From NCBI GenBank assembly GCA_019636095.1, contig JAHBYF010000001.1:248001-312000 (forward strand): a stretch of DNA of 64,000 nucleotides, read 5' to 3'. Origin of the DNA: Hyphomonadaceae bacterium (GTDB lineage: Bacteria; Pseudomonadota; Alphaproteobacteria; Caulobacterales; Aquidulcibacteraceae). Below are positions 1 through 64,000 of this stretch, piece after piece. A program made the translations under genes and the position numbers. Below the pieces are notes generated by a model. It was not told the origin of the DNA. It searched no databases and saw only the letters and a program-made list of their open reading frames with translations. Within the stretch, counting starts at the first letter, position 1; each line of letters starts with the position of its first letter.

Positions 1-2
1 CA

Positions 3-389
3 TGTCCGACCCGCATCTTCCTGCCCAACGATCGCGCCCGCGAACCGCGTTCGCGCGCCTTCTACGAGCGGCTGGGTCTCAACGCCCGTCAGATCGAGCT
101 CATCGCCAATGCAACCCCCAAGCGTGATTATTATCTGGTGAGCCGCGACGGCTGCCGTCTGTTCGAACTGGGCCTTGGGCCTGCCGCTTTGGCTTTTGTC
201 GGCGCCTCCAAGCCCGAGGACCATCAAGTCATTGACGCATTGGTTGAGCGCGGATCAGGCGGCTTCGCCGAAGCCTGGTGCGAAGCGCGCGGCTTGGGCG
301 ATGCAGCGGAAGCGATGCGCCGCTTCGCGGCCGCCTCTCAGAACCAACTTCAATCCAAGCCGACCGCCGCACTGGTGGCGGCCGAGTAG
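3..389 (+). CDS. trbE: Conjugal transfer ATPase TrbE/VirB4, C-terminal fragment
   Basis: The reading frame is open at the left edge and ends at a TAG at 387-389, so only about 128 C-terminal residues are visible. They include the run CPTRIFLPND and, further on, ARQIELIANATPKRDYY, which match the end of VirB4/TrbE ATPases that energise pilus assembly at the inner membrane. The Walker motifs lie outside the window. It is followed 12 bases later by trbJ in the same direction, which supports the assignment. Confidence 0.85.
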   Translation, partial: CPTRIFLPNDRAREPRSRAFYERLGLNARQIELIANATPKRDYYLVSRDGCRLFELGLGPAALAFVGASKPEDHQVIDALVERGSGGFAEAWCEARGLGDAAEAMRRFAAASQNQLQSKPTAALVAAE

Positions 390-401
390 GGGGACGCTTT
401 C

Positions 402-1124
402 ATGCTTAGACGATGGAAATCCTTGACCCTAAGTACGGCTCTCGCCGCGCTGGTTCTAGCGGCGCCCGCGCCGGCGGGCGCGCAACGGATCGTCTATGAT
501 CCGACCAATTACGCGCAAAACCTCTTGTCAGCCACACGCGCGCTCGAACAGATCCGCAATCAGATTCGCCAGATCGAGCAGGCGACGGCGATGCTGCGGC
601 AAAATCCGTTGCAGCTCTCGCCGGAATTGTCGCAATCGATCCAAGAGGCGCGCGCACTGTTTCAAACCGCGCAAGGCATCGCCTTCGATATCGATAGCCT
701 GAGCGAGGATCTGCGCACGCTCTATCCCGAAACCTGGGAGGCGTTCGATCTCGACCAAATTCTGGGCCAATCCGATCAATGGATGGCAGAGAGCCGGGCC
801 AGCCTCGAGCGCGCCATGCAAGCTGAAGCGCGCGCGGCGGCTTCGATTGAGCGCGCGCAGGGCCATATCGATCGGGCGCTGCAATCTTCGGCGGGAAGCG
901 AAGGCCAAACCGGCGCCATTCAGGCCGGCAATCAATTGCTGGGCGTCAGCGCCGCGCAACTCACTGAGATTCACGCGCTGCTGATCGCCCAAGGCCGCGC
1001 GCTGGAAACCGAGCGCATGGAGCGCCTGGCGCGCGAAGAGCGAGCGCGCGAAATCCAGCGCCGCGCCTTCCCAGCCCAATCGAGCGCGGCCACCGCGCCG
1101 GCGCGCTCCGCGTTCGAGGATTGA
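402..1124 (+). CDS. trbJ: P-type conjugative transfer protein TrbJ
   Basis: This 240-residue protein has an N-terminal signal peptide (hydrophobic residues about 10-24, ending PAGAQ) followed by a mostly helical, Gln/Glu/Arg-rich body. TrbJ is the VirB5-like periplasmic or pilus-associated component of Trb mating systems. The motif YDPTNYAQN soon after the signal peptide is typical of the family. It lies between trbE and trbL, as is usual in alphaproteobacterial integrative elements. TrbK, an entry-exclusion lipoprotein often found next, is not present. Confidence 0.85.
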   Translation: MLRRWKSLTLSTALAALVLAAPAPAGAQRIVYDPTNYAQNLLSATRALEQIRNQIRQIEQATAMLRQNPLQLSPELSQSIQEARALFQTAQGIAFDIDSLSEDLRTLYPETWEAFDLDQILGQSDQWMAESRASLERAMQAEARAAASIERAQGHIDRALQSSAGSEGQTGAIQAGNQLLGVSAAQLTEIHALLIAQGRALETERMERLAREERAREIQRRAFPAQSSAATAPARSAFED

Positions 1125-1128
1125 GGCG

Positions 1129-2172
1129 ATGGAAGGCGCCGCCATCAATTCGTTCCTGGATCAATTTCTGGCCGTCGCCAATTCCGGCTTCGGTTTGATC
1201 CAAGGCGATGTGAATTACGTGCTGAATGCGTTGATCGCGATTTCGATCACCTTGGCCGGCGTGCAATGGGCATTGGCGGGCGAAGCGCCAATGGCGCCGT
1301 TTTTTCGCAAAGTGCTGTTTGTCGGCTTGTTCGCCTTCCTGGTGAACAATTGGGCGAGCCTCTCAACCGTCATCGTGCGCTCCGGCGCACAACTTGGTCT
1401 CAACGCCGGCGGCGGCGCCATGAGCATGGCCGATCTGCACAATCCAGGACGCGTCGGCCAGATCGGCGTTGAACTGTTTGGCCGCACTATCGCGCTCGCC
1501 GAGGGCATGAACATTTTCACCGACGCCATTCCCATGGCGCTCATCTTCATCGCCGCTCTGTTTGTGGCGCTGGGCTTTTTCGTGCTGGCGCTGCAGCTCT
1601 TCGTTTCTCTGATCGCCTTCAAGCTCGGCAGCCTGGCGGCGTTCGTGGCTTTGCCCTGGGGCGTGTTCAACGGCACCGCGTGGGTGGCCGAACGTCCGCT
1701 CGGATGGGTCGCCGGCTGCGCCATCCGGCTCTTCGTGTTGGCGCTGGTCGCGTCGGTCTCGGTCACCTTCGTCAATACGCTGCCGGCGACGCTCTCGCTC
1801 GACGCGGGCGGTGCGCTCAACGTGCTCCTGTTCGGACTAACCGTGCTGGCGCTGGCTTGGTTCGGTCCTCAGCTCGCCAGCGAAGTGGTGTCGGGCCAGC
1901 CGCATCTCGCTGGCAATGACGCCTATCGCGCCGGCGTCGGCGGCGCGGTCACCGCCGTCGCCGGCGGCGCTGCGGCCTATTACGCGACCAAAACCATGGT
2001 CGGCGCGGCGCGCGCGCTTGGCGGCGGGGCGGCGCGCATGGTCGGCGGCTCGCGTCCGCGTGGGTCGGGCGGCGGCTCTGGCGGCGGCAATGGCGGCCGC
2101 GCTGTCGATTATTCTGCGATGCAGCCGCGTCCGGCGCCGCCGTCCAAAGCTTCAAGTGGGGGCAATCCATGA
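1129..2172 (+). CDS. trbL: P-type conjugative transfer protein TrbL
   Basis: A 347-residue polytopic inner-membrane protein (VirB6-like) that would form part of the mating-pore translocation channel. Several hydrophobic segments lie between about residues 25 and 245, followed by a Gly/Ala-rich C-terminal tail with runs such as GSGGGSGGGNGG, common in TrbL. The start follows trbJ by 4 bases and the stop overlaps trbF by 4 bases (ATGA), so translation is probably coupled. Confidence 0.88.
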   Translation: MEGAAINSFLDQFLAVANSGFGLIQGDVNYVLNALIAISITLAGVQWALAGEAPMAPFFRKVLFVGLFAFLVNNWASLSTVIVRSGAQLGLNAGGGAMSMADLHNPGRVGQIGVELFGRTIALAEGMNIFTDAIPMALIFIAALFVALGFFVLALQLFVSLIAFKLGSLAAFVALPWGVFNGTAWVAERPLGWVAGCAIRLFVLALVASVSVTFVNTLPATLSLDAGGALNVLLFGLTVLALAWFGPQLASEVVSGQPHLAGNDAYRAGVGGAVTAVAGGAAAYYATKTMVGAARALGGGAARMVGGSRPRGSGGGSGGGNGGRAVDYSAMQPRPAPPSKASSGGNP

Positions 2173-2852
2173 ACTTTCCTTTCCGAAGTCCAGCGCAGAA
2201 TTTCGCGCCGCAACCTGCCGACACGCCCTACCGGCGCGCCCAGCAAGAATGGGACGCACGCATGGGGTCGGCGGTGCTGTCGGCGCGGTCGTGGCGCACA
2301 ATTGCGTTTGCAAGCCTGGGCCTGGCCGCGCTGCTCGGCGCTTCAGCCATCATGATCGCGATGCAGCAACGCACCTTTGTGCACATCGTCGAAGTCAGCC
2401 CCGAAGGGCAGGTGATGAATGTGCGCGCCGCCGACGGCCGCTGGAGCCCGAGCCAAGCGCAGATCGCCTATCATCTAGGCCGCTTTGTTCGTTTGGTGCG
2501 TTCTTTGCCAACCGACGGCGTGGTGCTGCGCGAGAATTGGCTCGAAGCCTACAAGTTCTTGACCCCGCAAGCTGCCGCGCAACTCTCCGAGATCGCGCGT
2601 CAGGACGATCCCTTCTTGTCGCTGGGCCGGGTCGGGCGTGTGGTGCATATCCGCTCGATTATCGCCCGCTCCGACAATGCCTGGGAAGTGAGCTGGGTCG
2701 AGCGCGCCACCAACGCCACCGGCACAAGCGACGGCGAGCTTTACACTGGCGTCTTCACCGTCACCACAAGGGCGCCGCGCACCGCCGATCAGATCGCCAG
2801 CAACCCGCTGGGCTTGCTCATCTCCGACTTCAGCTGGAGCCGCGAACGATGA
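2169..2852 (+). CDS. trbF: Conjugal transfer protein TrbF
   Basis: A 227-residue bitopic inner-membrane protein of the VirB8 type. It has a short cytoplasmic N-terminus, one transmembrane helix at about residues 42-60, and a periplasmic VirB8-like domain. YRRAQQEWDARMG before the membrane helix is characteristic of TrbF. VirB8-type proteins scaffold the assembly of the secretion apparatus. It overlaps trbL and trbG by 4 bases each. Confidence 0.88.
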   Translation: MNFPFRSPAQNFAPQPADTPYRRAQQEWDARMGSAVLSARSWRTIAFASLGLAALLGASAIMIAMQQRTFVHIVEVSPEGQVMNVRAADGRWSPSQAQIAYHLGRFVRLVRSLPTDGVVLRENWLEAYKFLTPQAAAQLSEIARQDDPFLSLGRVGRVVHIRSIIARSDNAWEVSWVERATNATGTSDGELYTGVFTVTTRAPRTADQIASNPLGLLISDFSWSRER

Positions 2853-3751
2853 AAAGTCTTCTTCTCTTAGCTGTAGCGTCGATGGCGCTCGCCGCCTGCG
2901 TAACCACGGAGATCGCGCCTGTCGCCGAAGGCGACGGCCTCGAGCAGGCTGCGGACTTGCGCGGCGCACTTCCGATCGTGGAAGCTCCGGCGCCGGTAGA
3001 ACCGCAGCGGCAGGTTCGGCGTGGCCGTGAGCGTCCGCCGCTTGAAACCCTAGCCGAGGCGAACACCGCTGCGCGCCAACGTCCGACCAGAGACGGCTTT
3101 GACGCCGCGCGCCAGACCTTCGCTTACGTGCCCGGCGCGCTCTACGAGCTTTACACCAACCCCAATTACGTCTCGACCATTCTGCTCGAACCCGGCGAAA
3201 CATTGAGCAACATCGCCGCCGGCGACACTTCGCGCTGGATGGTGACTCAGGCGGAAGCCGAGTCAGACTTTGGCGGACGCACCATCGTGCTGGTGAAGCC
3301 GCAAACAACGGGTCTGCGCACCAATATCGTGCTCATCACCGATCGGCGCACCTATTTGATCGAAGCGATCTCGCAAGCGGGCAACGCGTATGCGGCCCAA
3401 GTGGCCTGGTCCTATCCCGGTGGGCAGGCGCAAAGCACTGGCATTCCTGGCATCGACCGGCTTAATTTCGGCTACCGCGTCCGCACCGTGCGCGGGCGAG
3501 CGCCGGTCTGGACGCCAACACGTGTGTTCGACGATGGCCGCCGCACCTGGATCGAGTTTGCCGCCGATGTCGCCGCCGCCGACATGCCGCCAGTGTTCGT
3601 CATCACCGGCGAAGGCGCTGAGCTCGTAAATTTCCGCGTGCAGGGCCAGCGTTACATGCTCGACCGCGTGTTCGAGCGCGCCGAGCTGCGGCTCGGCGCG
3701 CGCGCTCCCACCATCGTCCGCATCGATCGCGACATCGGAGGCCGGCGATGA
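2849..3751 (+). CDS. trbG: P-type conjugative transfer protein TrbG (outer-membrane lipoprotein)
   Basis: This 300-residue protein begins with a lipoprotein signal (lipobox LAAC, Cys at about residue 17) and has a VirB9-like body in which YVPGALYELYTNPNYVSTI is the recognisable TrbG/VirB9 signature. VirB9 proteins form the outer-membrane core complex with the VirB10-like TrbI. The ATG at 2849 was chosen because it overlaps the trbF stop and gives the lipobox; the reading frame is open further upstream but that stretch is a shadow of trbL/trbF. Confidence 0.88.
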   Translation: MKSLLLLAVASMALAACVTTEIAPVAEGDGLEQAADLRGALPIVEAPAPVEPQRQVRRGRERPPLETLAEANTAARQRPTRDGFDAARQTFAYVPGALYELYTNPNYVSTILLEPGETLSNIAAGDTSRWMVTQAEAESDFGGRTIVLVKPQTTGLRTNIVLITDRRTYLIEAISQAGNAYAAQVAWSYPGGQAQSTGIPGIDRLNFGYRVRTVRGRAPVWTPTRVFDDGRRTWIEFAADVAAADMPPVFVITGEGAELVNFRVQGQRYMLDRVFERAELRLGARAPTIVRIDRDIGGRR

Positions 3752-4806
3752 CGATTGCGCCAACCCAAGAGCCCGACATCGCGATCCGGTCGCGTCCGCC
3801 CTCGCCCAAGCGCTTATCCCGTAAAGTGCTGCTGGCCGGTACCGCGGGCGCTGGCGCCATCGTCGTGTTTGCGCTGTTGAGCGGCTTGTCGGAGCGGCCT
3901 GACCGGCGCGGCGACGCCGCCCAGACCGCCGTCGCCGCGGCGGGCGGGCCGCCGGAATCGATCGAGCGCGCGTCTGCACAATACGATGTCGCCGATTTGC
4001 CGCGCGCTGAGCTTGACGCGTTTACCTCGCCGCTTGCGGCAGAGGATGAATTATTGCCGCCGCAAGACGAGATCTGGGCTAACCAGGCCCCGCTTGGCGC
4101 GCGGCAAGCGGCGGAGGCCCCCGCGCCGCCAGATCCACAATTGATCGCGCGTGCTTCGCCGATCCTGTTCGGCGCTGGGGCCAGCAACGCGGGCGACGCC
4201 GACGCCAGCGGACAATTGGAAACGCGCCTCACGCCGCCACGTTCGCCGTTCACGCTGCAGGCCGGTCAGGTCATTCCCGCCGCTTTGGTCACGGCGTTGA
4301 ACTCCGACGCGCCCGGACGCGTCATCGCTCAGGTCACCGCGCCGGTGTACGACAGCGTCACCGGCGATCATCTGCTGGTCCCGCAGGGCGCGCGTCTGAT
4401 CGGGACTTACAGCAATGGCGTGCGCTATGGCGACAATCGCATTGTGCTCGCCTGGAACCGTCTGATCCTGCCGAACGGCTGGTCGATTGATCTCCAGCAC
4501 ATGGAAGCGACTGACGCCTCCGGCGCTTCAGGCTTGCGCGATCGAACCGACAATCATTTGGACCGGCTCGCCGCGGCAGTCGTGCTCTCCTCGATCATCA
4601 GCGTCGGCGCCAACGAAGCCGAGAGCGATGATGAGGACGGGTTCGGTCAAAGCCTGGGCGACGCCGCCGCTCAACAAGCCGCCCAGTCCGGCGCGCGCAT
4701 TGTCGATCGCGAACTTAGCGTTCGGCCAACGCTCAATGTCAGGGCGGGAGCGCCGGTGCGGGTGCTTGTCACGCGTGATATCGTCTTGCGGCGGTTTCGG
4801 CCATGA
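3748..4806 (+). CDS. trbI: Conjugal transfer protein TrbI (VirB10-like)
   Basis: A 352-residue VirB10 homologue. It has a cytoplasmic N-terminus, one membrane helix at about residues 27-47, a Pro/Ala-rich periplasmic linker, and a C-terminal beta-rich domain with FTLQAGQVIPAALVTALNSD and LLVPQGARLIGTYS, both typical of TrbI/VirB10. It bridges the inner-membrane ATPases and the outer-membrane TrbG ring. It overlaps trbG and the next gene by 4 bases each. Confidence 0.9.
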   Translation: MTIAPTQEPDIAIRSRPPSPKRLSRKVLLAGTAGAGAIVVFALLSGLSERPDRRGDAAQTAVAAAGGPPESIERASAQYDVADLPRAELDAFTSPLAAEDELLPPQDEIWANQAPLGARQAAEAPAPPDPQLIARASPILFGAGASNAGDADASGQLETRLTPPRSPFTLQAGQVIPAALVTALNSDAPGRVIAQVTAPVYDSVTGDHLLVPQGARLIGTYSNGVRYGDNRIVLAWNRLILPNGWSIDLQHMEATDASGASGLRDRTDNHLDRLAAAVVLSSIISVGANEAESDDEDGFGQSLGDAAAQQAAQSGARIVDRELSVRPTLNVRAGAPVRVLVTRDIVLRRFRP

Positions 4807-5186
4807 AGCGCAAGCCTCACGCCAAGAATGGGCGCGATCAAGCGCGCGCCCAGCCGGACCTTTTCTCCACACTGGGCGCCGCGCCTCGGCACGCCATAGC
4901 GGTTGGGGCGGACACGGGCGCACAGCTGCCAACCCCGGCGAACCAATCCAAGCCGGCGCGAACGCCGAAACCAGCGCCTTTGGTCGCTCGGCCTCCAAAC
5001 GGATTGTTGCGCGTGCGCGAAGCGGCAGCGCGCCTCGGCTTGTCGAAATCCACTTTGGACAAGATGCGCTGCGAGGGCCGTGGACCCCGTTACGTGAAGA
5101 TCACGAGCAAGCTTGTGGGATATGACCCCATTGATCTTGACGCCTATGCAGAAGGGCGAAAGCGGCAATCGACTTCGGAACGTTGA
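4803..5186 (+). CDS. Helix-turn-helix DNA-binding protein at the end of the trb operon
   Basis: A 127-residue protein whose first 65 residues are disordered-looking and basic, and whose last 60 form an AlpA/excisionase-like winged helix (LLRVREAAARLGLSKSTLDK, then GPRYVKI). It overlaps trbI by 4 bases, so it is probably made with the conjugation proteins. Such proteins can be excisionases or regulators of transfer genes; the specific role here is inferred. The next gene is convergent. Confidence 0.65.
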   Translation: MKRKPHAKNGRDQARAQPDLFSTLGAAPRHAIAVGADTGAQLPTPANQSKPARTPKPAPLVARPPNGLLRVREAAARLGLSKSTLDKMRCEGRGPRYVKITSKLVGYDPIDLDAYAEGRKRQSTSER

Positions 5187-5384
5187 ACTGGTCCGCAATG
5201 TGTCTAGCGGGCAGAAACCGACATGCGCGGGACGGCGATGAAGCGCGCAAGCAGACCTCCGCGCGGGGCGCCTCAAATGGGCAAAATGAGACGTTCGGCC
5301 TCCCGTCGAATTCGGTCGAAGCGGCCATCTAAATGGCGCGGTCAAAGGTCCTGACGCTCTTTGCGATCGGTCCCCCTTAAGCAA

Positions 5385-7019
5385 TCATTCCTGCACAGCA
5401 TGTCCTAGTCTTGCGGCATAGCGTTTGAGCGCCACGCGATCCTCAGGCAGCAGAGAGAAGTAGCCGGTGGGATAGGCGTCGTCGTAGCTCTTGCTCACAC
5501 GGCGATCATCGATTTGCGAGATCAGCAGGCCGAGAGCTGGGTTGAAGCGGCGTATGGACCAGCCAGTCTTGTCGTGTAGCGCCTTGGCTGAAACGCCATT
5601 TCCGATCTGCAAGGCAAAGCCAGCCAGCAACGCGGAATCACCGCTTGGATCTGTGCCCACCGCAACGGGATCGAAAGTCGCGAATAGATCAAGCGTGACG
5701 GATATTCGCGGCAGACCGGCATCCATTGTGCGCGTGAGCGTCACGAAGCCATCGGTGGCCAATTCTGCGAGCGCTTCATCGAGATCGCCTCGCGGCACAT
5801 CTTGGAACGCCTGCGCCACCGCATCAGATTTTATCGGTCCCGCGCGCCCATTCTCGATGTTTTCTGCGATCCACACAGCCAATCGGGTAGCGACCGCGCC
5901 GAGGCCCAGGTGAGCAAGAGCATTAGGTTCAAATGGAAGTGACATGCGCGCATTTCCGATCTCGGGCGCCGAAGCGTCCGCTTGAGGAGCAGCAACGCCG
6001 GCTGCAAGAAACGCATCGAGCCGATCGACAACGGCCTGGCAAAGACCTGCGAAGATGCGGACGTCGTCACCCACCAGGCGAACGGTTTCCCCGACCCGCG
6101 CATCTTGCGCGTGCTCGGCGAACCTTGCGTCGACGACACCGAGATTGTGTCCGATAATATGACGCTTCTGTACATTGAGCTTCAGCGCCTCGAGCGCCTC
6201 GTCTTCAAGTTTTTCGAAAGGGTCAAAGCCCAGCTCGACATAACGCGCCTTGGCGCGCTCTACGTTTTGGAAGTCGTTGAGGACGGGCTTGAACGCAGGC
6301 GAACCTGCCGGCCGCTGCGCCATGCCATAATAATAGACGGTCTTCAGAGTGGTCTCGAACGCGGTCAAGACATCTTCGTGCGCGTTGCCGATCAGCCTAT
6401 ACGCAAGCTCATGCTGCTCGTCAGGCAATTCGTCAGCGAGCGATATTTGCGCGGCGACCAGCTCGGCCTCACGTTGAAAATGAAGGCGTAGATTGGGCGC
6501 TCCACAATCCGGGCAAAAAAGAGCGATCGCGAACACGCCGTAGTCGCGGCCACAATGATCGCAGACCAGTTCTCGCATCAAATCCCGGCGGGCAAAGCGA
6601 GGCCGCGGGGCGGACGCGGAGCGAGTCTTTTCCACTGTGAACATGCTGCCGGGCTTATTGGCGATGTCGTCAAACATCTTTCCGAACGCCGCGCGCGCGT
6701 CTTCGAGCATCGCGTGCTTGACCGTGGCCAGCGCTGCGTCCCGATCCTCAGGATGCGTAAACGCGTCATCGTCCGCCACGACGCCGCTATAAGGGCAGAC
6801 GGTCTGATTTGATCGAGGCGCATGTTTCATGCGGGCGCGTGCCTCGGACCCGATCTCTACGTCTACGGCGTCGCCGAGAACGAAATGGCGCGGATGGGCC
6901 TCTTTGTTTGGCGAATAACGGTAGACGCGCCCGTCAGGCGTGCGTGGCAGCGGCACGGCGAGTTGCATCTGTTTGGCCGTGCCGCCGACGCGGAAACGAT
7001 TGAGGTTTTTGAACTGCAT
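5385..7019 (-). CDS. Unrecognised CBASS-adjacent protein with zinc ribbon and HEPN-like Rx4H motif
   Basis: I do not recognise this 544-residue protein as a named family. A four-Cys zinc ribbon is visible (CDHC at 153-156, CPDC at 169-172). A helical region at about 205-340 follows, containing KRHIIGHNLGVVD (R286, H291). That has the Rx4H spacing and the surrounding pattern of HEPN ribonuclease domains. A C-terminal part (about 365-544) resembles winged-helix segments. It lies 111 bases downstream of the SAVED effector gene, on the same strand, as the last gene of the CBASS cluster. A weak hairpin at 7103-7119 lies in the gap, so co-transcription is uncertain. Possible roles are an accessory toxin, an RNA-targeting effector or an unrelated cargo gene; all of these are inference. 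Confidence 0.55.
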   Translation of the reverse strand: MQFKNLNRFRVGGTAKQMQLAVPLPRTPDGRVYRYSPNKEAHPRHFVLGDAVDVEIGSEARARMKHAPRSNQTVCPYSGVVADDDAFTHPEDRDAALATVKHAMLEDARAAFGKMFDDIANKPGSMFTVEKTRSASAPRPRFARRDLMRELVCDHCGRDYGVFAIALFCPDCGAPNLRLHFQREAELVAAQISLADELPDEQHELAYRLIGNAHEDVLTAFETTLKTVYYYGMAQRPAGSPAFKPVLNDFQNVERAKARYVELGFDPFEKLEDEALEALKLNVQKRHIIGHNLGVVDARFAEHAQDARVGETVRLVGDDVRIFAGLCQAVVDRLDAFLAAGVAAPQADASAPEIGNARMSLPFEPNALAHLGLGAVATRLAVWIAENIENGRAGPIKSDAVAQAFQDVPRGDLDEALAELATDGFVTLTRTMDAGLPRISVTLDLFATFDPVAVGTDPSGDSALLAGFALQIGNGVSAKALHDKTGWSIRRFNPALGLLISQIDDRRVSKSYDDAYPTGYFSLLPEDRVALKRYAARLGHAVQE

Positions 7020-7130
7020 GGCGACTCAAAGACTCGCGCCGAGTGGGCGCCAAATCAAGCGAGGGCTGCGGGACGTCATTTGTTGCGCCTTCCAAACAAA
7101 GATGAGCGTGTGATGCTCACGGGTCCGCGT

Positions 7131-8654
7131 TCAGCTAGATAATGGAAGCGTGAGGGAAGGCGTATACGAACCCGTGCGCCCGTTCCCGAAATCGAATTCG
7201 TAGAGCGTGAGCTTCCCGAGAACAGGCTGCCGCTGACCAAGGAAAAATGTGAAAGCATTGGGCGCGGCGATGAACACGTGGATCGCAGGGCGCTGGCCTG
7301 CTGACGAGGTCGCGCAGATTTGGGCCGATGTCGCTTCGGCGAGATCGAACGCGTGACGTCCCCCGGCCACCGCTAGTGTGCTGGGCCCGGTGCTAGGCTG
7401 GCAGACAAGGATCCGGCCCACGTTCGGAAGCGCGCGCTCGACGAACGCGCGAACGTCGGCAGCGATGTCATGCGTTAGACCGATGGCGACGGCGATGTCG
7501 GGTTTGCCGTTGGCGAGGTCGACGACATTGAAGGCGGCGCGGGGCCACGCAGGATCAGGGTCGGCATCATCTGCGGACCAGACACGGCGCGCTATCGTGC
7601 GTTGCTCCAGGTCGATCTTGCGGCCGGTCTTAATGTTCAGGATTGAGCCGGCGGCGAAGGCGAGGCTCGCGTGGGTATCCAGCGCGAGCCGCAACGGGTC
7701 TGCCGCCGCGACCGTGTCGATGAGGAAATGCTTCATTGCGGGATAGAGCTTCGAAGCCCAGTCCGCGTCGTTGCGAATGAAACGCTCATCGAAGTCCGGC
7801 GTAAAATCGAGCACGCCCACACATCGATCCTCCAGTCGGTCGATGGGATGCTCGAACGACTTCACGCCATAGGTGACGGGGTGGGGAGCAGAGGTTGCGA
7901 GCAGTCCTTCGCGTGCGCAAGCCTCGCGCATGCTCACGCGGTCGAACTCCAATCGCCCCTGCGCCATCCACTGATAGATCACGTCATCATAGACGAACGC
8001 ACTTTCCCGCGCCGGAATGCGCCTTAGCCCCACAAAGCCGAACAAATGATCCAGACGCTCACGCAGATCGTCGAGCGAGTCCGGGGCCTCTGCAAAAGCC
8101 AACGTGCGCGCAAGCAGGCGTAACGTCTCGTCGTCGCCGCCAAGATGCTCGCGCCAGGCTTGGCGAAGCGCGCCGATCTTGCTGTTGTCGGTCGTGGACG
8201 TGAACATGCGGTCGAGACGGATTGCGCTCGACCGCGATCCAATGATCGCCCGCAGCGGATCGGCGCGGTCAATTCTCCAATTGGTGAGAAGCTTGAAGCG
8301 CACGCCGTCACCCGCCGGCGCGTGCGTCACCTGCGCCGCGTGCGCGCGCTGCAGGAGTGAGCGCGCGTTCGCATTGATGAACTCGGGATCGGCAACATCG
8401 AGATAGCCGTAGGTGCTCGGCGAGACATGCCATTTGCATTGGACGTGTTCACGCCGAAGCGGTCGGCCCTCTTGGTCACGGGGGCTTCGGCTTGCGTCGT
8501 AGTCGACCCAGATGTCGTCGAAGGCCTTTGGTCCGGTTTCGAACCCTACCTTGATAATGGGGCTGTCTGAATCCAGCAGGCACGCGGCACGCAGCCAGAA
8601 CAAGCGCGCTTGAAACGTGTCTCCGTCACGGCGGCTGGTGATGGCCTGGGTCAC
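7131..8654 (-). CDS. CBASS effector: nuclease-like N-terminus fused to SAVED domain (Cap4-type)
   Basis: A 507-residue protein. The C-terminus carries the SAVED signature (VFIAAPNAFTFFLGQ, then LYEFDF), which binds cyclic oligonucleotides. The N-terminal about 150 residues contain a PD-(D/E)XK-like pattern: E39, D46-D47 and Q72-x-K74 in VQCKWH, as in DUF4297/Cap4 endonucleases. By family knowledge, a nucleotide signal made by the CD-NTase would activate DNA cleavage by such a protein. The start is GTG, overlapping the ATPase stop by 4 bases (GTGA). Exact nuclease subclass is uncertain because the N-terminal domain is divergent. Confidence 0.8.
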   Translation of the reverse strand: MTQAITSRRDGDTFQARLFWLRAACLLDSDSPIIKVGFETGPKAFDDIWVDYDASRSPRDQEGRPLRREHVQCKWHVSPSTYGYLDVADPEFINANARSLLQRAHAAQVTHAPAGDGVRFKLLTNWRIDRADPLRAIIGSRSSAIRLDRMFTSTTDNSKIGALRQAWREHLGGDDETLRLLARTLAFAEAPDSLDDLRERLDHLFGFVGLRRIPARESAFVYDDVIYQWMAQGRLEFDRVSMREACAREGLLATSAPHPVTYGVKSFEHPIDRLEDRCVGVLDFTPDFDERFIRNDADWASKLYPAMKHFLIDTVAAADPLRLALDTHASLAFAAGSILNIKTGRKIDLEQRTIARRVWSADDADPDPAWPRAAFNVVDLANGKPDIAVAIGLTHDIAADVRAFVERALPNVGRILVCQPSTGPSTLAVAGGRHAFDLAEATSAQICATSSAGQRPAIHVFIAAPNAFTFFLGQRQPVLGKLTLYEFDFGNGRTGSYTPSLTLPLSS

Positions 8655-9610
8655 CGCTGGATACGCTCGCCTGGCCTACCGTCTTGGAAGGGCGGCGTCG
8701 GCGCCATGGTCTTGGCGATATGCAGCGCCGTAGCCGGGTCGGCGGCTGCGCCGGGATAAGCAGCCAGCACAATCGCAGGCACAAGGCGCTGGGTTAAGTC
8801 AGAGAACGTGAACCCGAACTCGTGAGCGCCGGTCTTGGCGCCGGTGGCCGCGACCAGAGCGTCGATATTCGCGCGCGAGAACCCCAGCGGCTGAAGGCAA
8901 TCGGTCAGCACCTGACGGCGTTGTTCGTCATTGGGACGACTGAAGCTCAAAACCTCCGCCGCGCGGCGGCGAACAGCGGGATCAAGCGCGCTCAGACGAT
9001 TGGTGCACATGATCACCGCCGCAGGCAGGCGCGCACTGGCGAGCCGATCGACGCCCCGGATGAAGGCGTTGACCCCGGCGCGATCCTCGTGGTGCATTTG
9101 CGCAGCTTCGCGTGATTGAGCGAGCGCGTCGGCTTCATCGACCAGCAGGATGACGGCGCCGCGTGCGCGTCCCGATGCCGATTTCAGCTTTGTTGCCTCA
9201 GCTGCCGTGTAATCGAACGCAGCGCTCAGCAATTGCGTCATCTCGCCGACACGACCCTGGCCGCGCGTCGCAAGACTGAGAGGCAGAAGCGTGATTTCAA
9301 TTCCTTCTTGACGTGCGACGGCGTCGCCGACGGTTTCGGCGAGTTCCGTTTTGCCCGAACCGACATCGCCAGCCAACACGACAAGGGGAGGACGCCGCAG
9401 CACAATGTCGAGCAGCTTCTGCGCGCCGGGATGATGTCTTTTTGCCCATGCTTCCAAGCCTGCGGGATTGACCAACAAGCCCAGCATTTTGGTGAGGCGC
9501 TGCTTGTGATCGTCAAGTCCAACCAGGCGGGCAAACCGTGCCTGCGGTTCGAAGTCGGGATAGCTGATGCGACGCTCGAAGAGTTCGTCGGCTGAAGGCT
9601 TGGTATTCAT
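8651..9610 (-). CDS. cap6: TRIP13-like AAA+ ATPase of type III CBASS (Cap6)
   Basis: A 319-residue AAA+ ATPase with a Walker A at residues 81-88 (GDVGSGKT), Walker B around 154-161 (ILLVDEAD), and sensor/arginine-finger region CTNRLSALDPAVRRR. In type III CBASS the TRIP13-like ATPase remodels the HORMA protein and so switches off CD-NTase activation. The ATG at 9610 overlaps the HORMA stop by one base (TGATG), and a TTG one codon upstream is an alternative. Position directly after the HORMA gene identifies it. Confidence 0.87.
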   Translation of the reverse strand: MNTKPSADELFERRISYPDFEPQARFARLVGLDDHKQRLTKMLGLLVNPAGLEAWAKRHHPGAQKLLDIVLRRPPLVVLAGDVGSGKTELAETVGDAVARQEGIEITLLPLSLATRGQGRVGEMTQLLSAAFDYTAAEATKLKSASGRARGAVILLVDEADALAQSREAAQMHHEDRAGVNAFIRGVDRLASARLPAAVIMCTNRLSALDPAVRRRAAEVLSFSRPNDEQRRQVLTDCLQPLGFSRANIDALVAATGAKTGAHEFGFTFSDLTQRLVPAIVLAAYPGAAADPATALHIAKTMAPTPPFQDGRPGERIQR

Positions 9611-10125
9611 CAATAGCTCCTGACGCTAGCGCGGTTGAGGGCGCGCCCGCCCGCCGAATAGGTGCGATCCTGTTCCAGATACCCGCTCACGGTTGGCTCC
9701 GGCGCGCCGCCGCGTGCGAACGGCAACGTCTGCTTAAAGCCCACTTGTTGCGCGCTGCTGAGTTTGTCCCAGGCGGATGAATAGGTGAGGTAGCTGTAGA
9801 ACGACGCGTTGGTGATGTCCGCACCAGGGCGCACCCGGCCGGGGTCATCATCATCGGCGCTGCCGCCGGCCAAGTCTTTTGCGCTATACTGCAGCGCCGG
9901 CTCGATCCATTTGCTGTCACGCCAGAAGCCGTAGGTGACGGTGCGCAAATAGCCCTCCTTCAAGAGTGCGATCAGCTCGGCCTCGTAGCTCGCGATACTG
10001 GCGTCGCTGGGCGCACCATAGAAACGCTGCATGCGCTTCAGGTCTGTCGCGACCTTCGCCGCAATGTGCTTGGCGTGCGTCAGCGTGAAGGTGACGGTCT
10101 CGTCGAATGTGTAGGTGTAGGACAT
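9610..10125 (-). CDS. cap7: Bacterial HORMA-domain protein of type III CBASS (Cap7)
   Basis: A 171-residue protein starting MSYTYTFDE. It contains THAKHIAAKVATDLKRMQRFYG and GYLRTVTYGFW, which I recognise as the bacterial HORMA-1 family. HORMA proteins sense a peptide ligand, adopt a closed state and activate the partner CD-NTase. The C-terminal 20-30 residues would be the seat-belt or closure region. I chose ATG 10125 over an in-frame TTG at 10137 because family members begin at this point; the gene follows the CD-NTase stop by 8 bases. Confidence 0.85.
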   Translation of the reverse strand: MSYTYTFDETVTFTLTHAKHIAAKVATDLKRMQRFYGAPSDASIASYEAELIALLKEGYLRTVTYGFWRDSKWIEPALQYSAKDLAGGSADDDDPGRVRPGADITNASFYSYLTYSSAWDKLSSAQQVGFKQTLPFARGGAPEPTVSGYLEQDRTYSAGGRALNRASVRSY

Positions 10126-10133
10126 GGGCAAGC

Positions 10134-11099
10134 TCAAACTTGGAAGGAGGGGCCGAAAACGCGGCGCCAGTAATGAAGGGTTTCTTGCTTGGTCGGGGCC
10201 GCGAGCGCGGCGTCGATGGCGTCGCCGGCATCAAGCGCGGCATCAACAATCAGCTTCGCGTTGGCCGTGGTGTAGAGGCGCGCGACATTGTTCTTCTCGT
10301 TGACCGGGTCGATGATTTGCACCGGCTCGGAAAAGGCGCCGATCTTCGAAGCGGGATAATAATCGGCGAAAGCGATACGTTCCCGCAGCCCGCTGCGGGC
10401 GATATAAGTGAAGAAGTGCTGCAGCGCCTCGGGATAATAGGAGAAATCCAGGCCCTGATCGCTCAGCTTTGACAAGATCATCTCGATCATGAAAGATTTG
10501 AAGCGAAAGCCGTCGTGCTCGGCCTTCATGATGCGCGCCCAGAACTTCACCAGCCGCACCACTTGGGCGAAGTGCGCCTCCTGGGCCTTCTTGCGCTTCG
10601 CGGTGAACTCAAGGTGACGCGGGATGCACGTCCTCAAAAACGAGCCGTCGTCTTGGCTGACCAGATTGCCATACCAATCGGGATCGCCGTCATAGAGGAT
10701 CGGCACGACATCGACGTCGAGGCCAGTGCCGCGGAATGAGACAGTGACGCTGTAGGTTTGCGGCTGAACTTGGTCGGGGGAGAAATTCGGATAGGCCTTA
10801 CGCAGCCGCTCGGCCAAATAGTTGAGCAAATCCGAAACCTGATGCGGCGCGTCGGCGCCGCTAATGTAGCAGGCGATATCGATGTCGTTGAGCGAGCGCA
10901 GCGCCGTGCCCTTGGCCAAGCTGCCGGACAACAGCATCTTCCGCAGCGAAAAATCGTCGTGTTCGGCGAGATAGCCGTCGAGCTTCTCGCGCAACCGGCG
11001 CGCCTGCGCCCGGTACTCGTCCGCCTTGTCTTTGGGGAGGTTTACTTTTTCGGTTGCGAAACGAAGGATATCGTTGTGATCGACGTGCTGGCGCGACAT
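10134..11099 (-). CDS. CBASS oligonucleotide cyclase (CD-NTase)
   Basis: A 321-residue nucleotidyltransferase. It shows the GS motif (GSLAKGT, residues 59-65), the two metal-binding aspartates in NDIDIA (72-74) and a third acidic strand in GLDVDVVPIL. The C-terminal part is an OAS/CCA-adding-type helical domain, with FSEPVQIIDPVN before it. Such enzymes make the cyclic di- or trinucleotide alarm of CBASS. Pairing with HORMA and TRIP13 genes fits the CdnC or CdnD clades, but the clade and product cannot be read from sequence by eye. The ATG at 11099 is preceded by GAAGAGGG and excludes a 59-codon upstream extension that runs into the promoter region. Confidence 0.88.
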   Translation of the reverse strand: MSRQHVDHNDILRFATEKVNLPKDKADEYRAQARRLREKLDGYLAEHDDFSLRKMLLSGSLAKGTALRSLNDIDIACYISGADAPHQVSDLLNYLAERLRKAYPNFSPDQVQPQTYSVTVSFRGTGLDVDVVPILYDGDPDWYGNLVSQDDGSFLRTCIPRHLEFTAKRKKAQEAHFAQVVRLVKFWARIMKAEHDGFRFKSFMIEMILSKLSDQGLDFSYYPEALQHFFTYIARSGLRERIAFADYYPASKIGAFSEPVQIIDPVNEKNNVARLYTTANAKLIVDAALDAGDAIDAALAAPTKQETLHYWRRVFGPSFQV

Positions 11100-11182
11100 G
11101 CGGCCCTCTTCAGAATTTTGGGGTCGCCTGAACGGTGAAACCCCGGCCCATGTAGGTAAGCTCGCGGCGGCCGTCAGCGCGG

Positions 11183-11218
11183 ACAGGCGGATAAAAAGAA
11201 TCTCTGTTGTCCGCCTGT
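11183..11218. promoter_or_regulatory. Perfect 9-bp inverted repeat in the CBASS / sigma-gene divergent promoter region
   Basis: ACAGGCGGA at 11183-11191 is matched by its exact reverse complement TCCGCCTGT at 11210-11218, with an 18-base A/T-richer spacer. It sits 35 bases before the GTG of the sigma-like gene and about 84 bases before the CD-NTase start. A TATAGA hexamer at 11234-11239 could be a -10 for the rightward gene. This arrangement fits a shared operator that controls both directions; the binding protein is not known. Confidence 0.6.
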
Positions 11219-11253
11219 GGGCGATTGGCGAGCTATAGAAGCTAGAGATCATT

Positions 11254-11805
11254 GTGCAGACGCAGGCCGCCCCCACGTCCGAAGATCGCGCCGGAGCACT
11301 GACCGCGCTTGGGCGTGACCGCGAAAAGCGATTGGCGGCGTACGCCAGGATGTGCAGCCGTGGGCTTTCCGATGACGGCGAGGATTTGCTGCAAACCGCC
11401 TACCGGCGCTGGCTGACGGCCAAGAACCCCGTCGTCGGCCCGGAGGAAACCTACAATTACCTGATGGGGGCGATAAAGGGGCAGCGCTTCAACGCGTTGC
11501 GCCATGCCGGCGTGGTGAAGGAAGCGATCGGTGAGCGCCTCGAACCCGGTCCCGAAAAAGAAGATGATCCCGTCGACGATCTGAGGGCTCGGGATTCATC
11601 GGCGGAGGACGCCGTCCTCGTGCAGCAGCTTTACGACAGCGCCGCCGACGATCCCGAACTGCAGCTCTTAATCATCTATTTCGCACAAGAGACGCCGCGC
11701 GCTGAAATCCAGCAAGAGCAGGGCTGGGATGATCAGAAATATGAGGCGGTCAGAAAACGTAGAATACGCGCCGCCGCGAAACTGCTGCGCGAAGGAAGGG
11801 TGTGA
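11254..11805 (+). CDS. Sigma-70-like (ECF-type) regulatory protein divergent from CBASS
   Basis: A 183-residue protein with features of a divergent extracytoplasmic-function sigma factor: an N-terminal helical region (about 15-90, with GEDLLQTAYRRWL resembling region 2) and a C-terminal region (about 125-183) ending in a region-4-like segment, EAVRKRRIRAAAKLL. It starts with GTG and overlaps the next gene by 4 bases (ATGA). It is divergent from CBASS and next to a shared inverted repeat, so it may direct transcription of that cluster. That link is inference. Confidence 0.55.
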   Translation: MQTQAAPTSEDRAGALTALGRDREKRLAAYARMCSRGLSDDGEDLLQTAYRRWLTAKNPVVGPEETYNYLMGAIKGQRFNALRHAGVVKEAIGERLEPGPEKEDDPVDDLRARDSSAEDAVLVQQLYDSAADDPELQLLIIYFAQETPRAEIQQEQGWDDQKYEAVRKRRIRAAAKLLREGRV

Positions 11806-12236
11806 TGCCGCAACAACCGCAATCGCCATCTCTCGCGGACGCGCTGTTGGCAGAGATTGCTGACGAACTCAGCGTGCTTGAGGGAGATGCCCTTGATGCA
11901 TTCCTCGTGGAGATCGGGGAGGATCCCGATCGCTTGCTTGCGCACAGCGCTGCAGCAAAGACTGCGGCGCTCGCTGCACAAGGTCAGGATCGGCTCAGAG
12001 ACGCTCGGGCGCGGGTCAAAGCGCGCCGCGCGCAAAACACGACAACCATTGTGTCGTTCGACATCGCCAAGAAGCGAGCCCTATTGGAGGCGATCAGAAT
12101 TCGAGGCGAGCAAACGGGTGACATGACCCTAGCCGCGCGTAATCGGACAATCGACTCCGAGGAAGATCTGGATAGTGTCCTCGAGGCGTTCTTGCGGCTC
12201 GGGATCATCGACGAGCAAGGAGAAATCAAAAACTGA
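11802..12236 (+). CDS. Unknown 144-aa protein between a sigma-like gene and a metallopeptidase
   Basis: I do not recognise the family. The protein is acidic in its N-terminal half (LADALLAEIADELSVLEGDA), with FLVEIGEDPDRLL in the middle and a basic helical stretch rich in Ala/Arg at about 65-80. No signal peptide or membrane segment is visible. It overlaps the sigma-like gene by 4 bases and is followed by the ImmA-type peptidase after 1 base. By analogy with repressor/peptidase pairs it could be an anti-sigma factor or the peptidase substrate. That is a hypothesis. Confidence 0.5.
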   Translation: MMPQQPQSPSLADALLAEIADELSVLEGDALDAFLVEIGEDPDRLLAHSAAAKTAALAAQGQDRLRDARARVKARRAQNTTTIVSFDIAKKRALLEAIRIRGEQTGDMTLAARNRTIDSEEDLDSVLEAFLRLGIIDEQGEIKN

Positions 12237-12237
12237 G

Positions 12238-13002
12238 ATGCGTCCTGCTGAAGCCTTGCTTGTCGAACTCGGCATCTCTGATCCCAAGGACATAGATGTC
12301 GATGCGATCGCAGATTATGTAGATGCCGAAGTCGACTATCGCGATCTAGCGGGTTGCGAAGCGCAGATTATCGGCTATCGCGATCGTGCCGTTATCTATG
12401 TGCGCAAGAGCGCTCCTTACCAGCGCCGGCGTTTCAGCACAGCCCACGAGTTGGGCCACTGGCATCACCATCGCGGTCAGTCCTTTGTTTGCCGGCCCGA
12501 GGACATTGGTCGGCCAATTGATGAGGCGTCTCGGAATGTCGAACGCGTCGCTGACGCGTACGCGGCGGATCTGGTGTTGCCGCCCTTCATGATCGAGCCG
12601 CGGCTCGCGTCGCTCGGGAAGGTTTCGCTAGACGGAATTGTCGAGATCGCCCGACAATTCTCGACCAGCGTGACAGCGACCGCCATCCGCGTCATGCGGA
12701 TGACCAAGGAGCCCGTGATCTTGGTCGCCCACAATATGTTCGGGAAGCGCTGGCAATGGCCGGGTGTTACGGCAGGAGGGCTCTCTGTTCGCAGCGACAT
12801 CGATTCACGGTCTAGCGCCTTCTTTGCGATGAGCGGCATCGGCAAGTTGGGTCCGCCGAAGAAGGAGCCTGCGGGGTTTTGGTTTGATCGCCGTCACATC
12901 GACCAATTCGATGTGCAGGTGCAGAACATGCGAACGGCTGAAGGAGAGGTCATTTCGTTTGTGCGCATCTTCGATGCAAAACTCATCGAGATCTACGGCT
13001 AA
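12238..13002 (+). CDS. ImmA/IrrE family metallopeptidase
   Basis: A 254-residue protein with the zinc-peptidase motif HELGHWHHH at about residues 69-77 and a downstream ADAYAADLVLPPFM segment that provides the third ligand region, as in ImmA/IrrE and COG2856 peptidases. These enzymes cleave repressors after stress. In some CBASS loci a related peptidase (CapP) cleaves the repressor CapH on DNA damage. The ATG at 12238 gives a 1-base gap to the preceding gene and is preferred over an upstream in-frame ATG within it. The C-terminal half (about 150-254) is typical of stand-alone ImmA proteins. Confidence 0.85.
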   Translation: MRPAEALLVELGISDPKDIDVDAIADYVDAEVDYRDLAGCEAQIIGYRDRAVIYVRKSAPYQRRRFSTAHELGHWHHHRGQSFVCRPEDIGRPIDEASRNVERVADAYAADLVLPPFMIEPRLASLGKVSLDGIVEIARQFSTSVTATAIRVMRMTKEPVILVAHNMFGKRWQWPGVTAGGLSVRSDIDSRSSAFFAMSGIGKLGPPKKEPAGFWFDRRHIDQFDVQVQNMRTAEGEVISFVRIFDAKLIEIYG

Positions 13003-13280
13003 CTTGTGCTCAGACTTGCAATGGAGATGTCGGGGAACTGTGCGTAGCACCCGTCAACGGCTCGAATTACTAGCGCGATTGCCATCGATCGTGCGTCCGA
13101 TGACGAGCGACGGCGGCGACAGATGCCTTCTATCGGCGAGCAGTAAATGCGCTGATTTGCTTGGACGGTTCGATTGACGGTGTGGCCTCAAAAATGCTCT
13201 GCCGGCAAATGATGCCGGAGCTTCGCGCCGCTGCGAAGGTCTGCTTCGCGGCGCCAGCAGTCGAATGTCTCTTCTTGGGA
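13003..13280 (+). other. Intergenic stretch with a possible interrupted reading frame before the group II intron
   Basis: No complete gene is visible. One plus-strand frame from about 13113 is open up to the proposed intron boundary at 13280, with a segment reading ALICLDGSIDGVASKM. After the intron a short continuation to a stop is possible but depends on the exact splice site. This may be a remnant of a gene split by the intron or chance. Confidence 0.2.
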
Positions 13281-13746
13281 GTGCGTCACGACCGTGCCAA
13301 CGCAAGGAGGTGCGATGCTGTACGAGAGATGAGGGCAGGCCCCTCGTAGCCGGCGGTCAAGCGCTGGCTGCAAACCGCTGCGAGCTGCTGACGTAAAGAG
13401 CGTTGGTGGTGAGCGTCGCAGAAATCCGAGACGATGATCTCGGCAGGTAAGATGCGGGAAGGCGAGCGCAAGCAAACCGTCGCTGAAGCGTCGAAAAGAG
13501 ATTAGGCGACGTCAAAACCGGGGGCTTCCCAATTCCCCGGGATTAGCTCGAAGGATGACTTGATTTCCGATCGAGCGGCGTCCGGCGTGAAGACGGCGCT
13601 AGCCCGCATTAGGCTTTCGTATGGAACGTGAGAACCTGTCGTTCCGATGCCAAGGGAGACGTCCAAGTGGCTAAATCCACAAGGGCCAGAGTACCGACGC
13701 GGAGCACAGGGGCGGAGCGATCCGTAGTAGTGAGGAAGGCTCTGTA

Positions 13747-15074
13747 ATGGAGCTGGAGCGAAGGGATCGCATTGTTCAGCCGCGATCGCGCGCCAACCAT
13801 TTGCGGGAGGAGCGCGCGGACAAGGCAAAGCCGTTCGAGATTCCGAAACGGGAAGTCTGGGAGGCCTTCAAGAAAGTGAGGGCCAATCAGGAGCGGCCGG
13901 AGTTGATGGACAAACGATCGAAGCGTTTGAGGCTGATCTTGCAAGCAGCCTCTACAAACTTTGGAATCGGATGTCCTCAGGCAGCTACCATCCAGCGCCG
14001 GTTCGTCGGGTGATGATCCCGAAGGCCGGCGGCGGCAAACGACCGTTGGGCATCCCAACAGTCGCAGACCGGGTTGCACAAGAAGTCGTAAAGCAGCGCC
14101 TAGAGCGCGTCGTTGAACCGATCTTCCACGACGATTCCTACGGGTATCGTCCAGGTCGCTCAGCCATCGACGCCATTCGCCAAGCGCGTCAGCGGTGCTG
14201 GCGCAGCGATTGGGTGCTGGACATCGACATCAAAAGCTTCTTCGACACGATCGATTGGACCTTGCTGCTCAAGGCGGTGCGTGCCCACACGGACTGTCCT
14301 TGGACGCTGCTCTACATCGAGCGTTGGCTGAAGACGCCTGTGCAGCTTGAAGATGGCAGCGTCGTCGCGCGAGAAACGGGCACGCCGCAGGGAGGCGTCA
14401 TCAGCCCTCTGCTGGCAAACCTGTTTCTTCACTATGCGTTCGACACATGGATGGCGCGGGCTTTCCCGCACATTAAGTTCGAGCGCTACGCTGACGACAT
14501 CATCTGTCACTGCCGAAGCGAGGCGGAGGCGCGGGCCTTGTGGCGCGCGCTCGACGCGCGCTTCTCGGTGTGCAAACTTACGCTACATCCGCAGAAGACC
14601 AAGATCGTCTACTGCAACGATTGGAACCGCAGGGGAGACTATCCTGTCATCAGCTTCGATTTCCTCGGCTACAATTTCAGGCCGCGTAAATCGATCTGGC
14701 AAGGGAGGCTCCATGTGCATTCCTTTCTGCCGGCGATCAGCCCGAAAGCTGTGAAAGCGGTTGGGCGGGCGATCCGCGGGTGGCGGCTGCACCACTGGAC
14801 GCAGATGAGCCTCGAAGATCTCGCCGCGCGCTACAACGCGTACATCCGCGGCTGGATTGGATATTTCGGTCACTTCTATGGGGGACGTTTGTCGCAGGTG
14901 CTGCGGCGCATCGACGTCTACCTGATCCGTTGGGCCCGGCGGAAGTACCGTCGGCTCCTGCGTCGTCCGCGCGGCGCGCGCTATTGGCTGGCGCAAGTGC
15001 GCCGGGCCGATCCCACGCTCTTCGCGCATTGGCGTTTCGTGGCTGAAGGCGGCCGAACATCGGGAGCCGTGTGA
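13747..15074 (+). pseudogene. ltrA: Group II intron reverse transcriptase/maturase, frameshifted
   Basis: Two overlapping frames together encode one LtrA-type protein of about 442 residues. The first frame (from 13747) reads through KREVWEAFKKVRANQ and then loses similarity. The next frame takes over with AAGVDGQTIEAFEADLA and continues through PKAGGGKRPLGIPTV, the catalytic YADD box (FERYADDIICHC) and the maturase/thumb region to 15074. Inserting one G near 13890 restores NQGAAGVDG, so a single-base deletion, or a sequencing error, explains the break. The GC-rich C-terminal part looks intact. Splicing could be supplied in trans. Confidence 0.8.
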
Positions 15075-15131
15075 ATCGAGAGGTTCAAGCACGGTTCTGG
15101 GAGCAGCCGGAGGTGCAATCCCTCCGGCTGA
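15064..15131 (+). ncRNA. Group II intron domains V and VI
   Basis: The 34-base hairpin at 15064-15097 (GAGCCGTGTG with a GAGA tetraloop and closing AGCACGGTTC) is a canonical domain V, the catalytic heart of the intron. The stem at about 15105-15129 (AGCCGGAGG pairing with CCTCCGGCT) is a plausible domain VI. It overlaps the last codons of the maturase frame. Confidence 0.8.
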
Positions 15132-15199
15132 CTCGACTGCAGCGCCATAACGATCTGACACTCGTGCTTTAGTAGGACAGTGTCGAGCGAGTGAGCCCA

Positions 15200-16606
15200 T
15201 CAATGCAGGATTGGGGGCGTGCCCGCGCCGCAGCACTTCTTCCACTTCTTTCCCGATCCGCATGGGCACGGCTCGTTGCGTCCGACCTTCTGGGATCTGA
15301 TCGGCTGGCGCGGCGTGCGTTGCTCGAGCCAGAAATCGCCCAAGTAGCGGACATGCTCGCCGAGCATGTCGAGCAATTCGGTGCGCTCCCACGCCTCTAG
15401 GTGATCGGCGTCAAGATCGAGAATGCTCTGCAGCGCCATGTAGGCGCCTTCATCCACGGACACGCCTTGCCAGGCTTGCGCCCGCATCGCGACGCCGGCT
15501 GAAAATCCCATCGCCCAATAGCGTCCCGGCGGCGGCGCATCCTCATGCGCCTCGATCCACATGGCGGGCGTGACGCTTGCAACATTGCGTTGGGCGATGG
15601 CGTTCCAGTGACGTTGCAACAGCGCCATCACCTTGCGCACTTGGCTCTCGTCGTCGAAGACCGGGCCTTCTCCCCAAATCTCTTTCAGATACTCAGAGGG
15701 CATCACGATGTCCGGCCCAAGCACCAAGGCATGGAAGAAGCCGTCCAGTTGTTCGAAGTTCATTGCGTCTTCGGGAACGGCAGCGTTGCGCAGAAACGAA
15801 GCGAGCCATTCGCGTTCACGCCACGAAAGCGCATCGACGTCATCCGCCGTATCGGAATGCAGTTCGATAGCTTTTAGCCAGCGCAAACCATCCACAGGAT
15901 CAACCGGCGCGGCGATGCCCGCTTCGTGAAACCGCGCTACGTTTGTCGGATCCGCCGCGGCTTCCTCCAAGCGCTCAAGCGCCTCCAGCTTGTCGGCGTT
16001 TCGCCAGATCGAGAACGCGTCTGTCGTCCAAAGCTGCTCAAGCAGGTCGCGGCGTTCGCTAACGCCGCCGAGCACGATCGCGTCTTCGACACACCATTTG
16101 CATCGATCGTCATCGTCGGTCCCTTCGAGCGCGGCGAGGGCGTCGATCAGGGACACAAACTGGTGGCGGGGATAGCGGCCTTCGCAGGTGAGGCGCGCAA
16201 GCGCCATGACTAGTCCAGCGCGCGCCTCGGCGGCAACCTCAAGGCCCGCAGCGACATCTGCGACGGCGCCGGCGTCGTCCGCAACCAGCCCCAACGTGAT
16301 GTTGCGAACGGACATCGCCGCCCCATCGCCAAAGAGGCCGTCGAGACCGTCGTCGGAACAGGTCAGAAGTTCGACCCAGATTGGCCAGAAATCATGAACG
16401 CGTGCCGCCGCCACCACGAAGAGCCCGTAGAATAAGAGGTTCTCTTCCTCGGGATAGAGCCATTGACCTTCCATGCGCCGGCGCGCAATTGCTTTGAGCC
16501 GCACGGTGAGTGCGCCGGCATGGGGTACGAGTGCGCGCAGCGCCGCTTCCGGCAGGCGATCGGCGTTGGCGACATCCTTGATGAGAGATTCAAGGTCTTC
16601 AGACAT
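15200..16606 (-). CDS. SEC-C motif protein of unknown function
   Basis: A 468-residue acidic protein with a C-terminal SEC-C zinc motif ([16 protein letters not shown]). This motif is found at the end of SecA and of many uncharacterised proteins, where it binds zinc and may contact ribosomes or partners. The rest is helical; part of it (about 290-420) resembles UPF0149/YecA-like folds (a run of W/A/D with [18 protein letters not shown]). The ATG at 16606 is used; a GTG at 16648 would add 14 residues. It is the first gene after the intron and convergent with it. Its link to defence is unproven. Confidence 0.7.
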
Positions 16607-16805
16607 TGGCGCGGGTGGACCAGACGGGGCGCTGCTCCCATAGCGCACAACCCACCCGCTGGAACAGCTAATCGTATTTCTGGAGGTGGGATATCCCTTC
16701 GACCCGAGTGGGGCAGGTGAGGGACAGTGTTCTGCCCCATTGCCACAATGTTACGAATTGGGTTTTGTGGCCCGTTTCAGCCAGACGCCAAACCTGGAGA
16801 TTTCG

Positions 16806-17015
16806 TCAGCAGCCGCATTCGCCTGCTTGGATCGGCGGGCACTTCACATCGCCATAAGAGCAGAACACGCAGCAATCGCCTGGCTTAGGCCGCAGAAGCG
16901 CGCCGCAGCTCTTACAATCATAAAAGAACTGGCACGCATCCGTCGGCATCAGTTCGCGCTGACGATGGCCGCACCGGGGGCATGTAATTGTGGAGTCCGG
17001 AACAGTTTCGTTCAT
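16806..17015 (-). CDS. GDCCVxC domain protein (small mercury-locus zinc-ribbon-like protein)
   Basis: A 69-residue Cys-rich protein with CPRCGH, CKSCGA and the signature GDCCVFCSYG, ending in ECGC. GDCCVxC proteins, sometimes selenoproteins, are found next to MerT-like transporters and are thought to act as a metal chaperone. No in-frame TGA occurs in the signature here, so this is the Cys form. It overlaps merT by 4 bases (ATGA) and follows it in the transcript. Confidence 0.8.
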   Translation of the reverse strand: MNETVPDSTITCPRCGHRQRELMPTDACQFFYDCKSCGALLRPKPGDCCVFCSYGDVKCPPIQAGECGC

Positions 17016-17371
17016 CGACCGCGCACCCAGCCCAGCAGCTCCCGCTCATAGAACGGCATGGAATAGGCGCCCGCAACCAGAAGCGCGGCGACAATGAGAA
17101 GGACCAGGACGCGAGGGCGTGGCCTGCGCCCGCCCCAGAAGGCGGCGACAAAGCCCGCCAGGATGAGGGCGGCGGTTAAAGCCAAGAGATACGGTTTTGC
17201 CTGCACAAAGATGCCGAGGTGGGCCACCAGCGCCGTGCTGACACCAGCTTGCACCAGCAAAATGGGCAATACGCAGCAGGACGCGCCGATCAGCGCGGCT
17301 AGCCCCGTGACAATTCCCCCGCCCGCAAACAGCCCGCCTGACGAACGCTGAGTCTCGGTATCATTTTCCAT
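17012..17371 (-). CDS. merT: MerT-type mercuric transport protein
   Basis: A 119-residue inner-membrane protein with three hydrophobic helices (about 14-40, 50-72, 83-102). The vicinal cysteine pair C32-C33 in GASCCVLP sits in the first helix, where MerT passes Hg(II) inward. The ATG at 17371 is used; an upstream extension to 17455 would cross the operator and the merR start. It is divergent from merR across a short operator. No periplasmic MerP or reductase MerA gene is in the window. Confidence 0.82.
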   Translation of the reverse strand: MENDTETQRSSGGLFAGGGIVTGLAALIGASCCVLPILLVQAGVSTALVAHLGIFVQAKPYLLALTAALILAGFVAAFWGGRRPRPRVLVLLIVAALLVAGAYSMPFYERELLGWVRGR

Positions 17372-17386
17372 GGTTCGAGCGTAAAA

Positions 17387-17403
17387 CCTGTAGTCGCTAC
17401 AGG
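17387..17403. promoter_or_regulatory. Perfect 7-bp dyad, probable merR operator
   Basis: CCTGTAG, a 3-base spacer and CTACAGG form a perfect inverted repeat midway between the divergent merT and merR starts. MerR proteins bind such dyads in an overlong promoter spacer and untwist DNA on metal binding. I could not assign the -35 and -10 boxes with confidence. Confidence 0.7.
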
Positions 17404-17413
17404 AGCAAGAGGC

Positions 17414-17809
17414 ATGCCCGCGATTGGCGAAATCAGCGTACGCTCTGGCGTGCACGTCGAGACGATCCGCTATTATGAACGCATCGGCCTCATGCCGAAG
17501 CCGGCGCGCGCCGCCAACGGGCGACGCTGCTACGACGCCAAGGCAGCGGCTCGGCTCGCGTTCATTCGCCGCGCTCGCGACCTGGGCTTCGCGCTTGCCG
17601 ATATTCGCGCCTTGCTTTTACTTGCAGACAACAAGGCGGCGTGCCGCGACGCGCATGGGCTCGCCACCCGCCATCGCGACGCCATACGGGCCAAGATCAC
17701 GGAGCTCAAACGGCTTGAGCGGCTCCTGTCCGGAACGACGGAACGTTGCGCGCGGACGCCTGCGGCGCCGTGTCCGATCATTGAGGCGCTGACGGGCAAT
17801 GCGTTATGA
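17414..17809 (+). CDS. merR: MerR family regulator, mercury type
   Basis: A 131-residue MerR protein with an N-terminal winged helix (GVHVETIRYYERIGLM) and a C-terminal metal region. Cysteines C77, C112 and C120 correspond to the three Hg(II) ligands of MerR (82, 117, 126), with the last loop one residue shorter. This supports mercury rather than copper or zinc sensing. It overlaps the next gene by 4 bases, so merR and the VOC gene are probably co-transcribed. Confidence 0.85.
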   Translation: MPAIGEISVRSGVHVETIRYYERIGLMPKPARAANGRRCYDAKAAARLAFIRRARDLGFALADIRALLLLADNKAACRDAHGLATRHRDAIRAKITELKRLERLLSGTTERCARTPAAPCPIIEALTGNAL

Positions 17810-18156
17810 GCAGGCTCGTGCTGAGCCTTCTGTCGCTTGATCTCCAAGCGACACGAACCTTCTATGAGCGTCTTGGATTTTGCCTCTCTGGCGGAGCAGC
17901 GGATTCAGGCTGGATTGAACTGTCGGGGCACAGCGTCGTTCTCCAATTCTACAATGAGGCGCCCGTCGGCACAGCCCCAGAGCCAGCGCTGAGCGGGACG
18001 ATTTACGTGCATGTCGATGAGGTCGATATGCTGGCGTCGATCTTGCGTGGCCAATGCGCGTTCGAGTGGGGGCCCGAAACCATGGACTATGGCATGCGCG
18101 AATTCGCGGTGCGCGATCCAAGCGGCTACCTGCTGGCGTTCTCGGCGCCGGCGTGA
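17806..18156 (+). CDS. VOC (glyoxalase/bleomycin-resistance fold) protein linked to merR
   Basis: A 116-residue VOC protein with the usual ATRTFYERLGF start and the C-terminal FAVRDPSGYLLAF strand that carries a metal-ligand-like acidic or Glu position in many members. The substrate is unknown. Translational overlap with merR ties it to the metal locus. VOC proteins of this kind occur in resistance and detoxification islands, and a role in organomercurial or thiol detoxification is speculation. Confidence 0.7.
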   Translation: MSRLVLSLLSLDLQATRTFYERLGFCLSGGAADSGWIELSGHSVVLQFYNEAPVGTAPEPALSGTIYVHVDEVDMLASILRGQCAFEWGPETMDYGMREFAVRDPSGYLLAFSAPA

Positions 18157-18245
18157 GGGGCCGGAATCGGCGAGATGTAGCCGGTCGAGCTTCCAGACTG
18201 GACGTCCGTTTTCGGGTCCACTCGCGCCGGAGTCCGCTCTTGTTC

Positions 18246-18313
18246 AGGTTTCTAGGACGCCCGCCCCCGCGCAGACTTGTCCGCGCCGCTGAGGGCGGGT
18301 GTCGTAGAAACCT
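18246..18313. repeat. Long imperfect inverted repeat (21-bp arms) between the mer locus and IS91
   Basis: AGGTTTCTAGGACGCCCGCCC at 18246-18266 pairs with 18293-18313 with only two mismatches, leaving a 26-base loop. There is no T-run, so it is not a standard terminator. It may be a small non-autonomous element, the end of an insertion sequence or a structured RNA. The rest of 18157-18570 shows no gene; the part next to the transposase stop probably includes the IS91 end. Confidence 0.55.
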
Positions 18314-18570
18314 CAATGGCTGACTCGCGGGATGCAGCGCGGAGGTCTATGGGGATTTGAGTGCGCGCCCTGGTGTCGGCGGTGACGCGAAGCCCTCATG
18401 AGTGAAGCTGCACGTACGCGCTGTTGGAGGCAATGGCGCAAACATCATCGATGCGCGGAGACGTGAGCAGTGATTTGGTCGGTCTACCGCGTGCGCAGAA
18501 CGCGCGAACGCATCGCGCGCAGCCCGCGCGCGTTTTGAGCGTCGCTGATGTCGGTGAAGCTGCGTCTTAG

Positions 18571-19761
18571 TCATGATGTGTCGCACCATAGAGGTGAAGC
18601 GGCGCGGCGTTGCGGCGTGCGTGGGCGCTCGAACGCTTCGATCAGGATGAGCCGCCCGCCACAGCACGGGCAGGGCTTCGGCGCGGGCGCCGCGTCTGGC
18701 TCTGCCGGCGGCGGCGCTGGCGGCAGCGCATCAAGCAAACGACGCGCGCGGGCGATATTGTCAACGCGTGCGCCGTTGGCGAATAGCCCGTAATGGCGAA
18801 TGCGGTGAAAGCCGTCGGGGAGGACGTGCAGCAGGAAGCGACGGATGAATTCGTCGCCGTCGAGCGTCATCAGGCCATAGCGCTCTTGGCCTTCACGCCG
18901 ATAATCCTTCCACTTGAAGCTGACGCGACCCGCTTCGAAGGCGACGAGCCTGCTATTGGCGATGGCGACGCGGTGGGTGTAGCGCGCCAGATACGACAAC
19001 ACTTGATCAGGCCCGGCGAACGGGCGCTTGGCGTAGACCACCCAATCGCTGCGATGGAGCGGCTTCAGGAAGGCGCGAAACGCATCGAAGTCGCTGAGAT
19101 GGGCATGATCACCGAAGAAGCGGAGCGCGCCGTCGCCGTGCGCGGCGACGAGGCGTTGCAGCATCAGGCGCCGAAACAGCCCCGACAGCACGCGCACCGG
19201 CAGAAAGAAATCAGGCCGGCAGGGAATCCATCGTTCGCCATCTGGCGCAATGCCTCCACCCGGCACGATGCAATGCACGTGCGGGTGATGCGTGAGCGCT
19301 GAGCCCCAGGTGTGCAGCACCATGGTGACGCCAATCTTGGCGCCCAGATGCTTGGGATCGGCGGCGATGGTGAGCAACGCCTCGGATGCGGCTTTGAACA
19401 ACGCGTTATAGATCACCGCCTTGTTGGAATAGGCGATGTCAGCAATCGGCGCCGGGAGAGTGAAGACGACGTGATAATAGGCGACAGGCAAGAGCTCGGC
19501 GCGGCGTGCTTCCAGCCAATCATAGGCGGCCGCCGCCTGACATTTGGGACAATGGCGGTTGCGGCATGAATTGTAGGCCACATCGATGTGGGCGCAGTCT
19601 TCGCATCGGCTGACATGGCCGCCGAGTGCTGAAGTGCGGCAGGTCTCGATCGCTTCCATCACGCGCTTCTGCGCAAAGCTGAGCCGCCCCGCATGCGTGC
19701 GGCGATAGCCGGGCCCGAGGTCGCGGAAGATATCTGCGACCTCCAGGCGCTGTCGGGACAC
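18571..19761 (-). CDS. IS91 family transposase
   Basis: A 396-residue HUH-type transposase. An N-terminal zinc finger (CEDC...CRNRHCPKC) is followed by the HUH motif HPHVHCIVPGGG and the catalytic-tyrosine segment YLARYTHRVAIANSRL. It also has a C-terminal CPCCGG zinc motif. It nicks and rejoins one DNA strand during rolling-circle transposition. It appears full length and follows the recombinase gene by 10 bases. Confidence 0.92.
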   Translation of the reverse strand: MSRQRLEVADIFRDLGPGYRRTHAGRLSFAQKRVMEAIETCRTSALGGHVSRCEDCAHIDVAYNSCRNRHCPKCQAAAAYDWLEARRAELLPVAYYHVVFTLPAPIADIAYSNKAVIYNALFKAASEALLTIAADPKHLGAKIGVTMVLHTWGSALTHHPHVHCIVPGGGIAPDGERWIPCRPDFFLPVRVLSGLFRRLMLQRLVAAHGDGALRFFGDHAHLSDFDAFRAFLKPLHRSDWVVYAKRPFAGPDQVLSYLARYTHRVAIANSRLVAFEAGRVSFKWKDYRREGQERYGLMTLDGDEFIRRFLLHVLPDGFHRIRHYGLFANGARVDNIARARRLLDALPPAPPPAEPDAAPAPKPCPCCGGRLILIEAFERPRTPQRRAASPLWCDTS

Positions 19762-19771
19762 GCGGGCCGGC

Positions 19772-20644
19772 CTAGCTGGTCGGCTTGTCCTCGAACTGCA
19801 ATCGATCGAACGGGCCCGGCGTGCGCTGGATCACTTTGGGCGTCACGCGCACATAAATGGCGCTGGTGTCGAGCTTCTTATGGCCGAGCAACGCTTGGAT
19901 CACGCGGATGTCGACATTGCTCTCCAAGAGGTGGGTCGCAAATGAGTGCCGTAAAGTATGCAGGGTCGCAGGCTTATCGACGCCAGCGGCGTCCTTGGCC
20001 ATGTGGAAGCAGCGATTGAGCGAGCGCGTCGTCACTGGCGTGAAACGCGACAGGCGCGATGGAAACAGCCACACCTCAGGACGACCGGCCTTCCACCAGG
20101 TGCGCAACAGATCGAGCAGGCCAGGCGAGAGCTTAGCGAAGCGATCCTTGTAGCGTTTGCCTTGCTCGACCCGGATCAGCATCTGCTTGCTGTCGATGTC
20201 GCCGACCTTGAGATTGCAGACCTCCGCGGCGCGCAGGCCCGCGCCATAGGCGACGCTCAGGGCGGCGCGCCATTTGAGGCTCGGCGCATGCTCCAGGATG
20301 GCCGCGACCTCCTCAGGCGTCAGCACTTCTGGAATGCGCTGTGGCGGCGTCATCAGCGAGATGAGGTCGCGTGCGCCGGGTTGGCGCAGCGTGACGCGAA
20401 AGAAGAACCTGAGCGCAATCGCATGCGAATTGATGGTGCTGATCGAGGCGCCCGAACGCATTAGCTCGATCTGGAACGCGCGCGCGTCGTCGAAGGTGAG
20501 ATCGCCCGGCGGCTTGCCGGCATGCTTGGCGCAAGAGCGCACGACACGGAGGTAGGTACGCTGCGTCGCAGCGGCGAGCCCGCGCATCGACATGTCTTCG
20601 ATCATGCGTTGGCGCAGAGGATGGATGGCTGGCGTCTCGGCCAT
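19772..20644 (-). CDS. Tyrosine-type site-specific recombinase of the IS91-like element
   Basis: A 290-residue XerC/D-like recombinase: N-terminal core-binding domain (about 5-95) and catalytic domain with the R in GAGLRAAEVCNL, HTLRHSFATHLL, LGHKKLDTSAIYVRV and the nucleophilic Tyr. It sits immediately upstream of the IS91 transposase in the same direction, the usual partner arrangement, and its role in transposition is not established. Confidence 0.88.
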   Translation of the reverse strand: MAETPAIHPLRQRMIEDMSMRGLAAATQRTYLRVVRSCAKHAGKPPGDLTFDDARAFQIELMRSGASISTINSHAIALRFFFRVTLRQPGARDLISLMTPPQRIPEVLTPEEVAAILEHAPSLKWRAALSVAYGAGLRAAEVCNLKVGDIDSKQMLIRVEQGKRYKDRFAKLSPGLLDLLRTWWKAGRPEVWLFPSRLSRFTPVTTRSLNRCFHMAKDAAGVDKPATLHTLRHSFATHLLESNVDIRVIQALLGHKKLDTSAIYVRVTPKVIQRTPGPFDRLQFEDKPTS

Positions 20645-21047
20645 GGCTGGGTCTCCCGTCTGGGCTCGACCCGGCCCATCCGGGCGCAGCCCTCAGACAG
20701 GAGGCAGTGACAATGGCACAAGCGCTTGCAGAATCTGCGTCCCGCGCGAGCGGGTTAGTCCTCTAAGATCTTCCTGAAATTCGACCGGCGGCGCTCAACG
20801 TCTGAAGTCCGCTGCAAACACGACGTTCGCAAAGGGAGCCTGAATGTCGCCTTTCGGCGAAGTCCAGCCAGGTAGCGGTGAAGCCGCCGGACGGCACGAT
20901 TGGATTGACCCTGCCGGTCCCGGATTATTCTTATGGGAGCCAACCTGGGCCTAAGCGGCCGTTTCGCCAATCGACTTGATTAGATTCCGTCTATAGCTAG
21001 CTAGCGTGATAACCCTGATATGGAAGAAAGACCGCGAGGTAGACTTA
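20645..21047. other. Intergenic region upstream of the interrupted VOC gene
   Basis: About 400 bases without a convincing gene. It probably contains the end of the IS91-like element near the recombinase start and the promoter of the VOC gene at the right. The stretch just before 21048 is A/T-richer, but no clear -35/-10 pair with normal spacing was found. Confidence 0.4.
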
Positions 21048-21403
21048 ATGAGCAGAGCATTGCGAGTGTTTCCTGTGTTCGCCGTCCGCGATCTTGATGA
21101 GGCGCTTAAGTTTTACGTCGAGAGGCTCGGGTTTGTAGTGGCGTGGAAATGGGGCGAGCCGGTCCATCGAGCCGGAGTGGCGCTAGGTGAAATCGAAATA
21201 CAGCTCGATAGCGTCAGCGCCGGGACGAGCGGTTCATCGGTTGTGTACGTCCATATGGACGATGTCGGAGCATACTACGAGGCATGCCGCGCGCGGGGCG
21301 TAGTCTTCGCGGATGAACTCGGGGATCGTCCGTGGGCCATGCGCGTGTCAAACGACTGCGGTAACGCCCTCCCTGGCGACATCTAAAAATGCCCCCCGGT
21401 TGA

Positions 21404-22207
21404 TCACTTAGTCTTCTCCGTTTGTGCCTCTGGCGCTGCGCCAGTCTTCTGCAGCAGTCCGGCACGGCGCTTTTCCTTCAGGCGATAGCTGTCGCCGCGG
21501 ATCGTAACGACGGCGGAGTGGTGGAGCAGACGATCGAGGATCGCTGTGGCGACGACCGGGTCGCCGAAGACAGCGCCCCATTCGCCAACGCTGCGGTTCG
21601 AGGTCAGCAGGATGGCGCCGCGTTCGTAGCGTCGCGACACCAGCTGGAAGAAGAGATGCGCAGCGTTGGGGTCAAACGGCAGATAGCCGAGCTCGTCGAT
21701 GATCAGGAGCTTAGGCTTGGCCAGAGACGCAAGTTTGTCTTCCAAGGCGCCGCTCTCGTGCGCTTTCGCGAGCTGCGCCACCAAAGCCGCTGCAGAGGTG
21801 AAGAGCGTTCCATAGCCGGCGACGATGGCCTCGCGTCCGAGCGCGACCGCTAAATGAGTCTTGCCCACACCTGGCGGGCCCAACAGCAGCAAGTTCTCGC
21901 CGTGGGCGATCCAGCGGCATGCCGCCAATTCACGGATCTGTTTGGCGTCGATCGAGGGTTGGGCGACGAAGTCAAAACCGGCGATGTCACGGGTGAATGG
22001 GAAGCGCGCCAACCCCATCGCCATCTCGATGCGGCGATGATCTTTGCGGGCGATTTCCCGATCACACAAAAAGGCGACCAGTTGGCGCGCCGACAAGTCT
22101 GCGCGGACCGCTTCGTCGAGCAGACTGTCGAGCTGATCGCGGATCGCGGTCAGTTTGAGCCGGGTCAGCATCGCCTCAAGGCGGTCTTCATCCAACAACG
22201 CGCTCAC
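21404..22207 (-). CDS. istB: IS21 helper ATPase IstB
   Basis: A 267-residue DnaA/DnaC-like AAA+ ATPase with Walker A GPPGVGKTHLA and Walker B LLIIDELGYLPFD. IstB assembles on target DNA and stimulates IstA. It overlaps istA by 4 bases. The C-terminal about 15 residues are variable and do not affect the assignment. Confidence 0.93.
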   Translation of the reverse strand: MSALLDEDRLEAMLTRLKLTAIRDQLDSLLDEAVRADLSARQLVAFLCDREIARKDHRRIEMAMGLARFPFTRDIAGFDFVAQPSIDAKQIRELAACRWIAHGENLLLLGPPGVGKTHLAVALGREAIVAGYGTLFTSAAALVAQLAKAHESGALEDKLASLAKPKLLIIDELGYLPFDPNAAHLFFQLVSRRYERGAILLTSNRSVGEWGAVFGDPVVATAILDRLLHHSAVVTIRGDSYRLKEKRRAGLLQKTGAAPEAQTEKTK

Positions 22208-23481
22208 CAGCAGCCTCCCGCGACCGCTTCGTATTCTTCGAGGGGACGCAACAGCGCAGCTGGTGTCGTGGCAATGTCGGCGCGGCGGACATGTCCGACA
22301 TCCTTAAAGTGCTCACGGTCGCATACGCGTTCGCGTGCAAGCCCTTCGCCGTGCTCGGCGACGATCCGGCCTGCGTGCGTAATCCGCACCCGACCATCGC
22401 TGATCGTCACCGCGACGCGTTCACCGATCAGCCGCCAAGGCACGCTGTAGGCCACTCGATCGACTTCGACGCAACAATCGGCCTGGACCCGCCGCACAAG
22501 ATCGCGCGTCTGGCGAAACGGCGGCTTGTTTGGATATGGCTGAAGCGCCGACGCCTCGTCGCGCAGGAAGCGCAGGATTGGCGCCTCACCCGTTGTGCCG
22601 TGCATGCGCGTATCGGAAATCTCGCGCATCCACCGCTCGAGGTGGCCTTCGAACTGCGCCAAGCTATCGAAGCGCCGGCCGGCGACAGCGTTCTTCTTCA
22701 CATAGCCGACGCCGTTTTCGTCTTTGCCTTTCGTGCGTGGGCGGTAGGGCGCACACGCTCTCGGGGTGAAGCCCCAATAGCGCGAAAACGCGTGAAAGCG
22801 TGCGTTTAAAGTGACCTCACGCGTTGCTGCGTCGTGGTGATCGACCAAAGCGCGCGCGTTGTCGAAAAGCACTTCACGAGGCACGCCATTGTAATGGCGG
22901 AACGCATTTTCGATGCCTTCAAACCATGCGCTTTGGCGCTCACACAAAAACGCCTGTACGTAACCGCGACGCGAATAGCCCAACGTCGCCACAAACAGAT
23001 GCACGCGCTCCTTGACACCGGCGAGTTCAACGCGCGTCTCGCCAAAATCGATTTGCATCTGTTGGCCAGGTGCAGTCTCGAACCGAACCGTTGCCCGTCG
23101 CTCGGCTTCAAGCAGCTGACGAAAAGGCGCCACGGCGCGCTCCACCGTCCGCAAAGTCGCCTCGATCCCCAACTCGTCTTTCAAGTCCTGGCGCACCACG
23201 TCGGCGTTGCCCCGGTGCTGAGTCATTTTGGCTTCGAGCCAATCCTTCAGCCCATCGAGCTTCTTCGGTCGGCCCGCGCGTCGATACCGCCGCCACCCGC
23301 CAGCTTTGATCCAGGCCCGCACCGTCTTCGGGCAAGCCCCGAATTCGGCGGCGATTTTCTTCACGCCCCAGCCTCGTCGCTTCAGCTCCAGCATCGCCGC
23401 AACCTCGTCCGGCATGCGCATCGTGAGCCTCCGCAAATCCCTCTCTGGACCTGCAGCTTCACTGACTCGCGTCTTGTCCAT
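22204..23481 (-). CDS. istA: IS21 transposase IstA
   Basis: A 425-residue DDE transposase with an N-terminal helix-turn-helix (about 25-60), an RNase-H-like core beginning QMQIDFGE and containing LFDNARALV, and the catalytic Glu in TKGKDENGVGYVKKN. It cuts and joins the element ends. It appears full length and is encoded just inside the element's right end. Confidence 0.93.
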   Translation of the reverse strand: MDKTRVSEAAGPERDLRRLTMRMPDEVAAMLELKRRGWGVKKIAAEFGACPKTVRAWIKAGGWRRYRRAGRPKKLDGLKDWLEAKMTQHRGNADVVRQDLKDELGIEATLRTVERAVAPFRQLLEAERRATVRFETAPGQQMQIDFGETRVELAGVKERVHLFVATLGYSRRGYVQAFLCERQSAWFEGIENAFRHYNGVPREVLFDNARALVDHHDAATREVTLNARFHAFSRYWGFTPRACAPYRPRTKGKDENGVGYVKKNAVAGRRFDSLAQFEGHLERWMREISDTRMHGTTGEAPILRFLRDEASALQPYPNKPPFRQTRDLVRRVQADCCVEVDRVAYSVPWRLIGERVAVTISDGRVRITHAGRIVAEHGEGLARERVCDREHFKDVGHVRRADIATTPAALLRPLEEYEAVAGGCW

Positions 23482-23770
23482 CGGCTTTCCCTCCTCGGTT
23501 AGAGGGGGGGATTTTCAATGTCGCCGAGGGGGGAGTTTTCCATGTCGTCCGACATGCGCGATTTTCGGCTCGTTGATCCGAGTGGGAATCGCCTCGGTTT
23601 CGCGTCACCTATCGTGACTGAAGGCTAAGTCGCAAGGAACCGATTGTCTGTCAGTCTTCGGCGATCTTCTGCCGGACGTCGCGGAGGCGCGAAACGGCGG
23701 TTATGCAGCGCTCATGCGCCCATCATCGTTTCTAGGATTCCCATGTGGTGGCTGCGACGAGCGCCCGCAA

Positions 23771-25021
23771 TTACGGGCTGGCGGGAAAGAGCCCGGGCAG
23801 CCAGCGATGCGCGAGGGTGGCGGGTAGCGCCAGGCGCCACGGCGATTTGGACGACAGCGAAGTCAGCACGCCGAAAGCCTGCAATTGCTTGACGACACGA
23901 AGGGCTTGGCGGTCCGTCGTTTGAATCAAGCCTGGAATGTCGCCCCGCGGAAGCTCACCGCGATAGAGAAGGGCTTCAAGAATCTGGCCGGCCTTTTTGG
24001 AAAGGCCACTCAAGCGCACTTCTTCGTCGGCCCAAGCCAACACCCGCGCGCGCAGACGATCGGGCTGCATCAAACCTTGCATGAAGGTCACTTGATCAAT
24101 CGACACCGTAAGAAAGAAGCGCGTGAAGTCAGCGAGCGCTTCTTCGGTTAGGTGTCCGCGGCCATCGAGATCGTTGCGGCGCACGAGATCACATTGTGCG
24201 AGGTTCTGCTTGTAAGTCTCGACATTAATGGCAAGGCCGCGGGCGATCGACCAGATGCCCGCCGTTTCGAGGCTTTCCAAGAACATGGCGTGGGACACCA
24301 GCCGCGCGACCCGGCCATTGCCGTCAGCAAACGGGTGAATCCAGAGGAGGCGATGGTGTGCCGCCGCTGCTAAAAGGATCATCTCCCCGCGCGATTGCTT
24401 GGCGTAAGCCTCGGAAAAGCGTGTCATGAAACGCGGTACCGCGCCCGGGCTGACCGCGATAAGCCGGCCCACCTTCACGTCACGCGTACGAAACTGGCCT
24501 GGAATGACTTTGACCTTCTCGCCGGTCTCCGGGTCGGTAGCCCACTTCAGCTCTTCCGGCAGGCTTTCGATGAAGCGCTTATGCGTTTCACGAATACCCT
24601 CGACGCTGGTTGCACGGCCTTTTAGCCCCCCCAGATCGATCCAACGCTGCACCGAAATATGTGCCTTGGCTTCAAGCTGAAGCTCACGCTTTTTGGGATC
24701 GCGGCTCAAATCGTCATTGAGCGCCCGTTCGATGTCGATCGGATGGGTGTCGTGACCCTCGATCAGATTGCTGTAATAGCAATTCATCGAGCGCACGAGC
24801 TCTGCGAGTGCGGCCAGCATGCCGTCTGGAAGGCTCGATTTTAAGCTGGCCGCTTTGAACGTTAGATCGACAACAAGTTCGTTTAATTCGCCGCGCCATT
24901 TTGAATCCTGCGCAAAACGCAGTGGCTCCATACGAAAAATATCTTCGCCACCATCGCGCAGCGGCGATATTTTCGGGGCGCTTTTTTTCGCCTGTTTTTT
25001 TTTGGCAGTTTTTCGCGCCAT
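23771..25021 (-). CDS. Fic family protein
   Basis: A 416-residue Fic protein with the complete active-site loop HPFADGNGR (229-237), so the AMP-transfer chemistry is probably intact. An N-terminal inhibitory-helix motif is visible (SNLIEG, 84-89, matching [S/T]xxxE[G/N]), so it is self-inhibited. A Fic N-terminal domain precedes this and a winged helix (about 335-405) closes the protein. Such proteins modify target proteins on Ser/Thr/Tyr. The ATG at 25021 gives a Lys-rich start (MARKTAKKK). An upstream extension of 64 codons crosses the repeats and is unlikely. Confidence 0.85.
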   Translation of the reverse strand: MARKTAKKKQAKKSAPKISPLRDGGEDIFRMEPLRFAQDSKWRGELNELVVDLTFKAASLKSSLPDGMLAALAELVRSMNCYYSNLIEGHDTHPIDIERALNDDLSRDPKKRELQLEAKAHISVQRWIDLGGLKGRATSVEGIRETHKRFIESLPEELKWATDPETGEKVKVIPGQFRTRDVKVGRLIAVSPGAVPRFMTRFSEAYAKQSRGEMILLAAAAHHRLLWIHPFADGNGRVARLVSHAMFLESLETAGIWSIARGLAINVETYKQNLAQCDLVRRNDLDGRGHLTEEALADFTRFFLTVSIDQVTFMQGLMQPDRLRARVLAWADEEVRLSGLSKKAGQILEALLYRGELPRGDIPGLIQTTDRQALRVVKQLQAFGVLTSLSSKSPWRLALPATLAHRWLPGLFPASP

Positions 25022-25136
25022 TTTCTGTGGTAGTTTTCTGTCGCTAACAATGTCGGGTTTGATTTCTGTTTCTGTGTAGCAAAACTCTCTTATTTTTCGA
25101 TGTTTTTGTTTGTGTACTCCCAAAATTGTCCCCGAA

Positions 25137-25200
25137 AATGTCGTGTTGAATGTCTGGTAGAATGTCGGGTAGATAAAATATCTATGTAAATCATAGATAT
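25137..25200. promoter_or_regulatory. Three 12-bp tandem repeats plus a 9-bp palindrome upstream of fic
   Basis: AATGTCGTGTTG, AATGTCTGGTAG and AATGTCGGGTAG follow each other exactly at 25137-25172. A related AATGTCGGGT lies nearer the fic start at about 25049. Next is a perfect inverted repeat, ATATCTATG and CATAGATAT around TAAAT (25178-25200). The stretch is far more A/T-rich than its surroundings. It fits either an operator for the fic gene or integrase arm sites. Confidence 0.6.
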
Positions 25201-25258
25201 AGCCCGTCCGCATGCTCGCGCTCAGCCCGTTCCGATCTGGCCTTCAGAGGGGCCGCCC

Positions 25259-26752
25259 TCAGCCCTCGAACATGTCCAATTGCCCCCCGACGGCCCCACT
25301 GGGGGCTCCCAGACCTGGGCTTCTCTGGGCGGCGGAGGTGGCGACCGGGCGCCGCCCATCGGGGCGCGCCACGGCCCGGCGGGCGCCAAACGCGGCGGCG
25401 GCGGCGCGTATTGGGGCGGCAGCGCGGGCCGCTGGCGGGGGCGGCGGCGCGGCCGGCGGTGGTGAGGAGGGCGGCTCCGGCGCGGTTGGCTCGCCAAACT
25501 TCATGAGCTCGGCGATCTGGTCGGCAGTGCTCTCGGCAGCGGCTCGCACGACGACGTCAGCGAGGTGCGCGTAGCGCCGCGTCGTCTTGATGTCGCTATG
25601 GCCCAAGAGCTTGCCGATCACTTCGAGCCCCACGCCGCTCATGAGCGCAAACGATGCGGCCGAATGCCGGAGGTCGTGCAGACGCACATCGCAGAGGTTG
25701 GCCGCAGCCCGAATGCCGATCCATATCTTAGGCACGCCGTCGAACGGGGCGGTGTCGTCGGCATTAGGAAAAACCCAATTGTCGTCGTCGCGCCGCTCCA
25801 TTTCCTCGAAGATTTTTCGCATGGCGGCGGTGATCAGGATGAGCCGCGGTCCGGTTTTGGAGCGTTGGAGGCGTAAAAAGCCTGTCCGCAAATCGACTGC
25901 GCCCCAGGTTAAGTTCTGGATTTCGCTCTTGCGTGCGCCGGAAAGCGCCAGCAGCCGGATAATCGCGATGCCGTGTGGGTTTGCGCCTTCGGTTTCGGCG
26001 CGGGCGATTACTTCACCCAGCTTGCCGAACTCCTGAGGACTCAGGAAGCGTTCGCGCATGTTCCCCGCCGACCGCTCGACCCCGAAACAGGGGTTGCGGT
26101 CAATGATCTCTTCGCGGACCGCGAAGGAAAGGATGGTCGAAAGCAGCGAAAGCGAGCGATTGGCTGTGCCTTCGCCGCCCTTCACACGGGTAACGCCGCG
26201 CAGCTTTTGGCTTTTCTTGGTGAGCTTGGTTTCGCCGCGGGATACGGCGTCGCGATAGGTCTCGATCTTGCTTCGGTTGATTTCGCGAACTTTATAGCGG
26301 CCGAGGAGGGGCTTGATGTGGGCCTCGATCCGACCACGGTCGTTCTCGACATATTCGGGTTTGCGAAGCGACCCAGCCAGCGGCCCGCGTCCGCGCCGGC
26401 GATGCGCGGCTTTCTCCAGCCACATGTCGCAGAGCTTTGACATGGTGACGGAGTCCTCGAACGTGACATGCGGGCGCGGCGCCGGCTCTTGGTTCGTGCG
26501 CGCTTTGGCGAGGATTGTGGTGGCTTCCTCTCGGGCGTCGGCAAGCTTGATGAGAGTTGCGCTGCCGATAGTGATCCATCGTTGTTCGGCGAAGCTGCCA
26601 CGACCCTGTCGCGTCTTCACGACATACGTCTTGTCGCCATTCGGACTGACGCGAAGACCGAAGCCTTTCTTGCTTGCATCCCACAGCACGTAGCGTCTTG
26701 CGCTGGGCGCCGCGTTGCGGACAATCTCTTTGGTAAGTTCTCGCACTTGCAT
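25259..26752 (-). CDS. int: Tyrosine integrase of the integrative element
   Basis: A 497-residue integrase with an arm-binding N-terminal domain, core-binding domain (about 100-210) and catalytic domain (R in SGARKSEIQNL, HDLRHSAASFA, LGHSDIKTTRRYAHL with the nucleophilic Tyr). It lies 190 bases from a 3' tRNA fragment and reads away from it, the normal position for a tRNA-targeting integrase. Unusually, the last about 85 residues are a Pro/Ala-rich tail (PPPAAPPPPPAARAAAP), which most relatives lack. Confidence 0.92.
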   Translation of the reverse strand: MQVRELTKEIVRNAAPSARRYVLWDASKKGFGLRVSPNGDKTYVVKTRQGRGSFAEQRWITIGSATLIKLADAREEATTILAKARTNQEPAPRPHVTFEDSVTMSKLCDMWLEKAAHRRRGRGPLAGSLRKPEYVENDRGRIEAHIKPLLGRYKVREINRSKIETYRDAVSRGETKLTKKSQKLRGVTRVKGGEGTANRSLSLLSTILSFAVREEIIDRNPCFGVERSAGNMRERFLSPQEFGKLGEVIARAETEGANPHGIAIIRLLALSGARKSEIQNLTWGAVDLRTGFLRLQRSKTGPRLILITAAMRKIFEEMERRDDDNWVFPNADDTAPFDGVPKIWIGIRAAANLCDVRLHDLRHSAASFALMSGVGLEVIGKLLGHSDIKTTRRYAHLADVVVRAAAESTADQIAELMKFGEPTAPEPPSSPPPAAPPPPPAARAAAPIRAAAAAFGARRAVARPDGRRPVATSAAQRSPGLGAPSGAVGGQLDMFEG

Positions 26753-26941
26753 GAACGCGCTGCTCCGTCGCCGAGCGAAACGCGGTTGATGGGCTACCCC
26801 ATGGCAATCAGGCAGCGGTCACACGTGCGCTTCGTTCCGGAAACACATGAAAACACGGCGTTCGTAAAAAGACAAATCTTACAACGGCTTAGGAAACGTC
26901 TGGCAACAACATCTAGTATGCGGCAACATCGAAGGGGGCGG

Positions 26942-26986
26942 CTCCGAAGGCAGAGGTCAGGGGTTCGAATCCCTTCGGGTGCGCCA
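26942..26986 (+). other. Probable attR: 3' fragment of tRNA-Arg(CCG)
   Basis: This 45-base stretch starts in what looks like an anticodon loop (CTCCGAA, anticodon CCG) and continues through the 3' anticodon stem, variable loop, T arm (GGTTCGAATCC) and acceptor strand (GGGTGCGCCA). The matching 5' half of a tRNA is absent upstream. A tRNA 3' fragment next to the integrase start is the classic attachment site; the intact tRNA gene should lie at the other end of the element, left of this window. Confidence 0.75.
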
Positions 26987-27028
26987 CCTTTCCATTTGGC
27001 GCGTTTGAGCCACACTCTTCGTACCCCC

Positions 27029-27622
27029 ATGGCTGAACCGGTCATTTACCGCAGGCGCGGCAGCGCCATATCCCGAAGCGAACGCGAATGGCGCGTCGAG
27101 GATGACGCCTTGGTTACGCGTGGTTCGGGGCGTGAGAAGCGCTATCGCTGGTCCGACATCGTCAGTGTTCGCCTGATCCACGATCCCGCTCGCTCGCGTC
27201 CCTGGCGGTATGTCTTCGAGTTACAACCCAAGCATGCGCGCAAAATTGTCATCGACAACGCTCACTACCTCGGCGAGCGGTGTTTCGAGGAGCGTTCAGA
27301 CAGTTACACGCCGTTCGTTCGGGCTGCTGTAGCGCGCTGGGCAATCACTCACCCAAAAGGGCGCGCGCTTATCGGCGAGACGCCGAAGCGCTATTTCTTC
27401 CTGATGATTGCTTCGCTGCTGGGACTTGGCTTGCTGGCATACGTCTTGGTGGCTGTGCCCACGCCGCTTGATGCGTGGCCTTTCGCTGTCGCCGTAAAGC
27501 TTGGCATCATATTGTTGATGCTGCCGATTTTCTGGCGGCTCGTGCTAAAAGCCATTCCCCGCGGCGTGGCGCCGGATGAGATCCCCGACCGGGCGTTTCC
27601 GCCAAATTCGAGCCCGGGTTAA
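27029..27622 (+). CDS. Conserved membrane protein of unknown function
   Basis: A 197-residue protein with a soluble N-terminal part that reads like a PH-like beta domain (VEDDALVTRGSGREKRYRW) and two membrane helices at about 125-148 and 155-175. I do not recognise a named family. It is the first gene outside the integrative element; the open frame extends upstream through the attR but translation should start at ATG 27029. GC content matches the core region. Confidence 0.65.
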   Translation: MAEPVIYRRRGSAISRSEREWRVEDDALVTRGSGREKRYRWSDIVSVRLIHDPARSRPWRYVFELQPKHARKIVIDNAHYLGERCFEERSDSYTPFVRAAVARWAITHPKGRALIGETPKRYFFLMIASLLGLGLLAYVLVAVPTPLDAWPFAVAVKLGIILLMLPIFWRLVLKAIPRGVAPDEIPDRAFPPNSSPG

Positions 27623-27668
27623 TCGAACGTTTAGTCGGCGTCTTCATAAGGTGAAGCGGAGGTATTCC

Positions 27669-28811
27669 GTGCGCCAGAAAGACGGTCGTCGCGATCTATC
27701 ATTGATTCGTGCAAGCGGCTCGACCGCTCGGGTGCTGAATCTGTCACTCGCCTTTGAACGATTCGGCGAAACTGAGGACTACAAGAACAAGCCGCTATTC
27801 AGAAATCCGCGCCTCAATCGCGCACTCATCCTCAAGCACGTGGTTCGCCAGCACGAGCGCGAATTGTTCACCCGCCCGACGACGACCGCGACGAAAGTCA
27901 TCTTGCCTTACGCCGCCGAGGCATTGGAACTCGGCGGGATCAGCTTCATGGTGAATGAGATACGTTTCGAGCGACTGCTGAAAGACGCGGTTGGCGGATA
28001 TACCAACGACGCAGATCTCATCGCCGACGCAGAGTTGCTTCGAGCAATGGCGGCGCTGCCGTCGTTCGACCCCTTCCTGTTGCGCGAGCGTCTGCGTGTC
28101 ATGGGGATCGACCCCGCGCGCGCATATTTCGACATCGCCGAGGCAGACATTGCGCGGATGCGAACATTCGTCGGAAGAGAGATCGCGCAATTGGTCAGCT
28201 TGGCGTTTGCAACTGGCGGGGTTGACGCCGGCGGCCTCTCGCAAAGGCTCGCCGACAAGCTGATGACGGATGAAACCGCCAAAACGTTGGATCCGCTACG
28301 CGAGACCTTACGTCTCTCTGGCGAGGAGTACATTGAAGGCGTGTTCGCCTGGAAGGGCTTCCTCTACTACAAGTGGCTGATGGACGAAATTCGTCCTGGC
28401 CTTACCGAGTTCAAACCGCGCTTCGCTGGCCTACGCATCTCCCAGGCGACAGCCGATGAGCGCCGCGACCTCGCCGAAACGCGCCGCGATATTCTGGTGA
28501 AGATGGAACTTGCGCTAGCGCGCGTTGACGAGACCTTGCTGGAGTACGGTGTGGCGTTCGCCTCGCTCGCTGAAGGTCAGCCTTCGGCTTTCCGCACGTT
28601 CTTGCTCAAGGCCCCCGCATTGTTCATTCCCATCGGGGAGGCGGTAGGCGTCATTCGTCATATAAACTCCTTCTGGCGCTTCCGTTTTCCAGACGCGGCG
28701 ACGCCAATGATGGAAGCCGACGAGGCCATCGAAGTGCTGCATGATTTCGAGACGACCGTGGAGGGCGTCGAGTTCGTCAAAGAAACGAACGAACACAAGC
28801 TTGCCAGCTGA
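27669..28811 (+). CDS. Conserved hypothetical protein
   Basis: A 380-residue soluble protein that I do not recognise. It is helical, with ERLLKDAVGGYTNDADLI in the middle and no signal peptide, membrane segment or Cys motif. GTG at 27669 is chosen as the start because GGAGGT lies 6 bases upstream (27658-27663); the frame is open further up but that overlaps the preceding gene. It converges with the following gene, with touching stop codons. Confidence 0.6.
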   Translation: MRQKDGRRDLSLIRASGSTARVLNLSLAFERFGETEDYKNKPLFRNPRLNRALILKHVVRQHERELFTRPTTTATKVILPYAAEALELGGISFMVNEIRFERLLKDAVGGYTNDADLIADAELLRAMAALPSFDPFLLRERLRVMGIDPARAYFDIAEADIARMRTFVGREIAQLVSLAFATGGVDAGGLSQRLADKLMTDETAKTLDPLRETLRLSGEEYIEGVFAWKGFLYYKWLMDEIRPGLTEFKPRFAGLRISQATADERRDLAETRRDILVKMELALARVDETLLEYGVAFASLAEGQPSAFRTFLLKAPALFIPIGEAVGVIRHINSFWRFRFPDAATPMMEADEAIEVLHDFETTVEGVEFVKETNEHKLAS

Positions 28812-30044
28812 TCAGGACAAGGTGCGTCTGAAGATCAAGTCGCGCGTCAGTCCACTCAATCGCGTGCGACCACAGAGCGCCATGGTGCGGCGCAGCTCCC
28901 CATCGAGAATGTCGATCGCGCGCCTGACGCCGCGCTCGCCGCCGGCCGCGAGCCCGTAAAGATACGCACGCCCAATGGCGACGGCGTTCGCGCCCAATGC
29001 CAGCGCCTTCACGATGTCGCTGCCGCGCCTGACGCCGCCATCAAGAATGATCTCGGCCGCGCCTGCGACCGCTTCGGCAATCCGGGGTAGCGTATCAATG
29101 GTCGCCGGCGCGGTATCGAGTTGGCGGCCGCCGTGATTGGAGACCCATACGGCGTCAGCCCCGATGCTGACACAGCGTTGGGCATCTTCTGGAGTCGCTA
29201 TGCCCTTGATGGCGAGTTTGCCATCCCAGGAATCCCGTAACCAGCGCGCGTCCTGCCATGTCACAGTGCGGTCGAACTGGGCGTTGATAAAACCAATTAA
29301 TCCACCGTCGATCTTCATGTGCGCGAAGTTCGCTGGGCGGATTTCAGGCGTTGTCATCAGGTCCCAGAGATAATGCGGCGCAGCCAGCGCCTGCGCCCCC
29401 GTTCGCCATGTCACGCGTGGTGGAATTGTGAAGTCATTTGCGCTGTCACGCTCGCGATTGCCGGCGACAGGCACGTCAACGGTCAGCAGTATCGCGCTGA
29501 ACCCTGCCGCTTTTGCGCGAGCAAGCATCTCCGTAACCAGCGCGCGATCGCGCCACACATAAACTTGGAACCATTTGGTTCCGGGATTGGCCGCTGCAAT
29601 GTCCTCTACGGACGTGGAAGCCAGAGTTGAGCATGCATATGGCACTCCAGCGCTGTGGGCTGCGCGCGCAACTGCCAACTCACCTGCGCGCGGATGAAAG
29701 AGCCGCGATGTCGCCGTTGGGCTGATGAAGAAGGGGGACGCGGAGGGGGCGCCCATGATGGTCGCCGAGGTGTCGATATCGCTCACATTCGCGAGCGCAT
29801 CCCACACAAGCTCGATGTCCCGAAAACGAGAGACATTCCGCTCCAGCGTCATTTCATCGTCGGCGCCTCCGTCGATATAGTCGAACACCATCCGCGGCAG
29901 ACGTTCCCGCGCCATATGGCGGAGGTCGGCGATATTCCGCGCTCTGGCAATGGAGGAAGGGATGTAGTCCGGGTCCGACACGCGGTTTTTCTGGGGCCAG
30001 GCGCTGCACCCTGCAAGCCAAACCCGTCTGGCCTTGCCTCTCAT
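28812..30044 (-). CDS. lldD: FMN-dependent alpha-hydroxy-acid oxidising enzyme (L-lactate dehydrogenase type)
   Basis: A 410-residue TIM-barrel flavoenzyme. It carries FDYIDGGADDE near the N-terminus, the catalytic HGGRQLD segment and the phosphate-binding GGVRRGSDIVKALALGA. Such enzymes oxidise L-lactate or related 2-hydroxy acids to keto acids and pass electrons to the quinone pool. The specific substrate is uncertain, so the symbol is tentative. A GTG at 29981 would remove 21 N-terminal residues and may be the real start. Confidence 0.8.
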   Translation of the reverse strand: MRGKARRVWLAGCSAWPQKNRVSDPDYIPSSIARARNIADLRHMARERLPRMVFDYIDGGADDEMTLERNVSRFRDIELVWDALANVSDIDTSATIMGAPSASPFFISPTATSRLFHPRAGELAVARAAHSAGVPYACSTLASTSVEDIAAANPGTKWFQVYVWRDRALVTEMLARAKAAGFSAILLTVDVPVAGNRERDSANDFTIPPRVTWRTGAQALAAPHYLWDLMTTPEIRPANFAHMKIDGGLIGFINAQFDRTVTWQDARWLRDSWDGKLAIKGIATPEDAQRCVSIGADAVWVSNHGGRQLDTAPATIDTLPRIAEAVAGAAEIILDGGVRRGSDIVKALALGANAVAIGRAYLYGLAAGGERGVRRAIDILDGELRRTMALCGRTRLSGLTRDLIFRRTLS

Positions 30045-30095
30045 CGCGGCTACGCGTAGGAAACCGCCCTTCCGCCGGGGGTCACCCCAGCCGGG

Positions 30096-30171
30096 GCCGC
30101 TTTAGCTCAGCCGGTAGAGCACCGCATTCGTAATGCGGGGGTCGCGTGTTCGAGTCACGCAAGCGGCACCA
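30096..30171 (+). tRNA. tRNA-Thr (anticodon CGT)
   Basis: A 76-base cloverleaf: acceptor GCCGCTT pairing with AAGCGGC, D arm AGCTCAGCCGGTAGAGC, anticodon stem CCGCA/TGCGG with loop TTCGTAA (CGT), T arm GCGTGTTCGAGTCACGC, and an encoded CCA at 30169-30171. Confidence 0.95.
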
Positions 30172-30175
30172 CTCC

Positions 30176-31606
30176 CTAGCGAATTTCTTCGACTTCCTCG
30201 GCTTCTACGTCATCGGGCGCGCGCTCGGCGTGAAGTTCCGGCTTCGGCGGCGTGAGCACTGCGGTCGGCATCGCCATGACCGGGCCCAGCACATCGTTTC
30301 CGCCACGCTCCATGCGTGGATGAATTAACTGCCCGCCATCGCCGAACGCATACACGAGCCGCGCCCAGTCGCTATCGTCATAGAGGAACGCGGGGCCTTC
30401 TGGATCGAGATCTGACCAATCCGCTTCGCGCGGCGCCGCCGCGGCCTGGGCCAGCCAGGTGCGCGCACCATTTTCATCGCCGCGACCACGCGCAACTTGC
30501 GCGAACAAGATGCAGATGCGCGAAGAGGGGTTTTCGCGATAGGCGTCTTCCAGCGCCGCCTGTGCGCCGCCCCAATCAGCCCGCTCCATCGCAAGCTCAG
30601 CTAGCACGATCTTCGTCTCGCGCGCATCGCGGCGGCGCTCAGCGAATGCGCGCATGCGCTCTGAACGGGCCTCACGGCTCTCGCCTGGGACGAGGTCACG
30701 ATAGGCGTGCGCCAACGCCGGGTGCGGGCCGTTTTCCCAGGCTTCTTCTAAGATGGCCGCAGCGCGCTCGCTCTTGCCTTCGCCCACAAGCAAGCGGGCC
30801 GCGAGTGCGCCGGCCGGCGCAAACGCCGGCGCCATGCGAAACGCCTTCTGAGCCATTTCGGCGGCTTTGTCGGCGCGACGCTCACGCTCAAGCTTCTGCG
30901 CTTGCGCGCTCATCAGCACCGCACGGCGTCGCTTGGCGACTTTGTCTTCAATCTGCTTGCGCTTGTCGCCCAGATCGAGCGTCTCGATCGCGTTTTCCCA
31001 GTCGCCTTGCTGGACCGCGAGATCGAAGGCGTACTGGAAGGGCCAGGTTGCCGTCTTCGAAGCCTTGAGTGCAGCCTCCGCATGCGCACGCGCTGCAACG
31101 CGATCACCGCGCTTCAACGCTGCCGCCATCAGACCCTTGCGGCCAAGCACTTCGGTGTCTTCGTTCTGCAGCATGCCGGCGTACGCACGCTCCGCCGCCG
31201 CGGTATCGCCGCTGACTTCCGCCGCACGCGCTTGCAGCAGGAGCGCAAGCCGCGGTTCATCGATCAGGTCTTCCGCTTTGTCGGCATGGCGGCGTGCTTC
31301 CTCAAACTCGCCGGCTTCCGCTGCGATCAGACCAAGCGCCAGAGCTTCTTGCCCGCGGCGCGTCTTTGCTCGCTGGCTGGCTTTGCCGAGACGCCCTGGC
31401 GCGTCCATGAGGAACATCAGCAAGCGCAGCAGCGGCAGCGCCACCGCAATCGCCAATACTAGCAACAGCAACCCAAAGAGGGCGCTCGTTGTGATCTCGG
31501 TGCCGAACCATGTGATCTCGACCGTGCCCTGATCGGTCGTGATGACCTGCCAGGACACGAGAGCCGCGGCCACCGCGATGATGAGCAGTAAGGCGACACG
31601 CAACAT
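30176..31606 (-). CDS. hemY: HemY-like TPR membrane protein
   Basis: A 476-residue protein with two N-terminal membrane helices (about 1-22 and 42-65), followed by the HemY N-domain and a tetratricopeptide-like array (repeated A-rich helix pairs to about residue 400). Alphaproteobacterial HemY lies next to hemC/hemD; its biochemical role in heme synthesis is still unclear. It begins 6 bases after the upstream COG4223 gene in the minus-strand cluster. Confidence 0.85.
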   Translation of the reverse strand: MLRVALLLIIAVAAALVSWQVITTDQGTVEITWFGTEITTSALFGLLLLVLAIAVALPLLRLLMFLMDAPGRLGKASQRAKTRRGQEALALGLIAAEAGEFEEARRHADKAEDLIDEPRLALLLQARAAEVSGDTAAAERAYAGMLQNEDTEVLGRKGLMAAALKRGDRVAARAHAEAALKASKTATWPFQYAFDLAVQQGDWENAIETLDLGDKRKQIEDKVAKRRRAVLMSAQAQKLERERRADKAAEMAQKAFRMAPAFAPAGALAARLLVGEGKSERAAAILEEAWENGPHPALAHAYRDLVPGESREARSERMRAFAERRRDARETKIVLAELAMERADWGGAQAALEDAYRENPSSRICILFAQVARGRGDENGARTWLAQAAAAPREADWSDLDPEGPAFLYDDSDWARLVYAFGDGGQLIHPRMERGGNDVLGPVMAMPTAVLTPPKPELHAERAPDDVEAEEVEEIR

Positions 31607-31612
31607 GGCTGA

Positions 31613-32620
31613 CTAGCTCCGCGACAATTCTTGTCGGATGGCGGCGATGCGCGTGTCGATTTCCAATCGGCGTTGCGCGTCTCTGATCCAGGGTTGTGCG
31701 ACGCGCTTCGGCGCGTCAGGCAGGCGATTAAGTTCTTGAATAGCGTCCGCCAGGCGATCGGCAGCCAGAAATTGCTGCGCGCGGTCGACAATGCCTTCTG
31801 GCGTATCGCCCGAACCGGCTTGGCGAATGACGATCCATTGCGCCAACGCGGCTTGAATACGGCCCCAAAAACCGGCGCCTGCTTGGCTCTGCCTTGCGGC
31901 GCGAATGATCTCGTTGTCGAGATGCGCAAACTGGTCACGCAATTCAATGCGGGTCGGTGCGCCGACGCGCGATAACGGCTCCAGCGCGGCAACGTTTGGA
32001 TCGTCGGGCAACAGCGCCGCCAGTGAAGCGTGCGCCTGTTCGAACGGCCCGGACGAACGCGCCGCTTCCGACGCCGCAACGACGGCATATGAAGCCCGCG
32101 CCGCCGTCGCCGCCGTTCGCGCTTCTTCCGCGACAGCAGGGAGCTCTTCCTGCAAGCGGCGCACTTCTGTGACCAGCGCTTGCACGTCAGCCGTCGACGG
32201 CATCGTGCTCAGGCGCTGTTCGACGTCGCGAAGCCCGGCCTGCAGAGCGAACACGCGTGCGCCAGTGCCGCCGTCACCCGATTCTCCAGCTGCAGCGCTC
32301 GCGAGCGGCGCATTCATCACCGCTTCGATTGCATCCAAGCGCTGATCGAGCGAAGCCGTATCGCTTGAAGGTGACGTCGTGCTTGTCTCACCTGAGGCCG
32401 GTGCGATCTTGTCCAGGGCCGACTGTACAGCCGGAATGCGCGGCGCGACCGCCCCGCCGGCCGCGCCGATGCCGGCTGCAACGAGCGCTAGCACGAGCGC
32501 CGTGCCCGTGCCGATGCCGCGCCCGCTGTCCTCGCGGTACGCGGGCTCGTACTCAACGTCGATCGGCTCGCCGCGCCCGCGGTCGTCCTCATCGTCGTCT
32601 CTGCCCATGCTGTTCCCCAA
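31613..32620 (-). CDS. COG4223/mitofilin-like membrane protein
   Basis: A 335-residue protein with a short Arg/Asp-rich cytoplasmic N-terminus, one membrane helix (about 38-62, GTALVLALVAAGIGAAGGAV), a coiled-coil-like middle (about 120-180) and a C-terminal mitofilin-like helical domain. Alphaproteobacterial relatives are encoded between hemD and hemY and are bacterial counterparts of Mic60, which shapes inner membranes. The gene order is diagnostic here. Confidence 0.8.
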   Translation of the reverse strand: MGNSMGRDDDEDDRGRGEPIDVEYEPAYREDSGRGIGTGTALVLALVAAGIGAAGGAVAPRIPAVQSALDKIAPASGETSTTSPSSDTASLDQRLDAIEAVMNAPLASAAAGESGDGGTGARVFALQAGLRDVEQRLSTMPSTADVQALVTEVRRLQEELPAVAEEARTAATAARASYAVVAASEAARSSGPFEQAHASLAALLPDDPNVAALEPLSRVGAPTRIELRDQFAHLDNEIIRAARQSQAGAGFWGRIQAALAQWIVIRQAGSGDTPEGIVDRAQQFLAADRLADAIQELNRLPDAPKRVAQPWIRDAQRRLEIDTRIAAIRQELSRS

Positions 32621-32740
32621 GAGCTGCCCGGCTTTTTCCGAGACTTTTCCGCTATTTCGTATCGGAAATGAGTCGGCTCACCATGCGAAACTTAGGCGCG
32701 GGCGAACACGCGCTCAAGCGCTTGCGCCAGCAGGGGAGAA

Positions 32741-33418
32741 TTACCCCCCGAGTGTGGCCGCCAGGAGATCGTCTTCGCGTGGCCGGGGCGCGGTAATGAT
32801 ACGCTTCCAAGAGGTTTTGGCTGCCGCCGCAGCAATTGCGGTGCTCATGCACCCCGCCGCGAGGTTCGCCGCGTTTGGAGCGCCTAGCGCAACGAAGCAT
32901 TCCGCCGCTCTCGGGCTGTGGAAAAGCACGATGTCGAGCGGACCGTTGAGCGCTTCCGGTAATGCCGGCGCCGCCACCGACGCATAGGCCAAGCGGCGTT
33001 CAACGCTGAACCCCGCTGCGCGCAAGTCGCCGCCAAGATCGCCGGCGACGTGATCGCCCGCGATGTGGATGAGTTTGCCGTTCGTCGGATGAAGGTCGCG
33101 CTTGATCAGCGCCGCCAACGAGCGCACGTCGCCATTGGCCGAGCGTACGTCTTTGAAGCCAGCCTCGCGCGCTGCCGCAGCCGTGATGTCGCCAACCGTC
33201 AGCACAATGCGATCCCGCGCGCCGCGTACATCCGGAAACGCGCGCACGCCGTTCGAGCTGGTGAAGATGATCGCCTGCGCGCCTTCGGTGTTGGTGTCGT
33301 ACCCGCACGGCACGATGGTGATCAGCGGCGCGACGATCGCCTCGTGCCCACGCGCCCGCACACGCTCCGCCGTACGATCCGCCTCAGGCTGCGCCCGCGT
33401 GATCGCAACACGGAGCAT
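32741..33418 (-). CDS. hemD: Uroporphyrinogen-III synthase
   Basis: A 225-residue HemD with the typical loose sequence: N-terminal VAITRAQPEADRTAERVRARG, the FTSSNGVRAF stretch and the second-domain LFHSPRAAECFVAL segment. It cyclises hydroxymethylbilane to uroporphyrinogen III. The start overlaps the hemC stop (TGATG), consistent with coupled translation of consecutive pathway steps. Confidence 0.9.
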   Translation of the reverse strand: MLRVAITRAQPEADRTAERVRARGHEAIVAPLITIVPCGYDTNTEGAQAIIFTSSNGVRAFPDVRGARDRIVLTVGDITAAAAREAGFKDVRSANGDVRSLAALIKRDLHPTNGKLIHIAGDHVAGDLGGDLRAAGFSVERRLAYASVAAPALPEALNGPLDIVLFHSPRAAECFVALGAPNAANLAAGCMSTAIAAAAAKTSWKRIITAPRPREDDLLAATLGG

Positions 33419-34359
33419 CAGCTGTCCAACACAATTGCGTCGCCGGCCTCGGCGCGGATTTCATCGCCAAGATTGAAGCCAAGCTTGCGCGCCGCAGCGA
33501 TCGGATCAGCGCCAAGCTCAATGGTCTTCTCGCGCCGCCAGCGCTGCGTTCCATCAGGCTTCAATGTTTCGCCGACGAACGTCATCTGCGATCCGCTCAC
33601 TCTCGCTAGTGCGCCAATCGGCGTCCGGCACGAACCATCGAGCGCATCCAGAAATGCGCGTTCCGCTTCAATTTCGATGCGCGCATCCTTGTTTTCGCAT
33701 CGAGCAAGCGCCTCCAGCGCGCGAGCGTCGTCGCTACGCGCCGTGATCGCGATCGCGCCCTGACACGCGGCAGGGGGCGTCTCATGCGGATCAATGAGGC
33801 TCGCCGCCCGATGCGCCAAACCCATGCGCTTCAGGCCCGCAAGCGCCAGGAACGTCGCGTCCGCTTCGCCTGCCTCAAGCTTCGCCAGCCGCGTATCGAC
33901 ATTGCCGCGTAACACCGACACGTTGAGATCGCGCCGTGCGAACAGCACTTGCGCCTGGCGCCGCAAACTCGCGGTGCCGACTGTCGCGCCAGCGGGCAGC
34001 TCCGCCAACGTCTTCGCCTTCAAGCTCACAAACGCGTCGCGCGGATCTTCGCGCTCCGGCACGCACGCCAGCACGATCCTGTCCGGTAGCAGCGTCGGCA
34101 GATCTTTCAGAGAATGCACGGCCAGATCGATGCGCCCATCGAACAGCGCTTCGTCCAGCTCTTTCGTAAACAGTCCTTTGCCGCCGGCTTCAATCAACGC
34201 GCGATCCTGAATGCGGTCGCCGCTGGTGACGACCGGCACGATCTCGAACGCGTCTTCGCTTAAATCGAGCTTCGTCGCCAAGCGCGCACGCGTCTGCCCC
34301 GTTTGCGCCAGCGACAGTTTCGAACCGCGCGCGCCAATGCGGAAAAGCGGAGCACTCAT
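33418..34359 (-). CDS. hemC: Hydroxymethylbilane synthase (porphobilinogen deaminase)
   Basis: A 313-residue enzyme with [14 protein letters not shown] at the N-terminus, [12 protein letters not shown] (cofactor-region lysine loop), [11 protein letters not shown] and the segment ACQGAIAI; the dipyrromethane cofactor Cys should lie in [12 protein letters not shown]. It polymerises four porphobilinogen units. The ATG at 34359 is preferred; the longer open frame runs into the divergent tsaD gene. Only 55 bases separate hemC from tsaD. Confidence 0.95.
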
Positions 34360-34414
34360 GCTCCTGCACTTAAACGCTGGCGCGGGTGAGGGGAACGCGC
34401 CAAATGTGCCGCTT

Positions 34415-35512
34415 ATGAAGCCGCTCACCGTCCTCGGCATTGAGACCAGCTGCGATGAAACCGCGGCCGCGGTGCTTCGCCTGGATGAGGACGGCCGCCC
34501 GAACGTCATCTCCGACATCGTGCTCGGCCAAGCCGCGCATCACGCGCCCTACAAGGGCGTCGTTCCCGAGATCGCCGCCCGCGCTCACGTCGAAGGGCTC
34601 GATGGCGCCATCGCCGCCGCCATGGCTGACGCAAAGCTCGGTTTCACCGATCTCGATGGTGTCGCCGCCACCGCCGGCCCTGGCCTCATCGGCGGCGTCA
34701 TGGTGGGGCTTCTCGCCGGCAAGGCCATCGCGCTGGCCCACGACAAGCCGCTGATCGGCGTGAACCATCTCGAAGGGCACGCGCTTTCGCCGCGCTTGGC
34801 CCCGGGCGGCGCGACGTTTCCGTATCTCTTGCTGCTGGTGAGCGGCGGCCACTGCCAGTTCATCGCCGTCATGGATGTCGGCGTGTACCGCCGCTACGGC
34901 TCGACCATGGACGATGCGCTTGGCGAAGCGTTCGACAAGCTCGCGAAGCTTCTCGATCTCGGTTTCCCGGGCGGGCCTCTTGTCGAAAAAATCGCTCAAA
35001 ATGGCGATTCCAAGCGTTTCAGGCTGCCGCGCCCGTTGCTTGGCCGTGAAGGCTGCGACTTCTCTTTTGCGGGTTTGAAAACTGCCTGCGCGCGCGAAGC
35101 GGAGCGCCTCGGCCCTGGCATTACTGATCAGGACAAAGCCGATCTCTGCGCCAGCTTCCAAGCGGCGGTGCTCGATATCGTCGCCGATCGCACGCGTAAC
35201 GCAATGCGGATGTTCGATCCGGTGTGGGGCGCGAAGGGGCGGCTGGTGGCTGCGGGAGGTGTTGCAGCGAACCAGGCGATCCGTAGCCGTCTAGAGGCCC
35301 TGGGGGAGGAGCGCGGCTACGATTTCGTAGCCCCGCCGCTTCGCTGGTGCACGGATAATGCCGCCATGATCGCGCTCGCGGGCGCTGAAAGGTTGCGGCT
35401 TGGATTCAGTGACGACCTGTCATTTCCAGCGCGTCCCCGTTGGCCGTTAGACGAGGAAGCGGCCCGCTTGCGCCCCAGCCATGTGGCGGGGCGCAAGGGC
35501 GCCAAGGCTTAA
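34415..35512 (+). CDS. tsaD: tRNA N6-threonylcarbamoyladenosine biosynthesis protein TsaD
   Basis: A 365-residue ASKHA-fold enzyme with the N-terminal [14 protein letters not shown], the metal-binding HLEGHAL region and the C-terminal [15 protein letters not shown]. With TsaB, TsaE and TsaC it makes the t6A base next to tRNA anticodons. ATG 34415 is used, though GTG 34406 is possible. Divergent pairing with hemC is common in alphaproteobacteria. Confidence 0.95.
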
Positions 35513-35625
35513 GCGACGACGCGCGCGGCCGTGAACAGGAGCGGCGCGAAGGCGGTCGCGACAAGCGCGATAGCGATCACGATAGACATCGCGCGGGCGG
35601 TTGCCGGGAGGTCTTGAGCGGACAT
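35509..35625 (-). CDS. Small membrane protein, 38 aa (first of a pair)
   Basis: A 38-codon frame, [18 protein letters not shown] at the start and ending TAARVVA, with one predicted membrane helix (about 12-33). A GGGGA ribosome-binding site is 9 bases before the ATG. Its stop overlaps the tsaD stop. A second frame of exactly the same length and with a related C-terminus lies at 35858-35974. I know of no named family. Confidence 0.55.
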
Positions 35626-35786
35626 TGGTAGTTTCCCCACAAAAGGTCTGATGTTGCAGGTGCGAACATCGATGGGGGTGAAATGGACCCTTTCATGTGT
35701 CGTCGGAAGGCAGAAATAACCAGCGCAGTTATGCAAAAATGCATGAAATAGGTTAATTACACTTCCGTAAATGCAGACAAAGAAAA

Positions 35787-35811
35787 GGCGCGAAGGACTT
35801 GCCTTCGCGCC
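35787..35811 (-). terminator. Rho-independent terminator on the minus strand
   Basis: A perfect 10-bp stem (GGCGCGAAGG / CCTTCGCGCC) with a 5-base loop is followed on the minus strand by TTTTCTTTG. It lies 47 bases downstream of the small gene at 35858-35974, so that gene is probably a single-gene transcript. Confidence 0.85.
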
Positions 35812-35857
35812 TGCAAAAAGACCCGAGATGCGCTGGGAGGCGCGTTCTGGGCTGGGA

Positions 35858-35974
35858 CTACGCGACGACGGTCGCGGCGATTTGGAAGAGTGGCGAGGCT
35901 GCCACCGCGACGATGGCGAGGGCGGCGAGAACAAACGTGGCGGACAGGAAGAAGGAGGGGCGGGTCGTGGTCAT
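35858..35974 (-). CDS. Small membrane protein, 38 aa (second of a pair)
   Basis: A 38-codon frame starting MTTTRPSFFLSATFVLAAL and ending IAATVVA, with one hydrophobic helix (about 8-28). GGAGA lies 8 bases before the ATG and a strong terminator follows the stop. Signals on both sides and the same length and ending as the neighbour at 35509-35625 argue that it is real. No function can be assigned. Confidence 0.65.
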   Translation of the reverse strand: MTTTRPSFFLSATFVLAALAIVAVAASPLFQIAATVVA

Positions 35975-36079
35975 TTGGGTTTCTCCAGGTGCTCGGGCTT
36001 CGATGAACCTTATGTACCATCGCACCGCGGAGTGATCAATGAATAAAATAGATTTTGTTCAATAATTGCGTAGCGGTGA

Positions 36080-36718
36080 TTACGCTGGCACGTCTTCGAC
36101 CTGCCGCGTCTTCGGTTGAGCCCGTTTTGCTCCCGGTGCGTAGAGGCCGTTGAGCAAGATTGTCAGCACGCCATCAAGCTCCCGCTCAAGCTTGGGAAGG
36201 GTCAATCGCGAGAAGAGTTGCGGGATGCCAAACTTCATCGTGGAGGCTTGAAGCATCTCCGCGTTGAACATGTGGTCGCCCGGTGCAAACAGACCAGCTC
36301 TCTCGCCGTCTTCAAGCACGGCGCTGAGAAAGACCCGCTCAAGCGCCAGTTGTTCATTGGCAAACATCGGCCGCTCGCGGGTCAGTACCTCAGCGACCTC
36401 CAGAATCTTGGCGTTTTCCTCAAACATGCAGTAGGAATCGCGCATCCGCTTGAAGAATATCTCGCGGAGCCTGCGGTCTGCCGGCCAATCCTTTTTGCGC
36501 GCAATGGCGGCAAGCTCGGCCTGCTCTTCGGCGTAGTGCTTCCGCGCCATGGCCTCGGCAATATCGATCTTCGCTTCGAAGAAGCGATAAATGTTGCCCG
36601 GCGACATATCGCAATCGGCAGCGATCTCGGCCATGGTGGTCTTTCCGTAGCCGTAGTGCTTGATGCGGTTCATCGCGGCCTGGAGAATGCGGTCGCGGGT
36701 GGCGGTTTTCTCGTCCAT
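36080..36718 (-). CDS. TetR family transcriptional regulator
   Basis: A 212-residue TetR protein: N-terminal DNA-binding helices (RDRILQAAMNRIKHYGYGKT, then AADCDMSPGNIYRFFEAK), followed by a helical ligand domain that I cannot assign. It is divergent from gpsA, with a palindrome between them (36743-36752), and probably represses itself and possibly gpsA. The ligand is unknown. Confidence 0.9.
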   Translation of the reverse strand: MDEKTATRDRILQAAMNRIKHYGYGKTTMAEIAADCDMSPGNIYRFFEAKIDIAEAMARKHYAEEQAELAAIARKKDWPADRRLREIFFKRMRDSYCMFEENAKILEVAEVLTRERPMFANEQLALERVFLSAVLEDGERAGLFAPGDHMFNAEMLQASTMKFGIPQLFSRLTLPKLERELDGVLTILLNGLYAPGAKRAQPKTRQVEDVPA

Positions 36719-36742
36719 CCCTACAGGCTACGCGGTTTCTGC

Positions 36743-36752
36743 TGAACGTTCA
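36743..36752. promoter_or_regulatory. 10-bp palindrome, candidate TetR operator
   Basis: TGAACGTTCA is perfectly self-complementary, ends at the base before the gpsA ATG and lies 24 bases before the tetR ATG. A TetR dimer bound here would block gpsA translation-start DNA and both promoters. A 10-bp palindrome can arise by chance, so this rests mainly on position. Confidence 0.45.
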
Positions 36753-37772
36753 ATGAAGGATTCAGGATTGCCGGAGGCTTTCGATACGGTATCCGTGCTC
36801 GGTGCGGGAGCTTGGGGGACGGCTTTGGCTCAGGTCGCTGCGGCAGCTGGCCGCGAAGTGCTGATCTGGGCACGGGAGCCGGAGGTCGTTGAGAGCATCA
36901 ACAGCACCCATGAAAACGAGGTTTTTCTGCCTGGAATCAAGCTTGATCCTGCAGTGCGCGCCACTGCCGATCTTCCCGACGCCGCCCGATCGCAGCTGAT
37001 CTTGGCGGTGCCGCCGGCGCAGCACATGCGCGCCGTGCTCCGCGCGGTGCGTCCGAGCCTGAGCGCGAACCAACCATTGGTGCTCTGCGCCAAGGGGATC
37101 GAGCGTGGCTCGCTCGCGCTGATGACGGATATCCTCTCTGAGGAGATCCCTGCCGTTGCACCTGCAGCGCTATCCGGACCCGGCTTCGCCAAGGATGTCG
37201 CCCGCGGACTGCCCACCGCGACAACCATCGCGAGTCCGGATCCACACTTGGCACAGCGCATTGTTGCGACGATCGGGCTGCCGACGTTTCGGCCTTACGT
37301 CGCCGATGATCTGATCGGCGCCGAGATCGGGGGGGCCATCAAGAATGTCATCGCCATCGCCTGCGGCGTCGCCGAGGGCCGCAAGCTTGGCGACGGCGCG
37401 CGTGCTGCGCTGATCACGCGCGGCTTCGCTGAACTGACCCGACTCGGCCTCGCTATGGGCGCTAAGGCTGAAACGCTCTCGGGGCTCTGCGGCTTGGGTG
37501 ATCTCGTGCTTACCTGCACCTCGCTTACCTCGCGCAACACCTCGCTCGGCGCCGCCTTAGGGGAAGGGCGTAAGCTGAAGGACATCCTCGCTGAGCGTCG
37601 CACTGTCGCTGAGGGCATGGAGAGCGCGCCCGCTGTTGTGGCGCTCGCTGCGAGGCGCCAAGTCGAGATGCCGATTTGTGAAGCCGTCGAAGCGATCGTG
37701 AGCGAACGCATGGGGATAGACGAAGTTATTCACACGCTGCTCTCGCGTCCGTTCAAGGTGGAGAGCGAGTGA
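36753..37772 (+). CDS. gpsA: Glycerol-3-phosphate dehydrogenase [NAD(P)+]
   Basis: A 339-residue cytosolic enzyme with Rossmann motif VLGAGAWGTALA, ALSGPGFAKDVARGLPT and the C-terminal EIGGAIKNVIAIACG and GLGDLVLTCTS. It reduces dihydroxyacetone phosphate to sn-glycerol 3-phosphate for phospholipid synthesis. The ATG at 36753 is chosen; the frame extends upstream through tetR. It overlaps the Rieske gene by 4 bases (GTGA). Confidence 0.95.
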   Translation: MKDSGLPEAFDTVSVLGAGAWGTALAQVAAAAGREVLIWAREPEVVESINSTHENEVFLPGIKLDPAVRATADLPDAARSQLILAVPPAQHMRAVLRAVRPSLSANQPLVLCAKGIERGSLALMTDILSEEIPAVAPAALSGPGFAKDVARGLPTATTIASPDPHLAQRIVATIGLPTFRPYVADDLIGAEIGGAIKNVIAIACGVAEGRKLGDGARAALITRGFAELTRLGLAMGAKAETLSGLCGLGDLVLTCTSLTSRNTSLGAALGEGRKLKDILAERRTVAEGMESAPAVVALAARRQVEMPICEAVEAIVSERMGIDEVIHTLLSRPFKVESE

Positions 37773-38113
37773 GCTTCGGGCGCGGCATCGTTCTGGCGTG
37801 GCTCGATGCCTTGCCCGATCCAGGCGTGATTGTTGTTGTCCCGCATCCCGACGAGCCCTTCGCGTCCGTTCTTGTCACTCGCAAAGGCGAGACGATCTCC
37901 GCTTTCCGCAACAAATGCCCCCACGCCGGCTACCCTCTGCAACGCTCAAACGGGCAGGTAATGCTGCAGGAGGGCCGCTACATGGTGTGCGCGGCGCATG
38001 GCGCGAGCTTTGGACTTGTCAGCGGCGAATGCGCCGGCGGCCCATGCAACAATGGCGACGCGCTGGAGCGCATCGCCATTGAAGTCCGCGATGGAAAAGT
38101 CTGTGTCGCTTAG
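37769..38113 (+). CDS. Rieske [2Fe-2S] domain protein
   Basis: A 114-residue soluble Rieske protein with both ligand boxes (CPHAGYPL and CAAHGASFGL), giving two Cys and two His for the cluster. It resembles small ferredoxins of the NirD/biphenyl-type. It starts with GTG and overlaps gpsA, so it is co-transcribed. An electron-transfer role with an unknown partner is likely. Confidence 0.85.
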   Translation: MSFGRGIVLAWLDALPDPGVIVVVPHPDEPFASVLVTRKGETISAFRNKCPHAGYPLQRSNGQVMLQEGRYMVCAAHGASFGLVSGECAGGPCNNGDALERIAIEVRDGKVCVA

Positions 38114-39063
38114 GCTTCGTCGAACTCTTCGTCATCGTCGCGACGGCGCATCAGCAGATATCCGCCGCCCGCGAGAATAACGACGCCCAGCGCGATCCAC
38201 GGAAAATAGCCTGAAAGCCCGCCAAACGCGGTCTGACCGGAGCTGTTGTTATCAGCCACATTTGCCAAGCTCTGCGCCGACGGCGTCGGCACACCGGTCA
38301 CTAGGCCCGGCACCGAGTAGTCGGAGACTGTGTCTGCCGCCGGGTCGAAGTCAGCGTGGCGCTTGCCTTCCGGGAACGAAAGCATGCCGCGCAGCGTCGC
38401 CGCTGCCGATGCAATCGCCGGCTGCTGATCGGCACTGCCGATCGAGGTCATGCCGGCAACGCCCTCGCGCCCCATGATCTTTTGTTCGTAGCGCAAATCC
38501 TTGCCGCCTGCGCCACCTGGCGCGGCGACGCGCTCCGCCCAAACGACATACGGCGCTTCGGCATTGAAGGATGGCGCGGTTGCGAAACCTTCAAAGTGGC
38601 GGTTTTGGGTTTGGCGCGCATCGCGCACCTGTGTTTCGAAGTTGGCGTCAGTGAGGCCAGAGGCGGTTTGTGGCTGTACATAGCCGATCGGGTCGTAGCT
38701 TACGATCGTCGCCCATGTGCCAGGCGCGCGAATATCGTCGCCGTTACGTGCGAGCAGGCCGTAGATTTCGCCGCTGGGTGCTTGCTGATTTGCGCGCTGT
38801 GCGAAGGCGCGCGCCTCGGCTGCCGAATAGAACCGGTAGTTGGCTGGAACATTGAGTGAAAGGCCGCTGTCGCCCAGCGGTACGACGCCTGTTTGACCCT
38901 GTGGGGGTGCGGTCTGCGACGCAGGCGGCTGCGTCGTCGGCGCTGCGCGGACAGGCGGCGCAGCCTCGTTCGGCCCCGGATTGCCGGGCCCGTCGGCATA
39001 CGCCGGCGCGACTACCACCAGAGCGAGCGCCGCCAACGCGGCGCGCATGAGGTTCTTGCGCAT
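38110..39063 (-). CDS. DUF2167-family membrane protein
   Basis: A 317-residue protein with a signal peptide (about 1-23, PAYA), a Pro/Gln-rich linker (25-60), a long periplasmic DUF2167-like domain (ANYRFYSAAEARAFA ... YVVWAERV), and a C-terminal membrane helix (about 285-305) followed by an acidic tail (RRRDDDEEFDEA). The function of the family is not known. It converges with the Rieske gene; the ATG at 39063 is preferred because it gives the signal peptide. Confidence 0.75.
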   Translation of the reverse strand: MRKNLMRAALAALALVVVAPAYADGPGNPGPNEAAPPVRAAPTTQPPASQTAPPQGQTGVVPLGDSGLSLNVPANYRFYSAAEARAFAQRANQQAPSGEIYGLLARNGDDIRAPGTWATIVSYDPIGYVQPQTASGLTDANFETQVRDARQTQNRHFEGFATAPSFNAEAPYVVWAERVAAPGGAGGKDLRYEQKIMGREGVAGMTSIGSADQQPAIASAAATLRGMLSFPEGKRHADFDPAADTVSDYSVPGLVTGVPTPSAQSLANVADNNSSGQTAFGGLSGYFPWIALGVVILAGGGYLLMRRRDDDEEFDEA

Positions 39064-39142
39064 GGGTTTCTCCCTCGCTCGGCCGGTTCGGCCTGCATCC
39101 CCTGAATCGGGGTTTAGCCAATCAAATGAGGTTTGTCGCCTG

Positions 39143-40039
39143 TCAGGGCGTACAGGCGGCCCGAAGTTCGCTTGCCGCCGCGGCCATGGCGTCGCCGATT
39201 GCGGTGCGCCATTCCGCAATTGACTTTGCGGCCTGAGCCGCCGGCGGATACAGCACAGCGCGCGACGAACTTACCACCCCGCCTTCGCGCAGTTTGCCGC
39301 CAGCCTGAACGAAGCCAGCCACGGCGTCAGTCGCGCTCGCTCCCTGTGCGCCATAACCGGGTATGAGGAACAGCGCCTCAGGCATGGCCTCGCGCAGCGT
39401 GCGCGCTTCTTCGGGGTAGGTCGCGCCAGCGACGGCCATAAGCCCAGACCAGCCGCTCTCGCCACGCAAGCGCGCGCACTCAGGCGCAAGCATTTCCGCA
39501 ACGCGTCGCCACACCGGTGCGCCGCCAACCTGCAAATCTTGAAAGTCGCCGGCGCCGGGGTTCGATGTCCTCACCAACACTGCAACGCCTTTGCCTTCGG
39601 CTTCAGCGCGGGTGATGAAAGGCTCAAGGGTGTCCTTGCCCATGTACGGGTTCACTGTCACCGCGTCCGCGTCAAAACCAGGGGCGCCGCCGATGGTTGC
39701 GCGCGCATAGCCTTCTGCGGTGGTGCCAATGTCGCCGCGCTTGGCATCGAGCAACACCAGCATGCCTTCTTGCTTGGCATGCGCGCAAAGCATGCGCGCC
39801 ACCGCGTAGCCCATCTCGCCAAATTGCTCGAACAGTCCTAGCTGCGGCTTCAGCACGCAAGCGTGCTCGCGCGCAATGTCGATGATTGCGGCGCCAAACT
39901 TCAGGACCGCGGATGTGTCTTCCGCGACGTTGCCGAACAGTGCGGGGATCTTGTCGGGGAAAGGATCGAGGCCAACGCACAGCGGCGTGTTCTTGGAGCG
40001 TACGCCCTCAATCAAGCGGTCGGCGAATGGCGTGGTCAT
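39143..40039 (-). CDS. pyrF: Orotidine 5'-phosphate decarboxylase (long type)
   Basis: A 298-residue enzyme with the catalytic DAKRGDIGTTAEGYA and the N-terminal CVGLDPFPDKIP of the longer PyrF class. It decarboxylates OMP to UMP. It overlaps the protease gene by 4 bases (ATGA), forming a minus-strand transcript with the DUF350 gene. Confidence 0.92.
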   Translation of the reverse strand: MTTPFADRLIEGVRSKNTPLCVGLDPFPDKIPALFGNVAEDTSAVLKFGAAIIDIAREHACVLKPQLGLFEQFGEMGYAVARMLCAHAKQEGMLVLLDAKRGDIGTTAEGYARATIGGAPGFDADAVTVNPYMGKDTLEPFITRAEAEGKGVAVLVRTSNPGAGDFQDLQVGGAPVWRRVAEMLAPECARLRGESGWSGLMAVAGATYPEEARTLREAMPEALFLIPGYGAQGASATDAVAGFVQAGGKLREGGVVSSSRAVLYPPAAQAAKSIAEWRTAIGDAMAAAASELRAACTP

Positions 40040-40878
40040 GTCCCCGGCGTATCATGACCCGCGACGCAGACAACCTGCGCCACTGCAAGGTTGCGCCGCA
40101 TGTCGTCAGAGACTTGCCCGTAATTGTCGGGCGTTAGCTGCTCGCCGGGCGAGCCGGTCGCCGTGATCTGCTCAACGCGGAGCAAACGCAGGATCGAGGA
40201 AGGCGCAGCGGTGTAAATGCGTCCGCGTCGCGCAGATTCCGCTATCGTAATGCCGATCACTTGTCCGTTGGCCGCCAGAGCAGGTCCGCCGCTGATGCCC
40301 GCAAGCGAGCCACGCAAGCCAGAGGTGCGGCCAAGTTCGGCCCAGACCAAGACTGGCTCTTCGAGAGCGTAGCGGCCACGGGCAACGAGCGTTTCACGGC
40401 CAACCAGTCGCGAATAGGCTTCGCCCGGCTGGCCTTGCGGAAAGCCGACATGGAACGCGCGCTGGCCGATCTGGAACCGCCGCTCGGATGTATTGAGCGA
40501 CATCGATACGGGGGCGCTCTCGGTTCTCAAGAGCGCGATGTCGGCAAACTCGGCGCGCTTTACGTCAAGCACGCGCACGGCCTGTCCGCGCGACACGACC
40601 AGGCCAACCGCCCCGCAACCATCGACAACATGGCGAGCTGTGAGCCACCAACCCTCTGGTGAAATCGCGAAGGCGCTGCCCATGCCAGAAGCAATCGGGC
40701 CCACTTCCACCAACACAGCCGGATCGTATTGCGATGGCGGCGGCAGGAATGAGCCCGCCTGCGGCTGGTCTGGCAGCGCTTCGGGAGCATCGTGGCGTTG
40801 ATCGACCCGGAACAGGACGAACACTACCACCGCGATCACCACGATGTAGAGCAACCAATCCGGGACGAGGCGGATCAT
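40036..40878 (-). CDS. Membrane-anchored trypsin-like serine protease
   Basis: A 280-residue S1-type protease with an N-terminal membrane anchor (about 8-24), catalytic His in TARHVVD, Asp in FADIALL and Ser in GISGGPAL. No PDZ domain is present, unlike DegP. It probably acts in the periplasm. Overlaps the pyrF start and follows the DUF350 gene by 3 bases. Confidence 0.82.
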   Translation of the reverse strand: MIRLVPDWLLYIVVIAVVVFVLFRVDQRHDAPEALPDQPQAGSFLPPPSQYDPAVLVEVGPIASGMGSAFAISPEGWWLTARHVVDGCGAVGLVVSRGQAVRVLDVKRAEFADIALLRTESAPVSMSLNTSERRFQIGQRAFHVGFPQGQPGEAYSRLVGRETLVARGRYALEEPVLVWAELGRTSGLRGSLAGISGGPALAANGQVIGITIAESARRGRIYTAAPSSILRLLRVEQITATGSPGEQLTPDNYGQVSDDMRRNLAVAQVVCVAGHDTPGT

Positions 40879-40881
40879 GCG

Positions 40882-41328
40882 TTAGCCGGCTCTGAAGAGC
40901 TGCACATTTGGATCAGCAACCGCGCCGGCCATAATCAGCGCGAGGCCAATCTTGATGCTCATCAGAAAAACGGCGGCGGCAACATCGCCCTCGGCGATGC
41001 GGCGCGGCAGACCGCGCAGGAAAATGTCCGCAAACCTGAACGCGAGCAGCTGGATGAGCAGCGTGACCACGCCCCAGATGACGAGGTCAATCACGCCGAA
41101 GGAGTGGGCCAGGCATGAGCCGAGCGGGATAGCGATGCCGACGATGACGCCGCCATAGGCAAGCGATGCAGATGGGTTGCCGGCGCGGATCAGCGCCAGC
41201 TCTTTGTGCGGCGTCATGATCGTGTAGATAAACAAGGATGCGACGAAGAGTCCGAGCGCGATCCCAAGTTGGATGATGAAATCCGGAAACCCGGCTACAA
41301 ATGAAGCCAGAGGCGCGCTCAAATCCAT
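40882..41328 (-). CDS. DUF350 family membrane protein
   Basis: A 148-residue membrane protein with four hydrophobic helices (about 15-38, 53-74, 82-102, 113-137) and the family signature PHKELALIRAGNPSASLA. DUF350 proteins are often next to stress and envelope genes, and function is unknown. First gene of a minus-strand group with the protease and pyrF. Confidence 0.85.
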   Translation of the reverse strand: MDLSAPLASFVAGFPDFIIQLGIALGLFVASLFIYTIMTPHKELALIRAGNPSASLAYGGVIVGIAIPLGSCLAHSFGVIDLVIWGVVTLLIQLLAFRFADIFLRGLPRRIAEGDVAAAVFLMSIKIGLALIMAGAVADPNVQLFRAG

Positions 41329-41414
41329 GGGTCCCTCGCCAGACCGCCAATCAACATGACGCTGCGCTAGCGGTTCCGGGGCGTACGCGCAAGCAATGAG
41401 GAGCAGACAGGCAC

Positions 41415-42197
41415 ATGGGTGAGCGTAGTGCGGCGCTGGTCACAGGCTCAACCAGCGGCATTGGTCTGGGGATTGCCACGGCCTTCGCAAAGGCTGGCAT
41501 GGATGTGACACTCAATGGCTTGGGCGACGCCACGGAAATCGAGAAGATTCGGTTGGGGCTGGAGCGTGAAGCTGGAGTCACTGTTCGCTACGATGGCGCC
41601 AACCTCATGCAGGCCGAAGGCTGCGCCGGCCTCGTCGAAGGCGCGCTAGGTGCATTCGGCCGGCTCGACGTGCTCGTGAACAACGCCGGTATCCAGTATG
41701 TGTCGCCTATCGAGGACTTCCCGGTCGAACGATACAACGCCATCATCGCGTTGAACCTTTCATCAGCGTTCCTCACGATTCGCTCGGCGATGCGGCCGAT
41801 GAAGACCGCAAAGTATGGTCGCATCATCAACATCGCGTCGGCGCACGGCCATGTCGCTTCGCCATTCAAGTCAGCCTATGTCGCTGCGAAGCACGGCATT
41901 ATCGGCCTGACCAAGGCGGTCGCCCTCGAAGGCGCCACGTTCAATGTCCGCTGCAACGCCATTTCGCCCGGCTACGTGCTGACTGGTCTCGTTGAGAGTC
42001 AGATTCCCGACACAATGAAGGCCCGCAACATGACGCGTGAGCAGGTCGTCAACGACGTGCTCCTGGCCGCGCAGCCGACCAAAGAGTTTGTGAAGGTGGA
42101 ACAAGTGGCGGGTCTTGCGCTGTTTCTGACCACACCTGCGGCGGATGAGATTAATGGTGCAGCCCTCAACATAGACGGTGGCTGGACGGCGCAATGA
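41415..42197 (+). CDS. 3-hydroxybutyrate dehydrogenase (SDR family)
   Basis: A 260-residue short-chain dehydrogenase: TGSTSGIGLGIA cofactor motif, NNAG, catalytic S-Y-K (NIASAHG ... YVAAKHG) and the C-terminal substrate loop NMTREQVVNDVLLAAQPT, which is characteristic of BdhA. It interconverts D-3-hydroxybutyrate and acetoacetate, likely in PHB turnover. Transcribed alone. Confidence 0.88.
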   Translation: MGERSAALVTGSTSGIGLGIATAFAKAGMDVTLNGLGDATEIEKIRLGLEREAGVTVRYDGANLMQAEGCAGLVEGALGAFGRLDVLVNNAGIQYVSPIEDFPVERYNAIIALNLSSAFLTIRSAMRPMKTAKYGRIINIASAHGHVASPFKSAYVAAKHGIIGLTKAVALEGATFNVRCNAISPGYVLTGLVESQIPDTMKARNMTREQVVNDVLLAAQPTKEFVKVEQVAGLALFLTTPAADEINGAALNIDGGWTAQ

Positions 42198-42269
42198 CGA
42201 GGCGATGCGCAGCGCGGCGGCCGCCCTTTCGCTAACGCTTCCCTAACCGCATCGGCACACGGTCCGGAT

Positions 42270-42728
42270 ATGCGCTTGACCGAGCCCTTTGTTGCCTTTC
42301 TGTTGCTGGCCGCCGTAGTCGCGCCAGCCGCCGCGTCTGGCTCGGGCTCAAGTCCGCCGACTCGACAGCAGGAGCCGGCCTCGATCCAGGAGCGCTTAAC
42401 GTCGGCCGAAACTTACCTGCCAATGCCAGCGTTCCAGGCCGGCGTTCTGCAGCGAAATTTGAACCAGGGCACCATTGTCGTCGACTTGGGGCTCGACATT
42501 CCGGATGCCGCTTTGCGGCGGCGCGCGCAGCTCAACGCCCCCCGCTTGCGCGATGCGCTACGGACAGCGCTCGCCAACTATTCGTCGGTCTATTATCGCG
42601 TTCACACCGCGCCAAACCCGACCGAGCTGACCCGTCAGATGCAGGTCGCCGTTGATCGCGTGCTCGGCGCCTCGGGCGCGCGCGTGCTGCTCGCGAACGT
42701 CATTTATCAGCGGCCGCAACAGCAATAG
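42270..42728 (+). CDS. Secreted protein of unknown function, FliL-like C-terminus
   Basis: A 152-residue protein with a signal peptide (about 1-22, AAASG), then a Gly/Ser/Pro-rich linker. The body reads VVDLGLDIPDAALRRRAQ and VDRVLGASGARVLLANVIY, a pattern like the periplasmic domain of FliL-type proteins, but there is no membrane anchor. I cannot assign a role; it may be a flagellar paralogue or unrelated. Confidence 0.6.
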   Translation: MRLTEPFVAFLLLAAVVAPAAASGSGSSPPTRQQEPASIQERLTSAETYLPMPAFQAGVLQRNLNQGTIVVDLGLDIPDAALRRRAQLNAPRLRDALRTALANYSSVYYRVHTAPNPTELTRQMQVAVDRVLGASGARVLLANVIYQRPQQQ

Positions 42729-42731
42729 CGG

Positions 42732-43235
42732 TCACGCGCCGCGGCACGCGACAGGCAGCATCTGGCGTGCGACGCCAGATGCCGGCATCGGACGGTAGAC
42801 TTGCGGGGGTGTATCGCGCGCCACAATCTCGTCGTTTGCGCCCATGATCTGGCGCTCGACGATCACAAACGTCTCTTCCGCGCAATTGAAACGATAATGC
42901 ATGCGCTCGACATCGAAGTGGATCACGCGCTCCGTCGTTTCGTCACTCGCATCCCAGGCCTGGGTATGACCGTAGCGCACCTGGAGCCAAATATCGGCAA
43001 GACCGTTCTCGCGGGTGATGGTGCGGCGGTTGAAGTGAACTGTGCCGCCCTCGCTGGTCCGCAGGACGAACAACCAGTCTGGCAACCCCTCGGGGGTCGA
43101 GAGCAAAACGGAACTGCCATCGCTCGTGCTGCCGCCCGCCGGCGCCTGTCCGCCGCTGGGCTGGGTCGGCTGGCCACAGGCAGCCAGGGTGAAGAGGCAG
43201 ATCAGTACGGCTAGCTTGCGCATCAGAAAGTTCAT
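42732..43235 (-). CDS. Lipoprotein of unknown function (surface-adhesin-E-like)
   Basis: A 167-residue lipoprotein with lipobox LAAC (Cys at about residue 20). The C-terminal 110 residues contain TVHFNRRTITRENGLADIWL and MHYRFNCAEETFVI, a pattern seen in surface-adhesin E-type proteins. Start is at either residue 1 or Met-5. It converges with the previous gene with a 3-base gap. Confidence 0.65.
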   Translation of the reverse strand: MNFLMRKLAVLICLFTLAACGQPTQPSGGQAPAGGSTSDGSSVLLSTPEGLPDWLFVLRTSEGGTVHFNRRTITRENGLADIWLQVRYGHTQAWDASDETTERVIHFDVERMHYRFNCAEETFVIVERQIMGANDEIVARDTPPQVYRPMPASGVARQMLPVACRGA

Positions 43236-43271
43236 TCCTTCGATCTTGGGCGAGCGTGTGGCCCCGGCAAA

Positions 43272-44051
43272 TCACATAGCCGAGATGCCGCCATCTACTT
43301 TCAGTTCCGCGCCTGTCACGAAGCGACTTTCGTCCGAGAGGAGATAGATTGCCGCAGCAGCGATCTCCTCAGGCTTGCCAATCCGGCCCATCGGCACCTG
43401 CCGCCCCAGTTTCGCCTCGGCTTCATCCTTGCCGAACATGTTGCGGATCGGATCGAGAATTGGGGTGTCGATGAACGTCGGATGGATCGAGTTCGAGCGG
43501 ACGTCGAGACCCTTCTTGGCGCAATAGAGCGCGATGTTCTTCGAGAGGAGCCACACCGCCGCTTTGCTCGCGTTGTAGCCAGGGGAGGTGTGGTTGGCGA
43601 TGAGGCCAGCGATCGAACTGATGTTGACGATCGAGCCGGGCTGATTCTTGGCCAGATACTTGATGCTGTGCTTGGCGCCGAGAAAGACGGAGTCGACGTT
43701 GACGCTCATCAACCTGCGAAAGCCATCAAGCGATAATTCCTCAATGCCACCTTCTCGCGATGAGATGCCAGCATTGTTCACGAGCCCCGAAATGCCACCC
43801 ATCGCGCCATTGGCGCCTTCGAGTGCGGCGATCCATTGATCTTCGTTGGTGACGTCATGCGCGAAGGCGAACGCTGTGCTTGCGCCGTGCTTAGCGCTTA
43901 TCTCAGCCGCGATTTTCTCGGCACCAGCGCCGTTGACGTCTGTGATAGTCACTTTCGCGCCTTCGTCGGCGACGCCTTTCGCCATCGCCGCGCCGAGCCC
44001 TTGGGCGCCGCCCGTAATGAAGATCTTCTTGCCCTCGAGCCGGCCACTCAT
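43272..44051 (-). CDS. Short-chain dehydrogenase/reductase
   Basis: A 259-residue SDR with FITGGAQGLGAAMA, NNAGIS, catalytic Ser in NISSIAG, the YNASKAA motif and the C-terminal GAELKVDGG. Sequence resembles 3-hydroxy-acyl or sterol-type dehydrogenases; the substrate cannot be determined. The ATG at 44051 is preferred and gives the usual length. It is divergent from cydA. Confidence 0.88.
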   Translation of the reverse strand: MSGRLEGKKIFITGGAQGLGAAMAKGVADEGAKVTITDVNGAGAEKIAAEISAKHGASTAFAFAHDVTNEDQWIAALEGANGAMGGISGLVNNAGISSREGGIEELSLDGFRRLMSVNVDSVFLGAKHSIKYLAKNQPGSIVNISSIAGLIANHTSPGYNASKAAVWLLSKNIALYCAKKGLDVRSNSIHPTFIDTPILDPIRNMFGKDEAEAKLGRQVPMGRIGKPEEIAAAAIYLLSDESRFVTGAELKVDGGISAM

Positions 44052-44152
44052 GTTCGTTCCTCCTGTTTGCGCGACTCTGTGGCGCGGCGCGGCAAACTGC
44101 AAGCTTGGCGTGAAGGTAGGTAGAGCGTAATGCCGTGTGAGCGAGGTTCGAT

Positions 44153-45532
44153 ATGGAATGGGACGCGCTGCTGCTGTCGCGGTTGCAATTCGCCTTCACC
44201 GTTGGCTTCCATATTATCTTCCCAGCCTTCACGATCGGGTTGGCGTCGTTTTTGGCTGTGCTTGAAGGCTTGTGGCTCTTCACCAAGCGGCCGGTGTTCA
44301 AGAACCTCTACCTGTTCTGGGTGAAGATATTCGCGCTGTCGTTTGGGATGGGTGTCGTCTCGGGCGTGGTGATGTCCTACCAGTTCGGGACGAACTGGAG
44401 TGTGTTCTCCGCTATCACCGGCAGCGTGCTTGGGCCTTTGCTTGCCTATGAGGTGCTCACGGCGTTTTTCCTCGAAGCTTCGTTCTTGGGCATCATGTTG
44501 TTTGGCTGGAAGCGGGTGGGTCCGGGGCTGCACTTCTTCTCGACCTGCATGGTGGCGATCGGAACGTTGTTCTCCGCCTTCTGGATTCTCTCCGCCAATT
44601 CCTGGATGCAGACACCACAAGGTTGGACCTGGGCCGAAGACGGCACCATGATCGCGACCAATTTCATGGACGTAATTTTCACGCCGTCGCTGCCCTCGCG
44701 CTTCGCTCACATGGCGCTTGCGGCGTATCTGACCACGGCGATGGTGGTTGCAGGAGCGTCTGCATTTGCACTTCTGAAGAACAAGGCGCTCGCTGAAAGC
44801 CGAACGGCGCTGCGGATGGCGGTGCTGATGATGGCGCTGGTGACGCCCGTGCAGATCATGGCCGGTCATGAGAGCGGCCTGGTCGCGGGAGAGCATCAGC
44901 CGGCAAAAGTCGCTGCGCTTGAAGGCTGGTGGACGACGCGCGCCGAGCAGCCCTCCGTGTTGGTCGGCTGGCCGGATGAGGAAGCGCAGCGAAACCATTT
45001 CGAATTGGCCATTCCAGGGTTCGGGTCGACGGTGAACAATGCATCAGCCGACGAAGTGCTGCCGGGCTTGGATCAGTTCACAGCGGAGGACCGGCCGCCT
45101 GTTTGGCTGACGTTTTGGGCTTTCCGCGTCATGGTCGGCATGGGGCTGATCATGCTGACGCTTGGCCTTTGGGGCGCTGCGGCCTGGCTGCTGAAGCGTC
45201 TCGATGGCGCGCGCTGGTATCATCGCGCACTTGTGCTTGCAGCACCGAGCGGATTCGTTGCGGTGTTGACGGGATGGATAACGGCGGAGGTCGGGCGCCA
45301 GCCTTATGTCGTCTACGGCGTGTTGCGGACGGCGGATGCCGTTTCCCCGGTGCCGACCGGATCGGTGACGACGTCGCTTCTCCTGTTCATTGTTGTGTAC
45401 GCAATCGTGTTCAGTGCGGGCGCACTCTACATTTTGCGGCTGATGGGCAAGGGGCCGGAAACTGATGAGCCCGCGCCGCAATCTATTCAACCACCTGGCA
45501 CGCCGCTTGGCGCCGCAATCGAGGAGGCGTGA
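44153..45532 (+). CDS. cydA: Cytochrome bd-type quinol oxidase subunit I
   Basis: A 459-residue membrane protein with LLLSRLQFAFTVGFHIIFPA at the N-terminus (b595 His region), the heme-binding AMxxxH-type sites and the diagnostic GRQPYVVYGVLRTADAVSP. It is short, with a reduced quinol loop, which fits cyanide-insensitive oxidases (CioA). It transfers electrons from quinol to oxygen. The cydB gene follows after 3 bases. Confidence 0.92.
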   Translation: MEWDALLLSRLQFAFTVGFHIIFPAFTIGLASFLAVLEGLWLFTKRPVFKNLYLFWVKIFALSFGMGVVSGVVMSYQFGTNWSVFSAITGSVLGPLLAYEVLTAFFLEASFLGIMLFGWKRVGPGLHFFSTCMVAIGTLFSAFWILSANSWMQTPQGWTWAEDGTMIATNFMDVIFTPSLPSRFAHMALAAYLTTAMVVAGASAFALLKNKALAESRTALRMAVLMMALVTPVQIMAGHESGLVAGEHQPAKVAALEGWWTTRAEQPSVLVGWPDEEAQRNHFELAIPGFGSTVNNASADEVLPGLDQFTAEDRPPVWLTFWAFRVMVGMGLIMLTLGLWGAAAWLLKRLDGARWYHRALVLAAPSGFVAVLTGWITAEVGRQPYVVYGVLRTADAVSPVPTGSVTTSLLLFIVVYAIVFSAGALYILRLMGKGPETDEPAPQSIQPPGTPLGAAIEEA

Positions 45533-45535
45533 GCG

Positions 45536-46564
45536 ATGTTCGAGCTTGAGCTTTCGATGATCTGGGCGGTGCTAATCGCCGTCGCTGTGTTTCTCTATGT
45601 GGCGCTCGATGGCTTCGATCTTGGAGTTGGCATTCTCTTCCCGTTCGCGAAAGACGCGCGTGAGCGCGACCAGATGCAGGCGGCAATCGCGCCAGTATGG
45701 GATGGCAATGAGACTTGGTTGGTGCTTGGCGGCGGCGGCTTGTTCGCGGCGTTCCCGAAAGCTTATGCGGCGTTGATGCCGGCGTTCTATCTGCCGATCT
45801 TTCTGATGCTGTTGGCGCTAATCTTTCGCGGCGTAGCTTTCGAGTTTCGTCACCATGGCCGCGATCGCGGAAAGAAGTGGTGGACGTTTGCATTCTCGGC
45901 AGGGTCGATGGTCGCAACGGTGGCGCAGGGCTTGGTGCTCGGGGCGTTCGTGCAGGGCGTAGCGATTGACGGCGGTGTTTTTGTCGGCGGGCCGCTTGAT
46001 TGGCTGACGCCATTTTCGTTGCTCGTCGCCGCTTCGTTGGTGGCGGGGTATGCGCTGCTCGGCGCGACGTGGATTGTGTTCAAGGCGCAAGGCGAATTGG
46101 CGGATCGCGCGCGGCGCTGGGTGAAGCAGATTGCGCTGCTGACAGGCCTGGCGATGGGCGCTGTGAGCCTTGCAACGCTTGGCGTCGATGCTCGCGTGAC
46201 TGAGCGGTGGGGGCTGACGATGACGAGTGTCGATTGGCCCGTGTTCATCAAGCTCGCGCCGTTGCCGGTGCTGGCAGGGGTGATCCTCTTTCTCATGTGG
46301 CGCGGGATCGAGGAGCGGAAATTTCTGCGGCCTTATCTCTATGCGGTGTGCTTGTTCCTGATTGGCTATGTGGGGCTTGCGGTATCGCTGTGGCCGTTCA
46401 TCGTCCCGTTCGCGATGACGCCTGCAGAAGCGGCCTCGGCCGACAATGCGCTGATGCTCATGTTGATTGGCGCGCTGGTGATGCTGCCGATCATTTTGAC
46501 CTACACCGCGTTCGTCTATTGGACCTTCCGCGCCAAGGTGGATGACCATGCGGCGTATCATTGA
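45536..46564 (+). CDS. cydB: Cytochrome bd-type quinol oxidase subunit II
   Basis: A 342-residue membrane protein of about eight helices with YVALDGFDLGVGILFPF and the APVWDGNETWLVLGGG stretch typical of CydB. It partners CydA. Its last codons overlap the start of the DUF2474 peptide gene. Confidence 0.93.
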   Translation: MFELELSMIWAVLIAVAVFLYVALDGFDLGVGILFPFAKDARERDQMQAAIAPVWDGNETWLVLGGGGLFAAFPKAYAALMPAFYLPIFLMLLALIFRGVAFEFRHHGRDRGKKWWTFAFSAGSMVATVAQGLVLGAFVQGVAIDGGVFVGGPLDWLTPFSLLVAASLVAGYALLGATWIVFKAQGELADRARRWVKQIALLTGLAMGAVSLATLGVDARVTERWGLTMTSVDWPVFIKLAPLPVLAGVILFLMWRGIEERKFLRPYLYAVCLFLIGYVGLAVSLWPFIVPFAMTPAEAASADNALMLMLIGALVMLPIILTYTAFVYWTFRAKVDDHAAYH

Positions 46565-46703
46565 AGGTCCGCCTGAAGCGGGCGATGCCCCGCGGCCATT
46601 GGGCAAGCGCCTGTTGTGGTTTGTTGCGCTGTGGTTCGGCGGACTCATCGCGGTGGCGGCCGTGGCTTACGGGCTTCGGGCGCTGATCCTTTAGCTATTT
46701 GAT
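46548..46703 (+). CDS. DUF2474-type small membrane subunit of bd oxidase
   Basis: A 51-residue peptide ([20 protein letters not shown] at the start) with a single membrane helix (about 22-44). Small proteins in this position after cydB (CydX/DUF2474) stabilise the oxidase hemes. It overlaps cydB by 17 bases and its end overlaps the phhB stop. The C-terminal 7 residues are less typical, so the exact end is less certain. Confidence 0.7.
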
Positions 46704-46997
46704 AGCCGTAATTTCGCGGAACACGTCCTCTATGAAGTGGGCGAGCGCTATGTCTTTGTCGCTGACGCCACCGGCGTCGTGCGTTGTGAGCGTGACGTCG
46801 ACGCGGTTGTAGACATTGAACCATTCCGGATGGTGATCGTTTCGTTCGGCGTAGAGCGCGACACGACTCATGAAGTCGAACGCGGCGTTGAAATCCTTGA
46901 ACTTGAACTCCTTCTCGATCGCGTCGCGATTTTCTGCGGCGCGCCAGCCTTCAAGGCGGGAGAGGGCGTCAACTGCGCTGATCTTGCTCGTGGGCAT
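46695..46997 (-). CDS. phhB: 4a-hydroxytetrahydrobiopterin dehydratase
   Basis: A 100-residue DCoH/PhhB protein with [18 protein letters not shown] and the C-terminal [11 protein letters not shown]. It regenerates tetrahydrobiopterin after phenylalanine hydroxylation. No phhA lies in the window. Confidence 0.92.
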
Positions 46998-47082
46998 GGG
47001 TGTGTTCCTTCAAGGCAGCCATCTAGGCCGCCTTTGCCACAAGGCAAAACGGTGACGCGGGCGCGGGTCAGACGAGCAGGAC

Positions 47083-47592
47083 TTAGGAGGAATTCGGCGC
47101 TTCGAGCGCGGCGAGTTGCGCGCGCGCGATGCGCTGCTCTGGCGGTGCAGCGACGATTAAGGGCCGCAATCGTGTCAGTCCGCGTCGGCGGCGAGCGGCG
47201 AGTTCGGCAGCGATAACGCTGATCCGGCGGACTACAGTCAGGAGATGCAGGACCTGGGCGATGAAGTCGCCATCGGCTCTCAAGCGGCGGCGTAACCAGA
47301 CACCGCTAACGGCGCGCAGCGTGCACCGATTGTTGTGGCGTCGAAAACCTGGCGCAGCGAAAGCGCGCCAGACCTGCGGTCGTCGCCTCCGGCAAAGTTG
47401 GGCAGCGCGAATAATGATCAGATTACGCGCGGCATGGCGCAGCGTGGCGCTCGTCACGTTGCAGAAACTGCGGCGACGGCGTTCGCTTGCACCCGCCCAT
47501 CCCAAGGAGATCCAAGCCAGAATCGCCGCAAACCAGGAGACATATCTGGAGAGCCGGTGATCTGAGATGGGGCGGGGCTGGCGGGAACGCAT
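47083..47592 (-). CDS. Conserved alphaproteobacterial hypothetical protein
   Basis: A 169-residue Arg-rich protein with a possible N-terminal hydrophobic segment (about 18-34) and repeated basic segments (RNLIIIRAAQLCRRRRPQ, CTLRAVSGVWLRRRLR). It looks like a known type of alphaproteobacterial short unknown, but I cannot name a family. Codon usage is normal. A shorter start inside is possible. Confidence 0.45.
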   Translation of the reverse strand: MRSRQPRPISDHRLSRYVSWFAAILAWISLGWAGASERRRRSFCNVTSATLRHAARNLIIIRAAQLCRRRRPQVWRAFAAPGFRRHNNRCTLRAVSGVWLRRRLRADGDFIAQVLHLLTVVRRISVIAAELAARRRRGLTRLRPLIVAAPPEQRIARAQLAALEAPNSS

Positions 47593-47788
47593 GTCCCAGC
47601 AGTATCGGGCGCCTCAGGGCCCGCCGGATTGATTGGCATCTATCCCCGGTCTTTTGTGCGGCGCCCCATAAACGGCACATCGCAGCGTCTTGCGCGCCTG
47701 TCGCCGCAGCGGCCTTGCTCCTGTCGGCGACGCGCGTCTAAGGTCCGCGCCAATTCGGGCGCGCCTTGCGCCAAGGGGAGGGTATCGC

Positions 47789-49420
47789 ATGGCGGGCCGC
47801 TTATTTGCGCGGAAACCAGTCGCGCATGTTCAACAGGAATTTCAGACCGGTGAACTCAAGCGGACGCTCGGTCCGATCGGTCTGATAAGCCTGGGCGTTG
47901 GCTGCATTATCGGCGCTGGGATTTTCGTGATCACGGGTACGGCGGCGGCGAGTTTCGCGGGGCCGGCGGTCATCATCTCGTTCATTATCTCTGGCCTCGC
48001 GTGTGTGTTCGCGGCGCTGTGCTACGCCGAGTTGGCGTCGACAATGCCGGTGCCGGGCTCGGCCTACACCTATAGCTACGTGACCTTGGGCGAGGTGTTC
48101 GCCTGGACGATGGGCTGGCTGCTATTGCTTGAATACGGCGTAGCCGCCTCGACTGTGGCTGCAGGCTGGACGGGCTACGTTGTCAGTCTGCTGCGCGATT
48201 TCGGCGTCATCATCCCGGACATGCTGGCGCAATCCACCATGCAATTCCAAGACGGCGTGCTGCAGGTGACCCCGAGCTTCAACCTGGTGGGCGCGATAGG
48301 GATTATCGCTGTGACGCTGTTGCTGGTGCTCGGCGTTTCGGAATCCGCTTCGGTCAACAACGTTATCGTCTTCATCAAGATGAGCGTGTTGTTGGCCTTC
48401 ATCATCATCGGCGCAGCCTATGTGAATCCGGACAATTGGGTGCCGTTCGTGCCCGAAAATGAGGGCGGGTTTAATTATGGTTGGGCCGGGGTGTTCCGCG
48501 CTGCTTCACTAGTATTCTTCGCCTATGTCGGCTTCGAAGCGGTTTCGACTGCGGCTGGCGAGGCAAAGAATCCGCAGCGCGATTTGCCCATTGGTATTCT
48601 CGGCTCACTCTTCATCGTGACGTTGCTCTACATGGCGACATCGGCGGTGATGACCGGCATCGTGCCGTTCCGCGAACTCGCAGTGCCGGAACCGATCGCC
48701 ATTGCGGTCGATCGCATGAACCCACCGTGGGCGCTGGTCTCATGGCCGTTCAGCGAAAGCGGGCAGATCAATATCTTCTCGCTGGCAATCAAGATCGGCG
48801 CCTTCACCGGGCTCTCGTCGGTGATGCTGGTGCTGATGTTCGGTCAGACGCGCGTGTTCTATCAGATGGCGCGCGACGGGCTGATTTGGCAGGTGTTTAG
48901 CCGCGTCAATCCGCGGTTCAAGACGCCGGCCGCTGGTACGCTCATGCTTGGCGTGATCATCGCGGTCGCCGCGGCGATCCTACCGCTCGGCGTCCTGGGC
49001 GACCTTGTCAGCTTGGGAACGGCGATGGCGTTTGCTATCGTTTGCATCAGCGTCATGTACCTGCGCGGGCACGAGCCAAACCTGCCGCGTCCGTTCAAGG
49101 TGCCGTTCTACCCGCTGACGCCGATCCTCGGCATCATCATGTGCGTCATCTTCATGATGGGACCGATCATCATCGACATCGTGTCGAAAGGCATCGGCGT
49201 CGACATCCTCGGCAATCTGGTGGGATCGCCCGATCCGAACTTCCGGACCGATCCGGTCGCGCTGGGCATCCTAGTGACCTACATCATTATCGGCGCGCTG
49301 ATCTATGCCTTCTACGGCTATGGCCACTCGCGGCTTGGCCGAGGCGAGGGCCCGCCAACAGCGCCACCGGCGGAACCGCCTGGCGACCCGATGACGCCAA
49401 GCGGAACGCACACGAGCTAA
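47789..49420 (+). CDS. APC family amino-acid permease
   Basis: A 543-residue transporter with about 12-14 membrane helices, SLGVGCIIGAGIFVITGTAA in helix 1 and ASLVFFAYVGFEAVSTAAGE in the later substrate region, like cationic amino-acid transporters (YfnA/CAT). The substrate is not determinable. GGGGAGGG precedes the ATG at 47789. A terminator follows. Confidence 0.9.
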   Translation: MAGRLFARKPVAHVQQEFQTGELKRTLGPIGLISLGVGCIIGAGIFVITGTAAASFAGPAVIISFIISGLACVFAALCYAELASTMPVPGSAYTYSYVTLGEVFAWTMGWLLLLEYGVAASTVAAGWTGYVVSLLRDFGVIIPDMLAQSTMQFQDGVLQVTPSFNLVGAIGIIAVTLLLVLGVSESASVNNVIVFIKMSVLLAFIIIGAAYVNPDNWVPFVPENEGGFNYGWAGVFRAASLVFFAYVGFEAVSTAAGEAKNPQRDLPIGILGSLFIVTLLYMATSAVMTGIVPFRELAVPEPIAIAVDRMNPPWALVSWPFSESGQINIFSLAIKIGAFTGLSSVMLVLMFGQTRVFYQMARDGLIWQVFSRVNPRFKTPAAGTLMLGVIIAVAAAILPLGVLGDLVSLGTAMAFAIVCISVMYLRGHEPNLPRPFKVPFYPLTPILGIIMCVIFMMGPIIIDIVSKGIGVDILGNLVGSPDPNFRTDPVALGILVTYIIIGALIYAFYGYGHSRLGRGEGPPTAPPAEPPGDPMTPSGTHTS

Positions 49421-49441
49421 GGTTCGTGTGATACGAATGAG

Positions 49442-49467
49442 AGAGGCGCGGTTTCCACTGCGCCTCT
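49442..49467 (+). terminator. Rho-independent terminator after the APC permease
   Basis: An 8-bp stem (AGAGGCGC / GCGCCTCT) with a 10-base loop is followed by TTTGTTTG, 22 bases after the permease stop. It also separates it from the next gene. Confidence 0.85.
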
Positions 49468-49540
49468 TTTGTTTGCGAAAGCGCCCGCGCCTGGCGCCAA
49501 ATATCAGTGGTATAGTGTCCGCGGCGGACGGAAACGGGAC

Positions 49541-49909
49541 ATGAAGAGTTTCGCGACGATCTTCATCGCTGGATTGTTGTTGACGCCCGTGACGGCGCGC
49601 GCCGACGACGCTGTGATCTTGCCTGAGCGATTGGCCAGCGAGACCTGCGTGTGGGATTTTGTACAAGCGCAGCGGGCGGGCGGCGCCGATGTCAGTGACG
49701 TCGATGCTCAGATCGCCATTGGCAATAGAGCCGTTGATGCTTGCGATGAATATTTGAGAGCTTGGGCAGAAGCCTCGCCCGCGGTGCGCGAAGGCGGAGA
49801 TTCCGTCGAAGATGTGCTTGCGTTGATGCAGATGCACTATGCCGCGCGGGGAGCGCTCTTCGCCGCTGGACGCGCCCGGCCATTCTATGAAGGTCAGCCA
49901 CAACGCTGA
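49541..49909 (+). CDS. Secreted small protein of unknown function
   Basis: A 122-residue protein with a clear signal peptide (about 1-22, TARA|DD) and two Cys in the mature part (ETCVWDF and DACDEYLR) that could form a disulphide. No family recognised. It has no close operon partner; the folD gene converges on it. Confidence 0.6.
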   Translation: MKSFATIFIAGLLLTPVTARADDAVILPERLASETCVWDFVQAQRAGGADVSDVDAQIAIGNRAVDACDEYLRAWAEASPAVREGGDSVEDVLALMQMHYAARGALFAAGRARPFYEGQPQR

Positions 49910-49934
49910 CGCGCCGTTATTTCCGCCTTCGGAG

Positions 49935-50822
49935 CTAGCTCAGCGCTTCCGGGACAGCCCAGCCGCGCCGTGCACACGCTGCGAGCACCGTGTTGCGGAG
50001 GAGGCAGGCGATGGTCATGGGGCCGACGCCACCGGGCGAGGGCGAGACCGCGGCTGCGACTTCGATCGCTTCCTTGAAGTTCACGTCGCCTACCAGCTTG
50101 GTCTTGCCTTCGCCCTTCTCGGGCGCCGGGACGCGATTGGTGCCGACGTCGATGACGATGGCCCCGGGGCGGACCCAATCGCCACGCACCATTTCAGGGC
50201 GGCCAACGGCGGCGACGAGAATGTCGGCGCCGCGGCAGACCATTTTGAGGTCCCGCGTTTTCGAGTGCGCAATGGTGACGCTGGCGTTTTGCTCAAGGAA
50301 GAGCAGAGCTGCCGGTTTGCCGACGAGGATGGAGCGACCGATGACGACGACATTGGCGCCGGTGAGATCGGGGCGTTCGGTCTTCGCGAGGATGACGCAG
50401 CCGACGGGCGTGCACGGGCGCAAGCCTGGCTTGCCGAGCACGAGTTTGCCGGCGCTGGCTTCGGTCAGGCCGTCGACGTCTTTCAGCGGATCGAGGGCGG
50501 CGAGAACGGCCGGTTCGCTGATGTGCTTGGGCAGCGGCAGTTGGACGAGGATGCCGTCAATGTCGGGATCAGCCGAGAGCGCGCTGACGCGGGCGATGAG
50601 CTCTTCCTGGGTCGTTTCCTTCGGCAGCTTGATCTCGACGCTGCGCATGCCCGCCTCGATTGTCGCTTTGCCTTTGCTGGCGACATAGACTTGGCTGGCT
50701 GGATCATCGCCGACGAGGACCACAGCGAGCGCGGGTTGTGCGGGCAGCTGCCTTACGGCTTCGGCGACGCTGGCGCGGACGTTCGCCGCGATGGCTTTGC
50801 CGTCAATGCTGCGTCCGGTCAT
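49935..50822 (-). CDS. folD: Methylenetetrahydrofolate dehydrogenase/cyclohydrolase FolD
   Basis: A 295-residue bifunctional enzyme with VGDDPASQVYVASKGKA (catalytic Lys), GILVQLPLP, PCTPVGC and VVIGRSILVGKP. It supplies formyl-tetrahydrofolate. It overlaps the DUF167 gene by 4 bases and is translationally linked to it. Confidence 0.95.
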   Translation of the reverse strand: MTGRSIDGKAIAANVRASVAEAVRQLPAQPALAVVLVGDDPASQVYVASKGKATIEAGMRSVEIKLPKETTQEELIARVSALSADPDIDGILVQLPLPKHISEPAVLAALDPLKDVDGLTEASAGKLVLGKPGLRPCTPVGCVILAKTERPDLTGANVVVIGRSILVGKPAALLFLEQNASVTIAHSKTRDLKMVCRGADILVAAVGRPEMVRGDWVRPGAIVIDVGTNRVPAPEKGEGKTKLVGDVNFKEAIEVAAAVSPSPGGVGPMTIACLLRNTVLAACARRGWAVPEALS

Positions 50823-51106
50823 GGCTTTTCCTCGTAGCGGGCGACGAAAGCGGCGATGTCGGCATCGCTCGCGGATTCGATCTCTAGCACTTTGAGTCGC
50901 GCCGTTTGACCACGCGACACGGTGACTTTTCCCTTCGCCACGCCGAACGCCTTGGCGATCAGCACCTCAAGTGCGCGATTGGCCTTGTTGTCTTCGGGCG
51001 CGGCGCGGACGCGGGCTTTGAGATAGGGGCCAAGCTCATCGCAGGCGCGGCCATCTATGCGGTCGGCGCCGCCGGAGGGGGTGAGGCGGACGCGGAGACG
51101 GCTCAG
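50819..51106 (-). CDS. DUF167 (YggU-like) protein with a non-standard start
   Basis: A 95-residue DUF167 domain: VRLTPSGGADRIDG at the start, then APEDNKANRALEVLIAKAFG and GQTARLKVLEI, all diagnostic. The frame has no ATG, GTG or TTG between the in-frame stop upstream and the domain. The only near-cognate start is CTG at 51106, whose CTGA overlaps the yggT stop by 4 bases. It lies in the yggT-yggU-folD order usual for alphaproteobacteria. Confidence 0.7.
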   Translation of the reverse strand: MSRLRVRLTPSGGADRIDGRACDELGPYLKARVRAAPEDNKANRALEVLIAKAFGVAKGKVTVSRGQTARLKVLEIESASDADIAAFVARYEEKP

Positions 51107-51426
51107 AGGATTGAGCCGTTGCCGTACAGAAGCCGCTCAAGCCAACCCAAAACGTCGTCGTGGCTGGGGTTGCTGATGAAGTTGATGAGCAGCAGCAGCA
51201 CCAGCACAGAGAGGTCGACGCCGGCAATGGGCGGGATCAGGCGGCGCAAGGGGCGCAGAACCGGATCGGTTATCCGGGCGCAGAATTCCCAAATTGAACG
51301 GACGAACTGGTTGCGGCGGTCGATGATGTCAAAGGCATAGAGCCAGGAAACGACCACATAGACGATCAGGATAAAGGAGAAGAGTCCCAGGATCGCGCGA
51401 ATCAACTCGAAAAGGAGATGGATCAT
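51103..51426 (-). CDS. yggT: YggT family membrane protein
   Basis: A 107-residue membrane protein with two hydrophobic helices around PVLRPLRRLIPPIAGVDLSV, the YggT signature. The family is linked to osmotic stress and division-related functions, but no mechanism is known. ATG 51426 was chosen because it gives the normal family length. Confidence 0.9.
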   Translation of the reverse strand: MIHLLFELIRAILGLFSFILIVYVVVSWLYAFDIIDRRNQFVRSIWEFCARITDPVLRPLRRLIPPIAGVDLSVLVLLLLINFISNPSHDDVLGWLERLLYGNGSIL

Positions 51427-51546
51427 GGACGCGGGGCATAACCCGCGCAGGACGGATTCCGCAATGCCTGAGCGGTGTTCCGATACCCGGGCGCGCCCGG
51501 TTGACGCTTTGGCGGCGCGCGCTCTATATCCCGCCTCCCACTGGAC

Positions 51547-51622
51547 GGGCCCGTAGCTCAGCTGGGAGAGCGCTGCGTTCGCAATGCAGAGGTCAGGAGT
51601 TCGATCCTCCTCGGGTCCACCA
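51547..51622 (+). tRNA. tRNA-Ala (anticodon CGC)
   Basis: A 76-base cloverleaf: acceptor GGGCCCG/CGGGTCC with one G-T pair, D arm GTAGCTCAGCTGGGAGAGC, anticodon loop TTCGCAA (CGC) on a CTGCG/TGCAG stem, T arm with GAGTTCGATCCTC, and encoded CCA at 51620-51622. Confidence 0.93.
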
Positions 51623-51815
51623 TCCCTCACAAAATCCCCGTTGGGTTTCACCGCGAAGGTTCGTCACTCGGCGTTCGCGGAGCGTTTCGCGAACGTGTGA
51701 ATTTGGTCCATAGCAGCCAGCCGCGTACCTGAATTGGCCCTCTGGATTGCCGCTGACAACTAAGCGGCCATGGTGCAGATGGATGTCCAGGAACGGAGCA
51801 GGCTTGAGACACTTG

Positions 51816-52712
51816 ATGCGGCTCGGGGTGGCGGTTTTTTCTTTGGCGCTTGTGCTCGCAGCCCCGAGTGCGAGAGCCGAATTGGGTGTCGGAATCTCCA
51901 GCGACGCCGAGCATCAAATGCTGTTGGTCCAGAGGCCGCCATCGATGCAGGCCGAGTTGATCGGGCTCGCCGACAATGACATTCCGCTCTTCGGCCCCGT
52001 AGATTGCGCCACACTCGGCGCACGGCATCTGCAAACCGCGCGCTCGGGAGCGTTGTCAATCGAGGTCATCGTTGCGCGCTATAACATCGTCAATGTGTGG
52101 ACCGGCAATCTCTGTGCCGAGGGCAACGACGTCTCCGTACAAGCGAGAGAGGCACGCGCCTGGCTCGCCGAGCTGGCGGGTCTGCGTCGCGCCGAGGACG
52201 GCGCGGCCTTTATCGATGCGCGCCGACGCTTTGCTGAAATGCTTGTGTTCGGCGCCCCAGGGCAAGCCCCGGATTACGCCGAGGCGCGGCGCTACCTGAG
52301 CACGGAAGCGGAGGCCGATCCCGCCATGCTGCTCTACCTTGCGTTTCTTGACGAAAATGGCTTGGGCGGCGCGCCGGATCTGGCGCAAGCCTTTCAGCAC
52401 CTTCACAGCGCCGGCGCGCGCGGCGTCGGAGAAGCCGAAGCGCTGTTAGCGCAGGCGAGCGAGTTGGGGCTGCTTGGTCAGGCGCGCGACGAAACCGATG
52501 CGGTCGCGCGCTACGAGCGGTTAGCCGAGAGCGTCAATCCGCCCGTCTGGTTCCGGCTTGGCCGCATGCTGCTCGACGGGCGCGGCGCGGCGCGCGATCC
52601 CTGCCGAGCGCAGGTGCTCCTGCATCGCGCTCGTTCGCATGCCTGGAATCCCGTCCTGGAGGCGGACCAGTATCTTGACCGGATACGCGAAGAGGGACTG
52701 TGCCGAAGTTAG
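51816..52712 (+). CDS. Secreted Sel1-like repeat protein
   Basis: A 298-residue protein with a signal peptide (about 1-22, SARAE) and alpha-helical Sel1/TPR-type repeats in the C-terminal 160 residues (AEARRYLSTEAEADPAMLLYLAF and the last FRLGRMLLDGRGAARDPCRA). These mediate protein contacts. The ATG at 51816 starts the signal peptide; in-frame ATG codons lie upstream at 51747 and 51783. The partner is unknown. Confidence 0.75.
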   Translation: MRLGVAVFSLALVLAAPSARAELGVGISSDAEHQMLLVQRPPSMQAELIGLADNDIPLFGPVDCATLGARHLQTARSGALSIEVIVARYNIVNVWTGNLCAEGNDVSVQAREARAWLAELAGLRRAEDGAAFIDARRRFAEMLVFGAPGQAPDYAEARRYLSTEAEADPAMLLYLAFLDENGLGGAPDLAQAFQHLHSAGARGVGEAEALLAQASELGLLGQARDETDAVARYERLAESVNPPVWFRLGRMLLDGRGAARDPCRAQVLLHRARSHAWNPVLEADQYLDRIREEGLCRS

Positions 52713-52914
52713 AAATGTTCGGATGTTGCTCGTTGACCGCGTTCGGCGAGAAGCAGACATCATGGCTCGGCGGTTGTTAGCCGACTAATCGCGTCGCGTC
52801 CCATCGTTCCGGATCCGGTGACGTCGTGTAACGCTCCACATCGCTTAGCGACTTGTGGTCCGTGATGGCCGATCCCGAAGTTGAAGGCGATGCCCAGAAC
52901 ATGGCCCCTGAAAA

Positions 52915-53616
52915 TTAGCCGCCGAAGGCGCGTGCGATCGCTCCTATAGCAAGCGCCGCACCGGTGACGATCGATACGATCCGCCACGTGAACGCTTCGT
53001 CCTTAAAGCGCTTCTGAATGACAGCCGGCGGGAGAGATGCCGCGTCCCATCCCGGAACCGTTTGGCCTGCGACCAGCAGAAAGCCGGGATTGCCTTCGAC
53101 TAAGCCAAGATCTCGGATCGGTTGCTTGATGTTGTTCGAGATCACCCCGGCGGCGTTCTGATAATAGGGCGTAAGAAATCTGCGATCGGCGCCGAGCACA
53201 ATGCGGCGGCCGTCATCGAGCACGAGCGAGTAGGCGAACTGCAGCGCCGTGGTGCCGAGTTGGCGGAACGATTCTGCGCGGCACTCAATTGCTGTGATCG
53301 AGGAGAGCGGCAACGAGGTCTCGATTTTTTCTTGTGGGACGTAACTGCGTTGCGGCGGCAGGCGCAGCTCAAGTGTCTGCCAATTGATGGCGATGCGGAC
53401 GAACGAGCGGGCCTGTGCCTCGCGGTAGACGTAATAGGTGAGCCCAGCGAACGGCAGCGCGAAAGCGATGAAGATCACGCCGAAACCTAGGTCTTCTCCT
53501 ATGAGCGTCAGTCCGACGAAGCCGAACATCGCCACCATGAACGCGCAAATGACGACCATGAACCAGACGAAGAACTGGTCGCCGCCGCCTCGTTTCAATT
53601 CTATTAGTGCGCTCAT
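52915..53616 (-). CDS. Membrane protein of unknown function
   Basis: A 233-residue protein with two N-terminal helices (about 15-35 and 42-62), a beta-rich cytosolic middle (LQFAYSLVLDDGRRIVLGA) and a C-terminal helix (about 210-228). I do not recognise a family. ATG 53616 is used. No operon partner. Confidence 0.6.
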   Translation of the reverse strand: MSALIELKRGGGDQFFVWFMVVICAFMVAMFGFVGLTLIGEDLGFGVIFIAFALPFAGLTYYVYREAQARSFVRIAINWQTLELRLPPQRSYVPQEKIETSLPLSSITAIECRAESFRQLGTTALQFAYSLVLDDGRRIVLGADRRFLTPYYQNAAGVISNNIKQPIRDLGLVEGNPGFLLVAGQTVPGWDAASLPPAVIQKRFKDEAFTWRIVSIVTGAALAIGAIARAFGG

Positions 53617-53679
53617 AGATCTGCCCGCCGACAATAAGTTTGGAGTGCGAACCGAAGCCAAGGCAAGCGCTGTCGCCTT

Positions 53680-54975
53680 CTAGGCGGCGTTGCGCTTGGC
53701 GGCTTGCGCGTGGTGTTCGTCTTCGATGTCGCCGGTGATGAGGCGGGCGCCGCGGTCGAACGTGAGGTAGGACCATGTCCAATCGAGCGCGACGGCGATG
53801 CGGTTTTTGAAGCCGATCAGATAATAGATGTGCGCCGCGCACCAGACGAGCCAGCCGATGAAGCCAGTGAGGCGGAAGCCGCGGAAGTCGGCGACAGCGG
53901 CTTTGCGGCCGACGGTGGCGAGGTTGCCGTAGTCGATATAGGCGAACGGTTCGGTGAGCGGGTTGCCTTCGAACTGCGCTTTGATCACGCGTGCTGCGTA
54001 GGCGCCTTGTTGTTTGGCGACGGGCGCGACGCCGGGGAGCGGGCGGCCGCTCGCGTCGTTCGCGGCGGCGCAGTCGCCGATGACGAAGATGTTGTCGTGA
54101 CCGGGAGGGCGGAGATTGCCGCCGATGATGGCGCGGCCGGCGCGGTCGGCGGCGATGTTGGGCCAGCGTGCGGCGGGCGAGCTATGGACGCCGGCGGCCC
54201 AGATCACAGTGCGGCTGGCGATGCGTTCGTCGCCGAGGGTGACGCCGGTTTCGTCGACATGGGTGACGGCTTTGTTCAGGCGGACTTCGACGCCGAGGCC
54301 TTCGAGCGCGCGCTTGGCGTTGGCCGACAGCGTTTCGGGGAAAGCGGTCAGAATGCGCGGCGCGGCTTCGATCAGAATGATACGTGCCGATTTGGGATCG
54401 ATGCGGCGATAGTCGCGGGCGAGGGCTTTCTTGGCGAGTTCGGCGATGGCGCCGGCGGTTTCGACACCAGTAGGCCCGCCGCCGATGACGACGAAGGTCT
54501 TCAGTGCTTCGCACTCGCTGGCGTTGGGTTCGAGTTCGGCTCGCTCGAAGGCGAGCAAGATGCGCTTGCGTTGCTCGGTGGCGTCTTCGAGGGTTTTTAG
54601 GCCGGGTGCGTATTGCTCCCAATCGTCGTGGCCGAAATAGGCGTGGCGCGCGCCGGTGGCGATGATGAGGAAATCATACGCGACACGGCGATCGCCGAGG
54701 ACGACTTCGCGTTTCGCCGTGTCGATGGTTTCGACAGTGCCGAGTTCTACCGTCGCGTTCTTCTGGTGACGGACGATGGCGCGGATCGGCGTCGCGATTT
54801 GGTTCGGCGCAAGGCCGGCTGTCGCGACTTGGTAGAGCAGCGGCTGGAACAGGTGGTGATTGCGGCGGTCGATGATGGTGACATCGACGGGCGCGTTCTT
54901 GAGCGCCTTCGCGGCGGCAAGGCCGCCAAAGCCTGCGCCGATAATGACGACGCGTGGGCGAGTGGTCGCGTTCAT
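53680..54975 (-). CDS. ndh: Type II NADH:quinone oxidoreductase (NDH-2)
   Basis: A 431-residue two-dinucleotide-fold flavoprotein with an FAD motif at the N-terminus (VIIGAGFGGLAAAKAL) and an NAD motif in the middle (FVVIGGGPTGVETAGAIAEL). The C-terminal membrane-associating part (AHIYYLIGFKNR) matches alphaproteobacterial NDH-2. It oxidises NADH without proton pumping and reduces quinone. It is monocistronic. Confidence 0.9.
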   Translation of the reverse strand: MNATTRPRVVIIGAGFGGLAAAKALKNAPVDVTIIDRRNHHLFQPLLYQVATAGLAPNQIATPIRAIVRHQKNATVELGTVETIDTAKREVVLGDRRVAYDFLIIATGARHAYFGHDDWEQYAPGLKTLEDATEQRKRILLAFERAELEPNASECEALKTFVVIGGGPTGVETAGAIAELAKKALARDYRRIDPKSARIILIEAAPRILTAFPETLSANAKRALEGLGVEVRLNKAVTHVDETGVTLGDERIASRTVIWAAGVHSSPAARWPNIAADRAGRAIIGGNLRPPGHDNIFVIGDCAAANDASGRPLPGVAPVAKQQGAYAARVIKAQFEGNPLTEPFAYIDYGNLATVGRKAAVADFRGFRLTGFIGWLVWCAAHIYYLIGFKNRIAVALDWTWSYLTFDRGARLITGDIEDEHHAQAAKRNAA

Positions 54976-55104
54976 GGGCGAGGCCCCTCCGTGACACGCT
55001 CAATATAGGTTGCTTCGTGCCGCAGTGCAGCATGAAAACCAACATGCCGCAGGGCGGCTAGCCAGAAGCCACACACGCTCTAAGGTCGCGCCGCGGAGGC
55101 GGGC

Positions 55105-56451
55105 GTGATCGGACGAGTGTTGAGCGTATTTGCCACGGCGGCAGATGCGCCGTTGCGTGAAAGCCAAGGCGAGATCGATGCGATGTACAGGCGCTATCGC
55201 TGGCGAGTCTTGCTGGCGATCACGCTGGGATACGGGCTCATCTACACATGCCGGCTGGCGATCGGAATGGTCAAACCATCGATGATCGACGCTGGCGTGT
55301 TCACGCCGGCGGAATTCGGAACGATCGGCTCAGTGTTCTTCTACACGTATGCGCTGGGCAAGCTGACCAACGGCTTTCTCGCTGATCACGCCAACATGCG
55401 GCTGTTTCTGCCACTTGGCTTTGGCATGTCGGCGCTCTGCAATTTCGGGATGGGGTTCGCGGATACGCTGTTGTTGGCGGCAATCCTCTGGGGCGTGAAC
55501 GGTTGGTTCCAAGGCTTTGGCGCGCCGGGGAGCGTGGTGGCGCTGTCGAACTGGTTTTCAAACAAGGAGCGTGGCCGGAACTACGGGATTTGGATCACGT
55601 CGCACTCATTCGGCGAAGGGCTGACGTTCTTTGCGATTGGTTGGGCGGTTGCGACGCTTGGCTGGCGCTTTGGCTATTTTGTGCCGGCGGCGATCGGTTT
55701 GGCGACGGCGGCGTTGATGTACGCGCTGATGCGTGACCGGCCGCGTACGATGGGGCTGCCGACGATTGCCGATTGGAAAGACGATCATGTCGCTGAGAGT
55801 GATCAGAACAAGTCGAGAAGCAGAATTGCGCTACAGTTCTCGGTGCTGAGCTATCCGACGATTTGGATTCTGGGGCTGTCGAGCGCCGCAAATTATGTGA
55901 CGCGCTACGCGATCAATTCATGGGGGCCACTCTACCTCCAGGAAGCGCGTGGGTTCGACGAAGTGGCGTCGGGCACGATGCTCATGATCTCGACTCTGGC
56001 CGGGATCGTGGGGTCGATCGGCTATGGTTGGATGAGCGACAAATGGTTCGGCGCGCGCCGCCCGCCCGCGAACCTGATCTTTGCGGTCTGCGAAATCATC
56101 GGGCTGGTGTTGATCTTCTTCGGACCTGCGAACATGCCAACCTTAGTCGTTGGCATGATCTTCTTCGGACTTGGCCTCGCCGGATTGGTGGCGTCGCTGG
56201 GCGGCTTGTTCGCCGTTGATATCTGCCCCAAGCGCGCGACGGGCGCGGCCATGGGCGTGATCGGAATATTCTCATACCTGGGCGCGGCACTGCAGGAGAA
56301 CATTTCCGGCGCGTTGCTTGAGCAGCATTCGCACATGGTGGGGTCCGATCGCGTCTACGACTTCGGGCCGGCGATCTGGTTCTGGATTGGCGCATCGGTG
56401 GTCTCGATGCTGCTGGCCGCGATGCTGTGGCGCGCGAAGCTGCGGGACTAG
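55105..56451 (+). CDS. OPA-family MFS transporter (GlpT/UhpT-like)
   Basis: A 448-residue major-facilitator protein with 12 predicted helices and OPA-family features: YTCRLAIGMVKPSMIDAGVF near the start and ALSNWFSNKERGRNYGIW in helix 4-5. The family exchanges organic phosphates for inorganic phosphate, but substrate-site residues were not checked. It starts with GTG. Confidence 0.85.
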   Translation: MIGRVLSVFATAADAPLRESQGEIDAMYRRYRWRVLLAITLGYGLIYTCRLAIGMVKPSMIDAGVFTPAEFGTIGSVFFYTYALGKLTNGFLADHANMRLFLPLGFGMSALCNFGMGFADTLLLAAILWGVNGWFQGFGAPGSVVALSNWFSNKERGRNYGIWITSHSFGEGLTFFAIGWAVATLGWRFGYFVPAAIGLATAALMYALMRDRPRTMGLPTIADWKDDHVAESDQNKSRSRIALQFSVLSYPTIWILGLSSAANYVTRYAINSWGPLYLQEARGFDEVASGTMLMISTLAGIVGSIGYGWMSDKWFGARRPPANLIFAVCEIIGLVLIFFGPANMPTLVVGMIFFGLGLAGLVASLGGLFAVDICPKRATGAAMGVIGIFSYLGAALQENISGALLEQHSHMVGSDRVYDFGPAIWFWIGASVVSMLLAAMLWRAKLRD

Positions 56452-56517
56452 CACAGCGAATAGCAGCTTAACGCATTTTGCGCTTTATTTGGCCGAGCGA
56501 ACGCGGCATTTGGCGCC

Positions 56518-58374
56518 GTGCTTGAGATCTCGGACCTCACCTTTCGCTTCGGCCCGCGCCCGTTGTTTGAGAATGCGAACGCGTTCATCGCCGAGGGCTG
56601 GAAGGTAGGGCTCGTGGGCCGGAACGGCACGGGCAAGTCGACGCTGCTGACGTTGATCCGCGATGAGGTGGGGAAGGCGAACTCGTCGATCCGCGTGCGG
56701 CGCGGGGCGCGTATGGGGTTCGTGGCGCAGGAAGCGCCGCAGGTGGATACGCCGCTGCTGGAGCTCGTGCTGGCGGCGGATGAGGAGATGACGTCGCTGC
56801 TGAAGGAAGCGGAGACGGCGGAGGACCCTCAGCGCATCGCTGACATTCACATGCGGCTCGCCGAGATCGACGGCTATTCCGGCGAAGCGCGCGCGAGCGC
56901 GATCATGGTTGGTCTCGGCTTCGAGCAAGAAGACTTGCGGCGGCCGGCGCGCGAGTTCTCCGGCGGTTGGCGGATGCGCGCGGCGTTGGCCGGTGTGCTG
57001 TTTTCGGCGCCTGATCTGCTGATCCTCGACGAACCGACAAACTATCTCGATCTTGAGGGCGCGGCCTGGCTTGAGGAATATCTGCGCGAGTATCCGCACA
57101 CGGTGATCTGCGTCAGCCACGATCGCGAGATGCTGAACCGCTCGGTGACGCACATTCTGGCGCTGGACGATAAGAAGCTCGAAGTCTTCGTCGGGGGGTA
57201 CGATGCGTATCTGAAGAAGAAGGCTGAGCGCATGGCGCTCGCTGTGGGGATGAAGGCGAAGCAGGATGCGCAAAAGGCGCACTTGCAGAAGTTCATCGAT
57301 CGCTTCCGCGCCAAGGCCTCGAAAGCGGCGCAGGCGCAGAGCCGGATCAAGCAGCTCGAGAAGATGCAGGATATTGCTGTGCCGCTCGAAGAGCGGACGG
57401 TGCCGTTCGTGTTCGACAATCCGGTTGAGCTGGCGTCGCCGCTGGTCGTGCTGGACGAGTGCGATCTCGGCTACGTCGAAGGCAAGCCGGTGCTGAAGCG
57501 CGTGTCGCTGCGCTTGGACCATGACGATCGCATCGTGATCATCGGGCCGAACGGGCAGGGCAAGACGACGCTGGTGAAGTCGATCGCGGCGCGGTTGGCG
57601 TTGCTGAACGGCAAGCGGGTGGCGTCGTCGAAAGCTGTGATGGGCTATTTCAGCCAGGATCAGTTGGATGAATTGCGCGCGGGCGAGACTGTGTTGGAGC
57701 ACGTGCGTGATCTGGAGCCGGATTGGGCGCCGCCGAAGTTGCGGGCGCTAGCGGCTCAGATGGGATTTGGCGTCGAGAAGATCGATACGAAAGTTGAGAA
57801 GCTCTCGGGCGGCGAGAAGGTGCGGCTGTTGTTGGGCCTGATGGCGCACCAAAAGCCGCACGTGCTGATCCTCGACGAACCGACTTCACACTTGGACATC
57901 GATAGCCGCGAAGCGTTGATCCACGCGATCAATGGTTACGAAGGCGCGGTGCTGTTGATCACGCACGATATCTATCTGGCGGAAGCGTGCGCGGATCGAT
58001 TGTGGCTCGTCTATCACGGGCGCGCGCGCCAGTATGACGGCGATCTCGAAGATTATCGTAAGCTCGTCGCGGCGGCGGATCGGCCTGTGGTCGAGGGCGA
58101 TAAGCCGAGTGCGATGGCCGCCGTGGTGCGAGCGGACGCGAAGCCGAAGCACTCGAAGTACACGCTGACACGCAAGCTTGAAGCGGCAGAGAAAGAGATC
58201 GAGCAGGCGAATGCGGCTTTGGCTCGGATCGATGCAGCGCTTGCTGATCCAGAGCTGTTCACGAAGGATCAGAAGCGCGGGGAGTCGCTCTTGAAAGAGC
58301 GCGCGCACGCGGCGACGGCGCTGGCGAAAGCGGAAGCGGCTTGGCTTGAAGCAAGTGAAGCGCTGGAAAATTAG
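56518..58374 (+). CDS. ABC-F family ATPase (Uup/YheS type)
   Basis: A 618-residue soluble protein of two ABC domains in tandem. Walker A boxes are GRNGTGKST and GPNGQGKTT, signature motifs FSGGWRMRAAL and LSGGEKVRLLL, and Walker B boxes LLILDEPTNYLD and LILDEPTSHLD. A C-terminal coiled coil follows (about 545-618). ABC-F proteins act on ribosomes as translation factors or resistance proteins. The start is GTG. It is not next to other ribosome genes. Confidence 0.93.
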   Translation: MLEISDLTFRFGPRPLFENANAFIAEGWKVGLVGRNGTGKSTLLTLIRDEVGKANSSIRVRRGARMGFVAQEAPQVDTPLLELVLAADEEMTSLLKEAETAEDPQRIADIHMRLAEIDGYSGEARASAIMVGLGFEQEDLRRPAREFSGGWRMRAALAGVLFSAPDLLILDEPTNYLDLEGAAWLEEYLREYPHTVICVSHDREMLNRSVTHILALDDKKLEVFVGGYDAYLKKKAERMALAVGMKAKQDAQKAHLQKFIDRFRAKASKAAQAQSRIKQLEKMQDIAVPLEERTVPFVFDNPVELASPLVVLDECDLGYVEGKPVLKRVSLRLDHDDRIVIIGPNGQGKTTLVKSIAARLALLNGKRVASSKAVMGYFSQDQLDELRAGETVLEHVRDLEPDWAPPKLRALAAQMGFGVEKIDTKVEKLSGGEKVRLLLGLMAHQKPHVLILDEPTSHLDIDSREALIHAINGYEGAVLLITHDIYLAEACADRLWLVYHGRARQYDGDLEDYRKLVAAADRPVVEGDKPSAMAAVVRADAKPKHSKYTLTRKLEAAEKEIEQANAALARIDAALADPELFTKDQKRGESLLKERAHAATALAKAEAAWLEASEALEN

Positions 58375-58452
58375 GCGCTCCGCCCCAAGAATTAACGCGA
58401 CCTTTACGGCGTGCCACGATGGTCTCTTGCTGCGGCATTGGCAGATGGCAGT

Positions 58453-59514
58453 ATGAGCGGCGATTTTTCTTCAATGTTTCGTGGCGCCCCCGGCGTGGAG
58501 CGGGCGCGCGAAATTATCGAGCGCATGGGCCAGCAGCAGATCCCAACGAGCCCGGCGAACTACGAAATTTGGACGACACACATCGCCGGCGTGAAGCCGG
58601 ACTTGAGCCGCGAGATCGAAGCGCGGCTGGAGCGCGGCGAGCCGTTCACCGATGAGACCAACGAAGAGCTGTTCGAGCGCTTCTTTGCGAACACGCGCCT
58701 CTCGATCCAGATGTTGGAAACAAGCGAGACCATCGCGCGCGAGCTGGACGACACCGTTTCAAACCTGCGCGGCGCGGGCGACCATGCGGGTTCGTATGCG
58801 AAGGTGCTGCAGGATGCGGCGGCGCAGTTCGAGGGCGGCGTCGACTCGGCCGAGTTTCGCTCGGTGATGGATCATCTGGCGGTGACGACGCACGAGATGA
58901 TCGAAAATCAACTGAAACTTGCTGAGCAGATCGAAGCGACATCGCGCCAAGTGCAGGAGTTGCAGTCGGCGTTGGAAAGCGTGAAGGTAGAGGCGCTGAC
59001 GGATGGCCTCACTGGCCTCGCCAATCGCCGGATGTTCGATGAGACGCTTCGCAGGCGCGCAGCTGATGCTTGCGCGGACAAGAGTGACCTCTGTCTGGTT
59101 ATGCTCGATATCGATCACTTCCGCCGTCTCAATGAGGTGTGGGGGCATTCCTTGGGCGATCAGGTGTTGCGTTACATTGCCTCCGTACTGCGCGCGCATG
59201 CGCAGGGCGACGTCCTGGCGGCGCGTTATGGCGGCGAAGAGTTCGTGTTGATCATGCCGCGGACGAATTTGAATCTGGCCGAGGGCTTGGCGGCGCGCGT
59301 GAGCCGGGCGGTGAAATCGAAGCGGTTATCGCTGAAGTCCACTGGTGACGTGATCGGTGAGGTCACGGTGTCGGTTGGCGTGGCGCGATTCCGCGATGGT
59401 GAGGCGGTGGACGATCTTGTCGCCCGCGCGGAGGCGTGCGTGCGCGGTGCAAAGGCTGGCGGACGCGACCGCGTCGCGACAGACGCGCAAATGGATCGCC
59501 AAAACGCGGCTTAG
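58453..59514 (+). CDS. Diguanylate cyclase (GGDEF domain)
   Basis: A 353-residue protein with a helical N-terminal region (about 1-175) and a GGDEF domain. The active site is GGEEF in RYGGEEFVLIM, which is a functional variant. It makes c-di-GMP. No transmembrane helix, so it is cytosolic; the signal received is unknown. The ATG at 58453 is chosen. Confidence 0.9.
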   Translation: MSGDFSSMFRGAPGVERAREIIERMGQQQIPTSPANYEIWTTHIAGVKPDLSREIEARLERGEPFTDETNEELFERFFANTRLSIQMLETSETIARELDDTVSNLRGAGDHAGSYAKVLQDAAAQFEGGVDSAEFRSVMDHLAVTTHEMIENQLKLAEQIEATSRQVQELQSALESVKVEALTDGLTGLANRRMFDETLRRRAADACADKSDLCLVMLDIDHFRRLNEVWGHSLGDQVLRYIASVLRAHAQGDVLAARYGGEEFVLIMPRTNLNLAEGLAARVSRAVKSKRLSLKSTGDVIGEVTVSVGVARFRDGEAVDDLVARAEACVRGAKAGGRDRVATDAQMDRQNAA

Positions 59515-59966
59515 GCGACGGGCATGAGCGGCGCGTCCTTGATGCGATCGAGATTGCCGCTGCCGGGGATGAAGAGGGCTTCGATGCGGATGCCGTCTGG
59601 GTCTTCGAAGAGAGTCGAATAATAGCCGGGCGCCCAGGGGCCTTCTTCGCCGGTGCGGATCATCTTCGCGCCGAATTCCTGCATCGTGGCGGCGAGCGCG
59701 TCGACGTCTTCGCGGGCGCGAAGACGGAAGCAGAAATGATGCAGGCCGATGCGCCATTGGTCGAACGGCGTGTCTTTGTGTTCGTCGGCGGCGTTGCGGA
59801 TGAGCACGCCGGTGCGCGCACCGATGCAGTAGAAGATTTGGCCTGGCACGTCGTACTGGATCGCCATGCCGAAGGTTTCGTGAAGCAGCTTGAAATAGAA
59901 CGGACGCGACGCGGCGACGTCGCGGACGGTGAGCTGGATGTGGGCGATGCCGTTTGGGGAGATCAT
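59511..59966 (-). CDS. VOC family protein
   Basis: A 151-residue VOC protein with GIAHIQLTVRDVAASRPFYF at the N-terminus and LFEDPDGIRIEALFIPG near the end. It resembles glyoxalase or extradiol-dioxygenase-like enzymes. It overlaps the upstream regulator by 4 bases, so the two are co-transcribed. Confidence 0.8.
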   Translation of the reverse strand: MISPNGIAHIQLTVRDVAASRPFYFKLLHETFGMAIQYDVPGQIFYCIGARTGVLIRNAADEHKDTPFDQWRIGLHHFCFRLRAREDVDALAATMQEFGAKMIRTGEEGPWAPGYYSTLFEDPDGIRIEALFIPGSGNLDRIKDAPLMPVA

Positions 59967-60442
59967 TTGTCTTCCTGTGCGGCTCTATCGTTCGGCTTGG
60001 CCGCCAAGCTTGCAAGCCGTTTCCGATAGCGCTCGACGGCGGCATAGACCTCAGCGACGCTTTGCTGGTATTCGGGGCGCACGACTTTGTCGCCGGCCAG
60101 CCGGACGTTGCCTTTCTCATCCAGGCTGACGAAGCCCGCCGTCGAAAGTTCTGCAATGCGGCGGCGCACCGTCTCGCGCGGAAGGCCGGTGCGATCAGCC
60201 ACCATCAAGCGACTGATTGAGCCGCGAACGGAGTCCGGAACGCGTGCGTCGCTCATGTGCCGTTCCGCGAGGGTGGGATCGAGTATCCAGGGCCGCATCG
60301 TCTCGTGACCAATCACGGTAAGAATCCAAATCGCTTCGAGGTCGAGCGAGTAGTATTTGGTTGCCGTGTAGAAGAGATCGAGCATCAGCTCGGTCGCGGC
60401 GAACGCAGCGGCGCGCGTGAACGGTGGGACGTCGTCGGCCAT
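59963..60442 (-). CDS. Winged-helix transcriptional regulator linked to a VOC protein
   Basis: A 159-residue protein with a helical N-terminal half and a winged helix at about 75-118 (LMVADRTGLPRETVRRRIAE, FVSLDEKGNVRL). It may sense a substrate of the neighbouring VOC protein. Family not named. The transcript begins here and includes the VOC gene. Confidence 0.6.
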   Translation of the reverse strand: MADDVPPFTRAAAFAATELMLDLFYTATKYYSLDLEAIWILTVIGHETMRPWILDPTLAERHMSDARVPDSVRGSISRLMVADRTGLPRETVRRRIAELSTAGFVSLDEKGNVRLAGDKVVRPEYQQSVAEVYAAVERYRKRLASLAAKPNDRAAQEDK

Positions 60443-60517
60443 TATCGCTCTGAATCAATCGGAAGCGACAGAATGCGCGAGGCGCCACGCCTGGCAAGCC
60501 CTGCTCGCAGGCGCAAT

Positions 60518-60548
60518 GCCGCCACCGCGGGGCTGCTGCGGTGGCGGC
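60518..60548. repeat. Perfect 11-bp inverted repeat in an otherwise gene-free gap
   Basis: GCCGCCACCGC (60518-60528) pairs exactly with GCGGTGGCGGC (60538-60548) around a 9-base loop. There is no T-run in either direction, so it is not a Rho-independent terminator. The rest of 60443-60737 shows no gene. Its function is unclear. Confidence 0.5.
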
Positions 60549-60737
60549 GCTGCACCAGGCGCGTTCGCCGTACGGATGTTGCGGGCGCAAGGTGGCGCTT
60601 CAACGTTAGCGTTGAGGTGAGAGCGTGTCGAATGAGGGGGAGGCTTACTCTACCCAAATTGGGCACCGTGCCGATCACGCATGAACACTGGCGCAATAGT
60701 TTGGCTCTAAATGCAGTGAAACGCGCGGTTTGCGCCT

Positions 60738-61238
60738 ATGCCTTTTGGTCTATCCGAAATGCCGATTACGCTGAGCATGCATCGCCGGTTGGGTCTTCAT
60801 CTCATTCGGTTCGAAAACGTTGTGACGTTCGATGAGCTCGTCGAGCTCGGTAGACTGCATGCTACGTTTCCTGCTTTCGCCGCTGCCGACGCGATCCACA
60901 TCATCGAGTCCGATGCAGATATGTCGCAACTTCATTTGAGTCAGATCGATCTGCTGCGTGATCACTACGCACGTTTGCAGAGGAGTCTCGATCTGTATCT
61001 CGTGCGCCGGGCCGCCTGGGTATGCAGCACGGCGACGACGTGCCGACTTGTAGAATACTGGCTCGACGGGCGCCATTCACTCGATGGGCAGCAAACCGAG
61101 GTCGTTGTCGGCTCGGATCTTGCGGAGGCGTCGCCGCTGTTCTTGCAAGACGAGATAGAGGCGGTGCGGAACGAGCGCGAGTTCACCCAGATCTCGCGTA
61201 TCGGTCGGAGCGACGCTCAGAGTCAGGTGTCCTGGTAA
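60738..61238 (+). CDS. Hypothetical protein
   Basis: A 166-residue soluble protein that I do not recognise. The middle (HIIESDADMSQLHLSQIDLL) is helical and the Cys-containing segment AAWVCSTATTCRLVEYWLDG follows; no signal peptide or membrane helix. It precedes the helicase by 54 bases. An internal Met start is possible. Confidence 0.5.
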   Translation: MPFGLSEMPITLSMHRRLGLHLIRFENVVTFDELVELGRLHATFPAFAAADAIHIIESDADMSQLHLSQIDLLRDHYARLQRSLDLYLVRRAAWVCSTATTCRLVEYWLDGRHSLDGQQTEVVVGSDLAEASPLFLQDEIEAVRNEREFTQISRIGRSDAQSQVSW

Positions 61239-61292
61239 CGCATAGTCGCTCCCCGCGTTGCGAACAAAGGCGAAACACGTCAGCCTCCGCGC

Positions 61293-63308
61293 ATGTCGCG
61301 AATCACCAGCGCAGCTTTTGACGATCTGAACGCGGAGCAGCGGGCGGCGGTGGAGCATGGGCTCGGGCCGTTGCTCGTCATTGCGGGCGCGGGGTCGGGG
61401 AAGACGAAGACGTTGTCTTGCCGCGTGGCGCACCTCGTGGCGAACGGGGCTGATCCGTCGCGCATTCTGTTGCTCACGTTTTCGCGGCGCGCGGCGAGTG
61501 AGATGATCGCGCGCGTCGGCAAGGTGATGGCCGGCGATGTGCGCATTCCGTGGGCCGGGACGTTTCACGCCATCGGCGCGCGGCTGTTGCGCGAACTGGC
61601 GCCGGTGATCGGCATCGATCCCGAATTTACGATCCACGATCGCAGCGATAGCGCCGATCTGATGGGCATGGTGCGCCAGGAGCTTGGCGTGGCGACGGGC
61701 GCTAAGCGCTTTCCGATGAAGGGGACATGCCTCGCGATTTATTCGCGCGTCGTGAACGCGGATGAGTCGATCGACGATGCGGTCGTGGCGCAGTTTCCGT
61801 GGTGCCGTGAGTGGAATGCGGAGTTGAAGACGCTGTTCGGCGCGTATGTGGAAGCCAAGCAGAAGCAGAACGTGCTGGACTATGACGATCTGCTTTGGCT
61901 TTGGGCCGAGGCGATGAATGAGCCTGCAATTGCACGGGAAGTCGGCGCGAAATTCGATCATGTGCTGGTCGACGAATATCAGGACACCAACAAGCTGCAG
62001 GCGCGCATTCTGCTGGCGATGAAGCCGGATGGGCGTGGGTTAACTGTGGTGGGGGACGACGCCCAGTCGATCTATTCGTTTCGCGCGGCGGATGTGCGCA
62101 ACATTCTGGAATTTCCGAAAGCGTTCACGCCGGAGGCGCGGCTGGTGACCTTGGAGCAAAATTATCGCTCGACGGCGCCGATCCTGGATGCGTCGAACGC
62201 GGTGATCGATCTGGCGAAGGAGCGTTTCACCAAAAATTTGCGCACGACGCGCGCGGGTGGCGTGGCGCCGAAGCTGGTGAGCGTGCGCGATGAGGCGGCG
62301 CAGGCGAGCTACGTCGCTGAGAGCGTGCTGGAAGCGCGCGAGCGCGGGCTGACATTGATGCAGCAAGCGATCCTGTTTCGCGCGGCGGATTTTTCGGCGC
62401 CGGTGGAGTTGGAGCTGGCGAAGCGCGACATTCCGTTTGTGAAATTCGGTGGGCTGAAGTTTCTCGAAGCGTCGCATGTGAAGGATTTTCTGGCGATCCT
62501 GCGTTGGGCGCAGAATGGCGGCGATCGCATCGCGGGTTTTCGTGCGTTGCAGCTTGTGCCTGGAGTGGGCCCGGCGAAGGCGTCGCGGATGTTGGATTCC
62601 GTGGATGAGACGGGCGCGTATGGCGTTGTGCGCAACACGGCGCCGCCGGCGGGCGCGAGCGAGGCGTGGGATGCGCTGAAGCAGATGCTCGGCGATCTGC
62701 AGGGCGCGACGTGGCCGGGCGATCTCGATCTTGCGGCGCAATGGTATCGGCCGATGATGAACGAGCGCTATGACGATGCGCGCGTGCGTGCGGGCGATAT
62801 CGATCAGATGCAGCGGATCGGCGCGACGTTTGGTTCGCGTATGTCGTTCCTCACTGAGCTGACGCTCGATCCGCCGAACTCAACTAGCGATGAGAGCGGC
62901 AAGTCGTCGAAGGATGATGACTATTTGATCTTGTCGACGATCCACTCGGCCAAGGGGCAGGAGTGGAAGAATGTGTTTGTGCTGAATGTCGTCGATGGCT
63001 GCATGCCGTCTGATTTGGGCACGGGTTCGACGGCGGAGTTGGAGGAGGAGCGGCGGCTGCTTTATGTGGCGATGACGCGGGCGAAGGATGAGCTGCATCT
63101 GATCACGCCGCAGCGTTTCTATCACACGCAACAAAGCAAGGGGGGCGACAAGCACGTCTACGCCATTCGCTCACGTTTCATTCCTGAATATGTCGCGGCG
63201 AAGTTTGAGCAAACGGCTTGGGCGCCGGAGGCTGCGCCTGGCAGCGCGGGCGTTGGGCCATTGCCGAAGATCGATCTCGCCGCGAAAGCGCGCTCGCGTT
63301 TCGGCTAG
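61293..63308 (+). CDS. UvrD/PcrA/Rep-type ATP-dependent DNA helicase
   Basis: A 671-residue superfamily-1 helicase with Walker A AGAGSGKTKTL, motif II VDEYQDTN, motif III GDDAQSIYSFR, motif IV QNYRS, motif V IHSAKGQEW and motif VI VAMTRAKDELHL. It unwinds DNA 3'-5' in repair or replication. The length is near normal for the group. It is close to UvrD, but I cannot tell which paralogue it is. Confidence 0.9.
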   Translation: MSRITSAAFDDLNAEQRAAVEHGLGPLLVIAGAGSGKTKTLSCRVAHLVANGADPSRILLLTFSRRAASEMIARVGKVMAGDVRIPWAGTFHAIGARLLRELAPVIGIDPEFTIHDRSDSADLMGMVRQELGVATGAKRFPMKGTCLAIYSRVVNADESIDDAVVAQFPWCREWNAELKTLFGAYVEAKQKQNVLDYDDLLWLWAEAMNEPAIAREVGAKFDHVLVDEYQDTNKLQARILLAMKPDGRGLTVVGDDAQSIYSFRAADVRNILEFPKAFTPEARLVTLEQNYRSTAPILDASNAVIDLAKERFTKNLRTTRAGGVAPKLVSVRDEAAQASYVAESVLEARERGLTLMQQAILFRAADFSAPVELELAKRDIPFVKFGGLKFLEASHVKDFLAILRWAQNGGDRIAGFRALQLVPGVGPAKASRMLDSVDETGAYGVVRNTAPPAGASEAWDALKQMLGDLQGATWPGDLDLAAQWYRPMMNERYDDARVRAGDIDQMQRIGATFGSRMSFLTELTLDPPNSTSDESGKSSKDDDYLILSTIHSAKGQEWKNVFVLNVVDGCMPSDLGTGSTAELEEERRLLYVAMTRAKDELHLITPQRFYHTQQSKGGDKHVYAIRSRFIPEYVAAKFEQTAWAPEAAPGSAGVGPLPKIDLAAKARSRFG

Positions 63309-64000
63309 CGCGCCCAGGGATCCATGCCCCGCGCAATCGCGACGATCTGTTCGTCCGTCAGCTTATCCAGTTGCGACAGCGCCGGCTGGCTGCGGTCGAA
63401 GCCGGCGATGTCGTTACGGTGGGCGCGCATCCAGCGGCGATAGCCCTCAAGAACGCGACGGTTGCCGATGCCGTGCGCGCTCTCGTTCATCAAGCCGCCA
63501 GCGACGCTCGCAAGCCCTAGTCGCGGATAGTCCGCAAAGATGATCTGCGAGAGCTTGGCGCGAAACTCAAGCTGCGCGTCGGAAAGGCCAGGTTGGTTGG
63601 CCTTGTCCAGTTCGTGGCGGCCTTCGTGCGATTCTATCGAGGTTTGATTGGTGGCGCGCCAGACTTCCGCGATGAAGGCTTCGTTGTCCTCACCGACTTG
63701 CACGGCAATGCGATCATAGACTTGCTGCTCCAGGCGATCGGACGTTGCCGGCAGCTGCGCAAGGCCATCGCGCCCGAGCGCTGCGCGCTCGTCAGCTGCG
63801 GCTCGGGCGTTATTGGCTAGAAACCGTTCGCGCTCTGGGCCGGGGCGCGTGCGGCGCAAAGCGTTGAGTGGTCCATCCGTGTAGGAGGACCGAATTTGGA
63901 CGATGGCGTTGTCACTCGAAGACCAGCCACCGGTTTCGGCCCAACCATCCCACAGCCAGGACTCGAAACCGTTCGACACCATATGATCGATCACGATGAA
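63305..64000 (-). CDS. Partial hypothetical protein at the right edge
   Basis: The frame is open to the edge of the window, so about 231 C-terminal residues are visible and the start is missing. The sequence begins FIVIDHMVSNGF and includes SHEGRHELDK, which has a possible HExxH-like or metal-binding look. I do not recognise a family. It converges with the helicase with a 4-base overlap. Confidence 0.5.
   Translation of the reverse strand, partial: FIVIDHMVSNGFESWLWDGWAETGGWSSSDNAIVQIRSSYTDGPLNALRRTRPGPERERFLANNARAAADERAALGRDGLAQLPATSDRLEQQVYDRIAVQVGEDNEAFIAEVWRATNQTSIESHEGRHELDKANQPGLSDAQLEFRAKLSQIIFADYPRLGLASVAGGLMNESAHGIGNRRVLEGYRRWMRAHRNDIAGFDRSQPALSQLDKLTDEQIVAIARGMDPWAR

What the first reader, a model, noticed from the sequence alone, without database searches (positions are those of the whole stretch)
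5385..7019. Candidate undescribed CBASS accessory: zinc-ribbon protein with HEPN-like Rx4H motif
This 544-residue protein is the last gene on the same strand as a complete type III CBASS cluster. It carries a CxxC...CxxC ribbon (153-172). Its middle helical region contains KRHIIGHNLGVVD, which has the Rx4H motif and downstream layout of HEPN ribonucleases. Known type III CBASS loci end with a single effector; a second, RNA-directed module would be new. The alternative is that it is unrelated cargo of the integrative element.
Basis: partly seen in the sequence, partly recalled or inferred. Interest (0 to 1): 0.75.

Follow-up and report, generated by a model that had tools for sequence, protein, structure and literature searches.

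The report
Stand-alone zinc-ribbon HEPN immune ribonuclease
Next to a CBASS immune cluster lies a separate gene for a protein predicted to be an RNA-cutting HEPN enzyme; relatives of its two end pieces sit beside other immune-effector genes elsewhere, so it is likely a self-contained phage-defence gene and not a CBASS part.

Summary
The 544-aa ORF follows a type III CBASS cluster, has the C4 ribbon and R286-H-I-I-G-H291, and residues 177-340 are predicted to fold as HEPN: 19 of the 24 best structure matches are HEPN chains (11 so titled, 8 by recall). R286, H287 and H291 are invariant in 220 of 220 listed homologues. The protein has three modules. The N-module (1-175) matches PADLOC candidate PDC-M14A; alone, it adjoins a TIR-type gene in 7 of 7 actinobacterial plasmids found, and PDC-M14B in Lysinibacillus. 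The C-terminal winged-helix module also occurs alone, beside TIR, SIR2 or Gabija genes. Most likely it is a stand-alone abortive-infection protein whose end modules would sense infection and release the HEPN ribonuclease. Activity, trigger and protection are untested.

The parts
5385..7019 (-). focal gene, 544 aa: PDC-M14A-type zinc-ribbon module + predicted HEPN domain + predicted tandem winged-helix module
6495..7019 (-). N-module, residues 1-175; PDC-M14A relative; first zinc ribbon degenerate here (S36, A41, C75, S78 in place of four Cys)
   Evidence: PADLOC PDC-M14A 6e-7 over 71-174; 37 of 37 members of A1 at E<=0.1, best 5.4e-11; Cys/Ser co-variation; alignment A2
6492..6575 (-). second zinc ribbon, residues 149-176, C153-C156...C169-C172
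   Evidence: 220 of 220 homologues keep the four Cys
6000..6491 (-). predicted HEPN domain, residues 177-340
6147..6164 (-). R286-H287-x3-H291, the HEPN catalytic-type motif (motif definition recalled)
   Evidence: invariant 220/220 and 39/39
5400..5927 (-). C-terminal module, residues 365-540, predicted tandem winged helix; relatives occur as separate genes beside TIR, SIR2 and Gabija genes
7131..8654 (-). CBASS effector, endonuclease fused to SAVED (neighbour, judged not part of the same system)
8651..9613 (-). CBASS TRIP13-like AAA ATPase (neighbour)
9610..10137 (-). CBASS HORMA protein, bacHORMA_1 (neighbour)
10134..11276 (-). CBASS CD-NTase (neighbour); likely start near 11099

Best explanation
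The 544-residue protein joins a PDC-M14A-type zinc-ribbon module (1-175), a domain predicted to be a HEPN ribonuclease with an invariant RHxxxH motif (177-340) and a predicted tandem winged-helix module (365-540), and it likely acts as a self-contained abortive-infection gene in which one or both end modules would sense infection and release the HEPN domain to cut RNA. Shown here: the motif and its invariance, the lack of linkage to CBASS in other genomes, the separate existence of relatives of both end modules, and their places next to genes of other immune effectors. Predicted: HEPN fold, winged helices, zinc binding. Inferred: RNA cleavage through R286/H291 in a HEPN dimer, autoinhibition by the end modules, protection against phage. 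Unknown: the trigger and the RNA target.
Confidence: 0.62

Rival explanations
1. It is an accessory effector of this type III CBASS, adding an RNA-directed arm to the DNA-cutting SAVED effector.
For: It is the next gene on the same strand, 111 bp after SAVED. A relative and a close CBASS relative (cyclase 79% identical) also share a Bradyrhizobium island (L027, L035), and in L022 a relative lies 1.8 kb downstream of another CBASS cluster on the same strand, with two opposite-strand ORFs between.
Against: Only 4 of 49 genome loci have relatives of these CBASS proteins within 10 kb; 0 of 3 genomes and 0 of 27 plasmids with SAVED relatives carry it; in L027 it lies 4.1 kb before the cyclase; no nucleotide-sensing domain was recognised in it.
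Confidence: 0.06
2. It is a regulator: the winged helices bind island DNA and the HEPN domain only dimerises.
For: The C-terminal module matches MarR-type folds; HEPN families without the conserved motif exist (PMC3710099 passages).
Against: R286, H287 and H291 are invariant in 220/220, unusual for a non-catalytic domain; no conserved neighbour whose promoter it could control was seen.
Confidence: 0.13
3. It serves the integrative element as a toxin for maintenance or against rival elements, not against phage.
For: It lies beside conjugation genes (402-4803); some relatives lie on plasmids.
Against: 19 of 29 full-length loci lack any close same-strand neighbour that could be an antitoxin of 150 aa or more (smaller antitoxins were not looked for); neighbours include defence genes of several kinds.
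Confidence: 0.12
4. It is one part of a multi-gene system whose partner varies with the locus, such as AbiH, PifA or an OLD/UvrD pair.
For: Forms without the C-module directly adjoin AbiH, PifA or PLD genes; 10 of 29 full-length loci have a close same-strand neighbour.
Against: The most frequent neighbour family within 10 kb is found in only 8 loci (L005, L006, L033, L034, L039, L044, L047, L048; a WYL gene by annotation in L006), six of them short forms.
Confidence: 0.07

Closest known systems
PDC-M14 (PADLOC candidate system, PDC-M14A + PDC-M14B; PDC systems are called unpublished candidates of Payne et al. 2021 in passages of PMC11811056)
   Same: Residues 1-175 are homologous to PDC-M14A (6e-7 here; 1e-16 in the Phaeobacter relative L065)
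   Different: Here the module is fused to HEPN and winged helices; none of the five window proteins scanned lists a PDC-M14B match
HEPN superfamily ribonuclease effectors (MNT-HEPN toxins, Csm6)
   Same: Predicted fold and the RHxxxH motif
   Different: No nucleotidyltransferase antitoxin or CARF sensor recognised; instead an N-terminal zinc-ribbon module and C-terminal winged helices
EC042_2821 HEPN family (PMC3710099, passages)
   Same: Described there as HEPN fused to wHTH, REase and ZnR domains
   Different: No REase domain recognised here, and the wHTH there is N-terminal in some; sequence relation not tested
Type III CBASS
   Same: Adjacent in this window
   Different: Rarely linked to it elsewhere

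Membership tests
HEPN superfamily | all-helical HEPN bundle | tested here: met
HEPN superfamily | Rx4-6H motif (definition recalled) | tested here: met
   R286-H287-x3-H291 in 220/220
HEPN superfamily | RNase activity | not testable with these tools
   needs an assay
PDC-M14 candidate system | PDC-M14A component | tested here: met
   6e-7 for the focal protein; 37/37 members of A1 at E<=0.1
PDC-M14 candidate system | PDC-M14B partner gene | tested here: not met
   no PDC-M14B match listed for the five window proteins scanned (for the CD-NTase 25 of 32 families were shown)
Type III CBASS component | recurrent linkage to CD-NTase, HORMA, TRIP13 | tested here: not met
   4 of 49 loci; 0 of 27 plasmids; 0 of 3 genomes
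Type III CBASS component | known Cap effector or nucleotide-sensing domain | tested here: not met
   no such match for the focal protein in PADLOC, Pfam or NCBIfam
EC042_2821 HEPN family | HEPN with REase domain | tested here: inconclusive
   no REase match by Pfam in the focal protein or 37 members; the family itself was not compared

The most novel reading that the evidence does not exclude
A modular immune-receptor class: the double zinc ribbon of PDC-M14A is a portable infection sensor plugged into at least four effectors (HEPN ribonuclease in cis; CAP12-type TIR, PDC-M14B and a PDC-S05-like protein in trans), and in this protein it is joined to a second portable sensor, the tandem winged helix that elsewhere controls TIR, SIR2 and Gabija effectors, making a two-input single-gene RNase defence system.
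Probability: 0.33. Interest if true: 0.7.

Novelty: new variant of a known kind. Interest (0 to 1): 0.5.

Why it matters
HEPN effectors are well known, but this widespread family (573 proteins at E<=1e-3 among the 7995 candidates scored) has no name in the libraries searched: none of 37 members reaches a Pfam cut-off, nor the focal protein an NCBIfam one. It ties together an unpublished candidate (PDC-M14), CAP12-type TIR genes and winged-helix partners of TIR and SIR2. If the end modules are the sensors, one swap experiment could show that a shared sensor drives RNA cleavage or another toxic output depending on the effector attached, and the PDC-M14 family would get a mechanism.

Tried and rejected
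CBASS accessory: rejected on neighbourhood in both directions. Phage origin: no match at E<=0.01 in 50,697 phage records, and none of 204 pattern matches in viral contigs encodes a relative. A single conserved partner gene: none found; a codon-model gene caller missed the focal gene itself in a good part of the loci and was not used. PDC-M14B as the TIR partner: model PDLC04448 not found in three plasmid records (those of L083, L084, L065) or G117; it is one of six M14B models, but the protein scan of the L083 and L084 TIR genes lists none of them. Solved-structure sequence search with the N-half profile gave three weak matches over the ribbon region, E 0.056-1.2. Terminator-like stem after SAVED (7120-7102) and promoter-like sites: counts within what shuffles give. 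Papers: 'PDC-M14' in 0 papers of the held library; searches for HEPN with zinc ribbon, winged helix, TIR or SIR2 and type III CBASS with HORMA or HEPN showed no title or abstract start that describes this protein. All were seen as listings only, except passages of PMC3710099, PMC11811056 and PMC12988326. The library holds open-licence papers only, so this is no proof of absence from print.

The fold of residues 1-150 is unassigned: the VIA rows hardly tested it. A WYL gene (cluster c1) occurs in 8 loci, six of them short forms, and was not followed. Loci L096-L098 were fetched but not read further, since searched those whole genomes.

Full report
OBSERVATION. The ORF at 5385-7019(-) encodes 544 aa. 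Upstream on the same strand lie a CD-NTase, a HORMA protein, a TRIP13-like ATPase and an endonuclease-SAVED effector, a complete type III CBASS set by Pfam, PADLOC and NCBIfam. No Pfam or NCBIfam model reaches its cut-off for the protein; the only PADLOC match at E<=0.1 is PDC-M14A, 6e-7, over residues 71-174.

CONSERVATION. A protein search gave 573 homologues at E<=1e-3 among the 7995 candidates scored. A second search with a 13-row profile of the N-half gave 782, again among the best-sharing candidates only. Together 220 HEPN-bearing proteins were listed. In these the four ribbon cysteines, E204, N212, H214, E215, D216, R286, H287, G290, H291, N292 and D297 are each 220/220. In 39 rows with relatives down to about 19% identity only 13 positions remain invariant: C75-P76, the ribbon, F250-Q251, RHxxxH and D297. 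The HEPN-type motif is thus among the most conserved features of the family.

MODULES. (1) Residues 1-175. All 37 members of alignment A1 match PDC-M14A at E<=0.1, best 5.4e-11. Among the listed homologues positions 36, 41 and 78 change together: all Cys in 34 of 94 short forms (under 420 aa), Ser/Ala/Ser in the other 60 short forms and in 124 of 124 full-length ones (500 aa or more), while C75 never changes (two proteins of intermediate length not counted). So the module is built as a double zinc ribbon whose first ribbon has decayed in the full-length branch. The module exists alone at 132-155 aa; the eight copies checked hold no R[HND]xxxH motif. In 7 of 7 actinobacterial plasmid records found it adjoins a gene annotated 'nucleotide-binding protein': in five I read the region and it is the next gene downstream; for two I saw only the overlapping annotation. 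That gene is a CAP12/Pycsar TIR domain in the two scanned, and three others align with it at 46-57% identity. In Lysinibacillus the module is PDC-M14A proper (1.3e-52) followed by PDC-M14B (3.7e-91). In two haloarchaea it follows a 334-aa gene with a partial PDC-S05 match.

(2) Residues 365-540. A gene of about 172 aa with 40-43% identity (E 3e-23 to 7e-27) directly precedes a TIR gene in Sphingomonas and Sphingobium plasmids L007, L070 and L071; the first two and three further records (90-99% identical) look like one lineage, L071 (76%) a second. More distant relatives follow a SIR2 gene (L067, E 3e-11; Pfam SIR2_2 7.5e-10) and a GajA gene plus a UvrD-type helicase gene (L077, E 4e-4). Other plasmid relatives (Agrobacterium, Mesorhizobium, Planctomycetes) have no such neighbour that I recognised. 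On a tree of 66 C-modules (30 of the 37 HEPN-fused members of A1, 30 of the 120 stand-alone ones listed, 6 plasmid relatives) the HEPN-fused ones form one branch with support 100/99, so the fusion need have happened only once; the bootstrap had not fully settled.

(3) The HEPN form without the C-module (about 330-375 aa) adjoins AbiH (L006 by annotation; L034 with Pfam 3.1e-70), PifA (L079, 6.9e-258) and a PLD protein (L080, 1.4e-17). Phaeobacter L065, Miltoncostaea L081 and Emticicia L082 show no recognised partner.

NEIGHBOURHOOD. The genome-contig scan gave 49 loci, with flanks up to 10 kb, shorter where contigs end. Relatives of the window's four CBASS proteins (tblastn E<=1e-4; other CBASS types would be missed) occur in four: L022, L027, L035, L052. 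In none is the homologue the next gene after the effector. In L027 it lies 4.1 kb before the cyclase; in L052 it is divergent from the cluster with one gene between; in L022 it is 1.8 kb downstream on the same strand with two opposite-strand ORFs between, the arrangement most like the window. In reverse, 27 plasmid records have SAVED relatives and none is among the 14 with a relative of any part of the focal protein, five of which hold the HEPN part; 3 other genomes of 385 have SAVED relatives and none has the focal protein anywhere. Of 29 full-length loci, 19 have no same-strand ORF of 150 aa or more within 100 bp on either side and 10 do (longest-ORF calls, so false ORFs are possible). The nearest such ORFs on both sides of 10 of these 29 loci, picked by hand before the scan, 20 proteins, gave 8 PADLOC matches at E<=1e-5: ThsB, AbiEi, JetA, SoFic and QatD strongly; MkoA (3e-43 but partial), DUF4238-Pers and pVip partially. 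Twelve of 20 matched nothing. No random-gene control was run, so I claim a mixed defence setting, not a measured enrichment.

READING. The protein is most likely a defence gene of its own that shares an integrative-element cargo region with CBASS; conjugation genes matching TrbL, VirB8, CagX and TrbI lie on its other side. Effector swapping is the main argument: relatives of both end modules recur next to genes of TIR or SIR2 type, and here the effector slot is filled by a HEPN domain. The abstract of PMC3710099 calls most domains of this superfamily RNases (listing), and one passage proposes that such RNases are held inhibited and released on infection, so I infer a latent ribonuclease that arrests the infected cell. 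Which module senses what is open.

VERDICT. Observation confirmed; HEPN reading supported; CBASS-accessory reading not supported. The finding is a new variant of a known kind, of moderate interest, with a testable link to an unexplained candidate system.

Noticed in passing
window 11254-13002 (+): Divergent from the CBASS cluster: a small sigma-factor-like ORF (by eye, no Pfam match), a 144-aa ORF and an IrrE/ImmA-type peptidase (PF06114, 3e-10); the layout recalls the CapH-CapP regulators of CBASS (recalled).
   Followed up: partly
window 13971-15074 (+): Group II intron reverse transcriptase/maturase (RVT_1 1.4e-44, GIIM 2.2e-15) beyond the CBASS cluster.
   Followed up: partly
window 402-5186 (+): Conjugation genes matching TrbL, VirB8, CagX and TrbI, then a helix-turn-helix/AlpA-like gene (weak, just under its cut-offs) that ends 198 bp from the focal stop.
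   Followed up: partly
window 10134-11276 (-): The CD-NTase ORF is over-long; family matches start at residues 62-71, pointing to a start near 11099.
   Followed up: no
L072 1257-4411: Sinorhizobium chiapasense plasmid: a row of TIR, caspase-family, TIR and TIR genes, the last with a weak C-module match (E 1e-3).
   Followed up: no
L005 12324-16384, L013 11702-15759, L032: A two-gene ATPase plus helicase-like pair (clusters c7 and c14; by eye OLD-type and UvrD-like, Gabija-like) lies near full-length homologues in three loci.
   Followed up: no
L022 4081-8194 and L052 4647-8705: A CBASS-like cluster shared by an Oricola and a Thermoflexaceae contig: cyclase and TRIP13 relatives, a 163-176-aa gene in the place of HORMA, and two further genes of 388 and 184-185 aa after the ATPase.
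   Followed up: no
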